Below are positions 1-64,000 of a DNA stretch of 64,000 nt, in pieces. The notes under the pieces are model-generated. The model saw only the letters and a program-made list of their open reading frames with translations. It was not told the origin of the DNA and ran no database searches. Both the position numbers and the translations under genes were made by a program. This DNA is from Mixia osmundae IAM 14324 (Eukaryota > Basidiomycota > Mixiomycetes > Mixiales > Mixiaceae). Each line of letters opens with the position of its first letter. Position 1 is the stretch's first letter. The stretch lies in contig NW_014575548.1 of the NCBI RefSeq assembly GCF_000708205.1, forward strand, positions 1-64,000, read 5' to 3'.

Positions 1-3000
1 CGCGGAGAGGTGGTCGGCGAAGGCACTTGCAACTGATCTTTGTTTGCGACCTTCTCGTCGCCTTCTTCTGTGATCACATCCGACGCGATCGACGTGGCAG
101 TGCCGACAGATGCGCCGCGAGAGTGACTTCGCGCCCGCAAAGGTGAGCTCGTCAGAGATACAGGGCTTTGTGGCAGGCCCAATGGCCCTTGCTGAGGCGA
201 TGGTGGCGGGATCTTGCGCAACTTATCATGTATGCTGTCATTCGGATCATTGGGTGCATGGACATGCGGATGGCCTGCATAGAGCTGCGTTGAGGACATA
301 GATGGATCGTGAGCAGCGGGATCCCAAGTCTTGCTTTGGGGCTGCCATCCTACGCCGACGGTCGCGAGCACGAGTCCGCCCACCATTACGCCGAGAGCGC
401 CTGGATGTATCTGAGCCTCTTCAAGCTGCTTCGAGCGACTCTTGAGAACAAGCGAAGAGCTACGCATGCGGCCGCCTCTGATCTGGCCAAAAGTAGCGAG
501 ATTGTCCCGAATACGGTTGATACCCTCGCCATAATCTTCCCGATCTTGAGCGTTCTGCGTCGCTGTCGGCAGAGCATGGGGGTCGGACAGAATGAGACAC
601 TTGATGAAGACACCCTCGAGCCAGTCCGCTGGAATGAATCTAATCGCTGCGCCCAACGGAAGACATAGCGCGCCAAGGACTGCTCGAGGAATTAGCCAGC
701 ATCGGGAGATGAGGAAGAGTGACATACTGATGGAGATAGCCCAGTCACGTCCACTGATCCGGGTGACAGAGAAGGCCGCGCCACCGACGAAAATGATCAG
801 AATCTGACCGCCGACCATGATGCTGAAGATGAGCAGGAACCATATATTGCGAAACACGCCAGCAAATATGTTCTGGCCGTCGTCTAACCGCCTTGCATTG
901 AGCTGATTGAAGATTTGACAGAAGACGAAGGTATTGAAGACAAGCGAATTAAGCTCAGAGTCTTGCGCATCGCGTGTTGCCATGTCTGTGCCGGGAGCAT
1001 GATTGCCAAAGATAGCATTGCCTGCAAAATGAAGGACAAGCGTGGTGACAAGCTGATAGATGCTCTGCGCGATGATCAAGCGCCACATGCGCACGTTGAT
1101 GAGCGGCGCCGTCTTTGGATCCGGCTTGCGGTTGAGTGACTCGGGTGTAGCTGGATCAGTAGCGAGTGCGAGTGCTGCAAAGGTGTCCATGATGAGGTTG
1201 ACCCAGAGTAGTTGCACGGCCGTCAGAACACTACGCTCCTCTGACGACGCTACGGCACTGATGAAGGTGAGTAAGACGGCCACAATGTTGACCGAGATCT
1301 GAAATTGCAGGAATTTGCGAACGGCGTCATTGACACAGCGACCCCACATGATGGCGGTTACGATGCTCGCAAAGTTGTCATCCATCAATATGATATCAGA
1401 TGCTTCTTTCGCAACTTCTGTGCCAGCGATGCCCATCGAGAACCCAACATTGGCACTCTTGAGTGCAGGACCGTCGTTGAGACCGTCGCCAGTGACGCCT
1501 ACGACCTCGCCACAGGCTTTGAGGTGCTCAACGAGCCTTTGCTTATCCGTGGGTGACGATCGAGCAAGGACTTGTAACCGAGGCGCGATGTCAAACATAT
1601 CCTTTTCGCTCAGCTTTCGGAAGGCAGGTCCGTCCATAATGACGCCACCGGGCTGCAGGATGCCGCACTGTTGAGCGATAGCGCGAGCTGTGATAGGGTT
1701 GTCGCCAGTGACCATCTTGATCGAGACGCCAGCTTTGATGGCCTGAGCTACTGCGTCCGTAACTCCTTCGCGCAATGGGTCGGCCAAGCCAACGATGCCG
1801 ACGAAGACGAGATCATTTGCCAGTGATTTGTATTCGACGCTACCATCTTCAGCCGTCGCTAGGCTAGCGGGCGGCCATTGTTCGAAGTCTTTGTAAGCCA
1901 TTGCGATTGTGCGCAGCGACGAATTGGCGTATGCCATAATAGTGCGGTCCAGATTAGCTTTCTGGGCTCTTGTGAGCGGATTTGTTTGCACGTGATCGCT
2001 GCTTTGGTCAGCGACTATCGCAGATGCGCAGCGAGCCGTCACGATCTCGCTAGCGCCTTTGATATAGAATCGATAGCCGCCGGTAGCAAGCGCAACGACC
2101 ACGCCCATCGCTTTGCGCTCGGATGAGAATGGGTAGAGCTGCATGATTTTGGCCTCTTCTCGGAGCTGTCGGTAGTGCGGCCACTCTTGCTGCATAGCGA
2201 AGAGAAGCATTGCGACTTCTGTCTTTGAGCCGACAAACCCTTCTTCGCCGTGCTCATCGCGGCCTTCGAAAGCAGTCGTATTGATCGCCACAGAGGAGTT
2301 GATCAGATCCTGAACTGGCCGGGGTAGCTCTCGCTTAAGATCGCTTATGTCAAAAGAGCGATCTGAAGACGGCACAGCTGCCACGGATTCGTCGACAGTA
2401 CCGTTCGTATTCAGCTCGGTGTCATTTGGTTTCGGTGAGCCAACGCCGTCCTTGAGATCTTCGTTGGCCAGACGATGAGCGAATTTCAGATGCACGCCGA
2501 GCGACCCTGCGACTACTGTCATTTTGTTCTGAGTGAGCGTGCCGGTCTTATCGGTGCAAATGACTGTCGCGTTCGCCATAGTTTCGCACGAGCCAAGGAC
2601 TCGCACGAGAAGATTTTCTTTCGTCATCCTGCGTGTAGCAAACGCAAGCGCGAGGGTCACTGCGAGAGGAAGGCCTTCAGGCACGGCCACGACAACGACA
2701 GTGACTGCGATAATGAGAATTTGTATGAAGCTCTGGCCTTTCTGGTCCGGCGTCCTGCTCGTAAGAGTCAGCTTAGCTTGCAAAGAGTGTCTGCGAGCTG
2801 ACCTGTTGGGATTCGTGGATAGCTGAACGAAGAAACGAATCATAAGGACGCCAAAGAGTAGCAGACCGGCGGCTGAGCCAAGCTTAGCGATGAGCTCGGC
2901 CAGTCTGTTCAGCTTGAGTTGCAGGGGCGTATTCTCGCTCTCGCCTTGCAAAGACATCATGATCTTTCCATTGAAGGAATGCTGACCGACGCTGGCGACA

Positions 3001-4754
3001 AGGTAGCGACCCTGACCCTCAACGACCTTACTGCCACTGAGCAGGAAGCAATCATCTTTCCCTGTCGCGCTGCTACCTTTGCCTCTCCGCCGCTCTACGA
3101 GGTTGTTATAGCTGTCCTTTTTGATGGCGTCAGATTCGCCCGTCGCTGAGGACTCGTCACATTTGACGTTGTGACCTTCAAGGAAGATGCCGTCGACAGG
3201 TAGGATCTCGCCAGGCTCAAGCAGGAGTATGTCACCAGCGACCACATCGTGCACGTTCACCAATTGCTCGGCGCCGGAACGTATGGCTTTGACATTACGA
3301 TCCTCCTTCTGAGCATTGAGACGTCTGAATTGTCGCTCCTTCTGATAGTCGTTGACGCTGCCAATGATGACTACGATGAGGATGGCCGCAATAATGGCGA
3401 CACCTTCGACATAATCCACCTGAGGTGCCGTGCAGACCTGACCCGCAGGGCTGCCGGTCGGACAGGGTACAACCTCTGCAGGCGTACCGAGATCTTGATA
3501 CAGACCTAGGGCTAACGAGACTACGGCAGCGATGCTCAAGATGATCTGCACGAGACATTAGCGCTGAAAGCATCGTCAGTCCTGGAGGTTGAAATTGCTC
3601 ACCAAGACTTTGTCTTGCATTGCAAGCCACATGAGCTTCAATAGACTCTTAGACTGTCGCGTTGGTAGCTTATTGGCACCGAAGATGCGCTGACGATCTG
3701 CAATGCTTGCGCCTGGCACTCTGCCGCCACCGTCTGCGTCAGCCACAAGTCCGTTCTTCTGGTCCGAATGAAGGGATTGCAACAAGGCATCAGAGCCTCC
3801 AAGAGCGGCCAGCTCATCGACGGATTTTGGATCGAAGATATGAGCCAGTTTTGAAGGCGGGATTGTGAAAGGTCCCATTTCTGCCGGCGAGGGATCAGGC
3901 AGCTCCGGCACAACGAGGCCTGACTTCTTCTCTGATGGCTCTTCTGTTTCGTCTACGGAAGTCTTGCGAGCGAAGAGACGCCCCACGACAGGCAAGCGAG
4001 CCAAGCCATTTGCTTGGACAGCGGACCTTGAGGTAGCACGACGCTCGAGCGCCTTTTCTGTTGTTGCATCTTCGTGCTTTGCTGGCAATTCGCCCTTGAT
4101 AGAGATAGGCGAGCCAGAAAGATCTGAGGCACGGTCGGGTACAGTCTCGGTAGAGCTGAGGACTGAAGTAATGCTGACGCCACTGGTCTTGCGAATATGT
4201 CGAGATTGATTGCCAGCGATCAAGACAGGGCTAGGAGAGAGCGCATCGTCTGCGCTCAGCGACTGTCTGGCCCCGAACGCGCGATGATGCGCTTTAAGGG
4301 CTTCTTTCTCTTTCTCTTTGGCGCGCATCTGACCATCCGGATCATCGTTTCGACGTAGCGCGAGCGAGCTCTGAGCGACAAACGGCGTGGTGCTGGACGA
4401 AGGCGAAGGCGGCACAGAATGCTCGCCCTGTGTGCTCAGATTGAGACTGCTTCCTAGCAGCGAAGGCATGCCAGCTCCTGCGCTCGAGGGCGCGTCGGAA
4501 CCGCGTCTAGCGACAAAGACATCCTCTGTGTCGTCTTGTGGGCTATCATCCTCCTCATCCGAATCTGGCTGTGAGATTACCCGATCGGGTGGCGATGACA
4601 TGTTGGCATCGCCGCTTGATTTTCCTACATCAGGTGAGGGCGTCAAGATCAGGACGGGCGGCGGTGCGAGACTGCCGGAGCGAGAATGGCCCATCAGTGA
4701 GCTTGTAGCTGTTGGTGTACGTGTATGTGACGCTGTAGAAGGCGAGGAAGTCAT
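1..4754 (-). CDS. PMC1: Vacuolar-type calcium-transporting P-type ATPase (partial)
   Basis: Plasma-membrane-type (P2B) Ca2+ pump that would move cytosolic calcium into the vacuole at the cost of ATP. Exons on the minus strand are 4754-3603, 3545-2803 and 2754 to the left edge, where the frame is still open, so the C-terminus is missing; about 1,550 codons are visible. The phosphorylation motif DKTGTLT is encoded at 2532-2552. VPEGLPLAVTLALAF (TM4, calcium site) lies just before it, and the TGES loop and the GDGLNDGPALK hinge are intact. The first about 370 residues are a Ser/Pro-rich disordered extension, longer than in yeast Pmc1. The start is the first ATG after an in-frame TTG; both introns (57 and 48 nt) are GT-AG. 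It is divergent from the importin gene, sharing a 0.5 kb promoter region. Family assignment is firm; vacuolar location is inferred from PMC1 relatives. Confidence 0.93.
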
Positions 4755-5266
4755 CTCTTGAGAAGTAGGCAAGCTCGTGCCTGTGCTGTGCAAGTCGCAA
4801 AGGTCGTTCGACCATGCAAAGTCAGCTCATTTTCGCGCTTCCACACGTCCCAACTGACACAAGTGAAGGCAGAGAAGAGCGTTTCGACATGTTGTAAGCC
4901 AGGACAGACTCTCGATGAGCGCTGATGCGGTGCACGTTCAGTCAGGTGTGACAAGAGCTAGTCCTAGTCGAGGATCATTTGGGTGCACGATGAGGTCCGA
5001 GCTGTGGCGATCGCGGTTTCTTCGCAAAACACTGGATTGGAGTGTTGCACCGCTTCGAATTTGACAGCAAGACGAGCGAACGTCTGCCTTATATGTGACT
5101 GCCAAGGCTCGATGATTTCAACGGCTTGGCGGCGACATCGCAGGAGCGGGGCACCCCGCAGTACAGGTCGACGCGCTACCTGAACACGCACACAGAGGCC
5201 GACGAAAATTTGAACGGCCAGACATATCTACTCAGAGGCGCAGTGTGTCGCTAGAGTATCGCCCAC
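4755..5266. promoter_or_regulatory. Divergent intergenic region between calcium ATPase and importin
   Basis: About 510 bp with no convincing ORF lies between two divergent start codons, so it should hold both promoters. A TATA-like string (TTATATG) sits near 5089-5095. One octamer GAGGCGCA at 5235-5242 matches the yeast Crz1/calcineurin consensus GNGGCKCA, but it lies only about 25 bp from the importin ATG, so its link to the calcium pump is weak. Nothing else stands out. Confidence 0.4.
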
Positions 5267-8200
5267 ATGGCGGCGAGTGCCGTCAACAGTCAATATGACT
5301 GCTGAAGCTGACAGATGCCTGCTCTGGCTAGGATCATCAGCAATTTGTAGTGGCGCTACACGACACGCTCGCCGCCTCCCTGGGCTTGGGTCAAGCTATA
5401 CCTGACACGGCAGTCATCAAGAAGGCGTCCAGCGACTTGCAAGACAAGTTCTACAAGCAAGATGCAGCTGTTCCTGCCCTATTTGAAATTTTACTCGGCA
5501 ACGCACAAGATCAAGTGCGACAGCTTGCTGCCGTCGAATGTCGCAAGCGAGTCGGCATCAAGAACGGTCAGAAATGGCTCAAGCTACCTGTTGACCAGCG
5601 CAAGCGCGTCAAAGAGCAGCTGCTACAGTCGCTTACTGATGAATCAAAGTCAGTTATCTTGTCCCTGACTTTCATGATGTCGACTGACTCAGCGAGCAGC
5701 TCTTTGCTTTCGCACGCTCTGGCACGTCTAGCAGGCGCGGTCGCAAAGGTCGAACTGCCGAGCAATGCCTGGCCAGAACTTTTGCCCTGGCTCTGGCGAG
5801 CTGCGAGCGCGCCCGTAGCGACGACGCGCGAAAGGAGCTTGTACACATTGTTCAGCATTCTCGAGACGGTCATTGTCGATCATGACGCTCCTGGTGGCCC
5901 GAGCTTCTCCCAGCACACACCTCAGCTCTTCCAGCTTCTGTCGGGCTCGCTGGCTGATCCTGAGAGTTTGCAAGTCAGATTAATATCGATGCGATGCCTT
6001 GGCCAAATCGCTTCTTACATCGAGCCTGATGAGCAGGATTATATCGCAAGTGCATCTCTGCTGTCTGCTCTGCGCGCAGCTGACGCTTCTCGCCACATAG
6101 AAAGCTTTCCAGGACGTCGTACCGGGAGTTGTGCAAGTCATACAACAAGCGCTCGAGGCGGGCAACGAGGAAGGCTGCAAGCAAGGCTTCGAGATCATCG
6201 AGACAGTCTCCTCGCTGGAAGTACCGCTCATTCAGCCACATCTTACCGCTCTGTGCAGCTTCTTGATCAGCACTGCGCAGAACGAGCAATACGATGAAGA
6301 TCTAAGAATGCCTGCCCTTTCCTCATTGCTCTGGGTCGTGAAGTACAGAAAGTCAAAGATTCAATCACTTGGACTTGCGCGGCCGATTCTCGAAGGACTG
6401 CTACCCGTTGGTGGGCAAGATGAACCCGAAGACATAGACACGGATTCGCCCGCGCGCATAGCCTTCCGTGTCATCGACGCCCTCGCCAACGTCCTGCCGC
6501 CTGCGCACGTTGTTGACCCTCTGATCAATCTGTGTCAGCAATACTCGAGCTCGCCCGATCCCAGGATGCGCAAGTCTGCAGTCATGGCTTTCGGCGTCGT
6601 CTTTGAAGGCTGTTCGCTCTACATTGCGCCTCATCTGGAGCAGCTTTGGCCCTTCATCGAGAAGAGCCTGCAAGATCCGGAGAGCATCGTTCGCAAAGCG
6701 GCTTGTATCGCGTTAGGCTTCATGTGCGAAATGCTAGGCGAGGACTGTGGCAAGAGGCACGCAACTCTGTTACCTCTGATTTTCGATCTCATCAACGATC
6801 CTGCCACGCAAAAGACAGCACTCAATGCGCTCGACTCGCTACTCGAGGTGTTGGGCTCGGCCATTCTGCCGTATCTGCCGACGTTGATGGATCGCTTGCT
6901 TGCGCTGCTCAGTCAGGCACCATTAGAGCTCAAGGGGACTATCGTCGGTGCTATCGGATCAGCTGCCCACGCGGCAAAGACCGACTTTGCGCCCTACTTT
7001 CGCGCTACCATGGACGGCTTGCAGCCCTTCTTGGTCCTCACAGAAGAGGATGAACACGAGCTACGTGGCATCACTCAGGACACCGTCGGTACTCTCGCCG
7101 ATGCGGTTGGTCCAGATGCCTTCCGGCCGTACTTTGCTCCTCTCATGAAACTCGCCATGGAAGGTGCTTCACTTGAAAGCCCGTCTCTACGCGAATGCTC
7201 GTACATCTTCTTCTCAGTCATCTCACGCGTGTACAAAGCCGAGCTGGCGCCCTATCTCACGGATATCATGGCTCTGATAATCGCAAGCCTCAAGCAGTCC
7301 GAGCTTGGCGAGGATGAGCTTGACGAGACAGAAGGCGCGGCCACGAACGGTGTCGGCATAACGCGTCAAGCTCAGGCTCTGCTTGATGCAGCTGAAGCAG
7401 ACGCGGGTGAAGACGGCTTCGTCGACATCGACGAGGATGGTTCCGATGCGTTCGACAATATGGGCGTCTACACTGCTATCGGCATTGAGAAGGAAGTCGC
7501 AGCGGACGCTATCGGCAGCATATTCGAGAACACGCGAGAACACTTTATGCCTTACATCCAGCCTAGTGTTCTCGCTCTCCTGCCGTTGCTCGAGCACGCG
7601 TACGAAGGAATTCGCAAGTCTGCCGCTTGCTCGCTCGTGTCATTCATTGCGACTGCATACGAAATGACAAATCCTCCCAAGTGGGAGCCAGGCGTCGGCA
7701 GCGTGAGTTCTCTCACTATCTCCTAGTAGCTGAGCTTAGTCCAGCTCGTACAGGCTCCGCTTCATGAACGGGTTCAGCAGCTCTCGAACGCAGTCATCGG
7801 TCCTGTATTGGCTATGTGGGCCGAGGAGGAAGAGAGGTATGTGTACATAGCAAGCTCATCCCTTCTGATCCACAAGATGAGATACTACCGTACAACTCAG
7901 CTCACTTTGACGCTACGGCGAATGAGCGGAACACGATTTCTGCCTGACTCTTTCGCTACGGGACATTCTGCGCAGTCGCTGACTGCAATCGCGCGCAGGA
8001 CCAATGTATCATCGCTGTGTGAAGCCCTCTCGGCCATGCTGCTCACAACAGGTCCTCAACCGATTCTACCAGATCGTGCGTATGCCTCACTGGATCAGCA
8101 AGCTGAGGCTGATGGACGCACAGCCACTGAGACGATCTGTCAACGGCTCCACGAGATCATCGAGCGCAAAGCATTGTGCCAGACGCTGGATGCCGATCCA

Positions 8201-9041
8201 GAAGATGACGAAGCTGCCCAAGACGTCTCCGAATGGGACGCAGCCCTTATTCGATCGGCAGAAGAGCTTGTCGGCACGCTGGCCAGCGTACTGGGCAACG
8301 ACTTTTCCCAGGCCTTTGGCACGTTCTTGCCTGCACTTGTGAAATATTACAATGGCACAACTCAGGCAAGCGAAAGGTCAAGCGTTGTCGGATCTCTTGC
8401 AGAAGTATCGAATGGTCTTCAAGCAGGCGTCACGCCCTACACGCAACCATTCTATGATCTCTTCATCGCCGCACTGCTTGACCAGAATCTGGATCTGCGA
8501 AGCAACGCTGCATACGCTATCGGATGTTTGGTCTTGCATAGCAGGGCAGATCTCAGCGCAGCGTATTCTATCATATTGCAGCGTCTGCAGCCACTCTTCC
8601 AGCTGGACGACATGTCTGCGGATGCCAATCAAGCGAGGGATAACGCTTCTGGCTCGGTCGCCCGGTTGATCCTCAAGAATGCCGCAGCCTTGCCGATGGA
8701 TCAGGTTCTACCAGTTCTGTTCAGCGCTATGCCGTTACGGGAAGATTTCCGGGAAAATGTCAGTGCTTGCTGACACGCCAGATATACTGCGCTGACAGAC
8801 AAGTACACAGGAGAAACTCTTCGAGGCCTTCCAGATGCTGGTTCAAACGCAGAACCCTGCGCTGACGCCACATATCAGTCAGCTTCTGCAAATCATCAGT
8901 CAGGTTCTGTCAGCACAGGAGACAGCCAGCGAAGACGAGAAGCCTCTGACGCAAGAAGGATACACTCGCGTAGTCGAGATCGTGAGACGCCTGCCTGCAC
9001 AGCAAGCGCAGGCAGCCGGTCTGGGCGCCCTCCTCGCATAA
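5267..9041 (+). CDS. KAP123: Importin-beta / karyopherin Kap123 (importin-4 family)
   Basis: HEAT-repeat nuclear import receptor for ribosomal proteins and histones, expected to shuttle with Ran. Inferred exons: 5267-5276, 5351-5648, 5700-6045, 6101-7702, 7745-7836, 7999-8758, 8811-9041 (1,112 aa, the usual Kap123 length). The N-terminal importin-beta domain (LQDKFYKQDAAVPALFEIL, QVRQLAAVECRKRV) and the mid and C-terminal HEAT blocks align by eye along the whole length. The intron at 6046-6100 has a GC donor (GCAAGT); only that join restores KAFQDVVPGVVQVIQQ. The intron at 7837-7998 is 162 nt, divisible by three and free of stops, so it could be retained. The start is inferred: the main frame opens with GTG, and a 10-nt first exon with ATG at 5267 restores a start. 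Identity is firm, the first exon less so. Confidence 0.9.
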
Positions 9042-9161
9042 TCCCACTAGATGAAGATGTAGCTAGAAGATGCAGTCACGAAGCAGTAATATCCTCGCGC
9101 CAGATGAAAGATGGGATTGCACAAATGATGTGTCAACATGTACAGCGTGGGTGCTAGGTAA

Positions 9162-10658
9162 TTATGGTCTCTGCGGGATACCAGCTGGACGACTCGGTGC
9201 GAGACCGGAGCCACTCGCAATGGGCGCTCGTGCGTTTGCTCTGGCTGCCTTGGCCGCTGCCTTTTCGCGAGCGCGATGGACTGCGCACGTGGGAGGTCTA
9301 CGAAGGTAGGCACGCTCGGCTGGAGTACAGTGGATAGCACAGAGGCAGCACTTGCAGCCAGGCGTAGCGAAATGCGTGCAGTTGAGTCGAATACAATTGA
9401 GCGGTCCTTCGGCTTCGTTGACGTACTCTTCGATCCACTGAGGCACTTTGTCAAGCTCTGTCGAGAGCTGAGCTTTCTCATTGTGTCTTGCGAGCACGAT
9501 GGGGCCGAGGCGATATTGGATTGCACTGACACCTTTGGCCGCTCTGACACCGAACTCGCGAGAGAGGAGCTGACAGTCTGGCTTGGCAAGATGCAAGCCA
9601 AGGGCCTGGAAATTGAGATGGCAGCGCTGATCAGCGACGGTTGCGCGAGCTTGCCAAACGTCTATAGGATCAGGACGAACACCTTTGACTCGCTTTATTG
9701 CGCTTTCGTGAGTTTTGGCCCAGTCATTGAAGGGTTTGTAACGCTTGCGAAAGACTGTACACCGCATTGGCATGTATGCTATGATCAGGAAAATGAACCT
9801 ACGGGCAAGAGCTTCCGAGACTTGTTCGATCGTGACTTGAGTCTGACCGCAATGGAAGACGAACACGCGGCACATTGCCTTGAGCTCCGCAGTGACATAG
9901 TGGTCAAAGTTCCAGAGATGGTCCCAAGTGATGCCAAAGATGCCGATACGCCAGAGTGCTTGTTGTCTGACCCATGCGTCTGTCCTGATCTCGTTCTGGG
10001 TGTATCTGACGCCCTTAGCACGTTGAGCGGCTCGCCAGGCCCAGTAAGCTGCTGCAAAGTTGCTGAACGACTTTTTCTCGTAGCGCGGTCGAACGGCGAG
10101 TTCATGGCAGCTTCGACAGAAAGGCACTCTGCGACTGTTGGGCGTGGCGAGACTGATGAGGATAGAGATGGCCTTGGGATCATGTTCATTGCATCGAAAA
10201 CAGACGTGAAGATACTTGTCTTTAGCCGTTGCACGTGCGATTCGCCCTGATGCGACGAGATCATCATTGATGGGCGTAGAGGTGGCCATACACCAAATAT
10301 AGTCCGACTCCATGAGATGGCGAAACAGACGATTGACCGAGCTGAGTCCGAACAAGCTGCCAATGTCATCCCTGCCTGACATGATAGCGATCTTGCTGAG
10401 AGTCTCGACGGGCAGGGACATGATCGACGAAGCGGGCTCGTCCATCTCGGACTGACACGAATGAAACGAGTCCTCTCTGCTCAGCTTAGCAGGACGCGCT
10501 TCGTCGGCTGTACTGGCGGGAATCAGAACATGAGGATTGTTGATGATGACCGGACGAGCAGTGCTCGTGCTTGCGAGGGATGTGATAGTCAGTTGATCCC
10601 TCTTGGCGTGTGAGGAGCTCGCATGGTCGTAGAAGGCTGGCTCTCGCAAGAGAACCAT
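9162..10658 (-). CDS. F-box-like protein with Cys/His-rich C-terminal zinc-binding candidate
   Basis: Intronless frame of 498 codons. Residues about 80-125 (MSLPVETLSKIAIMSGRDD followed by LFGLSSVNRLFRHLME) look like an F-box, which would dock to Skp1 in an SCF ubiquitin ligase; the match is to the pattern and is not strong. The long middle has an early CFRC...CRSC set (possible extra metal ligands) and aromatic-rich segments but no leucine-rich repeats or WD40. The last about 100 residues hold Cys and His in the order C-x4-C-x7-C-x2-C-x3-HC, then C-x2-H, followed by a basic Ala-rich tail. The same tail pattern recurs in the ORF at 30123-30674. The chosen ATG is the first in frame; the frame opens 28 codons earlier on TTG. 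It ends 120 bp from the convergent importin stop. Target unknown. Confidence 0.72.
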   Translation of the reverse strand: MVLLREPAFYDHASSSHAKRDQLTITSLASTSTARPVIINNPHVLIPASTADEARPAKLSREDSFHSCQSEMDEPASSIMSLPVETLSKIAIMSGRDDIGSLFGLSSVNRLFRHLMESDYIWCMATSTPINDDLVASGRIARATAKDKYLHVCFRCNEHDPKAISILISLATPNSRRVPFCRSCHELAVRPRYEKKSFSNFAAAYWAWRAAQRAKGVRYTQNEIRTDAWVRQQALWRIGIFGITWDHLWNFDHYVTAELKAMCRVFVFHCGQTQVTIEQVSEALARRFIFLIIAYMPMRCTVFRKRYKPFNDWAKTHESAIKRVKGVRPDPIDVWQARATVADQRCHLNFQALGLHLAKPDCQLLSREFGVRAAKGVSAIQYRLGPIVLARHNEKAQLSTELDKVPQWIEEYVNEAEGPLNCIRLNCTHFATPGCKCCLCAIHCTPAERAYLRRPPTCAVHRAREKAAAKAARANARAPIASGSGLAPSRPAGIPQRP

Positions 10659-10896
10659 AGTGATGCGCCGAATGAGAGCGAGTCCAGAGCTGCGTGTGCT
10701 GCGCAGTCTGTCGAGCGGTCTAGCGGGGGCAGTTGATAACAATCTACGACGTCGGACACGCTTTCAATGTCAAATTGACTCACACGCGACCGCGACGTAT
10801 CGTCCTTATCGACGTCACCGCGTCACCGCTGACAATCACATCTACCCCGCTGACATTCAGCCACCAATCTGCACTGGTTTGGTCGCCACGTCAGGC

Positions 10897-11981
10897 ATGC
10901 CGAGCTCGACAGGCATCTATCCAGCGCTCAAGCCGTTCAGAGAAGAACAATTCGCCGTTAGCGACTTGCATACGCTCTACGTGGCACAGTATGGCAACCC
11001 GAACGGTCTCGCAGCTGTCCATTTGCACGGAGGACCGGGAGGAGGAACCGATCCTTACGATGCACGACGCTTCGACCCTGAGGTCTATAGGATTGTGCTA
11101 TTCGATCAGCGAGGCTCCGGCAAATCAACTCCGTCGAGTGAACTACGAGAGAATACGACTTGGGACCTCGTAGAAGATATTGAAAAGGTTCGTCATATTG
11201 TCCCTGACACTGTGCATGAGCTCATGAACGTCTCCGGCACGACGGACAGATCAGGAGTCATCTACAAATCGAGAAATGGATCGTCTTTGGGGGCTCATGG
11301 GGCAGCACGCTCTCTCTTGCATACGCTCAGAAGCATCCAGAAAGAGTGCTTGCTCTTGTCCTGCGCGGCATCTTCTGCCTACGTAAAGAGGAACTCAAGT
11401 TCTTCTACCAGGGCGACGGAACATCATTTCTCTTTCCCGAGTACTGGCAAGAGTATATCTCTGTCATACCCGAGAACGAACGCGAGGACATCATCAAAGC
11501 ATACCACAGACGACTGACAGGTGATGACAAGTCGGCCCGAGCTGCAGCTGCCAAAGCATGGACAACCTGGGAGATGGCAACTTCGAAATTACATATTGAC
11601 GAGGCGATGGTCAAAGAGGGCGAAGATCCGGCATTTGCAGATGTATTTGCACGTATCGGTACACCTTACCGCTCTTATGCGTTTGCCCGGCTGATATCGA
11701 TGAGCACAGAATGCCACTACTTTGTCAATGAGGGCTGGATGAGACAGGGTCAATTGCTAGAGAAGGAAGAAGTCGACAAACTACGCAAGATACCCGCTGT
11801 GATCGTGCAAGGACGATACGATTGCGTTTGTCCGATGACGACAGCAGAGGCACTGCACCGAGTGTGGCCAGAGGCAAAGTACATCGTCGTTCCCGATGCG
11901 GGACATTCGGCAAAGGAAAAGGGTATCGAGACTGCGCTTATGAACGCTACGGACGACTTTAGACGGCTCAAAGATGTGTGA
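10897..11981 (+). CDS. Proline iminopeptidase (alpha/beta hydrolase, S33)
   Basis: Releases N-terminal proline from peptides. Exons 10897-11187 and 11250-11981 give 340 aa. HGGPGGGTDPYD forms the oxyanion-hole signature of the family, FGGSWGSTL (split close to the intron) carries the nucleophile Ser, and the later GRYD and DAGHS supply the Asp and His of the triad. All three catalytic residues are present and the length matches bacterial and fungal prolyl aminopeptidases. The 62-nt intron is GT-AG. There is no signal peptide, so the enzyme is probably cytosolic. It is followed 100 bp downstream by the PRELI gene on the same strand; no functional link is apparent. Confidence 0.93.
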
Positions 11982-12082
11982 TGAACAAGGAATGCATACT
12001 ACGACGTTTTGTCCATTGCCGGCATTCGACAAGTCGCGTGTTCTCTTTTTGCTCACGCAGCGAGAATGACGCAAGCCAGAAT

Positions 12083-13135
12083 ATGACCCGTACATACAGC
12101 CACGAGCATGTCTACGAGTAGGTCCCTCCGGCTATGCATCGCTCAATGGCTGATGCGGACTTGACGTTCCCTAAGCTCGCCGTGGGTAGACGTAGCGTTG
12201 GCGTTCTTCCTGAGGTACCCCAACCCTCTCAGTCCTCATGTCATCTCTTGCGACGTCATTTCTCGCTCCTTCGACCCGACCACTCTCCGGCTACACACGA
12301 CGAGAGTGCTGCTCAAGAAGGGCAAGCTGCCCAAATGGGCTCCCAGAAGTGTCGCCGAACGATCAGAATCTTGGATCCTAGAAGAATCCGTGCTCGATCT
12401 TGCTACTCAGTCTCTCGAGTGTACCACTTCCAATCTTGACCACAAAAACTATCTCTCTGTCACCGAACGACAGCGCATACAGCGTGCAGACCTCGCGACG
12501 TGAGTCGGTGTCCTGTCATAAGTCAAAGGCGCTGACAGAGCAAGCGCGACAGGCAAGCGAAAGCGATCACACTTGCAACAGTCACTTCTGACTTTGGCTA
12601 CTTTGGCCTGGGGAGTAGAGTTGAGCACATGGGCATCACCCGGTTCAAGAACACCCTCGACAAGTCTCGCGCAGGCGTCTCGCTCATCCTCAAACACGTT
12701 CAATCGCCCTTTCGTCACCAGCTCATGACCTCGGGCCCACTACGACCCTATGACTTTGGAGCAGATGCTCACATACGGTCAAGACTACCCGAGGGATTTG
12801 CAGCTTGGGAATCTGTTGCAGCTGGATTCCAAGGACACGGATACGATGATGCGCAACCAGAGCGGTACATACCCGCACCGACCACAGAAGCGGTACAACC
12901 GGTCAAGCCGATCATCGATACTCGGTGGATTGTCGAAACTGCAAAATATGCTACCGGTAGACTGTGGGGTCCAGAATCGATATGGACTCAAGCGAGACAA
13001 CATGCCAGGCGGATGACCAAAGAGTATGTCTGGCCAGGGCAATTCAGCCTCAAATGGCGTTGGAGAGTCCGCGAGGAAGCAGAACGACAACGGCAAATCG
13101 CAGCAGCAGCGAGCAAGTCAGATGAGAAGCAATGA
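12083..13135 (+). CDS. PRELI/MSF1 domain protein (Ups-like mitochondrial lipid transfer)
   Basis: Ups/PRELI proteins carry phosphatidic acid or phosphatidylserine across the mitochondrial intermembrane space with Mdm35, feeding cardiolipin and PE synthesis. Exons 12083-12117, 12176-12499 and 12553-13135 encode 313 aa. The PRELI fold is visible from AFFLRYPNPLSPHVIS through TTRVLLKKGKLPKWAP, WILEESVLD and NLDHKNY to the C-terminal helix GITRFKNTLDKSRAGVSLIL. After the domain there is an extra about 130-residue Trp-rich tail (WRWRVREEAERQRQ near the end) not found in yeast Ups1. The 35-nt first exon begins at the ATG giving MTRTYSHEHVYD, a typical family start. Which of Ups1/2/3 it matches cannot be told by eye. 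It ends 46 bp from the convergent dynein gene. Confidence 0.88.
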
Positions 13136-13181
13136 TGTACATGTTGTAATTGCAGTGCATTTGTCTGTAACATGGCTCTAA

Positions 13182-15590
13182 TCATGACATCCTCGCCGCT
13201 TCTGCTAATGTTCTTCGTAAATGATCGTAGTCCTCGTCGGCCGGCGTGACGAGTTGCTTGCCTAGATCGTACACTATCACTTGCCCACCCGCAGTACCCA
13301 AGGCGACCTTCTTGCCATCCTTGCGATCCCATGCCAGCTTATTCAGACCGAAAGGCTTAGCATGTTCGACGTGCGTAGAGATCAGAGGCGATTCAACGTC
13401 ACTGTTTAGATTCCAAAGATCGAAGCTACCGCTCGCATTGACAGTACCGAAAAGCGCAGGATGATGCGGATGCCACCTTGCATCCATGATATAGTCGTCT
13501 GATTCCTCGAATGACAGCAATGGGCTGATGGTATCTGGTCCGGCAATGCCTGCAGAGACCCCAGGTCGTGTTGGCTTAGGTGCAGCAGATGACGAGGATG
13601 TCTTTGCTCGCCAGAGCTTCGCTGTCCAATCTGCTCCAGAAGACAAGAACAGATCGCCAAAATCGACTGGTCCAGTCGAAGGGTGAAAGTCGATCGAGGT
13701 GACCGGTCCCGAGTGACCTCGATAGACTTCGCTCTGTACCAGACCAGCTTTTGCGCCTGCTCTCGCGTATCGATTGGCTGCAAAGATACTGCCTTCTTCG
13801 GTGCCCACAAAGAAGAGCGCCGCTTCGTTCGCAGGAAAAGCAAAATCTGTGATCGATACTTCGTTTGTCTTTGCATGGGCAGGATTGACGAGCTCGAGCG
13901 TTTCTTGTGGCCGCGCGAGCATGTCGAGGGTCCAGGCACACACAGTGCCGTCTGTCGATGCTGACACGAGATTATTCGCATTCTGTGTCCCGATCATCTG
14001 AAGTGAATAGACAGGGTGGGTGTGGCCTGCCGCGGACAGCGGCGACTTGAGGACTGGCAAGTGACGGGCACGCGTGTCCCACACGAGGATCTGACCTGTA
14101 TAGCTGCCACCTACGACGAGATTCGGGTGGAAAGGTGCGAATCGCACCGAGAGCAGGTCCGACTGCCACGATTACTTAGCTTGGAAGATCATGTCAGACA
14201 ATGAAAGCCTACATTGGCGTGAAAGACATATTCCGGTCTGGCAACGAGATGCTGATTCCACACGCAAGCCAAGCCTTCGGGCTCGCTTGGCTTGACGGCA
14301 TCCTTGTTATAAGACGCAACGAGCAATTCTGGGTACCGACGCGACCAATCGATCGACGTCACAGAGCGGTGCGCCGTCCACCGTTCGTCTGCGAAGATGC
14401 AGGAAAGCTTAACGCCGCGTGCTTCTGGTCCATCCCTACTATTTCACTCAGCGAGACTTTATTCGTGTGCGGGTAAGACCAACCCGTCTTGAGCTGCGCT
14501 ACCGCCAAAGCTGTAATCACTCATGTAATCATAAGTGTCGTTCATCGCCCGCTGAACGACTTTGGAAGAACTCTCGAGGAAAGCGCCGAGTTGACCAGAC
14601 GAGAAGAGCTTCTCGAGATCCTCTTTGGGCAAGCCTATCATCATCTACTGCCTTAGCGCCGCAACAGAGCTCAGGCATTTGACCGACCTTGCAGGCGCTC
14701 TTTTCTCCGATCTTGCTCGAGCTGTCTGCGCTCCTCTGCAATCTGGGCATCCAAGCGAGCACGCTCTGCTTCGTACTCCTGTCGTATGCTAGCGCGCACA
14801 GCTGCTTCATCTATCGTGCTACTGCCTGCATTTGTGCGCGAGGGCAAGTCCCCTTCCTGCTCGTCATCTGACGTCGAGGTCGCGATGGATGTTTGCACTC
14901 CTTTCTCGTATTGCAAGATCCGAGGCTGTCCAGTCTGAGGTCAGCGCGGATGTGCGTAAAGTCGCGTATGCAAACCTTTGGAGGCGGGCGTGCAGGGGAG
15001 GGTGCTCGTGCTGGCTCGGTGGGCGCTACTTGCTCCAATGGCTGCACATATCTACGCATCGATTACTTCGGTCAGCTCAGATTGCAGATAAGAAGCGATC
15101 AACGACTTTGGCTGTACTGCATTGAGAGCATCAGACGCTGCAGGTGCTTCAGCTGGCGGCGCGGCATGTGCAGGTGCAGGTGCGGGCGCAGGCAGACGTG
15201 AAGCAGGCTTTGGAGGTAGCGTGCCACTTCCAGACAGACTAGCCTGAGCTTCTGAACCTGAAGCAGACGAAGGTCGAGAGGCTGCTCCTGCGTCGGCGAG
15301 CAATGTGGACACGAGATCATCAAGCTGAGCTCGAGCTGCAACTGATGAGCCTGGCCGGTCTGGAGGTGTCTATCGCATAGTATGAGCAGAAAGGTTGCAA
15401 AGAAGAGAGGTGCATACATCGGATGTGCTGGCACTGCGCTCCTGGCTGAGCTGTGATTTGCGGTCCTCCCTTGCTTTGCGTAGCTCGGCGAGTTTGGCAC
15501 GCTTTGCCTCGATCTCAGCTTCTGCGAGAACCTACGAGTCAGTGAGTGCATGTGACACGTCGGTATGAGCCTACTCCGCCGAGCGTCCAT
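13182..15590 (-). CDS. Cytoplasmic dynein intermediate chain
   Basis: Scaffold subunit that joins dynein heavy chain to light chains and dynactin for minus-end microtubule transport. Inferred exons (high to low): 15590-15575, 15521-15418, 15369-15137, 15051-14976, 14925-14688, 14634-14484, 14435-14213, 14162-13182; total 673 aa. The first residues (MDARRKAEIEAKRAKLAELR) form the charged N-terminal helix that binds p150/NudE in the family. EYEKGVQTS matches the conserved KGVQT light-chain region. The C-terminal half is a WD40 propeller: SIDWSRRYPELLVASY, FHPNLVVGGSYTGQILVWD, LSAAGHTHPVYSLQMIG and NLVSASTDGTVCAW. The intron at 15052-15136 was placed only by frame (GTCTG donor), so its edges are uncertain. 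The 16-nt first exon is notable. The start codon is 119 bp from divergent NOC3. Confidence 0.9.
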
Positions 15591-15709
15591 GGTAGGCCTG
15601 CCCAAAGAACGGTTGTACGCGTGAAGCGCAACGACGGTCGACGATCTGCCGGTGCCCCAGAGAAATAATTTCTCTGTCGCAGTCAACGGCACTCAGCGCA
15701 GTCACTGTG

Positions 15710-18551
15710 ATGGGTGCAGGCCGCAAAGCTAACGGCTCACGATCAAGCTATCGTAGCAATGCAACCAATGCACCCGCAAGCACAAAGACAGCTGCGAAAA
15801 CAAAAGCGCCCAAACGTAATGCAAAGACTGCAAAACGGCGCAACGAGACCATTTATATAGCTGCACCCGATGCTACTGCCGCACAGAGAGGCCTCGATGA
15901 CAATGCATCAGATCAAGATGATGCTGGCATGGCGATAGATGAGGATCTGCAGGATCTGGGCGATATGGCAGACGCGTTCCTTACCGGCCTCGACCACAAG
16001 AACATTGCAAAGTAAGCTCTTTAAGCCTGGATGCTGCAAGCGCTCATTCAGATCACGGTGTAGATCGAGAGCATCTATTGCACAGGAGCACAAGCACTTC
16101 AAGGCTACTGCGCCAAGGCCAGCAAGACCCGTCGACAAGCTGCCAAAAGTTTCTTTGCCGCCTGCTGTTGCTGCCGTCACAGCAAAGCCCGCGATCAGAT
16201 CAGTCAACGGCAAAGGGAAAGAAAAGGCGAGGGAAGAAGATGTGGAGTCTGACATGTCTGGCGAAGCTCTCGATGCTTTAGACGAGGACGATTTCGCGTT
16301 TGGAAGCGGTGACAGTGACGATGAGCTCAGTCTTATGTCAGACATCGATGACGACTCGGACGAGGACATGTCAGATCCAGAATCGCTCGCCAGTGAGGAT
16401 GAAGACATCTCGCTGGACAGTGAGCTCTCAGGCGATGAGGATAGCGAGGAAGAAATGTCAGAGCACGAATCAGACATTGAGCGTGACTTCGAAGAGCGGT
16501 ACGCCAAGCGAAGGCCAGATGAGCAACAAGTCAGGAATCAGAGGTTGCCTGTCATATCTGGCAAGCAGATCCAACGGCGAGAAAGATCTACTTCGCCAGA
16601 TGCTGCAGCAGACAGCAAGAGTCGTGCTACGTTTGAAGCTCAGTCTGACACTTCCGAAGAGGCCCCACCCGAGCCCGTGCCTGTCATGAATCCCTTCGGA
16701 GCACGCTTTGGCAGACCAGCAGTACAGGCTGTGCTGGAAATCGACGATCTCAAAGCACGTATCCTTGCAGCAAGAGTGGAGATTGCTCAGCTTGGTCGAG
16801 ACATCATCTCAGATCCCGAACAGTCACTCAATCTACTCAAACGCCTGCTGTCTTTCGCTGCGCCCAGTTTCAAGGTGCCTGCGACCCAGCAAAGTCTCAA
16901 AGTGCCGCCAGCTATCCGCGTCATGGCCATTATGTCCCTCCTTGCCGTCTTCCTCGATATCATCCCTGGCTATCGCATTCGGCCCGTCACAGCAGCAGAA
17001 AAGCAGAGCCGAGTTAGTCAGGTCATACAGAGGCAGCGAGAATGGGAAGAGGGCCTCGTGGGCTCTTACAAGAAATACCTGACCATCCTCGAGAAAGAGA
17101 CCAAAGACCGGATGGTCGTCTCCGCCGTCGCTTTCAAATGCATGTGCGAGCTTGCAAAGACCAAGACTCACTTCAACTTTGCGCCCAACATCATGGATGT
17201 CTTGATCAAAAAGCTCGCCAGGCGTGGTTGGGATGAGGTCCGTTGTCTTTCTTCAATACCTCTGCTACGAGCTGAAACCGTAACAGACTTCTGATCAATG
17301 CCTCGCAGCGATCGTGACAATATTTGCCAACGACCTCTCGGGGGCAGACTCACTCCACATCGTCAGACTGATCAATCGGATGGCAAGGGCCAAGGAATTT
17401 AACATTCATCCTGGCATTTTGACGTGTCTCTTGCACCTACGCCTGCGTGATGACCTAGGCAATCTGCGCGCTAGTGATTCCAGAGTCGACAGACCGATTG
17501 CAAATGGTCAAGCGAACGGCGCTAAGGTACACGGGCGCGATGTCGGGAAGAAGAACAGCCTGAAGGAGCAGCATATATCGAAGAAGGTCAGGAAAGCGCG
17601 AAAGGATCGTGCAGGTATCGTCAAGGAGATTGCCGAAGCAGAGGAGTCTATCTCGAAAGAGACTAGAGAGAAGAATGTTTGTCACTCAAACTGCTGTGCA
17701 CCTAACGCGCGCTGATCTAAGCGGCGCAGCAAACTGAGACCCTGAAGATGACCTTTTCGCTCTACTTCCGCATACTAAAGTCATCCACGCCTTCACCGCT
17801 ATTGCCTGCGGCGCTAGAAGGCCTGACAAGATTTGCGCACCTTGCCAACGTCGACTTTTTCAAGGATCTGCTGGCCGTGCTTCGCGGTCTAGCTGAAGAC
17901 GATTGGCCCAGCACAAACGATAGCGAATATCAGACAGACGCGCCGATACCTGCGCAATTCAGACGACAATTACTCTGCATCGTGACTGCCTTTGAACTTC
18001 TCTCAGGCCAAGGCAGTGCGCTCAATCTAGATCTTTCGGCCTTTGTCACCCGTCTGTACACTCTTCTTCGACAGCTCGCGCTGAGTACGACTCTCGAGGA
18101 GCGACCAGAGTTAACAAAGTCAGCCCAGTTACAAGTGCAAGCCAGCGAGCGGATCAAAGCGCCAGCGCCCATGACAACAGCAAGCGAGGCCGATCTCATC
18201 TTTCGCGCTCTGAGCGCAGTCTTCCTCTCGAGTCGAACACAAAATTCGCCTACAAGGACGCTTGCGTTTACCAAGCGGCTGCTGCTCTGTACACTACACT
18301 GGCCGCCCACCACTGTTCTGCGAACCTGCGGCCTGATCAAGCGATTGCTTGTCAAGGAACCTATTTTGCAGAGCATGCTGCTCACCGAGGACAGACAAGA
18401 CGACGGGATCTACAAGCCGGAAGTCGATGACCCAGCTTTGTGCAACCCATCGGGAGCTCTGTGGCACGAGCTCGTGATTCTCGAAAGCACTCATTATGAC
18501 GATCGGGTCAGGAGTGCAGCGAGAGAGCTGGCCACTTGGACGCCAGAGTGA
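15710..18551 (+). CDS. NOC3: Nucleolar complex protein 3 (Noc3)
   Basis: Noc3 works with Noc2 in pre-60S ribosome maturation and export, and in yeast also in loading of replication factors. Exons 15710-16011, 16064-17237, 17287-17676 and 17730-18551 give 895 aa. The N-terminus is basic and Lys/Ala-rich (nucleolar-like), followed by a long acidic run of Asp, Glu and Ser (about residues 160-260). The conserved NOC3 core runs from KARILAARVEIAQLGRDII through GYRIRP, WEEGLVGSYKKYLTILEKE and TIFANDLSG. The C-terminal CBF/Mak21 block starts at QTETLKMTFSLYFRILK, exactly at the last exon junction. All three introns are 49-53 nt GT-AG. The stop codon ends 6 bp before the stop of the convergent adaptor gene. 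Confidence 0.93.
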
Positions 18552-18557
18552 TTGCAT

Positions 18558-21120
18558 CTACTCCAGCAGCTCTACAAGCCATGCAGGTGTCCAGCCCATG
18601 CGTGGTCGAGCGGTCTTGTCCTCTTTGCCCACGTATAGCCAATGCTGAGCTCGGCAGTAGACGCGGACTTGCTCGCCTTGACGTAGACCGACTTCGTGCT
18701 CGCCCTCGCAATCAAGATGAATCACTGAATCTCAAGATCAGCGCGAGGGTCAGAGTTTGAGAATTGACATACCGGCTTTGCCTCTGACAAAATTAGTTTG
18801 AACTGCCTCTGGGTCATCGGACCAGCTTTCAGCGAAGCCCGTTTTGAGCTCCAGCAGGCAGGACAACGGTATCAATCCAGTGTTGGAGCTCGAACGTTTG
18901 CGGACTAAAACGCTGCCATGTTCGTCCCTTGCGATAATCTCGCAGCGTTCGCCAATGTCGAGCGAAATCTGGCCTGACTTGTTCGCGGTATGCGGGAAGA
19001 CAACGATCGCGTTCGGTGAAGTTGGTGTATGTTGCGTTGCGGACGATACAGAGCGAGCTGGAGGCGTCCGCGGGGCTCGTACACGAGTGTCGTCGCCATG
19101 TGCTGCAACAGGAGAGCGCATTTCGCGTAGGTGCGAGATACTGAAGACCGGGTTGGCGTTCTGCTCCTTAAGACGATCAAAGATTTCTCGAGGGCGCTCA
19201 TTGTACGACAGACAACGTTTCATTGGTTTCCCGTCTGGTCCATCATGCTGTATGAAGAGCACATATTCTTGCCAGCCACCGCGAAGGTTGTACTTCTTGA
19301 GTGCAAGAGGCAAGATTTGAAAGCACGTGTCGTGATGACTAGGCGATTCGCGAGGCTTGCCTGCTTCGCGCGGACGAGAGAGCGTCACGTTACGAGTGAG
19401 CTGGGCAACGGGTCGTAGCGTCTGCTCAGATTTGAGGAGTGGTATCTCACGATCTGCTGGCTGATACTCGGTCGGTGACGTTGTGACTCTTATCGACTCT
19501 GATGTTGATGCTGATCGGCTCAGTCTCGGCGCAGGCGCAGGTGCGGGAACGGCTTGAGGCGTGCTAGGCTCAGATCTGGCTTGTCGGGCAGTATGCGCGA
19601 ACTGCTGAGCACTACGCATCGGTCTCACCGCAAAATTACTCTGCCGAAGTATTTCTTGCAGATCCGATGACTTTGCCGCGTCTGACTTTGCAATGTTGCG
19701 CAGACCAGCAAAGTCAGTCTCGTAGCGAGCGATTCGCTTGGTGTTGTCGAATGTGAGCGAGTTTGCTTGAGCTGATTTTGGGATATATCGCTGTTCATAC
19801 CTGCATCTTCACTGCGTCAGATAAGACGCAGGCTGAGGGTCCCAAAACAGACCAGTAGCTGCGCAGTGGTTGTCGCTCAGACATGGAGCGACCGAGTGAG
19901 ACCGAGCAAGGCGACGAAGGGCTCGAGCTTGATGCACTATTGAGCTGCAGATTTCCACCACCCATTTTGCCGAGACTGTGAGCACGCTTAAGGGCCGGCT
20001 TCTCCGTTGAGAATTTGACAATCTGCGCCTCTTGCAGTGCGCAAGTGGTCATGCTGCTGCCGCCACTTAGCAGAGCGGGCGAGACAGGGCTGACGGTCTT
20101 GGTGCTGGACACGATTCGCAAGGTACGCGTCAGCTGTGACAACTTCGAGACTGGCTTGTTTGTATCGATCGTGTGGTCGTGTTCCGCTTGTGTCATCTGT
20201 CGTGGCGAGGGAAGCCGCATGTCTGGACTCGCGCGGAATTTCTCGACGGCGCGATTTTCTGGCCTGGCTGATTGCTCGTTCTGTCTGAACACTTGAGCAC
20301 GCGGACTTTGGTCTATCGCTGTCGGAGTCTGAGGCGGAGCTGTATAGTTGATGACTGGCCGAGGGCTGTCGATATGACGCGGTGGTTCTGGCGATGCACC
20401 AAGCGCGTTCACTCTGCGCGACGGATCGGCAGGCGAGCTAGGCTCCTCCTTACTGAGCCGCGGCAGATGACTGCACCCTACACCTGCCCGCTTGACGTCG
20501 GCAACCGGCGAGATCGCCCTGGTATGCTCAATTGGCAGGGCTAGCCGGACAAGCTCCTTGAGCTCCCGTATCTCCTCTCTCAAGCCATACAGCTCGTTCA
20601 GTACTATCTTTCATGGTCAGTGTAGCTCGTAAGCTGACGTCGGTACCTTACCCAGCTGTTGGTCATGTGAGACGAGGTCGGGCGGCGTAGAGGGCGGACT
20701 ATAACACTCTCTTTGCGATCGAAGCGGCCCAAGCGAGGGACAAGGCGGTGACCAATCGCCTGTTACGACCTCCGAACAGCTTTCGATCTTGACATCGTAG
20801 ACTGCTCTGAGGATTTTGAGGCGTGTGCCAACGCTCAGGATGCCAAGTTCTTTGAGGTCGTCATGCCCGAGGTGAGCGAGCAACGAGCCATCAATCTGAA
20901 GATTGGTACACAAGGCACCGACTGCTGCCAGATCATGGTGCGCAAAGAAGCGTTCTACCTGGCTGACTGTCCAGTGCTCGAGGGCGAGGATTGGCAAGGG
21001 ACCTCGACTACTGACGGGCGAGTCTTGACGACGCTCAGTCCAAGAGGCCTCCGACTGCGATTCGGCAGGCGTGCGGAACGACCTAGCAGATACTGGCGAG
21101 CTCGATTGATCCTCTGACAT
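18558..21120 (-). CDS. SAM-RA-SH3-SH3 MAPK adaptor (Ubc2/Ste50-like)
   Basis: Scaffold that links Ras-like input to the pheromone/virulence MAPK module. Exons 21120-20652, 20603-19853, 19800-18773 and 18724-18558 encode 804 aa. Domains in order: SAM at about residues 45-110 (WTVSQVERFFAHHDL to GTRLKILRAVYDVK); a disordered Ser/Pro linker; a Ras-association domain (CFQILPLALKKYNLRGGWQE, FSISHLR); a first SH3 (AIVVFPHTANKSGQISLDIG to GLIPLSCLLEL); and a second, shorter SH3 encoded by the last exon (HEVGLRQGEQVRVYC, ending GWTPAWLVELLE). Ascomycete Ste50 lacks SH3 domains, while basidiomycete Ubc2 has them, so this is the best clue to the phylum. All introns are about 48-52 nt. In a plant-associated basidiomycete this gene would be expected to matter for mating and infection. 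Confidence 0.87.
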
Positions 21121-21238
21121 TTTTGAGCTGATGGCTGAACTGGACGTCAAGTCGCACAGGACGACGCAGCCTGAGTTGAAACGCACCGCACGGACGTGGC
21201 TGCACGGTCCCCCGTCTCAGGGAAAGAGAAGGGGTTGC

Positions 21239-23648
21239 CTACGGTTCGACAACAATGTGATCGAGCAGCGATTGAAGCTGGCCGGGCTCGAGAGCTTGTG
21301 AATGCGAGGATTGCTCGAGATCAAAGAGGATCTGCGACAGATCGCGTCCGTTGACGCTTCGAGGGCGATCGGGCGCCGGCGTGTGCGGACCGAGGGACGC
21401 CGCATAGCGCGTCAAGTTATAGTGTGGTGGTCCTCCGTGTGGTGTTTGTACGAGTGAGGGCTCCATCTGAGCCTGCGGCTGGATGGTTTGTCCCTCACGA
21501 TCTCGCCAGTACTCGATATTCGTAGACACATTGACCGCAGAAGCCGCATCGTCCTTCGGTATACAGCTCTCGTGGTCTGCAAAAAGACGGCGCAGCGTCT
21601 GAGCTACGACGTTACCGAGCGGACAGTGCATGCCGAAAAGTTCCAATGCTTGTATGACGAGATTGACTTCTGCCGCGACGTCATCCGCCGGCAGTCTTCG
21701 CGAAGTCTTGATTGCAAACTCTCTGATGAGCGTCCTGCCGGCTACCGACCAACAGAAGACGACATAGGGCGTAAGCAGGCCCAGCTCGAAGGATGAGTTG
21801 CGCAGCGTCTGAATCATTGCCAACATCGCACGCGCTGAGAGCAAGCATCGTCGCATAGCCAGATCATGCTCACGCGCGCTGACAAAGGGCTCGTGTAAGA
21901 TCATTGTGCAGCAATGGGGCACGGCGTGGGCAGTGACGAGCTCAATGTCGATAGTGGCGGCTGCGCCGCCCAAAGCTTGAGCGAAGTGACGGTACGCAGG
22001 TGGGAAACTGAGTCGGAACGCAACGACTTCTGCGTCGAGCTTGTTGAACTCTACGCCGGCTGTGTAATCGTACTTCGGCCTCCCAGGCACAGGCTCGCCA
22101 TGTCCGAAAGGCGCAGGCAGTCGTTGGACGAAGTTGACCACCCGACCCAACAAGACAAAAGCTTTGATATTGAGCTGACGAGGACCGACGAGTCCGTCGG
22201 GATGACTTGTGAAGAAGGTTGACGAGTGGATGGATAGCGCTGCGACTGCTACGTCCTCTCTGGTGCGCTCGAGCGCCTCTGCGTATTGTGCAGGCAAGAG
22301 CGTCGTCACATCTGCCTCATCGATTGCGGAGGCCCAGCCAGTATTGGCGCTCGCAAATCTGAAACATGGTCAGCTGATGCACAAGTGAGACTTGCGTACA
22401 TACCTGTCGCAAAGAAATGACATCCAGAATGTTTCTGCTCGTTCGTGATGGGCATAGCGATCTGTTGTTGGCGCCAAGTAATTCGTCTTTCGCAGGCGAT
22501 CTCGTATATCTTGGCCACGCGTGAATTCTAGTCTTTGCAGATTGTTGAGACCTAGTGGAGTGCATAGCCGGGTCGCTACACCCGACCAAAGCCACACTTC
22601 TACAAACTTTGCTCGAGAGTACCTGCTACCCTTTGAGTATCTGCGGAATGGTAGTGAAGCAGTAGACGCACGTGTAGTAGCAGATGATGCACATGGCTTG
22701 TGCTACGTGGAAAAGCTTCGCACCGCGTACGAGCGTGTTGTCCCAAGTCTCTGTAGCCACGCGTGCATGGTAGTCTGCAGGCGATCTATCGTGCTGACGT
22801 TGCCAATACGGTTCTCTCGAGAGATTGAACGCGTGTGGGGAGACCAGCATGGATCCAACGCAGCAAACTGCATGTATCAAGCAAGTATGTGGAAAGTCAG
22901 GATGAGTCGGCAAGAGGTTAAGCGACGACAGAAATCTGCCTCTATTGATTGTATGTCCGCAGACGTGGGGCTTCGAGAAGAATGCAGTGCAAAGGGATAT
23001 CACCAATGGCGGGCTGGGTAGCGAGGGTGGCCAAGCGGGATAGAGCATCTCGTTCATAAAAGGTGGCTCCGCGGATATGGGCGCATTGGGCGGAAAGATG
23101 TAGTTTTGCGTGACATGTGTCGCGACGTTTGTCATGGGCGGCAGACCGAAAGGAGGAACGCCAGGAGCCTGTGCACGGTACTGGGCCAGCTCGTGTTCTA
23201 ATGATGCAATCTTTTGCTCTAATGGGTATAGCGCGGAAGTGGTCAATTGCCGGACTGACTCTTGACTCTGAACGCCCAAAGGTGGTCCGGGAGGCATAGG
23301 ATGAAAGAGTGCAGGCGTGTTTGTCGTTGGCTTGTCATACTCGCACATGACCAGATGGACATCGATGCCTTGCGCGTTGGCCGAGCGCAAGCAAGGGCCA
23401 CAGGCCGGTCTGACGGTGTCGCATCTGACTTTGCGAGCTCGGCAGCGTTTGCATGCCTCGAACCGCGACAGCGCAGGTTGCCTGCGCTTCCGAGGCTTGT
23501 AGTCCGACTCGTCTCCCTCCTGTGCAGAGCCTGCAGAGGTGCTGGGCCCGGCACTCTCTTGAGCAAAGAAGTTGGTCTGCAGGCTTGGGCCTGATCGCTC
23601 AGCCGGCGGCGATGAGTCTATCTGTGAAGCTGGCCTGACACTCTGCAT
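21239..23648 (-). CDS. Zn2Cys6 fungal transcription factor
   Basis: Sequence-specific regulator with an N-terminal binuclear zinc cluster, CKRCRARKVRCD then RPACGPC, with the sixth Cys after an extended loop (VMCEYDKP) as in many basidiomycete members. A short predicted coiled coil (LEQKIASLEHELAQYR) follows, for dimerisation. The fungal-specific middle homology region runs from PHVCGHTINRGRFLSSLNLL through EVWLWSGVATRLCTPLGLN to the C-terminal part (CCTMILHEPFVSAREHD). Exons 23648-22672, 22640-22404 and 22358-21239 give 777 aa. The first intron would be only 31 nt (GTGCGT...CCGCAG); without it the conserved Y-Y-x-Y-S-K-G...EVW stretch is broken by a stop. Target genes are unknown; neighbours do not suggest a pathway. 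Confidence 0.88.
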
Positions 23649-23853
23649 CGTCTGACGGTCAGTACACACCGCCAACAGATACAGATGACGACTCGCTGAC
23701 CATTGTGCCTCTATACTGCGCGGCGGCAAGCTTGTCTCTTGTCTTGTCTCCTGTCACCGACAACGCGCGCTGTCGATCTTTGTATTAGCGCGGCGCTGCT
23801 TGAAGCGCGTGGCGGCGTATCAGCATCACAACAACCATCGCTAGCTGGCCGAC

Positions 23854-26800
23854 ATGGATCCCACGTCAGAGTACATAGACTACAGGCTGTCGGCTTCGCA
23901 GCGAAGAGCGAGCCAGGCCGGTCGTACTCCACCCAGGACGCCTACGACCGCGACTCCATCACCCCGCCTGAGTCGGTCTGGCAAATCAGCAGACACGAGT
24001 CCAGGTAGCTCGACAAGGACAGAGCCAGCAAGACAGTCGAGTAGATCGCCGGAGAATCTAAAGCGGCCTCCGCAACCGACTCGAGATCTGTCGAGTTCAT
24101 CGAGCAGCTCGTCGCCTTCAGTGAATTATGCCTCTGCTGCTGAGCAGAGCGATACCCAATCCTCGCCTGTGTCGGCAGAGACGAGGAACAAGCCGCGTCT
24201 CTCGGGAAATGGTGTACGGAGTGAAGCAAACACAAGTACGTCATCTATGACAACATCGCCTTCACAAGCGACCGTCAGAGCAGCAGAACGGCGTATGTCA
24301 TCTGCCAGTCGGTCTCAACCTAGCGTCTCCGATCACAATGGAGTATCAAGCACGCCAAGTCCGTCGCAGTCGCGTCAGAGGCAAAGAGCTTCCTTGACTT
24401 CAGATCCAATGAGCTTGTTTCGTGCGCGCTCACCTAGTACCACCGAACGCGATCAGTCCAGAGAGAGCAGCATCGCTTCTCGGCATGTTCGACCACCCAT
24501 GCCTGCTCAAAAGACTTCATCGGACAATGTCGCGAGGACTGTTCAGAGGAGAACTTCAGTCGAGACCATGAATATCTCCCTGGCGCCCCAGACTGGGCCC
24601 ACACCGGCACATACATCTACTGTAGGCTCGGACATGCCCCGGTCACGACAAGTGCCCATCATGACTTCCACTCCTATGCATACCCGTCAGTCTAGTAATG
24701 CACATGCTACCTTGCCGCCAGATGAACGGCTGCCTGTCGAGACAACCTCAGACGTCGATCGTCTGTTCGGTACGACCTCAGCATTCGACAAAGTCCTCCA
24801 GTCAGACCAAGTCATCCACAGATCCAGTCACGAACAGCTCTCACCAACAGCTGGCGCGCCTGCGAGCCTCAGCGGGCCGGCTCCAATAGAGGACAGCCCA
24901 GCTGCTAGCAAACGCACAATGAAGCCCACATCGCTCCTGCTCGCTGCTGCGAGTCGCAAAAAGCAGCAACGAGCAAGCGCGATGAATGGCCCTCCGCCGC
25001 TCGTACTAGGCTCGGCCTTTGTCAACATCGCACCGAGAGGATCCAGGTCGGCAGGAGGTCAGCCGGACTTCGAGTCCATGCTGGCTTCTGACAACACCAT
25101 CAAGCTCAACGAGAGGTCGTCGCTTGAGGGTCGCTTGACCGGCCAAGCATCAGTTGCAGACCTACGATCGGTTTCCAACCCGGAGACTGCTGCTCTCAAG
25201 CCTACGATATCGCGCGAGTCAGCTGCCAGATCGCCTTCTGGTCAATCAGCACCTGCTTCGGCTGTGCAACGGGTAACTTCGAATGGCGAGACATTTGTAG
25301 ACGCAAGTCCATTTCCTGCGACGACCGACGAGCTTCAGACGCCCATCACGCCTAGCGGACGAGCGCCTACAATTCAGTCGCTCTCCTCTAGATCGGTATG
25401 TGCCTTCTCTAGACATGAGCTTCCACCTGATGACACGAGAGCAGCAAACATTCTCCAGCACGATGAGGAAGACATCTGGCTTCTTTCGCAAGGCACTCTC
25501 GAGCTTCAGCGCACCGACAACAACGCCCGGTCGAGTTCGTTGCTCGCTCATGCATCTGCATTCGCGCTCATGTTTGGAACATGCAGAGTGCAGGCATTAG
25601 TTCTGCGGACATGGACATCTACGCGCCCACAAGCAGCGCTGATCTCCCACCTATCGCTCCACCGGTACCTGCAATGCCGGCGCGATATAAGGACGAAGCT
25701 TTGCCTCCTCTACCAGCATTGACCGACGCGCCTAACGCGCCGCCTGCTCTGCCTTCCTCTGCAGCTGCGGGTTCAGCATCGACGCCTGCGCTTGTCTCAC
25801 TGCCCATCGCTGCCGCTATGCAGAGGACTCTGTCGAGTTCCAGTGCAGCATCGGAGATTGTCGGACCTGCGCCTGCATACAAAGGTAGTCCAAAGTCTTC
25901 CGATGTCGCTCGTTTGCGATCTACCTCGAATCACGGCAAGACAGTGATACCGCCGCTGCCACAACGACTGTCATCTGCCGAAACTTCGCCACAGATGCCT
26001 TCGAAAGAACTGCGGCGTCGCTCACTCGGCCTGCCTTCTGAGTCATCTTCGCCTGCGCAAACCACGATTCCCACGGAATCTCTCGCACTAGGCTCCGCAT
26101 TCGTGCAGCAGCAGCTTACCTCGCGTCGGCATCGCCGGCATAGCTCCAATGCTTCTCTCACTGCGCAAGACCTTGATAGGCTCCCCAATTCTTCTACATC
26201 GTCCAACAGATCGACCATTATCTCCAGCTTAGCACGAGGAACAGCATCGCCTACTTTGCCTCCTCGCTCCGCATCACTGACCGGATCTACTTCACTGACA
26301 AGCTCAACACCCACGAAGAGCAATCGCCGTTCCCTCAATAGCATCATTGACGGCGAGTTACTGCCGCCTCTGGGCTTCGAAGACGCGCATGAAACACCCA
26401 TGCCTACAGCTCAGTCGACAACTGCAGGCAGTATCAATGTTCCCAAGGGGCTCGCTCTCAACGTTGATACCTCGGGCGAATTGCCACCGGTGTCGGAGAG
26501 CTCGAGATTGTCTGCTTTGCTCGCTGCAGCATCGGCCGAGGCGCGGCAGACCAGATTGAGCGGTGGCTCGGCCACTCTGCCCTCGCCAATACTTCCGCGC
26601 GAGCTGTCATCGGTGCCAGATTGGGCAGAGGGACATGCGCCAGAAGAGCTGGCGCTCAAATTCTGGAATAACGAAGAGGGATTCCTCAGACCACAAGAGC
26701 GAGCAGAATGGCTCGGTTCATTGTCAGTCGCATGCTATTCATGCTATCTGCTCTAACCGATTTGACACAGACCCTCACTGAATCAGCGCACTTTGCTGGC

Positions 26801-28926
26801 CTACATCGGTCTCTTCGACTTTGCCGGCCTACGCATTGACGCTGCCTTCAGACTTCTCTGTGATCGCCTGTATCTCAAAGGCGAGACGCAGCAAATTGAT
26901 CGCATCCTGGCAGCTTTCAGTGCTCGATATCACGAGCAGAATTTGTCAGGTCTGTTGCATAGCGTCGACTTGATACATGCTGTCGTCTATTCTATCTTGC
27001 TGCTCAACACTGACCTTCATGTGGTCGAGTCGACTACACGCATGTCACGGAACCAGTTCGTGCGCAATACAATGTCGGCTATCTACGAGCAGCCAGAAGC
27101 GCAAAGGACCGTGGATGCCATGGGCGATGCTCGCAAGAATGCCATCGATAAATGGACAGCTTCGCTCGCGCAAACCGATGGCACAATGCATCGCAGCTCA
27201 TCAGCCTCGAGCGCTCTCAGCGGAGGTCAGGATAGTGTGCTCGATGCCGATCCAGCAGATCAAAGCATGTCCTCTGCAAAGTCAAACTTACAACCTGCTG
27301 CACTGCGTCGAGGCTCTACTGACGATGCAAGCAACAGACAAGAGGTTGAGCCTTTCACCAAAGCCTGGGACGTTCACATGGAGTCACTGCTGCGTGACTT
27401 GTTCCAATCGATCCGCAGCAAGCCCGTGTATCAGAACAGCGCGCATGCAGACGATGCGAGCAGCATGTCTTCGAGGCCCGGTTCCACACTCAGCCCAACT
27501 CCGACACATACAACTTGGTCAGGAGTGACTCGTGTGCCGAGCAAAAGCAGCCACGCAGCATCTATCTCTGGCTCGGAACGTAATGTGCGATCGAACTACA
27601 AGCGAACGAGCATGCGTGGACTGCTACTAGCCGAGCATGGCAAGCATAACAGCAGCTCAGCGGGCAGCGCCATGGGCTCAGCAAGCGATCGTGACTCTAT
27701 CATGTCTGGCAATGCCTCGATGATCAACGCCATGGGGCAGCATCAGATGCCTAATCTTGGCTTTGCCAGCAGTCTGTCCAACACGATCATCCGCGAGCAG
27801 CAAGAAGATGAAGCAGACACGACTGTCAAAGATGACACCGAGGTCACCGAGGAGGAGCTGGCTTTGATGGGCGCACCATGGGCAAAGGAAGGCTTGCTGC
27901 AGCGCAAGCATTATTGGGAGGGTCCTCAGAAGCGCGCAAAAGACAAAGCATGGGAACAAGTCTTTATGGTCTTGTCCCGCGGTGACCTGCGTGCATTCAA
28001 GTTCGGACAGAGCATGAAAGGTATGCAAGGATCATATGGGCTCGGCGGCGGCAATTGGCTTGTACGTATCCTGCTTGTTTGCGAATACTTCCTGCTGATG
28101 ACAGTGGCAGTCCAATGCGCAAGCTGTGGGCGATGTCGATCTAGCACATTCGCTGACGAGTCCGCTGCCTGTGCCCGGCTACTCGCGAACTCGTCCATTC
28201 GTGTTCGCGCTTACTCTGCCTAATGGCAATTCATACTTCTTCCAGGCAGGTACCGCGGATCTTGTCGCGGAATGGGTATCGGCCTGCAATTACTGGGCAG
28301 CTCGTGTCAGCAAACTACCTCTTGTCGGCGGCGTATCGAGCATGGACTACGGCTGGAATCATGCCAACGATGCCGACCACCCAGACGGAAGCTCCGTCGC
28401 TCGGGATCGATCGACGAGTATACAGGATGATAGAATGAGCGTTCGGAGCGGACGCTCCAATCGGTCACGACAAGTGTCGTCCGGCGTATCCAACACGACC
28501 ATTCATGACCGGCTCGCTCTTGCGGAATGGAAGCCTTATGCTGCTCCGTTGGGCAAAACACATCACGACGAGATGACGCAGCGCGAGCTGCTAAAACAGC
28601 ATGTCGTCCTGCTCCAAGAGGATCTGCAGCAACATAACGTACTGCGCGGTCCGATGCAGCGACTCTACTCCGCCAAATCCGCCAATGCTGGTCGCGCCAT
28701 GTACAACTGGGAACGTAAATCACAATATCTCTTGTCTGAGATCGTCAAATACACGACGTATATCTCGTGCATAGAAGACGCCTTACGACTTCGCAACGTT
28801 CGCCGAGACGAGAAGCTTCATGCGGAATTGCTTAAGAACGCCGACGATCTCGATGAAGATACTTCATTCAGCATGGCGAGCAAGACGCCAAAGAGCTCCA
28901 ATTCAGCGACCTTCAAGGACGTCTGA
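23854..28926 (+). CDS. Sec7-PH domain Arf guanine nucleotide exchange factor
   Basis: Activates Arf-type GTPases at membranes. Exons 23854-25395, 25445-25529, 25594-26722, 26771-28061 and 28111-28926 give about 1,620 aa, much of it disordered. The first about 900 residues are Ser/Thr/Pro-rich. The Sec7 domain begins near KFWNNEEGF and runs through LLAYIGLFDFAGLRIDAAFR, LYLKGETQQIDRILAAFSAR and YSILLLNTDLHV; the catalytic Glu falls in GETQQ. A second low-complexity insert follows. The PH domain (KEGLLQRKHYWEG to FFQAGTADLVAEWVSACNYWA) is split by the last intron. The C-terminus ends in a helical segment like that of yeast Syt1 and Yel1. All four introns are GT-AG, 48-64 nt. Best matched to the Syt1/EFA6-like group; the exact orthologue is uncertain. 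Confidence 0.88.
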
Positions 28927-28949
28927 TGCATTCCTGCGTATGATGTCAT

Positions 28950-29285
28950 ATGTTGTTTGTGCTCTATTCATGCCTCTTGCCTCTCTTGCATGACTGGGTG
29001 TGCAGCAAATCGGCACTAGCTCGCATGGCTACCTCGTATGCTCCTGTAAAATCAGGTCATGGCGACGAGTGCCAGTGTGGTCAGGCGGAGCCAAGGTCAA
29101 AGCCGCGGAACAAAAAGGAAGTTGAATTGCAATGCACCAATCAGCTGGCCCAGGCTGCCCAGTTGCTGAACTGCTCGTCAGCTCGGCTCCATCGACTGGA
29201 TGCTGCATGTGATAGTGTGCTGTGCAAGCTAGAAGACGCTCAAGTGATGATGCACGCGCAGAGAGAGAGAGAGATTTGCTCATGA
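28950..29285 (+). CDS. Possible small ORF, unknown function
   Basis: A 111-codon ATG ORF (a second ATG at 29025 gives 86 codons) starts 24 bp after the Sec7 gene. The C-terminal half (QLAQAAQLLNCSSARLHRLD and following) could form an amphipathic helix, but no family is recognised. It ends in a (GA)n microsatellite around 29264-29275, and an antisense ORF of similar length overlaps it. It may well be chance or the 3' UTR of the upstream gene. Confidence 0.2.
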   Translation: MLFVLYSCLLPLLHDWVCSKSALARMATSYAPVKSGHGDECQCGQAEPRSKPRNKKEVELQCTNQLAQAAQLLNCSSARLHRLDAACDSVLCKLEDAQVMMHAQREREICS

Positions 29286-30122
29286 CTCAAAATCGCGACG
29301 GATGAGACCAGACAGTGAAGAAAGTAATAAAGGTGCATTGGAAAAGGATAGCTGCAAGGGCTGTCGGCTGGCTGTAGCAAGCCCGATATATACAGGTGCC
29401 AATTGGCGGGGAGCTGCACAGCAGGCCGACAGCGCGATGCAGCCAGCAGGATGAGTGGGATTCTCGTTGAGAGCTGAGCAGGAGGAAGAGGCCAGCGCTC
29501 AGCAGCGACCCTACTGGCAGGCTGAAAACGCTCTCCTGATTGCTGCTGGCAACGAGCGAGGAGGAGAGCGTGGTGAAGCAGGCGAACTTGAAGTCGACTC
29601 CAGCTGGGCTGGAACAGTTCGCGTTGACAGACCAGCTGCTCAGACCGATGAACACACAGGCCTACCACTCTCACTACTACCCCGGCATCGGCCTAGCGCT
29701 GTTTGACTTATCGTGCCGTTTGCCAGACCAGCTGCGCAGCTTCGTGGACACCAGGCCCTCCGTTCTCCCCTAGGACCTGGGCGACGGGCCGGCACCGGCT
29801 CATTTGTCGAGTCGAGTCGAGCCGAGTCGGGTCGGGTTGACAGACCAGATGCCTAGTCTGACGACCCACAGGCCTTCCAAGCTTCTCACTACTACCTCGG
29901 CGTCAGCCCAGCACTGAATGACTTGTCGTATCGAATCGAGTCGAATCAAGCCGAGTTGAGTGTGGAAAGATGAGGAGCGCGCGTTTTATGCGTGCCCAGT
30001 GTACAGATATTGTCACATTATTATTGCTCGCGAGAAATCTGCACCGCGTTGATGAACGTCACGTGATCTATGTGAGGACACTCTGAATGCTGCCGAAATT
30101 GGATGCATCCTTTGTACTCTCA
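29286..30122. other. Gene-poor interval, no supported gene
   Basis: Apart from the tandem repeats, this interval holds only short overlapping ORFs on both strands without recognisable motifs. A TATATA-containing string lies near 29385. A non-coding transcript cannot be excluded from sequence alone. Confidence 0.4.
29623..29960. repeat. Three degenerate tandem repeats of about 96-125 bp with GTCGA-rich tails
   Basis: Three related blocks begin near 29623, 29722 and 29836. Each carries AGACCAG near its start (29629, 29725, 29842), then an ACACAGGCC or CACCAGGCC element. In the first and third copies CTCACTACTAC follows, then TTGTCG-like sequence. The second and third end in runs of the pentamer GTCGA/GTCGG/ATCGA (29806-29836 and 29926-29960). 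The copies differ at many bases, so they are not recent. They lie in the longest gene-poor stretch. No coding meaning or terminal structure of a mobile element is seen. Confidence 0.7.
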
Positions 30123-30674
30123 TCACTGCTGATGAGCCATGCAAATATGTTCGATCTCGAAAGCTGATGCTGAGCGGTCCGCAGACGTGCAGTGAGACTC
30201 ACATAGACGTGAACCGCATTCCGCCGGCACGAGCTGTGTGCAATCGTTTCTCAGGCATCTGAAGTTGTTATTAGCGCTATGAGACGCTTCGAGAAGCCAT
30301 GCTGGCAAGTCGTCGAGCTGTTCGTCCAGAACGACGTAGCGCTCGCCAGCCTTTGTGCTCTCTCGGAGCTTGTACAGGGCCAGATCGGCAAGGTCGTATC
30401 TGATGTGACATTGATCCCATCTGGAGGCCGGGGCGATTCTTGCTTGAATGCGTTTCATGACGTGGTGACCGATCGAATAGCCCATCCTCGTGAGAGGAAG
30501 GTCGGGCATGAGGTCTTTCAGGAGCATGCGACGCCATGTATCGAGCATGTCTCGCGAAACACCCTTTGCTTCGAGCAACGATGACGCTCGTCTTTGCTTC
30601 ACAGTGCTTGATGAAGAGGCGATATTCGAGGCTGCAGCAGCAAGTATCTGACGCTGGGAGTTGGCCATCTTCAT
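30123..30674 (-). CDS. Short protein sharing the Cys/His-rich tail of the 9.2-10.7 kb F-box protein
   Basis: A 183-aa ORF without introns. Residues from about 90 on follow the same order as the C-terminal third of the F-box gene at 9162-10658: an IRYDLADLALYKLRE-like segment (IQYRLGPIVLARHNE in the other), a D-x-x-P-x-W-x-x-E segment, then C-x4-C-x7-C-x3-LC-x2-HCT-x-A-x-R and a final C-x2-H. No F-box is present upstream. It is therefore either a truncated paralogue or a stand-alone version of the domain. The spacing and the HCT-x-A core argue against chance. Function unknown; metal binding is inferred from the ligands. The first ATG gives MKMANSQRQ; an upstream exon is possible but none was found in the 400 bp before the divergent Rex1 gene. 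Confidence 0.55.
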   Translation of the reverse strand: MKMANSQRQILAAAASNIASSSSTVKQRRASSLLEAKGVSRDMLDTWRRMLLKDLMPDLPLTRMGYSIGHHVMKRIQARIAPASRWDQCHIRYDLADLALYKLRESTKAGERYVVLDEQLDDLPAWLLEASHSANNNFRCLRNDCTQLVPAECGSRLCESHCTSADRSASAFEIEHICMAHQQ

Positions 30675-31075
30675 GCTTGCTCACAAGTAGAGTCTCTCAT
30701 ATGGAGCGTGTTGAGGCTCTCGCTTGGTAGTGATGCATAGAAACAACGATCGCTGGGACACCTGAGTCTGCTCTTGGCGCTGGTGTGGCTGATCGAACTT
30801 GACCCTCGACTGCCGTGCTCCTTTGCTTGGTCTGTGGAGACTGGTGCTGAAGCTGCCGCGCGCTGTCTACTGCTTCACTCGATTCAGTACGAGGTGGGCG
30901 GCGTCGCAGAAGCGTGTACAGGCTGCTGCATCGTCAAACAAACCCCAAGATGATCTGCGACTGGTGACAAGTCGACAATCTCTCCACGGCTCACGACGTG
31001 CACAGTGCACGACTAGTCGCACGACTCGCGACAGATTGACAGCCTCGAGCCGATTCTTACCCTTCTGCCTGCGCT
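30675..31075. promoter_or_regulatory. Divergent intergenic region upstream of the Rex1-like gene
   Basis: About 400 bp between two divergent start codons. No ORF with family resemblance and no clear motif was found. It should contain the promoters of both flanking genes. Confidence 0.35.
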
Positions 31076-33225
31076 ATGGCGACCAAGCGCAAGTCAGAGG
31101 ATGCTTCAGCATCCTTCCTGCCGAGCAGCTATGCATCACAACACGCCAGGAGCTTGCAAGACGATGCGGATGGTTTCACGAAAGCTACGAGCAAGAAAGA
31201 AAAGAAACGACTCAAGATTTTGAGGAAAGCAGAGGTGTTGGATTCATGCACTGCCAGTGATAGCCGTACTGATGCTGCTGCCGATGTGCAGTTGGAAGTG
31301 CCGGAGTTCCACTTCAATACCCGAGGCTTCGCGAACAACCGACACGTTGCGCTTGTTCATGTTCGTGACGCTCTGCTCAGTATATTGTCAGATGAGCCTG
31401 CGCCCAATTGGCTCGTCATCAAGCATAAGAGTCACATCCAACGCGTCGTCGTTCTTTTCATTCCCGGCATCACGGGCGATACACTAGGTGTCGCTGATCT
31501 CGACGCGCACACGACGATACCCCAGTCTCTGACAGAATCCTCGAGGAGTCAAGCCGACAGGAAGACAAAGCTACCTGTCTTTGGTCGGATATTCGGTGCA
31601 TACTGTCCTACGAAAGCGCCGGGCGACAAGTACAAGATCCACTCGGCACAGATGACATTTCTTAGCTCGCTCGCCGTTCCGCCAGCAGAGAAGAAGCGCA
31701 GGGAAGCTGCTCGTGTACGCGGTCAGTGCTGAAAAACCTTCATTGATGTACTCTGCTGATATGCTGTCGATGACAGAAGCTCGTGAGACGTCGAGTACAG
31801 CGCGAGAAACGGCAGCGAATTACCTGCTGACGCGCGATCAGATGCTCACGGCCGCTTTCCCCATGCCATCATATCGCTTTAGCACGCCGAACGAACCTCT
31901 GGACAGTAGATCTCCACCTGAGCCAGGTCAGATCGATACCGTCCTCGAGGAGACCTCCAAAGTGGCAGGCAGGCCGGGTTGGTACGAGACCCCACAAGCC
32001 ATGCTCTCGCGAGACGAGGCCAAATCGATGAAGGTGCTCGGCATCGACTGTGAGATGGTCAAGACGGCGGAAGATTCCGAACTTGCGAGAGTGGCCATCA
32101 TGGATCAGCAAGGCCAAGTCGTCTACGATACTTTTGTCAAGCCCGACCGACCCATAATAGACTATGCTACGCAGTATTCTGGTATCACGCCCGAGAACCT
32201 TGCCAGTGTAACGACGACCCTGGCAGATGTACAAAGTCACCTCAAGACTCTCATAGACTATCGCACTATCCTCGTCGGACACTCGCTCGAATGCGATCTT
32301 CGAGCGCTCAAATTGGCACATCCCTGGGTCATCGACACGACTGTACTCTATCCTCATCCGCGTGGTCCGCCCTTCAAGTCGAGTCTGAAGTGGCTCGCAA
32401 AGCAGTGGCTCAAACGAGAGATCCAGATCATCAGCTCGCACAGACAGCCCATCTACGATGACAGAGGCGAACCGATTGCTCATGCGCCCGGCCATGATCC
32501 TAGAGAAGATGCAGGAGCGGCAATAGAGCTTCTCAATAAGAAGATTGACAAGGGACCGACATTTGGCGTCTTCACGAACGACACAGAAACCATCTTTGAA
32601 CGTCTCTCGCGAGGACCGACGCCCAAGACGTCGGCAATCATCGACTACGGTTCGCCAGCAGTCTGGATCGCTCGCGGGTGCAGTACAGTGACAGCGTGCA
32701 CATCAGACGATGAGATCTGCTCGGGTATGATCTCCGCTGCTCAGACGCAGGATTTTGTCTACGGCCGCATGCTCGAACTCTCCCATGCCCGAGGCTGTAC
32801 GTTGCCGTCCCTTTCATGTGCGCAAAATCTGAGCCCTATTTCCCTCAGGGACTACGGCACGTGCAGCACAGGCAGGAACCGCAGAAGACGAAGCGACTAT
32901 GCCCGCAGAACCAAGCGAGCCCGTCAAGGCGATAGACGCAGATCCGGTTTATGCACAGATGAACGAGAGGATCAAGACACTCTGGAATGGCTTACCCCGA
33001 TCCACTGCCTTGATCATTCTCACTGGTCATTCCGACCCAGGACCGGCCATCGCGCTCAACAAACGCAGGGCGACTTATGACTCGCTGTGCAGAATGCTCA
33101 AGCCAAGCGAAGTGCCTAGAGAGCATGTATGGATGACACAAGATGATCGCGATCTCGAGCAAGAAGTAGTAAAGGCTAAGTTGGGCATGTCGTTCTTTAG
33201 CATCCGAGGCGAGCCGTTGTTGTAA
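31076..33225 (+). CDS. REX1: Rex1/Rnh70-type 3'-5' RNA exonuclease
   Basis: DEDDh exonuclease that trims 5S rRNA, 5.8S rRNA and tRNA 3' ends in the nucleus. Exons 31076-31721, 31777-32796 and 32849-33225 encode 680 aa. The N-terminus is Lys-rich (TSKKEKKRLKILRK). The exonuclease domain begins at VLGIDCEMVKT (Exo I, D and E), continues with VGHSLECDLRALK (Exo II, D) and ends at HDPREDAGAA (Exo III, H and D), so all four metal-binding acids and the His are present. The C-terminal part matches Rex1 rather than Pan2 or Rex4, with the late ILTGHSDPGPAIALNKRRA segment. Both introns are GT-AG. Nuclear or nucleolar role is inferred from the family. Confidence 0.92.
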
Positions 33226-33314
33226 TCAAAATCGCATGTACATCGCGTGCCGGACGTCTACGCCGCGCGCAAGCCAAGTCGCGCTGTTCCGCTTGCATTG
33301 GCCGGTGCGCGCGG

Positions 33315-35192
33315 ATGCGCAGAATCAGATCAAGGCTGCTCATTGGCCTGACGATATGTAGTCTGCTACTGCTAGCCGATAACATCTCCTTGCGCATCAA
33401 GCGACGGCAATCGCTGAGCGCCGACGACAGTATTGCACTGACCGAAGCCCAAATTGACGATGCAGCGGCTCGAGCAATCGAGCAGCCGGCAAAGGGTAGC
33501 TTTTCCACCGAAGAAGATGCAGCAGACCGGATGAATGCAAGTCGGTGGGATGCAAAGACACTCGCCGGGCACAGAATACGACCCGTCTTTCCTCGAACAT
33601 GGACACACGAACTGCCCACATTACATACTTCACTCACCACCCTCCTACCTATCTTGCCTCAGATAGCGAGGGGACATTCTAATTCTGCACCCGATGGATC
33701 AATGTCGACACTCGTCATGACACTCGCCACGCCTGGCATCAAGTCTCATCTCTTCAATTGGCTTTGCTTTCTGCATCATAGATTGCCATCAAACCTATAT
33801 CCACCCGGCAGCTACCTCGTCATCACGTCGTCCAGAGATCTCGCCGTGTATCTCTCGGACAGAGGTGTCATCACCCTGTTGCTCCGTCCGTCAGAAGCAG
33901 AGATGGATAGTCGCGCATTCTTGGATCTATGGACCACTTTGCGTAAGCTGGAGCTCTTGATCTCAGACGACCCGGAGAACGTCGCGCTCAACAGTAGCGT
34001 GGCGCTGAAGTGGGGCAATCTGGACTATCAGTCGCTGATGCTGGAGCGCACGATCATGACGACAGCAATTGTCAGCAGTCTGGTCGATGCCAACGGTCCC
34101 TCTGTCGATCGTTCATCAAGAAAGCCAATGAAAGCCAATGAGCGCCCCGTAGGCGGCGTACTGATCGCAGACAACGATGCAGTATGGTAGGTTTCGTCAC
34201 GCACCCCAGCAAAACGACGCTTACTCAGTGCTCCTTCCTTCGTTAGGCTGTCATCACCGATACCGCTCCTAGCACACCCATATCGTCCGCAAGGCAGCCT
34301 ACCGTCCTTCCTGTATTCAAGCGACATCCACCCGACTGCCATGACTGAGTATGGCAAATTCGAGCTGCCATGCGCTGGCTTCTTCTACTCGCGCGTGTCT
34401 GATCCTATCAAGCCAACTTATGACAGGAAGTGTCAATTTAGCCCTTCGGAAGGTGCTGCCCTTGCATGGCGGTACACCACGCTCTGTCACATTGCTTCGA
34501 CCCTCGAATGGCGTGGCAGAGCTGAGGAAGAGGCCCGCGATGAGCTCGAGAACGAGGGTCTGCCTGAATCTGATATGCCTCGTTTGCTCAAGAAGCACAA
34601 CAAGCTACAGCGTGCTCCTGGCTTTCAAGATTCGAGCCTTGGACCAGCGATCTGGCTTGCAGAAGAGGGTCTCCTACCACACCTTTCGCATGAACGTTTC
34701 ATGGACGCATTGACTTCTGGCGACCCGGACGATCTGCTCGCGCTGATGTCCGAGATGGGTCTAGGGCCCGACGACCCACCTTGCGACATCAAAGCGCGTC
34801 GAGCATACAAGCGCTGTCCCAATCCTGATCATCCAGCTCACTCGCCTTTTGCCGCGTTCGAGAGACGCGCTCGCTGGCGTGATACACCTTTGCTCAGTGG
34901 TCACAAGCGACGTAGTGTGCAGCATTACACTAGGCCTCCTCCGAATATACAGATCAGAACTGAGCCATTGCCCTATGCTCTGTTTCCTCCCGGCCGAGGG
35001 TTCTTTGATGAAAAAGAGCGCGAGAACGGGGCGGAAGCCGTCGTTGTGCATGCTAATTACGCCATTGGCAAGTACAAGGAGAAAATAATGAAGAGAGAAG
35101 GCATATGGGCACTCGTCGAACGGCCCGACCTTGATCAGCCGTATTGTAGTATGGACATTATCGAGAAGGCGCCCAGACCAAAGCGCGGCTAG
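33315..35192 (+). CDS. Type II membrane glycosyltransferase (PF03407 nucleotide-sugar transferase)
   Basis: Predicted Golgi glycosyltransferase of 605 aa from exons 33315-34186 and 34247-35192. A short basic N-terminus is followed by one hydrophobic signal anchor (LLIGLTICSLLLLA). The catalytic part shows the DxD-like motif in VLIADNDAVWLSSPIP, interrupted by the intron inside the Trp codon, then FELPCAGFFYSR, typical of PF03407 enzymes. Near the end HANYAIGKYKEKIMKREGIW matches the family's C-terminal block. An insert of about 150 residues, rich in Glu, Pro and Arg, lies between these blocks. Donor and acceptor sugars are unknown; relatives act on cell-wall or glycan substrates. The 60-nt intron is GT-AG. 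Confidence 0.82.
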
Positions 35193-35434
35193 GACTCGCT
35201 CGAAATTGATCAAAATGACATGTGACTGTCGCACGTACCTCCTGACTCGCTACCCCGCCAATCGTGAGCTGGGCAGCGAGTCACGTCTGGAGCCTTTCAA
35301 TTGCGCACAGGCCTATTGTCGGCAAACGCGCGCTCGCTTCTCACGGGACTCGTCGCCAGTCTCGCTTCCTGCGCAATGTCCGAACCATACAGGTTGGACA
35401 GCAACTCATCGCCTCTCCCTACTCGACTCCATCA

Positions 35435-36486
35435 ATGGCACCTCCACCCAGTCGCTCTTTGTTTTTATCTAAGTTGCACGCGTAAGCAGCAGGCTCAGAT
35501 TTGTCCGGCCACACTGCTGACATGCTGTGCAGACTGCTTGATGCATCTACGGAAGCAGACGATGTACATTGGTACGGTGACGACGGTGTCTTTCGAGTAA
35601 CGAGCAACTCTGCGAGAGCTTGCGAAGCGCTCGCCACTGCATGGGCTTTCAGCTCTCTTTCGAGCTTTGTCAGACAGGTAGGTCGGTCGATCTTCATATT
35701 CTTCAGCCTTTGACACACTTCGTAGCTCAATTATTACGGCACGACCCGGGTATCGGATCGCCGTCATGCAAGTCAGCGGACCAAGAATGCGCCTCACGAA
35801 GGCTATGTTGTCTTCAGGTAGCTCATGATCTCGCCATCAAGCGAGCAGCGCTGACTCGCAACGACAGACATCCCAGCGGATATTTCTTGCCAAACCGTCC
35901 AGATCTCGTCACTAACATCTCCCGACGCACGCGAAAGAAGCGCGCACGCGGCAGTGCACCCGCGACTAGGCGAACGACAGCTGCTGCTGCACGTACTCGC
36001 TCGGCAACAGCAATCGCAGACTTTGCGCAGAAGATGGCAGTCTCTGTTAACGCTCGCGATCTCGCCATCCATGATCGTAGCTCGATCTCTGTCTCGACGA
36101 GTAGCAGCAGTCCATCTCTCGGCAGCGGCCCGTCAACATTCTATCTGCCTTCCGTCTCATCCGGCCCGAACAGCTACTACTCGTCTGTCGGTAGCTCGCC
36201 TATCTCGCCCGCTGTGCCCGACTTCTCGATGCCGACTTTCTCGCTCTTTGACGCTCAGGAAACGTCCTTTGCCTCGCAAGCCGATCATGCCCACGTCCTC
36301 TTCTCGCCTGTCGAAAGTGATGTCAGATTTTCGCCCTCGCAGCTGCAGCTATCGAGCTACAACAGTGCCGACTGTATGACGAACTTCAACGAAGAGGCGA
36401 ACTATCCTTCGAGCTTCGATGTGGCGTACAGCTCACCCGTATTCCAAGATCATACGAGCATGATGTGGCCATCGCCTTCGCATTAG
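35435..36486 (+). CDS. HSF-type DNA-binding domain transcription factor
   Basis: Exons 35435-35481, 35533-35677, 35726-35817 and 35868-36486 give 300 aa. The HSF winged helix is spread over all four exons: SLFLSKLHALLD (helix 1), VHWYGDDGVFRVTS (W and GxxF), FSSLSSFVRQLNYYGTTRV (recognition helix, where Hsf1 has SSFVRQLN-x-YGF), then YVVFRHPSGYFLPNRPDLV with the final RRTRKK basic patch. The C-terminal 170 residues are Ser-rich and contain no heptad-repeat coiled coil or receiver domain, so it is neither a typical Hsf1 trimer nor Skn7. The first exon and its ATG were chosen because they restore helix 1. Its stop lies 120 bp from that of the convergent P450 gene. Confidence 0.85.
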
Positions 36487-36605
36487 AGTTGCAAACGACT
36501 GGCATACATGATGGCACAATACATAAGGCGCTACGGAGGCGCAAGTAATGCAAATGGCGAGGGTGTCTATAGACTTTGCTCTGAATAAAGCGACCATGAC
36601 GATTT

Positions 36606-38400
36606 TCACTGAGCTTTCTGTACGCGCGATACTCGCAACGGAAGCTGTGTGCCCGCCTTTGCTTCGCCGCGCACGAGCGGTTTGCTGACCAAGAAACTGC
36701 GTGCGTATATCTCTGTGCCGCCTTCGTCACGCTCTGCGAAAGAGCAGTGCTGTATTGCGACGGAGATGATTGCTTTGAGCTCGAGCACTGCGAATCTCCA
36801 ACCTATACATGCTCTCGAGCCGCTCAAGAAACTGTGCCTTCGTGTGAGCGATGCCACCAATGATAAAGGAGAGCCGTACGAGAGTTGGTGAGCCCAAAGG
36901 AAGCCTTTCGTGCCATCTGCGACCGATTCAGGTAGATTGAACCACCTATCGGGATTGAATTTCGAGGCGTCCGGTCCCCAGATGGTCTCGTTGCGGTTGA
37001 TCGTATAAATTGACATGAAGATGGATTGACCGGGCATGACATGAATAGTATCTGTCATCTCGCCATTGGGCAATCTGTAAGGTGTCGAAACCGGAATGTG
37101 GTCTTCCTTTGCTACGCCTCGAATCGTACCAGAGACGGGCGAGTCGAACCGCATGATTTCTTTGCAGATCGCATCGAGATAGGGCAGCTTTTCGAGCGTT
37201 TCTGGCTCGATCTCGGCTAGACCTTGACGCTCTGCTTCTGCTTGAGCTTCGACGATCTCTGCACGCAGGCGTGTCTGAATCTCTGGGTTCTGCGCAAGAC
37301 GGAGTAGTGTCCAAGTGGCAGCCGTAGAAGTTGTCTCCTGACCGGCAAGCAAGAACGTGGTCATCTGGGACATGACTTCGTCGTCATCCATTCTGTCGCG
37401 GGCTTTGAGACTGGAATCGAGATTGGACCGCACGAGAAGGCTCATAAGGTCCCTGGCTCCCTTGACAGACGAATCACTCTTCTCCATGCGCTCCTGCTCC
37501 ACTTTTTTCTTTTCGTCAAAGATCTTACGAGACTCTCGCGCTCTGATGCGCATAGACTCTCGCATGACTTCGACTCGTTTGTTCGGTATGAGCGCCAAGA
37601 ACGGTAGCGCGCGAACGACGAACATCATCGCAAAAGAAAGCACAGAGGGTTCGCCGAGGGACTTTGTCATGCTCTGGAATGACTTGGCAAGCGCGTTGTC
37701 GTCATTCTCCAATGAGCCAAACTCGTAACCCAAGCCTGCTTTGCCGATGACGTCCAGTGTGCACCGGTTGAGACCGAGCGAAACGTCAAAGATAGCATAG
37801 CCTTTTGGTTCAGCTGATTCGGCTTCTGTGGCGACCGCGTCAAGCCACTGAGAGAGCATAATTCGGGCCTTTGCCTGGAAGACAGGCGTGAGCTCTCTGA
37901 CGTGCGGCCAAGTGAAGGCAGGCGTCATGATCTTTCGCTGACGTTTGTGATCGTCGCCCTCGGCAAAGAGCAAGCCTTTGCCGAGAATCTTTGCCAGCTC
38001 GCCTCGCAGCGCATTAGGCTTGGGGTACGAATATGGGTTGCTGAGGAGGATATGGTTGACTGCTTTGACATCGCTGAGCAGCAATCGCGAGACGCCGAAC
38101 ATGAAATGGTAGCGAGCGTAGCCGCCATACTTGTCGAGCCATTCTTTCTGGAGAATGCCAGGTTCGGCAGCTACGATCTCGGGCAGATTGCCGAGGATGA
38201 TCGACTTGCGCGGCGGTCCGGGTAGGTGACGGATCGAGGAGAGGTAGTAAGGCGTTATGTAGAGCTTGTAGAAAGCATAAGAAGCAAGCAAGATCGATGC
38301 GTATCTGCACACATCACAAGTCAGACCATGCCACGTTTATCTATTGACCCGCGTGCATGCCAAATTGGGCGAATCGGCTGTCAGGCATGGTGAGCTCCAT
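36606..38400 (-). CDS. Cytochrome P450 monooxygenase
   Basis: Haem-thiolate oxidase anchored to the ER. Inferred exons 38400-38357, 38304-36880 and 36831-36606 encode 564 aa. An N-terminal hydrophobic segment (ILLASYAFYKLYI) is followed by the proline hinge HLPGPPRKS. The I-helix motif AGQETTS, the K-helix ExxR (EIMR), FNPDRWF, and the haem loop FLSGSRACIGWRF with the Cys ligand are all intact. The 48-nt intron just before the haem loop is GT-AG. The first exon is inferred: the main frame has no ATG before its first acceptor, and a 52-nt intron with a GC donor (GCACGC) is the only join I found that keeps frame. Substrate unknown. Confidence 0.85.
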
Positions 38401-38675
38401 TACAGCTACTGATCGAGTAGCTTGGCGATGATGTGCGGAGGCGAGTGACAGTCGCCAGAGGAGCTCGCGCCCAGGGAAAGCCTGTTGTAAAGACGGCGAC
38501 TTTCGAGCTCAAGCCGATCAGAGGAAGACGCGTCATGCAGAGGCGGAGCGGCTCAGTTCGGCGCATAGGAATCCCGAGATAGCGCCATTTGTCAAGCCTA
38601 TGACATGACGTGACACTGGCTTGACACGACAGAGAGGTGAATTGCGCAGCCCAGTACAACCAGAAGCACGAACGC
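38401..38675. other. Upstream region of the P450 gene, no gene seen
   Basis: About 275 bp between the inferred P450 start and the end of the mitochondrial SSB gene on the same strand. A long minus-strand frame covers it but is only the unspliced read-through of the SSB gene. No motif is recognised. Confidence 0.4.
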
Positions 38676-39431
38676 TCAGAGCAAAGCCTCCTTGTCCTCC
38701 GCGCCGTCCTTACGCCTTGGCTTTTGCAGCACATCAATGCGCTCTGTTGATCCTGTGTCAGCTTTGAGCAGTACGCACAGAAGCTGCATGACTGACGGGC
38801 ATTGAGGAAGACGTTGGCGTAGGTCTTGCCGTCGTCCGTCTTGACGGCCGTGGGCAGGTAATCAGCTTCAACATTGACGAGTGTGCCCGGTTCGAGGTTC
38901 TGCATGTACTCTGACTCGGCAATCTTGTAGCTGATCACGTCATGCCATGATGTGACGTTCTCAGCCGGCGCACCATCCTCGCCTGGACGAGTCACTGTTG
39001 TGAGCGACGTGCGCTCATGCAAATCGAGACGTACGACGAGGGCCACGACGAGATGTAGCGATGACGAACCGGGTGAAGGGCTGTCCGCGCTTGTCTGTGC
39101 CGGTCACCGGAGGCGTGCCGAGTCTACCAATGAGCGTCAATTTGGCGACATGAGACGCCGAAGTCGCGCTGAATGCCTGAAAGCACGATCAGGGCGTCAG
39201 CTCTGGCACGACCACGCGCAAGATGTCCAGTCGTAGCAGTCATGGGCTATGGAGGGCGTCGACCGCCGTGCGAAGCTGTCATTGAGGGCCGGAAGGACGA
39301 AAGCGGGACGGGAAGCGCGAAGCTCTTCGTGAGCGACATGCCAGCTATGTCTGTCGACGAGAGCTGAGCTTGTGTGTGTCACTTACTCTTCGCTGTTGGG
39401 ACGCTACCCGTGAGAGTCTGCTGATGGCCAT
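38676..39431 (-). CDS. RIM1: Mitochondrial single-stranded DNA-binding protein
   Basis: Binds ssDNA in mitochondrial DNA replication. Exons 39431-39387, 39176-39050, 38994-38797 and 38743-38676 give 145 aa, the usual size. MAISRLSRVASQQRR, ending the first exon, is a classical basic mitochondrial presequence. The OB fold follows: LTLIGRLGTPP, GQPFTRFVIATS, NVTSWHDVISY and LEPGTLVNVEADY, finishing NVFLNAQRIDVLQKP. The first intron is 210 nt, four times the local norm; the others are 53-55 nt. All are GT-AG and the summed exon length keeps frame. Identity is firm although the unspliced frame looks unlike an SSB. Confidence 0.88.
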
Positions 39432-39637
39432 TTCGCGCAAAGTCTGAGCGTCTGTCTCTTCGTAGAGTGCAAGAGCGCAGAGGACGCGCCCGACTACCAG
39501 GGGCTCACAGCCGAATTCAAGTAGTCAGCTTGATGATTTCGTCTGCGCTCGCCCTCACTCCATTCGAGTTGCCCGCGGGCATCTGCTGTCAGCACGACTT
39601 GATCTTTCTCGCAATCTAGCGCGCAGAGTCGAATGCA

Positions 39638-40739
39638 TTACTTTGAGACCAGCATACGGACGGTAAGGTAGTTCGATAGTATGGCAGCTTCCCTGAAGCA
39701 GATCGAGCACTGACTGCCACCAAAAGCAAGGGCGAGGATGTTGAGAGAAGGCCAACTTGGCGCACAGCTGAGGAAGGTTGCAGCATTGAGGTGAAGCAAG
39801 CTTTCGCGGTGTGGTCCAAAGCGGAGATTGATCTGCTTCACTGCGGGCAAAGCGAAATGAGTCAGAGTGAAGCAAGCCAGTTGATGCGTGTGCCACAAGG
39901 TGAATGTCTCAAGCCTGGGGAGTGGATAAGTCTGCTTGTTCGTCATCATCGATGCGGCGAGCGCAGCCGCGTCGAGCTCGATCTCTTTGATATTGAGTCC
40001 TTGTATAGGCATTCCGACGAACAAGCCTGTTCTCCTGCCGTGAGCCAAAACAGACGACAGACGGCAACTCACCTCTCATGATGACGACATCGAGGTTCGA
40101 CAGGTTGGAAAGAGCGAGACTCAATCTTGCAGCGGCGAATCTGAGCCATTCTGAAATCTCGTGCAAGCGGGATGCCCAATCTTTTTGATGGATTTCGACA
40201 AATCGCAAGTTTGCGCAATGTTCGAGCCAAACAGCAAGCGATACGATATGATCAGACTCGACAGCATAAGTCACTTTGATCGCCACAAGACGCAACGTCC
40301 ATCTCGGCTGTCGAAAATCGAAAGTGTGACGAGCGAGCGACCAAGCGCTGAGATCCAACTCGATGACACGCAGCTGTGCGAACGTGGCCAATGCAGCGCA
40401 GAAGTATTCGCAATCATCTTTGGCGGTCATCATCCACACGCCCGCAGTGAGTCGTCGGGCGACTGTAAGGATTGCCGGATTGCGCGTGAATCCTTTGTAT
40501 AATTCAGCAGGTCGCAGTGACGAGCATGTCTGACCCTGAAGCCGGATGTGCTACTGTGCTTGTCAGCTATGGTGCTGGCTGAGAGATGAACTTGCTGTGA
40601 AGAGCGCTCGGAGGAGCGATGTTCGAGTCGATTTGCACACGAGGCTCATTGAAAGTCGTGACTGCTTGTCGCTGTAGTACATTATGCGATTGCGTATCTC
40701 CTCGGGAAGTGTCTCGAACCAGATCGCTTGAGCAGACAT
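39638..40739 (-). CDS. F-box protein with leucine-rich-like C-terminus
   Basis: Probable SCF substrate receptor, 336 aa from exons 40739-40596, 40550-40073 and 40026-39638. The N-terminus is a good F-box (WFETLPEEIRNRIMYYSDKQ, then LVCKSTRTSLLRALF). The rest alternates hydrophobic strands (LRVIELDLSAW, LRLVAIKVTYA, LRFVEIHQ, NLDVVIM, IKEIELD), which resembles irregular leucine-rich repeats as in yeast and basidiomycete F-box/LRR proteins. The first intron has a GC donor (GCAAGT...GTAG, 45 nt); every in-frame acceptor is phase 0, and only this donor fits. An in-frame upstream ATG near 40836 would add about 32 residues but would almost touch the divergent Byr4 start. Target unknown. Confidence 0.75.
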
Positions 40740-40857
40740 GTCGACACGAGCTTGACGATCCGGCCAGTCGCCGATTGGCCGCGACGCGTCTGACAACAGC
40801 GAGAGCGACAGCCGGGCGACGACGATGAGAGATTGAGCCATTCCACAGCCCGGCAAG

Positions 40858-43095
40858 ATGGGCAAGTGGGACTCCGGAGAGGACGATGACGACTTTGGTA
40901 GCGATCTCGTCCTGCCTTCCGGTCGCTCGACACTCTCACTACAGTCCTCGACCTTTTCGCAAGCAACCCACTCGACCTCGGCCACATCCGTCACATCTGG
41001 CGACGACAGAGACGCTACGATCAAGCTCGGATCGGGAGTCAAGATCTCTTCGTTCAGTGAGCACGGTTCTGCTCGTCCAGGCGACGTCCACTTGGGATCA
41101 TCTGCCGACGACGACTGGGACAATGACTTTGCAGAGCCTGCTCAGCCTATGCGAGCGCCCGTCCTCATGGCTCCCCCTTCTGAGCCCCGATCGCTCAGAC
41201 ATAAGTCCTCAAAGCATGCCTTGGCTCAGGGAGCCGAGCCCATCAGGTTGAGGACGCGTTCGTCCACTGCTCAACTACGTGCACGCGCGATATCACAAGC
41301 CGATGTGCCGCCCGTACCCACCCTGCAGCACGACCGGAAGGGCTCGTCGAAGCAAGCGTCCCAAGCAGAAGTTGACTTCATTTTACCTTCAACGCTGGAA
41401 CGCATCTCTTTATCGCCCAGATTGTCAATGCGCGGCAGCTCGCCTCGTTCGAGCAAGGTCGAGCGAACGCGTCAGCAGTCCTCAAAAAGTGCGCAGAGCC
41501 ATCAAACAGATGACAGCGAGGCGTCCTTCTTCGATGACCTCGAGCTGCCGGATTATCTGGGCGGAGCACACACACCGCCCACATCTGAACATCCCTCGTC
41601 TGCTCCTCAATCGGCAAAGAAACCTCATTATGGCGATCTGCAGCGTGTACTCGATGACCGGATAAAGTCACGAGCGAGATTTGAAGAAGATGCAGAGCAA
41701 CATGCTAGTCCGAGACATCAGACGTTGCGCAAGATATCAAAGACGTACGCGGACGTACCAGATCTGCCCATAGAGGACGATTTCGATCTAGACGAGGACA
41801 AGCTCGTCCTGACTCGAAAGATGTCTCGTATGCGCTTAAGCGATGCCACGACGCCTCGTCGACCGGCCGTAAAGCCAGACTTATTTATCCCTCCTGCGCC
41901 CATTGAGACGCGTCTGCCTTCCAGTCGGTCATCGAAGAATCTGCTCACATCGACAGCCTCATCCGCGAGACTGGCGAGCAAGGCAAAGGAGCAAGCCATC
42001 CCAGCAGTTGAAGGTGAAGTTGCTCCAGCTCGCACATTACGACATAAGAAGTCACTCGGTGCCCTTCCTACATCAGGCGGCGCTGTGAAGCAACTCCGCT
42101 CGAAGCGATCAATGCCCGCTTTGCCTTCGTTCGATCCGGCAGCATTTGCTGCGATGCCGCCTGTGCCTGCAGTGCCCAAAGCGACGATCAGCACGACTCG
42201 AGCTAAGGCTCCGCCGAACTCAGAAGCGCTGCGTCGACCGAAGCGGACGCGTCAATATGGCGATGGCACGGAGCTCGATGGTCTAGCGGATCTCGATATA
42301 GACGCCGACCAGGAACGCAAGTTGCTTGTTCGACCTAGCTCAAGCAAACGTTTGGCCGAGCTTGGCGCGAAAGCCAGGCAAGGCAGTCCTGGCAGAGCGG
42401 AAGCGAAAAGTGAGAAGCGACCAAGGAAAAGTAGAGGGAAGGAACCTCATCTCATTCGCAATCTCACGGCTGCCGGTCTTTCGAAAGGTTCGCATCCGAC
42501 TGATCGAGCCGAGCTCGCTCGAGCTTACCTCGTGTCCGGTGAACAGTGCAAGGACAGATGACTTGGAATCCGATCGAAATGCGTTGGGATGGTAATGAAG
42601 GCGTCTTGCGCGACTTTGATCACATCGGCACTGCGTCTGCTCGGCCAGCGCTCATCGCGCCTGGTGCTTCGATCTCCCGAACAGGCAAAGGCAGCGTACG
42701 CGTTGTCGGCAATATGGTCTTCGATCCGCTATCGATGAGCTGGCATAGCTCTGCACCGGAAGAAGAGGAAGACATTGACTGGGGCGCCGATTTGGCAGAC
42801 GATGAGGCAGGCTTCAAGTCGTCCGCAAAGCTGTCCCAATGGAGCACCACTTCCGCAGGCTCGTCTTCACTCTCGACGTCTGTGCTCAAAGCGCATTCTG
42901 GCGATGATCTCGCCAAAGCTTCGCTGGCCGCTGACAAGCGACACAGAGACGAGATGCGACCGTGGCAGTTCCAACATGCTGGTAGCACTAGAGAGGATCG
43001 CTCAGTTCTGTGGCATATTCGAAAGGTACATCTCAAACCTTGCGCACAGATTGGGAGAGCTGACTGGTGGGACCCAGATTGTCATGGACATCTGA
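40858..43095 (+). CDS. Byr4/Bfa1-type septation checkpoint protein
   Basis: Part of the two-component GAP (with Cdc16/Bub2) that holds the Spg1 GTPase inactive and blocks septation. Exons 40858-42487, 42547-43025 and 43078-43095 encode 708 aa. The acidic start (MGKWDSGEDDDDFGSDLVLP) and the DDWDNDF motif are typical. The middle is low-complexity with repeated RxLRHKxS-type segments. The conserved C-terminus reads PHLIRNL, then after the first intron GQMTWNPIEMRWDGNEG and VVGNMVFDPLSMSWHS, followed by EEEEDIDWGADL. The last exon has only 18 nt (IVMDI and stop), placed by a 52-nt GT-AG intron with a good branch site (GCTGAC). Location at the spindle pole body is inferred from relatives. Confidence 0.88.
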
Positions 43096-43139
43096 GCATG
43101 CGTGTAGACTGTACAACAGGATGTGTCAATGTATCCGCA

Positions 43140-44109
43140 CTAGCTCAGCAGGTCGAGCTCTTCATTTGCGATGAGCTCGTACAGCCAGTGAAAGAGGGCC
43201 GCGCCAGGCAATCCAACGACGTTGCTGTAGTCACCCGAAATGGACCTGACGAGCACGCTCGCTTTGCCTTGTATGGCATATCCGCCAGCGCGATCGAGCC
43301 CTTCCTCAGAGTTGACATATGCTTGTAGTACTTCTGTCGGGTTCTCGGCAAATTCGACGGTCGTTGTTTCTAGCAATGTTTTGATGACATAGCCTGGTGA
43401 TGTAAGACACGGTATCACTGCGGAGATGTCAGACTTGCTCTTGGGGTTCGACTCATGCATGAGCTTACCGAGCACGATGCCTGTTGCGACTTGGTGAGTG
43501 CGCCCGTTGAGCTCGAGGAGCATTCGCATGTTTTCGGCCTTTGTGCCTGGCTTCTCTAGTATCGCATGATCGAGTAGCACGACCGTGTCGGCTGAGAGAT
43601 CGGTTCAGCTACGCTGTGAGCTGCGCACCGCACCTACCGCCAATCACAAGGTCGGGTGCGTCTTCAGGCGATTGCTCCTGCCAAGCGCGTCAATGCGAAT
43701 GGCAATGCTTGAGCGAGGGGCTTACGACTAGCCGCAAGTAGACCTCGAGTGCCTTCTCGGATGCGGTCGCAACGGCATAAGCACCGAGACCGAGCTCATC
43801 ATCAGCGAATGAATCGTGAGGCAAGTTCTCGCTGAATGTCGAAGGAATAATCTCTGGCGCGAGCCCGATCTGCCTGAGGATCTCTGACCGCCTCGGGGAC
43901 GCCGATGCAAGGATGACTCGCTTGTCTGACAGCGTGCACCTCAGCAGACGCCCGCGCGTGAGAACGAGCAGGCTTGCCTGCGAGGAATGTATGAACGGGC
44001 GTGTCGAGCGCGCCAGGTGCGATGCAAGTCTACGCAACCCGATGGGTCAGCTGTGTGACACTCAAGTGACTCGACGGACCCTTTGGGGCAGCAACTTGGC
44101 AGTAGACAT
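43140..44109 (-). CDS. Maf-like nucleotide pyrophosphatase
   Basis: Maf/HAM1-like fold enzyme that removes non-canonical nucleoside triphosphates such as dTTP/UTP derivatives. Inferred exons 44109-44080, 43977-43726, 43677-43638 and 43591-43140 give 257 aa. VILASASPRRSEILRQIGL carries the conserved SxSPRR substrate loop, and DLVIGGADTVVLLD holds the catalytic Asp; AGGYAIQGKAS is the C-terminal signature. The first exon (MSTAKLLPQR) is inferred because the main frame opens on TTG; it needs a 102-nt intron. The N-terminus before VILASA is basic and could act as a mitochondrial signal, but this rests on the uncertain first exon. Stop codon lies 44 bp from the convergent Byr4 stop. Confidence 0.83.
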
Positions 44110-44124
44110 GCTGACGATGAGTGA

Positions 44125-45634
<1,510 letters not shown>

Positions 45635-45691
45635 ACCCCATTGCATATTGAAACATTCTTATAGCCCTTTTGGGTATCTTTGTACGCTAGG

Positions 45692-47826
45692 CTAGGCTTC
45701 TGTCTCGAGGGAACGTGTGAGACTACGGAAGATATCGAGTCGTCCGATCGAGTATGAGAGGTAGTCGAAATCAGCAGCGGCAGCTTGCTGTGCTGGTGAA
45801 GGATCCTCGACAGCAGCGCCAGAGACAGAGTCGACGATATCGCCACTCTTTGATCGTTCGAGATGGGGTCGATCCGTTTCCTCTGGTCGAGCATGAGCTT
45901 TGTAGCCAGTCGTCGTCCATTCGTCAATCTTTGCAACGATTTCGTCTCTTGCTTGTATGATGCCCCAGACACACCACATGGCATGAGAGGAAGGTGCCCA
46001 TACGGTCACTTCTTCTTCCAGTCGGAGCACACGAGCATCTTCTCGCTTGAGCGATCGGGCAGCAGTAGCAGGATCATCGAGATCGTCGGTGACCACATCC
46101 GTACCACCATCGCTTCCGATGTAAGCACGGTAGAACCGGCGACGCTCTTCTGGTGAAGGGTAAGGTGCATGGGTGAGCGTATGCGACAGCGTGTTGTGCT
46201 GATAATCGGTTTGGAATTCGACAAAGTGATTGGCGATATCGAATCCCCGTGGATTGAGGCTCGCATATTCAAAGTCACTGCTCGTCAAGATCAGAACAGC
46301 CCACACAAGACAGGACAGAGACAAACATGACGGTCAGAGCCTGATGGGAAACGCGGAGACCCCCTGCAGCGACAAGCTTCTCGGGATCAAGAGCGCCATC
46401 CTTGGGCGCGAGAATGAGCAGATTGCCGCATTGTGTGTCATTGTGAGCAAAGACGCGTTTGCTTTTGCCGTTCTTCATCTCCCAATCTCGCAGCCAGGCT
46501 CTGTAAGCTTTGACTTGCTGTTCGAACAGGGGCAAATTGAAGCTTCGTCTAAAGGCGAGCATGTGAGCTGGCGACTGCAGAGGGTTGAGATGAGAACCAT
46601 CAGGCAGCGGATGGACCGTCTTGTCGTCCTTGGCGACCATCGTGTCGAGCTGATCAAAGTCTTTGAAAACCCGTTTGGCTTCGCGGGTCCATCGCGTGAT
46701 GTTTTCCCACACGGCGAGATTGAGCTTCGCTCGTCTGCCGCTGCTGGACGAGCTGCCTCTGCGCGATCCGACCTTGGATCGCTTCTTGTTGACAGCATTG
46801 GACTCGCTCGTACCAGTCTGTGCCGCAAGCGCTGGCGAAGGGGGCACAGATCGCGAGCCGAAAGAAGAAGCTGAGTAGGACGAGCCGAAGCTGAATTCGG
46901 ATGACTGGGAATTCAGAGATATGCCGGAAGCATTGCTTGCGCGGTCGTAGATAGGCGGTCTGATAGGCTCTGTCTGAGATGACGTGTCTACGCTGTTAGA
47001 TCTCGAAGGACCGTTTGAGGCAGGCTCGGGCAGGCGCATCTTATTGACATCGACAGTGTGGAGTTCCTTCATTCTCCTTCCGATCCATCTCGACATTTTG
47101 TGGTCCCTCATCTCGAGACGATCCAGTGGCCTGGACTCGAAATACTCTTCTACTCTGCCATTCTCGAACGTGCCGAAGATGCGTGGTCCGATTCCGTAGA
47201 CGGCCGAGAGCGTGTGGAGGATGTGTAGCTCGGTCTGTCGAGAGATGAGCGCGCCCGAGGAGGGTCCATAGATACGCAAGAGGATGGTAGGCGGTGGCTG
47301 AGGCGCGAGTGGGTAGGAGATGAAGAAGACGGCATTGGTGAGTGAGCCGGAGACTTTGTGGATGGACAGATCCTCTGCGCCCAAGTCTTTGGGCAAGCCA
47401 TCCCAGCCTCCGATGCCGAGATCGTCTCTGAGCAAGCCGAGCAGCTGTGTAGCAAATCCGGGCGTCTTGTAAAGTCTGTCATAGTCCGCTATGAGCATTG
47501 ACAGTGATAGGCAAAGAGATGAAAGAGACTGACTTGGTCGTGAGGACTTGGCTGCTTCTCGGAACGCCATAAGTGTGCACGCTCTCGTGTTCGAACGTGC
47601 CTTGGCCTTCTTCATCATCTTCCTCCTCGTCCATCTCTCGCCCACTGCTGCTATCCTCTTCGTCGTGCAAAGACAAAGTCGACAATTTGCGGTCGCCGGC
47701 CTCGTCGAGGCTGAAGAGCTCGACATCGTCCACCAATCGTTCGTCAGGCTGAGGGTAGACAAGCGGCGAGCGCGCATAGCCTGCCGAGCGAGTACTGTCA
47801 CGTCCACAGGTGAGCAAGGGGAGCAT
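45692..47826 (-). CDS. Choline/ethanolamine kinase
   Basis: First step of the Kennedy pathway, phosphorylating choline or ethanolamine. Exons 47826-47534, 47475-46327 and 46277-45692 encode 675 aa. IHKVSGSLTNAVFFIS is the nucleotide loop, VFAHNDTQCGNLLIL is Brenner's motif with the catalytic Asp, and VIDFEYASLNPRGFDIANHF, rebuilt across the last intron, supplies the metal-binding Asp. A Ser-rich insert of about 110 residues lies between the lobes and the N-terminus is acidic, both longer than in animal enzymes. The start ATG (MLPLLTCG) is the best available; the frame continues upstream without another supported ATG, so the true start may differ. It ends 57 bp from the convergent SFA1 stop. 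Confidence 0.87.
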
Positions 47827-48063
47827 ACCGACCAATAAAAAAAGGGTGGGGCGTACCTCGCTCCTCGTGAATGCGATCTGCTGCTTGTTGCGAGCAAGGG
47901 TGACGCGGTGGGACGAGTCAGAGGCGACACGGGTCCTCCTGACGGTGCGCTCATCCTCGCAGCCGAGCGAGGAGCGTGACCTTATCAGAATTTTGGTGTC
48001 AATCACGCGCAACGCGGTCAAAGCTTGTCGAGTGTTTGGCGCCTGCTCGAGCGCTGGCGGAGG

Positions 48064-48243
48064 ATGAGCAACTTCTTCACCGCAAGAAAGCTGCAGGCAC
48101 CCGTTGCTGCCTTCACGATGGTGTTTGTCCTCCTGGCATTCGTGCGCACGAGCATCACTAGCGCACGACAAAACGCTCGGGCAGAGTCCATCAAACGTCA
48201 GCCTGGCATCGATGCACAGACTCGTCGATTGGGTCTCGATTGA
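48064..48243 (+). CDS. Small single-pass membrane protein, unknown
   Basis: A 59-codon ORF starting MSNFFTARKL, with one hydrophobic helix (APVAAFTMVFVLLAFV) followed by a basic, Arg-rich tail (TSITSARQNARAESIKRQ). A second in-frame ATG at 48025 would add 13 residues. It fits neatly between the divergent choline kinase start and the convergent cyclin stop 26 bp away, which is the packing seen elsewhere in the window. The shape resembles short inner-mitochondrial assembly proteins, but no family is recognised. Could be chance. Confidence 0.45.
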   Translation: MSNFFTARKLQAPVAAFTMVFVLLAFVRTSITSARQNARAESIKRQPGIDAQTRRLGLD

Positions 48244-48269
48244 AACAACAACATGACTGCGCGGGCACG

Positions 48270-50440
48270 TCATCGTCCGGTGCTGCTACTGACAACACGC
48301 AGACTCGATCCGTCTTGCGTGCTGTCCAATTGTCGCTTTTGCGAGAGCAAAGCGGCTGCTCTCTCTTCGCCCGGTCGGGTGAGTTCTTCCCCACCTGCGC
48401 TCTGCTGCAATGACGATCTTCCCTCGTCGCCCAGTGCAGTCCGCTGTGCAGAGAGTCGAGGTGCCTGCGGAGGCCTGCCGCCAGACGAATGATCATCCTC
48501 TCGCTCGCGTTTGGCAGGACGATGTTCCTGTGATAGAGGGTGAGGGCTTCTCGGCGGCGAGACCAGTGGTGGTGGGACAGGCGTAGAAGAGGCATTCTTC
48601 GGTCCCTCGCCGGCCCGTGTTGACATTTCCTGGTTCGACGCTCCGGGAGTACCGGCCGAGTGCGGTGTGCGTGAGGAAGAAGCAGGATTGTAAGGCGTGA
48701 ATGCAGTCGATGCCGGCGTTCGAGCATGGCCATACGGTGTATCGGTTGCAGCAGCCGGCGTGCTCGCCTCGGAAACGGCACAGAGCTGTGTACCTAATGG
48801 CCTGATGCCTATTGTCTTCGGCATCAGACTATCGACTTTTCGAAGCTGTAACGCCGGTCCACGGTTGAGCTATGCTTGCAGGCTCAATGTGTCATGGACG
48901 CACCGCAAGAGCTATCTTCTTCTGCATCGGTAGCGTCGAGGAGCAGTAGTTCTTATACAGCAGACTGACCGCATCTGCCCGCCAGGATTTCGTAAGTGAA
49001 ACGATCATCTGTTACACGATGAGCAACGTGCCTATGACAGTCGTACGGTTCACAGTCGGGAATATCCTCCACCAAGTCTTGTGCTCACCGCGCGAATCAA
49101 TCCAATCGGCAGTGAGCTTGTCCAATAGCTGCGGTAGCTGTATCCTCGTCGTTGCCAGTGCAGCGACGATCACAGCGCAGGCGATCGTATCTGGATCGTG
49201 CAGGACGCACGCAGCCGTGTACAGACTGCTTCGTCTTGTCAGGACCCGATGAGAGCTCGAGTGGAAGGCTGACGTACAAGTCGAGACAGATGGTCTTGCA
49301 GCGTTGAGCGAGCTCTAGCATTGTGACCCTGGCCCGCAGATCGAGCTCTTGATTTTCATAGGGTACGACGAGGTTGCCGAGCAAAGAGAGACCGGCAGCA
49401 ACGAGATCGTTAGGCGGATGGACGTCGAAATCATATGCAAAGGTCGTCATGAGCTCTTGCTCCATCGCTTTCACTATTGTCAGTAGTTTCTCATACTCCT
49501 GCATCCACAGATTAGCAGAGATTGAAAAGGGCTGAAGGTGAGCGGTACGTGCGATGGGTAGCAGAGGTAGCTCTCTGTTGGTCACTGGATCTCTCTGCAC
49601 TTTCTCGGGCCTGAACGTGCCCTTTTGTCTGAGCTCCCAATGGTGGAGTGTCACCGTGAGCCGCTCGGTGATCGTGTCTGGCAGTCTCTGGTGCTCTTGC
49701 TTGATCGTACCTGCAGGCTCCCGTTCATCTGTATCCGAATTCTTGATGGCCAGCGACATCAATGCACCCATCAAAGCCTGTGACTTGATTCAAGCTGCAG
49801 AAATGCAGTGCTGAAGCATATTCAACGCACGAGTGATTGTGAAGTGTGTACGCTGCGGAGCATGAAGTATCGATGCAGATACGTCGCCGCGTAGCACAGA
49901 GGCGCCATTTGACTGCAGGATAGGGATCCTGTTGAGACACAGAGTGGTGCTCGGCGAGACAGGAACGCACATCTTTCGATACCAGAGACAGAGTATCTCT
50001 GACATGTCCCGTATGAGTTCTTGTCGTCTCAGCAGCTCTTGCTCCCAAGGTATTCCATGTCGCGTCATGCTCGGCGTACGGCGAAGAGCAGCCGGATCGA
50101 CGAGCCAGGATATGCTGAACGTTCTCGTGCTCACAATAGCATCATCTCTCGGTCGACCGTGATGGGCTTCCTCTTTCCTCTTGGCTTCCTCCCCACTTCG
50201 TCTGATCTGCTCAATCTGTCGTGCCGTGGTTTCGTTGAATTCGAGCGTTTGACGCAGTGCAGCTTGAGATGCCTGCGGCGGGCCAGTGATGTAAGGCGCA
50301 TAACGTCGGTTGCTCGCATTATTGTTGTTGCTGCTGCCGCTGTTCTGCCTGTCGTCGGACGCATCACGCGAGACAGTGACCGCTTTGGATGGTCTTGCTT
50401 GTGAAGAGGATGTGGAAGCGATCGGGCCGCCTGCCGACAT
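48270..50440 (-). CDS. Cyclin-box protein (cyclin K/T-like) with disordered tail
   Basis: Probable regulatory partner of a transcription-type CDK. Inferred exons 50440-49983, 49912-49831, 49777-49278, 49225-49047, 48974-48904 and 48845-48270 (621 aa). After a disordered N-terminus the first cyclin box runs from WLVDPAALRRTPSM and LLRRQELIRDMSEIL to YAATYLHRYFMLRS and ALMGALMSLAIK. The second box follows YEKLLTIVKAMEQELMTTF, YDFDVHPPND and LYTAACVLHDPDTIACAVIV. The tail is rich in Thr-Pro, Ser-Pro and charged residues, as in cyclin T/K. An alternative is that the cyclin stops at 49012 (GTLLIV end) and a separate small gene follows; I prefer one gene because a 72-nt GT-AG intron joins the frames and extends the terminal helix. 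The exact cyclin class cannot be told. Confidence 0.75.
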
Positions 50441-50744
50441 GGTTTGACGCTGCCGAGCGCCGTCAGTCGGTGAGCGCCAAAGCCAAAGACGAGGCGACGA
50501 CGAAAGCGCGAACCTCTCTCGTCGACGTGAGCAGCGAGGCAGTAGGCAGAGACTGGAGTGGGGCATCATGTGAGAGGGTTCGACGATCAGCCGAGGCTCA
50601 GCTGAGTAGCTTCCTCTTCACGCAGGGCGCCGCCTCGCAAGAACGCACTGGCGACAGAGTCAGGTTCAGCAACGCCGGCCCTGCCAGTCAGCCCAAACCC
50701 TCCCCAATCGTGCCGGCCATCAGGCTGACATGACCTGAGCATAG

Positions 50745-51336
50745 TCACTCGCCGAGCAGTTGAGCTACGCAGACGATCCCAGACCGTTCAAGAACCCACA
50801 CTACAAGCCAAGCGCGCAGAGGAGGAACAAGTCGCTCAAGCAGATGCTCGCTGCCGAACGGGACAGATACACTCTCAAAGGCCAGAAGAAGGTACTGCCT
50901 GCTTCTACATCGATGGTAGTCAAGCTGGGCGGCAAGAAAGGATCGAGTCAGCCTGATACTGCTCGTAATTCTCCAGACGAAGAAGCGGCGCGACTCGTCA
51001 GGACGGAGGAATACATATCCTGTCCGCTGCTTTGCTTTTCAGCATGTTGGTGTATGCTCATCTTATGCAACACATGGGCAGACATGAACGTAGAGGCTCC
51101 ACCGTCTGTCCTGCCAGCGAAAAAATATTGCGATCTGACGGGTCTCGTCGCGCCGTACGTCGACCCGAGGAGTACTCTTCGCTACCACAATGCAGAGTGC
51201 TACGAAGTACTCAAGACCTTTGTGAGCATGTTCAACCTCATCAAGCCATCGCTCGCTGAGGCAGGAACTGCCACAGCCACAAAGCACAGACCAGTCTTAC
51301 TTGGCAGTCCGGGGCAACAGCAGCATCATCAAATGA
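50745..51336 (+). CDS. IES6: INO80 complex subunit Ies6-like (YL1 C-terminal domain), 5' end unresolved
   Basis: Subunit of the INO80 chromatin remodeller, binding Arp5. Visible exons 50745-51021, 51082-51221 and 51295-51336 give 152 residues. PRPFKNPHYKPSAQRRNKSLKQ matches the conserved Ies6 N-terminal block, and the YL1_C domain reads APPSVLPAKKYCDLTGLVAP then LRYHNAECYE, ending SYLAVRGNSSIIK as Ies6 does. Upstream of the acceptor at 50744 no satisfactory start exon was found: the only open frame with an ATG (50410) overlaps the divergent cyclin coding region. Introns are 60 and 73 nt, GT-AG. It ends 69 bp from convergent NAD kinase. Confidence 0.82.
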
Positions 51337-51405
51337 GCAAAACGAAAATGTATACATCAACAAGTGCTTGTTGTACAACAAGAATTAAACACAGAGGCCG
51401 AATCA

Positions 51406-54236
51406 TCAGATCTCGAGATCGCTCTGAGATCCATCGGATTGATCATCTTGACCGTATACTGCAAATGCGCGTGCTTGGCCGGGTGTAGAAGGCTCAGAGG
51501 TAGCTTCTTGCGTGAGCACCTTGCCCCTCAATTCGTGTGCTTTGACTTTACGTAGCGTTGTCAGCTTCGGATCGACCGGATCGCGGATGTCGTCCCTGTC
51601 GCCTCGTCGGCCAGACTGTGAAGTAGATTTGACGGTGTCTGCTGAGTGGGCGCCTGGCGTGATAGGAGCCGGAGACGTCTTGGCACTGCTCGAAGAGGAC
51701 GAAATATCATCGATATCGTAATCGCTCCCGCCTCCCTCTTCGTCTTCGGATTCATCGCCATTCTTCGGCTTCTGTGTATCTGACTTTTCAGCATATTGTG
51801 ATCCCTGTTCGGCAGTCTGTTTGCTCTCTGCGGGCGTTGTCGGCTTCCGTCTGGATTCCTCAACAACGACAAAGCTCTTTTGACGCTGTCGTTCGTTCCA
51901 CTTGAGCGTGCGACCGATAGCATGGAACCAGTCTGTCGATTGCTTGTCCGCACAAACGGTCGGAAAGGGATACTGCGATGCCGTCACTTTGATATGATCG
52001 CCTTGTCTCAATTCGACCCTCCCCCGACCATCGAAAGACGCCCAAGCAGTGCTGCGAGAATTGTAAGGCACGCAGATCCGTAGTTCCATCGAGTCGGGTA
52101 GCAGCATAGGTCGGAAGGAGAGCGTGTGAGGACAGATGGGCGAAATCAGGATCGCTGGGATCTCAGGATGGACGAGTGAGCCTCCCGCAGAAAGCTATCG
52201 AGATAACCCCTTGTCAGCACCATTAGCATTGAGGCAGAGGCGCGCTGACCGAATAAGCTGTAGAGCCGGTGGGGGTGGAGACACACAAGCCATCCGCCTG
52301 CACAGTCGTCATATGATGCTCATCGCCTGTAGCACGATAACAAGCTTAGCAGACTGAAAGCTGATAGCATGATCGATGACCCACCAAACAGTTCAAGCAA
52401 GCTGACGTAAGGACTCGGTCCACGATCGACGACGAGATCGTTGAGAACTTCGAAGGTCTCTGCAGGTCTGGCCGAGAAGCACATGATCTCCCTATCCTTT
52501 GCCTTTTCGCTTTCTTCCTTGTCTTGTCGAGGTCCTGCACTCTCCAGAGCCGACCATCCTCCTTCCTTAGATAGGGTAGCAGAAATAGCGCCTGTCTCGC
52601 CTGATCGTATAGCTCGACGACGTTGTTTGGGATCTTTGGGCGGATCGACTGCTCGGTAGACGGTGCATGTGAATCGCATGCGAAGATTGACCCTGACGCC
52701 GTTGTTGATTGCATTGGTCATGACCTTCTCGTGGTCTGAAAAGTCGAAATTGGTCAAGAAACCCAGCGAGCCAAGCGCAAAAGGAATCACAGGCGGGACA
52801 ATGCGTTGGAAGAGCCACGAGGCAAACAGTACTGTTCCGTCTCCTCCGAGCTAGTTGCAGCGTCAGCAGCGCAGCAAACGGCCGGACGAGAAGCTCACAG
52901 TAATGACAAAATCAAAGAGATGGGGCGATTTATTGCACATGTCGCTCGTCCAGTATCTCAATTGGCCATTGTTTTCTGCTTCTGTCGTGTCTGTTTTGGC
53001 AGCGGCTGACTTGCTGCTCGTCATCCGTAGACCGTTGGCAGCGGATGATCGTCTGGCGTGCTGCTTCTCATTGAAGCCAGCCAGTGTAGGCAAGGACGAA
53101 ACGGAAGAGCTCATCGAGGATGTCCTCGATATCCTCCTAGTCTGCACCGCCCTGAAGAATTCGGGATGATCTGCCTCGATGCCAGCAGCATCAAATCGAC
53201 TCGATTTGCGTAACTGGGCATCGACGTAGACTGTTGCGCCTCTTTCGTCGCCTTCTTTAGTGGAACCCATGAGATAGATAGCCAGCTCTCTGGTGAGTTT
53301 GATGAGATGATTGTCTCTTGCTTTCGTGATGATCATGATGGATTGGATGTTGGGTTTGACAGAGGCGCGGCCGAGCTGTCTGCTGATCTCCCTCACGCTG
53401 ACTGCCGTTTCTGCCAACTGACGAGTGAGCGACTGTCCGTCTTCCTCCTCTTCATCGTCGTCGTCATCATCATCATCTTGCGCATCTTGTTCGGATGAAC
53501 CGGTGTCGATGAGATCGGCTTTATCGAGTCGATGGTTGATAGTCTCAATGGTCTCTCTGGCATCGCGTATCCTGCTGGATGCTCTCGGTCGACCGTTGAC
53601 CTGACCATCCGATATGACTCGTGGTGCATCAGGATCGAGTGCGATGGGTGACGTCTCGGGGGAGCCGATACGAGTAGCCAGGGCAGCAGGGTGAATCTGT
53701 CGTCCTGAGGTGTCCACATGACTTGTGGTGACTGCTGCATCTGTAGGACCTCCTCGATCTACACTAGCAGATCCCAGCGAGCCTTGGGACGATTGTGCAC
53801 GCTTGAGGAGCTTTCTTCGCCGCTTGCGCTCTTCACATTCGGCTTTGGAGAGCGTTGCCAGACTCTGATCGAGGTGATTGTGTACGAAACAAGGACTCGT
53901 CACGCCATTGCCCATCGGCAAAGGCGTTGAGGTACCATTGACGAGCCTAGTGGGAGGCACGGGAGCACGAGAGGAAGAGGCAGCAGGCTGACTAGCCGAA
54001 CGTTGTCTCGCGCTCGACATCGTCTCGTCATCCTCTCCTTGAACTTGAGCAGCATAACAAGCTGGATCGAACCTCAACTGTCTGGTCGAATCAGCAGAAG
54101 AAGCGGGTGCAGGGGTCGAGCTAGGTTCGATAGGACCGGAAGTGGGCACGGTGTCGCTCTGTTGTGTGTAAGGCCGACTTGGCTTCAATCGCTCCAGAGA
54201 CTCGCCCCGCTTGCCTTCGAACGATCCGCTCTGCAT
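51406..54236 (-). CDS. NAD/NADH kinase
   Basis: Makes NADP(H) from NAD(H) and ATP. Exons 54236-52899, 52850-52385, 52326-52250 and 52194-51406 encode 889 aa. A long Ser-rich N-terminus with an acidic run of Asp/Glu precedes the kinase. The domain shows the GGDGT active-site motif (ITLGGDGTVLFASW, rebuilt over the first intron), FALGSLGFLTNFDF, DGLCVSTPTGSTAYS and GGSLVHPEIPAILISPICP, then RSTAWASFDGRG. The C-terminal 150 residues are acidic and disordered. All introns are GT-AG (48-58 nt). It resembles yeast Utr1 in layout (no mitochondrial presequence seen), so a cytosolic enzyme is most likely. Confidence 0.93.
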
Positions 54237-54421
54237 CTTTCGATGGCGAACGCCCAGAAGGAGCGTCGCTCTGGATCGTCAGTATCTCCTGGCAAGCGAT
54301 CAGATTGAGTCGGACGGGCCCTGCTTTGCTCGCTTCCGTGATTCCTACAGAGTCAGATCCAGTAAAGGTCAGAAAGCTCACCTCAAGCGAGTTCGCCTGT
54401 CTGGCGTGGCATCTGAGCAAG

Positions 54422-54866
54422 ATGTCGGGGCGGCAGTCGAGGGTGATGGTGCAGCCGATCGTCAGTCCGCCGTCTGTCAGTTGCACTGAAGCTGCTGACC
54501 TCGAGAGACAGAATGTGATCTTCAAATATCTGCAGGCAGGCACACGAGTACAGTTATGGCTCTACGACATCCTAGACTTTAGACTGGAGGGCAAGATCAT
54601 CGTCAGTCGAGGGCTGCTCTGCTGCTGTGTCAGACAGCTGATCACTCCGGTTTTCCTGACAGGGGTTCGACGAGTTCATGAATGTCGTGTTGGACGACGC
54701 AGAGGAGATCTACATCAAGCGAAAAGATGACAGGCCAGAGCGCAAATCACTGGGCAAGTACCCGCTGACTCAGTGCTCATTCGGCTGTTGACGTGCGAAC
54801 ACACTTGCAGGTCGATTACTACTAAAGGGCGAGAACATCACGCTAATACAAGCGACGACGAAATGA
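54422..54866 (+). CDS. SME1: Spliceosomal Sm protein E
   Basis: Core Sm-ring protein of U1, U2, U4 and U5 snRNPs. Four exons (54422-54460, 54512-54601, 54663-54753, 54811-54866) give 91 aa, matching the family's about 92. Sm1 motif: VIFKYLQAGTRVQLWLYD then RLEGKIIGFDEFMNVVLDDA; Sm2: LGRLLLKGENITLI. The start MSGRQSRVMVQPI fits the family. The last intron begins with GCAAGT, a GC donor that is needed to give LGRLLLKG; the other two are GT-AG. The start codon is 186 bp from that of the divergent NAD kinase. Confidence 0.95.
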
Positions 54867-55037
54867 AAGCTCAATCTGGGACTCCCCTCTTCGCATTCGT
54901 CGCTAGCTCGAGCCTCTGTACATCTGCATGCCCTTTGTATTGCCCGCTCTTGGCCTCGTGTCGGGTCTCTGCTGACCTCCGCAGTGACGCGAGGAGGAAC
55001 ACAGCGCGCGTGTCGCGTACCTCTGTCGAGTCGCCAA

Positions 55038-55845
55038 ATGCTTTTTCGCTCGCCCTGCCCAGGCTTGTCACGCCCACTATGCACAGAGAAGCTACTCAGC
55101 ACTTTGATCTTCTCCCTCTGGACCGTGCTCTGCATTGCCGGACCGGGACATGTCAAACAGGACGAAACGCCAGTGATGTGGCGCTACGTCTGGCTCGAGC
55201 AAGTTCAGCAATGCGCAGGCACAGCTCAGATCATCAACTACGATGACAGGTCAAAGGTTTCTGTGCCATTCACGGAGCTTGTGCACAGTTTTGGTGGATC
55301 TGCACAGCTCGCTGCAAATTTGCTCACTTCGATGGTAGCAAGTCGAGCTGCTCCATGAAGCCCGAGCCAGTGCTGAACGGACCCATCAGGTCTCCAAATT
55401 GCCGCAGAACGCTCGGATCGTCATTCTGGATACAAGAGAGACCGAGGAAGATTATGAGTATGACTACAGCCTTCGTATCGATGCCAATGTCCTCCAAGGT
55501 AAGCTCATTTGTCTGTGTGCGATGATCTGCCTCAACAGTGACGCAGAGTCCGATTCCACGGAGCCAACAGATGAAGATCAGACGAAGATATCTCCCTGCT
55601 GCTCGGCAGAGCTCAAGATGAAGCTCACGCTGCAGGTTTTGTGGGCCGAACTGGAGACGACTTCTGCCCAATATGAGGTTGCATGCGGACCGTATGTCTC
55701 AATCGGCCTCAATGATATACACTGACGATCAGACATCAGATATGTCGATCTTTGCATTTCGCGCTATCCGACCTATGTCGAATGGACCTGCCAGGCCGCA
55801 GTGCTTCACGAGGCAACAAACGAGCATAAGCCACCCGAAGAGTAG
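55038..55845 (+). CDS. Putative secreted protein, unknown family
   Basis: Exons 55038-55334, 55390-55498, 55547-55691 and 55740-55845 encode 218 aa. The N-terminus has a hydrophobic segment (LLSTLIFSLWTVLCIA) that could be a signal peptide or anchor. The rest holds scattered Cys (VQQCAGTAQ, SPCCSAEL, YEVACGP, YVDLCISR, EWTCQAAV) and several acidic runs, with no further membrane helix. No family is recognised. The exon joins keep frame and the coding texture is good, but boundaries rest on consensus only. Cys-containing secreted proteins of this size are common among fungal effectors and wall proteins; that role is only a possibility here. Confidence 0.55.
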
Positions 55846-56076
55846 AACAAAATCCGTCTGAGTAAGCTTCAGGAGGACGAGACGATCGCAACGAGCTTGA
55901 CTGCGCACAACGCTGAGGATAACAGCGAGCAAGTCGCAATTGCATGCAGATTGTGCACGATGAATGACCGCTACAGGTCTGCGAGGCACACTGCATGCTC
56001 TTGATTGAGCGAGGCTTGCTGCCAGCCGGCGGTCCATTCAGCGCTAGCCCGGTGTGAGAGGCGTCGAGATGCGTGG

Positions 56077-56526
56077 TCAGCCTTGCCTGAAAGCGCCTTG
56101 CCGTTTTGCCTTGGATTCGAAGAACAGGTCCGTCCTAGCTGTGCCCAGATTGATGATCTTTGGACAGCCATCTCTATCGTGCTCGAGCCGGGTGCATTCG
56201 AAGCAGTAGTAAGCATCCGAGATACCGTTGCTGCCGCAGATGATGCATCGACTGCCGGACGTGCCAAAGTTGCATTCGTCGCATATCCTCACAATCGTTG
56301 CCGGTCGTACGTAGGAGTCGCAGATCGGGCTGCAAGCTTGTGAGCAAGGCTCTCCTGACGACGGGGATCAGAGAAACAGGCTCACCATTTGCCGTCACAC
56401 TTTTCGCATAGTCTGCCGATAGCTGCGTGCCACGAGTCAGCCCAGCAGTCGGTGGAGGTGAAGAATGACGTACCAATGCCTGGTAGCTTGCGACATTGTA
56501 TGAGATCGGGATGATGCTTCGACATT
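56077..56526 (-). CDS. RDS3: SF3b subunit Rds3/PHF5A
   Basis: Small zinc protein of the U2 snRNP SF3b complex that helps recognise the branch site. Exons 56526-56475, 56422-56386 and 56329-56077 give 113 aa, near the human 110. The sequence is nearly the family consensus: [37 protein letters not shown], then [19 protein letters not shown] and [10 protein letters not shown], ending [12 protein letters not shown]. All Cys of the three zinc fingers are present. Introns are 52 and 56 nt GT-AG. It is the second spliceosome gene within 2 kb (after SmE). Confidence 0.95.
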
Positions 56527-56692
56527 GGGCTGCTCGCTTTGAGACGACTCTAACGTCGCGCTCTTTGTGCGACAAGCTGCTTACTCAGCGCTTGAGGCTT
56601 CCTTCGATCGCAGGGCTCGTGCATTCATCAGATGTGCTCAGGCCGATGTCTCGTCAAGCTCGTTCTTCGCTCAGCCTCGCTCGTCTAGCGAG

Positions 56693-58068
56693 ATGCAGTC
56701 ATCATCATCAGTCTGGGATGACTTCACCATTGACACCATTGCCAAAGTCGTCAGATTGACACTCCTCTCGCCCCTCTTTGCACTCGGCGCACCCGTCATC
56801 TTCGTCGCTCAGGTTAGCTCACACTGTCTGGTTCCATCGTCAGCCTCTCAACCATCGCTCGACTAGGGTTTAGACATCGATTCGGGCTTGGGACAATGGG
56901 TCGTCGTTTACGCGCTCGGCGTGCTTGCGCTTCATATCTTCATCCAGCTCGACCGAATTTGGGCCAATAAAGCCTGGAAGACCGGCGTCAGAGGTCTCAT
57001 GGGCGAGCGCAAGATCGACTGGGGTGCCCAGATCGTCCTCATCACGGGGGGTATGCTCAATCGCATCAAGAACTGTCATAGAATTGACAGTGAGAACAGG
57101 CGCGTCGGGTATTGGCAAGCTACTTGCAGAGACGCTAGCTCTGCGGCATGTTCGTGTGATCGTACTCGACAAGCAAGAGTACAAGTCGGAAGGGGACTAT
57201 TCTGTCGCTAGCTTCCCTTGCGACGTTTCGGACTTCAAAGCTGTTGCGCGCATTGCAGAAGAGATCAAGCAAAAGGTGCCCAGAGATTACTCGTGCAGTC
57301 GAGCGGAGCTTATGGCGATTGAGCAGCATGGATCGCCGACTGTGCTCGTCAATTGCGCAGGCATTGTGCGAGGCAAGACAATACTCGCTGCATCAGAAAG
57401 CGACATTGCTTCGTCAGTCCCTTTCTCTCTGCGCCTATCCAAGCTCAAGGTGGAGCAGAACCATCGGCGTCAATCTGACCGCTCACTTTTGGACTGTCAA
57501 GGCCTTCTTGCCTGCCATGATCGAAGCAAAAGCTGGCCACATCGTTCGTTCGATACATTTGTATCATAGTCATGTGCTGATTGTGCCAAAGGTCACTATT
57601 GGTTCTGCCTTGGGCTACATGGGTGTTGCACAGCTCTCGGATTACTGCGCCACCAAGAGCGCTCTCATGGGCTTCCACGAAGCCCTTCGAGATGAGCTTG
57701 ATACTCGGTACGTACCTTGCGCATATGTCGACTTTGACCCTCACACTTCAAACAGATACGGCGCGCCACTCGTGCGGACGACTTTCGTTGCTCCTGGCCA
57801 AACACGTACTGCTCTTTTCGGCTCGCTTTCAGGTCATACCGGTCTGCCGTATCTTGGCAACTTCATGTTCCCTTGGGTCGGACCGCACGATGTCGCGAAA
57901 GCCATCATCGAGGCAATCAATGCCGATGAAAGTCGATACATCTGCATACCATTCTTCTCATCCGTCTCTTGGATCCTCCGGGGAATGCCGAGCTTCATGC
58001 AAAGCCTTGCCAGATGGGTACGTCCCACCTCCAGTTGTCATCGATGGGTCATTGATGTCAAACCTTAG
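56693..58068 (+). CDS. Short-chain dehydrogenase/reductase (retinol dehydrogenase-like, membrane)
   Basis: Classical SDR of about 359 aa from exons 56693-56812, 56867-57050, 57100-57275, 57327-57412, 57459-57543, 57592-57707 and 57756-58068. Two hydrophobic segments precede the domain (FALGAPVIFVAQ and VVVYALGVLALHIFIQL), suggesting ER or lipid-droplet anchoring. The cofactor motif TGGASGIGK spans the second intron; VLVNCAG is the NNAG-type motif; catalytic Ser, Tyr and Lys are in TIGSALGYMG and SDYCATKSA. It resembles DHRS/RDH10-type enzymes acting on lipids. The 51-nt intron at 57276-57326 has no stop and could be retained. The last 20 codons may be read-through of another intron (GTACGT donor at about 58018), so the C-terminus is uncertain. 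Confidence 0.83.
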
Positions 58069-58169
58069 ATGAGCCAATCTGCTCCTGCCATGCAACACTT
58101 TGCACCCGCAAGTATAGTATCGGCAGAGGCGAAAAAGTCAAAGTGAAGTGCCAATGCATGGATGCTCCT

Positions 58170-60495
58170 TCACAATAATCGAGTGATGAAAGCAACGCCT
58201 TTTGTCCTTCCCTCGCGGAAGAGCAACTTCGAGCCTTCTTTGACGTATTCTGGCATGCGAATGAATTCGAAGATGACGCTCGCTCGATCTCCTGTTCGCA
58301 GAACCTTGCGATCGTCGAGGATATCGACAATGCGAACCTGCTCGATGATCAATTCCGGCCACTTTTGAGACAATGAGGTCAACGTACTGTCTGTCTCACC
58401 GTGCCGCAATGGATCATAGCTTGGTAATTGACTTTGATCGTCGTCTGATGGTACAAGATGAGGCAGACTGCCTCGAAGCGGAAGGAAGATCGTGGTGGCA
58501 CGTCCGTCTTTGCAACCAAGACCATGCCTTTCCTGATCATATTCCTCCGTATCCTCTTTAGCGCAAAGGAGACACTCTGACCGGCTTCGGCAGCATTGAC
58601 GTTGACCCTTTTGCGCTGTATGCTCTTGATTGTCGTCGCAAGGAACTGACCGAGAGAATCGGGTCCGAGCTGTACCTTTTGTTAGCCCTGCGTTGACATT
58701 TATAAAGTGAGTGGCTTGCCATGACGTTATCGCCAACTTTGACTGTGCCCGAAGCGACGACACCGGAAACGACTGATCCTACGAAAGGAACTGCAAAGCA
58801 AGGTCAGTCTTGGCTTTCTGGCAAGCAGAAGCAAGGTACCTGAGAAGACGTCGGATCTGTTAGCAGCTCATCAAGATCAGTGAGTCGCAAATGTCTGCTG
58901 ATATCGTGCTTACATAGAGAACTCCAATGGCTCGTTGGAAGCGTACTTGTCTTGATCGGATGCGTTGAGCAAGTTGAAGAACGTTTTGAGATGTGGTAGA
59001 CCCTGTACATGCTCATGAATGAGCTGACTGTTGTCTTTGAGCGAGCAAGCGACGTGCCTCTCCAGTGACGTTAGACACCATGAAGATGGGACAAGCTCTG
59101 CGCGACAGGGTCAGATGAGCAAAGAGCGGTAAGATCAGATATCGTACTTTTCTTTGACGAAGCCGGCGGCTAGGCTGGCCGACATCCCGTCATCGTGCAC
59201 AAAGACCGGTGTTCGCCGACATCCAGGACTGCGCAAGATCTTGCAAAGTTGTTTGAGTGTCGTCTCGAGGACGTTCCGGGGTGTCATGTCGATTTTGGTG
59301 ACGACGCAGATGACGGGGATCGAGAGTGCGAGAGCGACAGACAGATGTTCTTTGCTCATTCCTATCAGACCGGCATTTGCGCCTACGATGAGAACGACAA
59401 AGCTCGGAGCGCAACCTGTCAGGCCGAAGATGGTCGTTTTGAGATATCTCTCGTGGCCAGCCAGATCCGTGAACGATACGATCTGCAACCCACGAGCATC
59501 AGATCCTGTCATATGCAACAAGCAGTGCACCTCACTTTCGCAGCTTTCTTGCACACTTCGTCCCAAGTCATGTTATTCCGTTTGAGGGCGATAGTTTGGA
59601 AATCGCCCTCTCGTGTCATCGTGTTGATGCCCATCTCGCGCAATGCAGCCAGTGTGGACGACGGCAGGACTTGCTGACCACCTGCATCAAAGCCCATAAT
59701 CTCCATACCGACGCTGCTCGTGCGACCTGTCTCGATCTCGTGCTTATGTCTGAACAAAGATATTCGGGCTCGCCCTCGTCCGTCATCGTTGATGCCTTTG
59801 GTGAGCACGCCGAGCAGTGTTGACTTGCCTGCATCGACATTACCGCATTGTGCAACACGTAGCTCCGTCAGATCCTCTGCGCTGTCCGGTATCCGCCTGA
59901 CGAGGATCCTGAGATCGTTCGTTTGCCACCGCACTCTCGTTTGGTCGTCATTGACAGTGAGATCAGCTGCAGTTGTCTTTGGCTTCTCTCTGGGTAGTAT
60001 GAGCGGGCTGTAGACGAGCGATGCTTGTGCTCTGATCTCGTTCGCTACAGCTTGTAATATCGCCAGGATGTGCTCAGTCTCGGGTAAGGTCAACGGTTGT
60101 GCCGACTCTGCAGGAACATCGTAGCCCGAATCAAGCAGTGCAGCGGGATCCTTCTCATCGATGTTGTGAGTGCCTATACAGAGTACCACATCTTGTCTCG
60201 TCACGTCAAGTCGTCGGGCGAGCAGTGAAGCGAGCACATGGCCAAAAGCAGTCTCGGATGTCGATGCAGACGCAAAGTGGTCTCGGATCGTCTTGCGCTC
60301 GAGCTCATCCTCGATCTCGGCAAGCTTTGGCGCTAGTTGCGGCGCTGTTAGGCTGGTACTGGCTGTCGATGATAGTGACGAGCTGCCGAGCTTGTGCGCT
60401 AATCTCTCGGTTGCGGGTGCAGCGTGGTGCTCCAAGCCTAGCCTCGCTTGGGCTTTGGCAGCGTCTGCTTGGAAAGCAGCAAACGATGAGGCCAT
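58170..60495 (-). CDS. GTPBP1/2-type translational GTPase
   Basis: EF-Tu-like GTPase of the GTPBP1 family, linked in animals to ribosome rescue and mRNA decay. Inferred exons: 60495-59536, 59482-59148, 59097-59058, 59002-58914, 58856-58840, 58790-58720, 58675-58388, 58337-58170; 655 aa. Motifs: [14 protein letters not shown] (G1), [15 protein letters not shown] (switch I), [12 protein letters not shown] (G3), VTKID (G4), then [35 protein letters not shown] and the C-terminal FREGRTKGV. Two introns have GC donors (59003-59057, GCACGT; 58676-58719, GCAAGC), each needed for conserved residues. One exon is only 17 nt. Fungal occurrence of this family is patchy. Exon sum keeps frame throughout. 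Confidence 0.88.
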
Positions 60496-60760
60496 CGTCA
60501 GTCTACAAGCTGTTCACGTCGTCGTCGTGCTGATGATCGAGTCACGGCGCGAAGCGTGGAGTGCCCCGTGCTCATCCCCATCATGGTCAATCAGGCGCAA
60601 CCAGTCTCAGGAAGAATGACATGGCCAGACCTGCATCTCACGTCGGCCTTGTATGATCACAGTGCAGAGGGTCAGATGCAGTCATGCGTTCTGGTACAAT
60701 CACACATTGCACACTTTGACTACGAGTATGCATGTGCGTACCTCTAGTGCGTACCTTGGG

Positions 60761-61744
60761 TCAGCATGTCGGCTCGTCAGACTGCAAGATATACCGTAGG
60801 CAGATCATGATGTTGTCTGGATTGTCGAGATCGAGAAAAGGTACCATTGCATTCGCGAGATCAGGTCGATCCTTTGCGATTGCGTGCAGCTTGCCTAGGC
60901 GCTCGTGTGTCAGGAAGGTCTGCAAAGCATTGATCGATCTGAGATGATTCGTGATAGCGCCAAACAGTGCCAGTGCATCGACGTTTGAAGGAACTCTTGA
61001 CTGCTCGAACGATGGCGTGTGGGGTATACCCAGTGCGCTGTAGATTTCGATTGCAGGATCGATGCGTTCGATAACGTTTGACTCGGACGGCTGTGCTGCC
61101 ACATTGCGGCAAACAGATACTGCTGACATGTGCGAGGTTCTCGGGCGCTTGGTCGGCCTGGCAATGTATCGTTCAGACTCGTCGCTGCTGATCGAGCCTG
61201 CCGCTTGCACCGCTCCGGACTGCAAAGACTCGTGATGGTGACCCGACGCCGCATCCTCCTCCTGCTGATCGGCGACCTCTTCAGCTACGTCATGCGCCTG
61301 ATGGCGTTGATCTGTCGCCCTCGCGTCGAGTCGAGCTTGCACTTGCATGAAGCGATCTAGCTCTGTCCAGATATGTCTGAAAGTAGAGTTCAGTCCGTTC
61401 TCTTCGACCGCATGCGCATGTTTTCTGAGCACGGCTACTTGCTTCATAGCTTGCTGGTAGTGTTCTCTCGATGGTGCGCCTCTGTCGACGTCGTAGGGGC
61501 AGTAGTGACGAACGGCCTGTACGAAATGCCAGACGGGTTTGAGGTGGCTATTGAGCTTTTTGCGGAGCTTGTCGGCTTTCCATTCAAAGTGCGCATACTG
61601 GGGCTTGCTCGACAGTCTCTGTTCGGCCGTCGTCACTAGGTTTCTGCTGAGGATCGTCGTGCCGGTCTCTTCGGTGAGCTCGGTGACGACGATCAGCAGC
61701 AAGCGTAGCTGTTCGTCTGTCCAGCAGGCCGCTCGACGAGCCAT
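60761..61744 (-). CDS. Myb/SANT-like domain protein
   Basis: Single-exon gene of 327 aa. The first about 90 residues (ARRAACWTDEQLRLLLIVVT to KPVWHFVQAVRHYCPYD) look like the Myb/SANT-like DNA-binding domain common in fungal and plant proteins, some derived from transposon accessory genes. The centre is Gln/His/Glu-rich with a KRPR basic patch (possible nuclear signal), and the C-terminus is helical with no second domain recognised. No transposase or terminal repeats accompany it. The initiator is the first ATG; the gene lies in tandem behind the GTPBP gene with 265 bp between. Role probably in DNA binding, by the fold only. Confidence 0.65.
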   Translation of the reverse strand: MARRAACWTDEQLRLLLIVVTELTEETGTTILSRNLVTTAEQRLSSKPQYAHFEWKADKLRKKLNSHLKPVWHFVQAVRHYCPYDVDRGAPSREHYQQAMKQVAVLRKHAHAVEENGLNSTFRHIWTELDRFMQVQARLDARATDQRHQAHDVAEEVADQQEEDAASGHHHESLQSGAVQAAGSISSDESERYIARPTKRPRTSHMSAVSVCRNVAAQPSESNVIERIDPAIEIYSALGIPHTPSFEQSRVPSNVDALALFGAITNHLRSINALQTFLTHERLGKLHAIAKDRPDLANAMVPFLDLDNPDNIMICLRYILQSDEPTC

Positions 61745-61909
61745 CTAGTCTAGCGTGTCGGTTCACTCATAGCTGACGTTCGATGGGCATCTGAGCGAGG
61801 AGGAGCGAGACAGACGAGCGAGCGAGCGATCGAGCAAGCAGGCGGCGGCGCGCTAGAAAACACGGCTTACCGAATCAGCCAGCCAAGTCAGACGACCGAC
61901 AGACTCAGC

Positions 61910-64000
61910 ATGGCTCGCAACCGACAAGAGTCCACGCCGAGCATGGCATCGCTCTCTTCCTCCATGGCGTCCCTCCTGTCGACGCAGGACTCGCCATCAG
62001 ACAGCTCCAATCAGGGCAGCAACAGTATGGCGTCATCGTCAGCAACCCTCCCATCCGCCTTCAACAGATCCTCCCGACGGAAGCGACGGCTCGCACGTGG
62101 CCTCTCAACAGGTAGAGACACGATAGACGAGGAGGAGGAAGGCATGGGATTGGCATTCTCGACCCAATGTGCCACTGTAGAGAATCCCGACCCGGCACAC
62201 AAAGACCAGTGGAACTCGAGCAGCGTGCCGATCTACCAATCGAGTACCTTCAAAGGCGTCGGCGGCACGTACGACTACTCACGCAGTGGCAATCCTACCA
62301 GAGGCTTTTTGCGTGAGCGAGAGCCTTTTGCCTCACGATTGCGGCAGATTGACGCTTTGAGACTGACTTGCAGAGCATCATGTGGCCAAGATCTCTGGCG
62401 CTCGACACGCTTTCGCTGTAGCATCCGGCATGGGCGCACTGGACGTCATCTTCAGGTTGCTCACGCCGGGTGACGAGATCATCGCTGGCAACGATCTCTA
62501 TGGCGGCTCAAATCGCCTATTGACTTATCTCAAGACACACGGCGGTATCACTGTGCACCACATCGATACTACTCGACCCGAACTGTTGCTGCCCGTGCTG
62601 ACTGCGCACGAGCCGACAGCGCAGACGAGCAAAGTCAAGCTGGTCTTGATCGAATCGCCTACCAATCCTCTCTTGCAAGTTGCAGATATTGCCAAATTGT
62701 CGGACATGATCCACCAGCACGCGCCTGAAGCAATGGTCGTTGTCGATAACACCATGATGAGCCCTTACCTGCAACGTCCGCTAGAACACGGCGCAGATAT
62801 CGTCTATGACAGCGCGACAAAGTATCTATCGGGACATCACGATCTCATGGCAGGCGTCATTGTCTGTGACAGGGACGACATCGCCACTCGCATCGCCTTT
62901 ATGATCAACTCTATCGGCAACGGTCTAGCACCTTTCGATTCCTTTTTGCTCTTGCGAGGCATCAAGACACTTGCTCTCCGACTTGATAGACAGCAAGCGA
63001 CAGCCCAGATCGTAGCCGAGTATCTCGATGCTGCTGGCTTCAAAGTACACTACCCTGGTCTTTCCAATCATCCAGGTCGAGAGATCCACGAGAGGCTCGC
63101 CAAAGGCGCAGGAGCTGTCTTGTCCTTCGAGACAGGCGACAAGGCGCTCAGCGAGCGAATCGTGGGAGCAGCTCGGTTGTGGGGCATTAGTGTCTCTTTC
63201 GGCTGTGTCAATTCGCTCATCAGTATGCCTTGCCTCATGTCTCATGCTTCTATCGATCCAAAGGTCCGTGCGGAGAGGAACTTGCCCGAAGATCTCATTC
63301 GCCTCTGTGTGGGCATCGAGGACACGGACGATCTCATCGACGATCTCGAAGCTGCTCTCCTCGAATCGGGCGCCATCAGACTCCAAGACAATTCGGATGG
63401 TACGACCGATATCGTTCGCAACATGATCACTCCTCCTGCAACACCGTCGAGCAGGGCGAAAGCGATTGGACAAGCGAGCACACAGACCATCGTCGTTTCT
63501 GCACCGGGCAAAGTCATTCTCTTTGGCGAGCATGCCGTCGTTCACGGTATCACTGCCATTGCTGGCTCCGTCGATCTGCGTTGCTTCTGTATGGCTCAGC
63601 CACGCTACGATGGCAAGATTGGTATAACCATGCCGGATGTAGGATTAGACCAAGCATGGGATCTCTCATCCCTGCCTCCAGTAGATCCTTCGCTTGAAGG
63701 CGTACCGGAAGACTCAGTCGATGCTTCCCTGCTAGATTTGATAAGGCAGCATATCGGTCACGACTTAGCGCCAGTCGCACAGAGAGCCGCCGAAGCCTTC
63801 TTGTACCTCTTCCTGCGTCTCAGTCGTTCGGCAACGCGCATTGCTCAGCATCTCACTGTACGGTCCACTCTCCCGATCGGAGCAGGCTTGGGCTCATCTG
63901 CCGCCTTCTCCGTCTGCATAAGCTCAGCGCTTCTCTATACCCATGGCTACTTGCCCCTACCCTCTTCCGAAGGGAAAGACGGTTCGCACGCTGCTGAGAT
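61910..64000 (+). CDS. Cystathionine lyase/synthase fused in frame to mevalonate kinase (partial)
   Basis: Exons 61910-62312 and 62374 to the right edge (open), 676 codons visible. Residues about 75-470 are a complete PLP-dependent Cys/Met-metabolism enzyme of the cystathionine beta-lyase/gamma-synthase type: STFKGVGGTYDYSRSGNPTR, ASGMGALDVIFRLL, SPTNPLLQVADI, VDNTMMSPYLQRP and the PLP lysine in SATKYLSGHHD (about residue 284), ending VGIEDTDDLIDDLEAALL. With no stop, a linker of about 40 residues leads to VSAPGKVILFGEHAVVHG (about residue 510) and LPIGAGLGSSAAFSVC, the two ATP-binding motifs of mevalonate kinase (ERG12). Both halves are in the same frame. A Met at 63423 could start the kinase alone. 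The N-terminus is Ser-rich and then basic. Intron 62313-62373 is GT-AG. Confidence 0.85.

Follow-up and report, generated by a model that had tools for sequence, protein, structure and literature searches.

The fusion of cystathionine beta-lyase (CBL) to mevalonate kinase (MK) is already known, because it was described in two papers of 2012. Liu et al. named it metC-MVK and reported it from 12 basidiomycetes, the exception being Laccaria bicolor, in which it was not found; it was the sole MK and the sole best hit for CBL, its origin was placed in the basidiomycete ancestor, and in some species the MK carried a 16-residue insertion (PMC3342255). A study of how the rice blast fungus makes methionine found STR3 with a C-terminal MK domain in all basidiomycetes examined except Postia placenta, with no stand-alone MK in those examined; STR3 and ERG12 of Ascomycota were described as separate genes that are not clustered (PMC3468542). 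The observation was later repeated for Lignosus (PMC4129116) and Pleurocybella (PMC3720577). As far as their available text goes, both 2012 papers leave the function of the joining open (PMC3342255, PMC3468542), and in the accessible literature text we found neither enzyme assays nor protein gels nor transcripts that document the fusion. A 2D-gel study of Xanthophyllomyces dendrorhous identified MK through four peptides; the available text gives no protein mass that we could find for the spot.

The window that we analyzed, 64,000 bases of Mixia osmundae IAM 14324, carries such a gene on its forward strand. The initial annotation had regarded the pair as a fusion not described before, a claim that falls because of the two reports of 2012. 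The joined protein is widespread among mushrooms, rusts and smuts. The Mixia copy is thus ordinary, and what it contributes to a known fusion is a further genome and a broader survey. Its features are as follows.

61910..62312, + strand: exon 1 (gene model), with the start codon, a low-complexity N-terminal extension of about 95 residues and the beginning of CBL
62313..62373, + strand: predicted intron 1, 61 bp, GTGAGC...CTGAC...CAG
62374..63374, + strand: CBL domain within exon 2; PF01053 at 1.8e-124; TIGR01329 at 531.9 bits against a cut-off of 487.5
63375..63497, + strand: linker, residues 469-509, stop-free, containing a non-conserved ATG at 63423
63498..64000, + strand: in-window part of the MK domain; TIGR00549 at 221.3 bits against a cut-off of 163.05; aligned to 2r3v and 1kvk
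Beyond the window, + strand: exon 2 continues to 64346, followed by predicted introns 64347-64400 and 64555-64602 and a stop codon ending at 64826

The gene ends 826 bases past the window, and we followed it into contig C16 (locus L009). No stop interrupts the exon 2 frame between 62367 and the stop codon that ends at 64382 (671 codons; L009 868-2883). This exon had been taken for the last one, wrongly, since it precedes two more exons beyond the window. The model rests on splice-site reading and homology: three predicted GT...AG introns are removed, and splicing out the first restores the match to the relatives' consensus NPTR..L.HH.AKIS. The predicted product has 917 residues, consisting of CBL, a 41-residue linker and a complete MK, and is identical in every letter to database entry P0001. 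Because the search lists P0001 as a protein of the window itself, this identity shows only that the gene model is consistent and adds no independent evidence. A convergent open frame with a DUF3429 domain lies downstream (L009:3210-4100, - strand).

Most of what the initial annotation had read from the letters survives this fuller model. The frame is uninterrupted from CBL into MK; the linker, put there at about 40 residues, lies inside one exon and shows no stop; and both domains are complete, with MK running to its C-terminus and its motif residues in place. The landmarks lie within a few bases of where that reading had put them. The PLP lysine codon is at 62820-62822 (residue 284), a conserved CBL arginine codon is at 63300-63302, IEDTDDL starts at 63315 (residue 449), the in-frame linker ATG at 63423 corresponds to position 485, and the MK motifs SAPGKVILFGEH and GLGSSAA begin at 63498 and 63885.

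As in metC-MVK, CBL is N-terminal and MK C-terminal in one frame, and the length is similar, about 886 residues on average there versus 917 here; unlike in our set, no Pucciniomycotina genome was found named in the available text of that paper (PMC3342255). The architecture of the basidiomycete STR3-MK protein, and the conclusion that there is no stand-alone MK, are likewise the same (PMC3468542). Ascomycota have orthologous STR3 and ERG12 domains, which presumably catalyze the same reactions, but in separate genes. A bacterial HMG-CoA reductase-MK-IPP isomerase protein (P0309) also holds MK inside a multi-enzyme protein; its partners, however, share one pathway, and its kinase is a distant outgroup in our tree.

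CBL is the STR3 step, converting cystathionine to homocysteine, pyruvate and ammonia. Residues 97-465 of the Mixia protein score above the curated cut-off for eukaryotic CBL, and the closest solved structure is Arabidopsis cystathionine beta-lyase (1ibj), to which homology begins at residue 98. All eight CBL motif residues checked, which we take to be the PLP lysine, the neighbor-subunit Tyr and Arg, the stacking Tyr, an Asp, two Ser and the substrate Arg, are invariant across 165 of 165 aligned fusions. MK is the ERG12 step and phosphorylates mevalonate. Residues 511-840 exceed the curated MK cut-off, and the closest solved structures are the mevalonate kinases 2r3v and 1kvk. The window's protein has all seven MK motif residues, presumably the Lys and His of the first motif, the Ser of GLGSSAA, the active-site Glu and Asp, the Gly of GAGGGG and the Thr of the third motif; six of these sites are invariant in all 165 fusions, and at the remaining site, T741, 151 fusions have T, 13 have G and 1 has A. 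We tried the Trp at residue 913, invariant in 64 aligned sequences, as a fusion-specific mark and rejected it; several stand-alone fungal kinases also have a Trp close to their end.

Searched against the 13.5 Mb assembly, which may be incomplete, the MK half has a single match at E <= 0.001, its own gene. The CBL half gives strong matches to its own exons and weaker ones, at 40-49% identity over parts, in three places elsewhere: on contig C1 residues 116-372 match at 42% and 408-472 at 40%, and on C6 residues 238-292 match at 49%. The paralogue exons on C1 and C4, scored as single exons, fit cystathionine gamma-synthase and BesB models best and fall well below the CBL cut-off, as expected of single exons. 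Family models run over the whole genome gave nine matches for Cys/Met metabolism and five for GHMP kinases. Two loci of 3171 bases, each surrounding a GHMP-kinase match (G000:C8:740416-740586 and G000:C17:117276-117446; L012 and L013), are letter-identical, either a recent duplication or redundant assembly.

One half could in principle be catalytically dead and instead scaffold or regulate its partner; a scaffold role is conceivable given that CBL relatives are oligomers. The invariance of the motif residues of both halves, T741 excepted, and the lack of any other MK match in this genome make this a very improbable reading. We instead consider it highly probable, judging from sequence, that the gene encodes a genuine bifunctional protein, with an N-terminal CBL, a linker and a C-terminal MK, stemming from one ancestral basidiomycete fusion. 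A single event in the ancestor of Basidiomycota would have produced it, the fusion would have taken the place of both stand-alone genes, and each half would be active, catalyzing independently within one polypeptide.

The distribution of the architecture bears directly on this proposal. Of 7992 proteins scored with the 917-residue query, 541 matched at E <= 0.001, and the best 120 of these, the window's own entry included, all contain both domains. A second search shifted to longer proteins (at least 935 residues) returned 82, of which 48 are two-domain and 46 of these new. The MK half alone gave 7848 matches, about 237-754 residues long, and 12 of the best 120 still hold a piece of lyase. Altogether 178 of the 320 collected proteins match both halves. 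For alignment we asked for coverage of at least 340 of 420 lyase and at least 330 of 380 kinase positions. This left 165 fusions, 120 from the 917-residue query and 45 from the longer-protein search; the 13 dropped were the 12 pieces from the MK search and P0273, an almost complete entry from Puccinia (at 338). The initial annotation had looked to a database search for the joined architecture in related basidiomycetes, and such a search yields, among the matches listed, 166 near-complete fusion entries, this gene included, of which 165 were analyzed. Entries should not be equated with species, as some genera or species contribute more than one.

Eight of the two-domain sources looked up span all four basidiomycete subphyla checked: Leucosporidium and Atractiella (Pucciniomycotina), Exobasidium and Malassezia (Ustilaginomycotina), Naganishia, Bartheletia and Dacryopinax (Agaricomycotina), and Wallemia (Wallemiomycotina). 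No non-basidiomycete name was noticed among the named two-domain entries in the matches listed.

We went through seven apparent stand-alone basidiomycete-type kinases among the collected proteins; P0135, P0147 and P0149 were left out of this classification. Three of the seven (P0121, P0128, P0129) begin with lyase remnants, P0122 retains 28 lyase residues, P0127 begins in linker-like sequence, and P0123 and P0183 begin within the kinase; from their sequences all seven look like truncated predictions. For a kinase tree we took 60 domains from the 320 proteins: 30 fusions, five of these apparent stand-alone pieces and 25 others. The 35 basidiomycete-type sequences form one clade (98/95; 99% of 200 bootstrap trees), within which all five pieces fall. 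This clade is sister to five Ascomycota sequences (99/93), themselves on a long branch (1.42); the placement of the long sequences P0303, P0283 and P0279 is unsure. The kinase of this gene lies in an eight-member group with Atractiella and Microbotryomycetes (98/87), that is, within Pucciniomycotina. Our placement beside Ascomycota differs from the earlier view that basidiomycete MK is equally distant from the ascomycete, animal and plant enzymes (PMC3468542); and whereas other fungal MKs were reported there only from Ascomycota, stand-alone MKs are listed here for fungi of the Mucoromycota type, Mortierella and Absidia among them.

These data also speak to the possibility that two adjacent genes were joined in error, through faulty sequencing, assembly or gene modeling. 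Some entries of the family do look merged, for example two from Malassezia with a truncated MET17-like domain. The Mixia linker, however, lies within one exon, so that no splice call is needed to join the halves; the near-complete fusion entries listed include named ones in four subphyla; and the seven apparent stand-alone kinases keep CBL or linker pieces or begin inside the kinase, with all five such pieces placed in the tree grouping with the fusions. Because relatives share the architecture, chance joining is excluded, and we give an artifact of this kind almost no probability. Of the signs named in the initial annotation as speaking against a fusion, two are likewise absent: the linker holds no intron or stop, and the relatives are fused and not split into separate genes.

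The linker itself differs from the domains on either side. Between A468 and S510 its length over the 165 fusions ranges from 37 to 131 residues (median 48), and it is poorly alignable. Strands are predicted in its first half (469-473 and 479-483), just after the last CBL helix, and the second of these includes R483, the one strongly kept linker residue that we noticed in the alignment (160 of 165). An AlphaFold2 model of the 917-residue protein has a mean pLDDT of 78.2 and a pTM of 0.52; the relative placement of the two halves is therefore not fixed by the model. Four stretches fall below a pLDDT of 50: residues 1-94 (the N-terminal extension) and 96-126, both in exon 1; 405-417, which like 96-126 belongs to the CBL half; and the middle of the linker, 487-499. 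The stretch 96-126 includes the motif residues Y123 and R125. Among the best 50 of 1718 Foldseek matches, all are either MK structures or PLP enzymes of the CBL, cystathionine gamma-lyase or methionine gamma-lyase kind. A variable linker between conserved domains agrees with two functional domains connected by a tether and lends no support to a conserved internal start; the linker is fast-evolving and probably flexible.

An alternative is that one transcript gives two polypeptides, either by internal initiation, for instance at the ATG at 63423 as the initial annotation had suggested, or by cleavage. An in-frame ATG is indeed present, and the middle of the linker is variable and of low predicted confidence. 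Against this, the position of that ATG is Met in only 9 of 165 fusions; a Met anywhere in the linker occurs in 73 of 165, none of them conserved; and the strongly kept R483 sits in a predicted strand. Separate polypeptides thus seem quite improbable, and a single bifunctional chain remains our preferred reading.

To our knowledge, the reactions of the two enzymes have no common metabolite, and because none is shared, the benefit of a bifunctional protein, if any, would be obligatory one-to-one co-production rather than the passing of an intermediate. Sterol C-24 methylation requires S-adenosylmethionine, and equal production is a possible benefit in that light. A frozen accident, retained for want of a second copy of either half, would account for the data just as well. 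Closer functional coupling, in which a CBL oligomer would organize the kinase, or the state of the sulfur pathway would tune it, seems to us rather unlikely; it would balance methionine and S-adenosylmethionine with isoprenoid supply, and the fusion would for that reason, and not by accident, have been kept throughout the phylum. The CBL-MK fusion is a natural test of why fusions persist. It joins unrelated pathways and is retained in basidiomycetes of each of the four subphyla checked, and so also marks basidiomycete ancestry.

Co-regulation had also been proposed in the initial annotation, and our promoter scan lends no support to SREBP control of the fusion. The Ganoderma lingzhi MK gene g3941 is a reported SREBP target, and we found no statement in the available text on whether it is the fusion; the SREBP motif published for that basidiomycete, GRVGRVGRVGR, has no exact copy in the 165 bp upstream of the start codon (61745-61909) (PMC9810662). 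Over both strands of the window this motif occurs 53 times versus 14.7 expected, an excess that probably reflects codon-repeat composition with purine-rich triplets; the matches nearest the upstream region of the fusion lie in coding sequence (62126-62142). For ATCACCCCAC, which we assumed as a further motif for the scan, the window contains a single match, itself with one mismatch, at 23958 and thus distant from the fusion gene. A divergent open frame of 327 codons (60761-61744, - strand), with no Pfam match at E <= 0.001, lies 165 bases from the fusion start codon.

Many fusion entries are named solely cystathionine beta-lyase, so that the kinase step is easily missed in annotation; P0048 is named cystathionine beta-lyase/mevalonate kinase. 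MK was the sole enzyme of its pathway that KEGG did not predict in Ustilago maydis (PMC7396576), which may stem from the fusion being annotated as CBL.

Several entries extend beyond the two domains. Twelve listed Ascomycota entries of 980-1060 residues (P0290-P0301; domains rechecked for P0290) combine MK with protein prenyltransferase alpha-subunit repeats, and represent either a second MK fusion or merged neighbors. Two Rhodotorula toruloides entries (P0241 and P0242, 2141 and 2087 residues) run from CBL-MK into a VPS9 domain and are probably merged gene models. In P0279 and P0281, from Malassezia psittaci and M. yamatoensis (1249 and 1210 residues), CBL-MK is followed by an O-acetylhomoserine sulfhydrylase domain whose first 25-50 positions are missing. 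Both entries are most likely merged models of neighboring genes, so that a MET17-like gene would adjoin the fusion.
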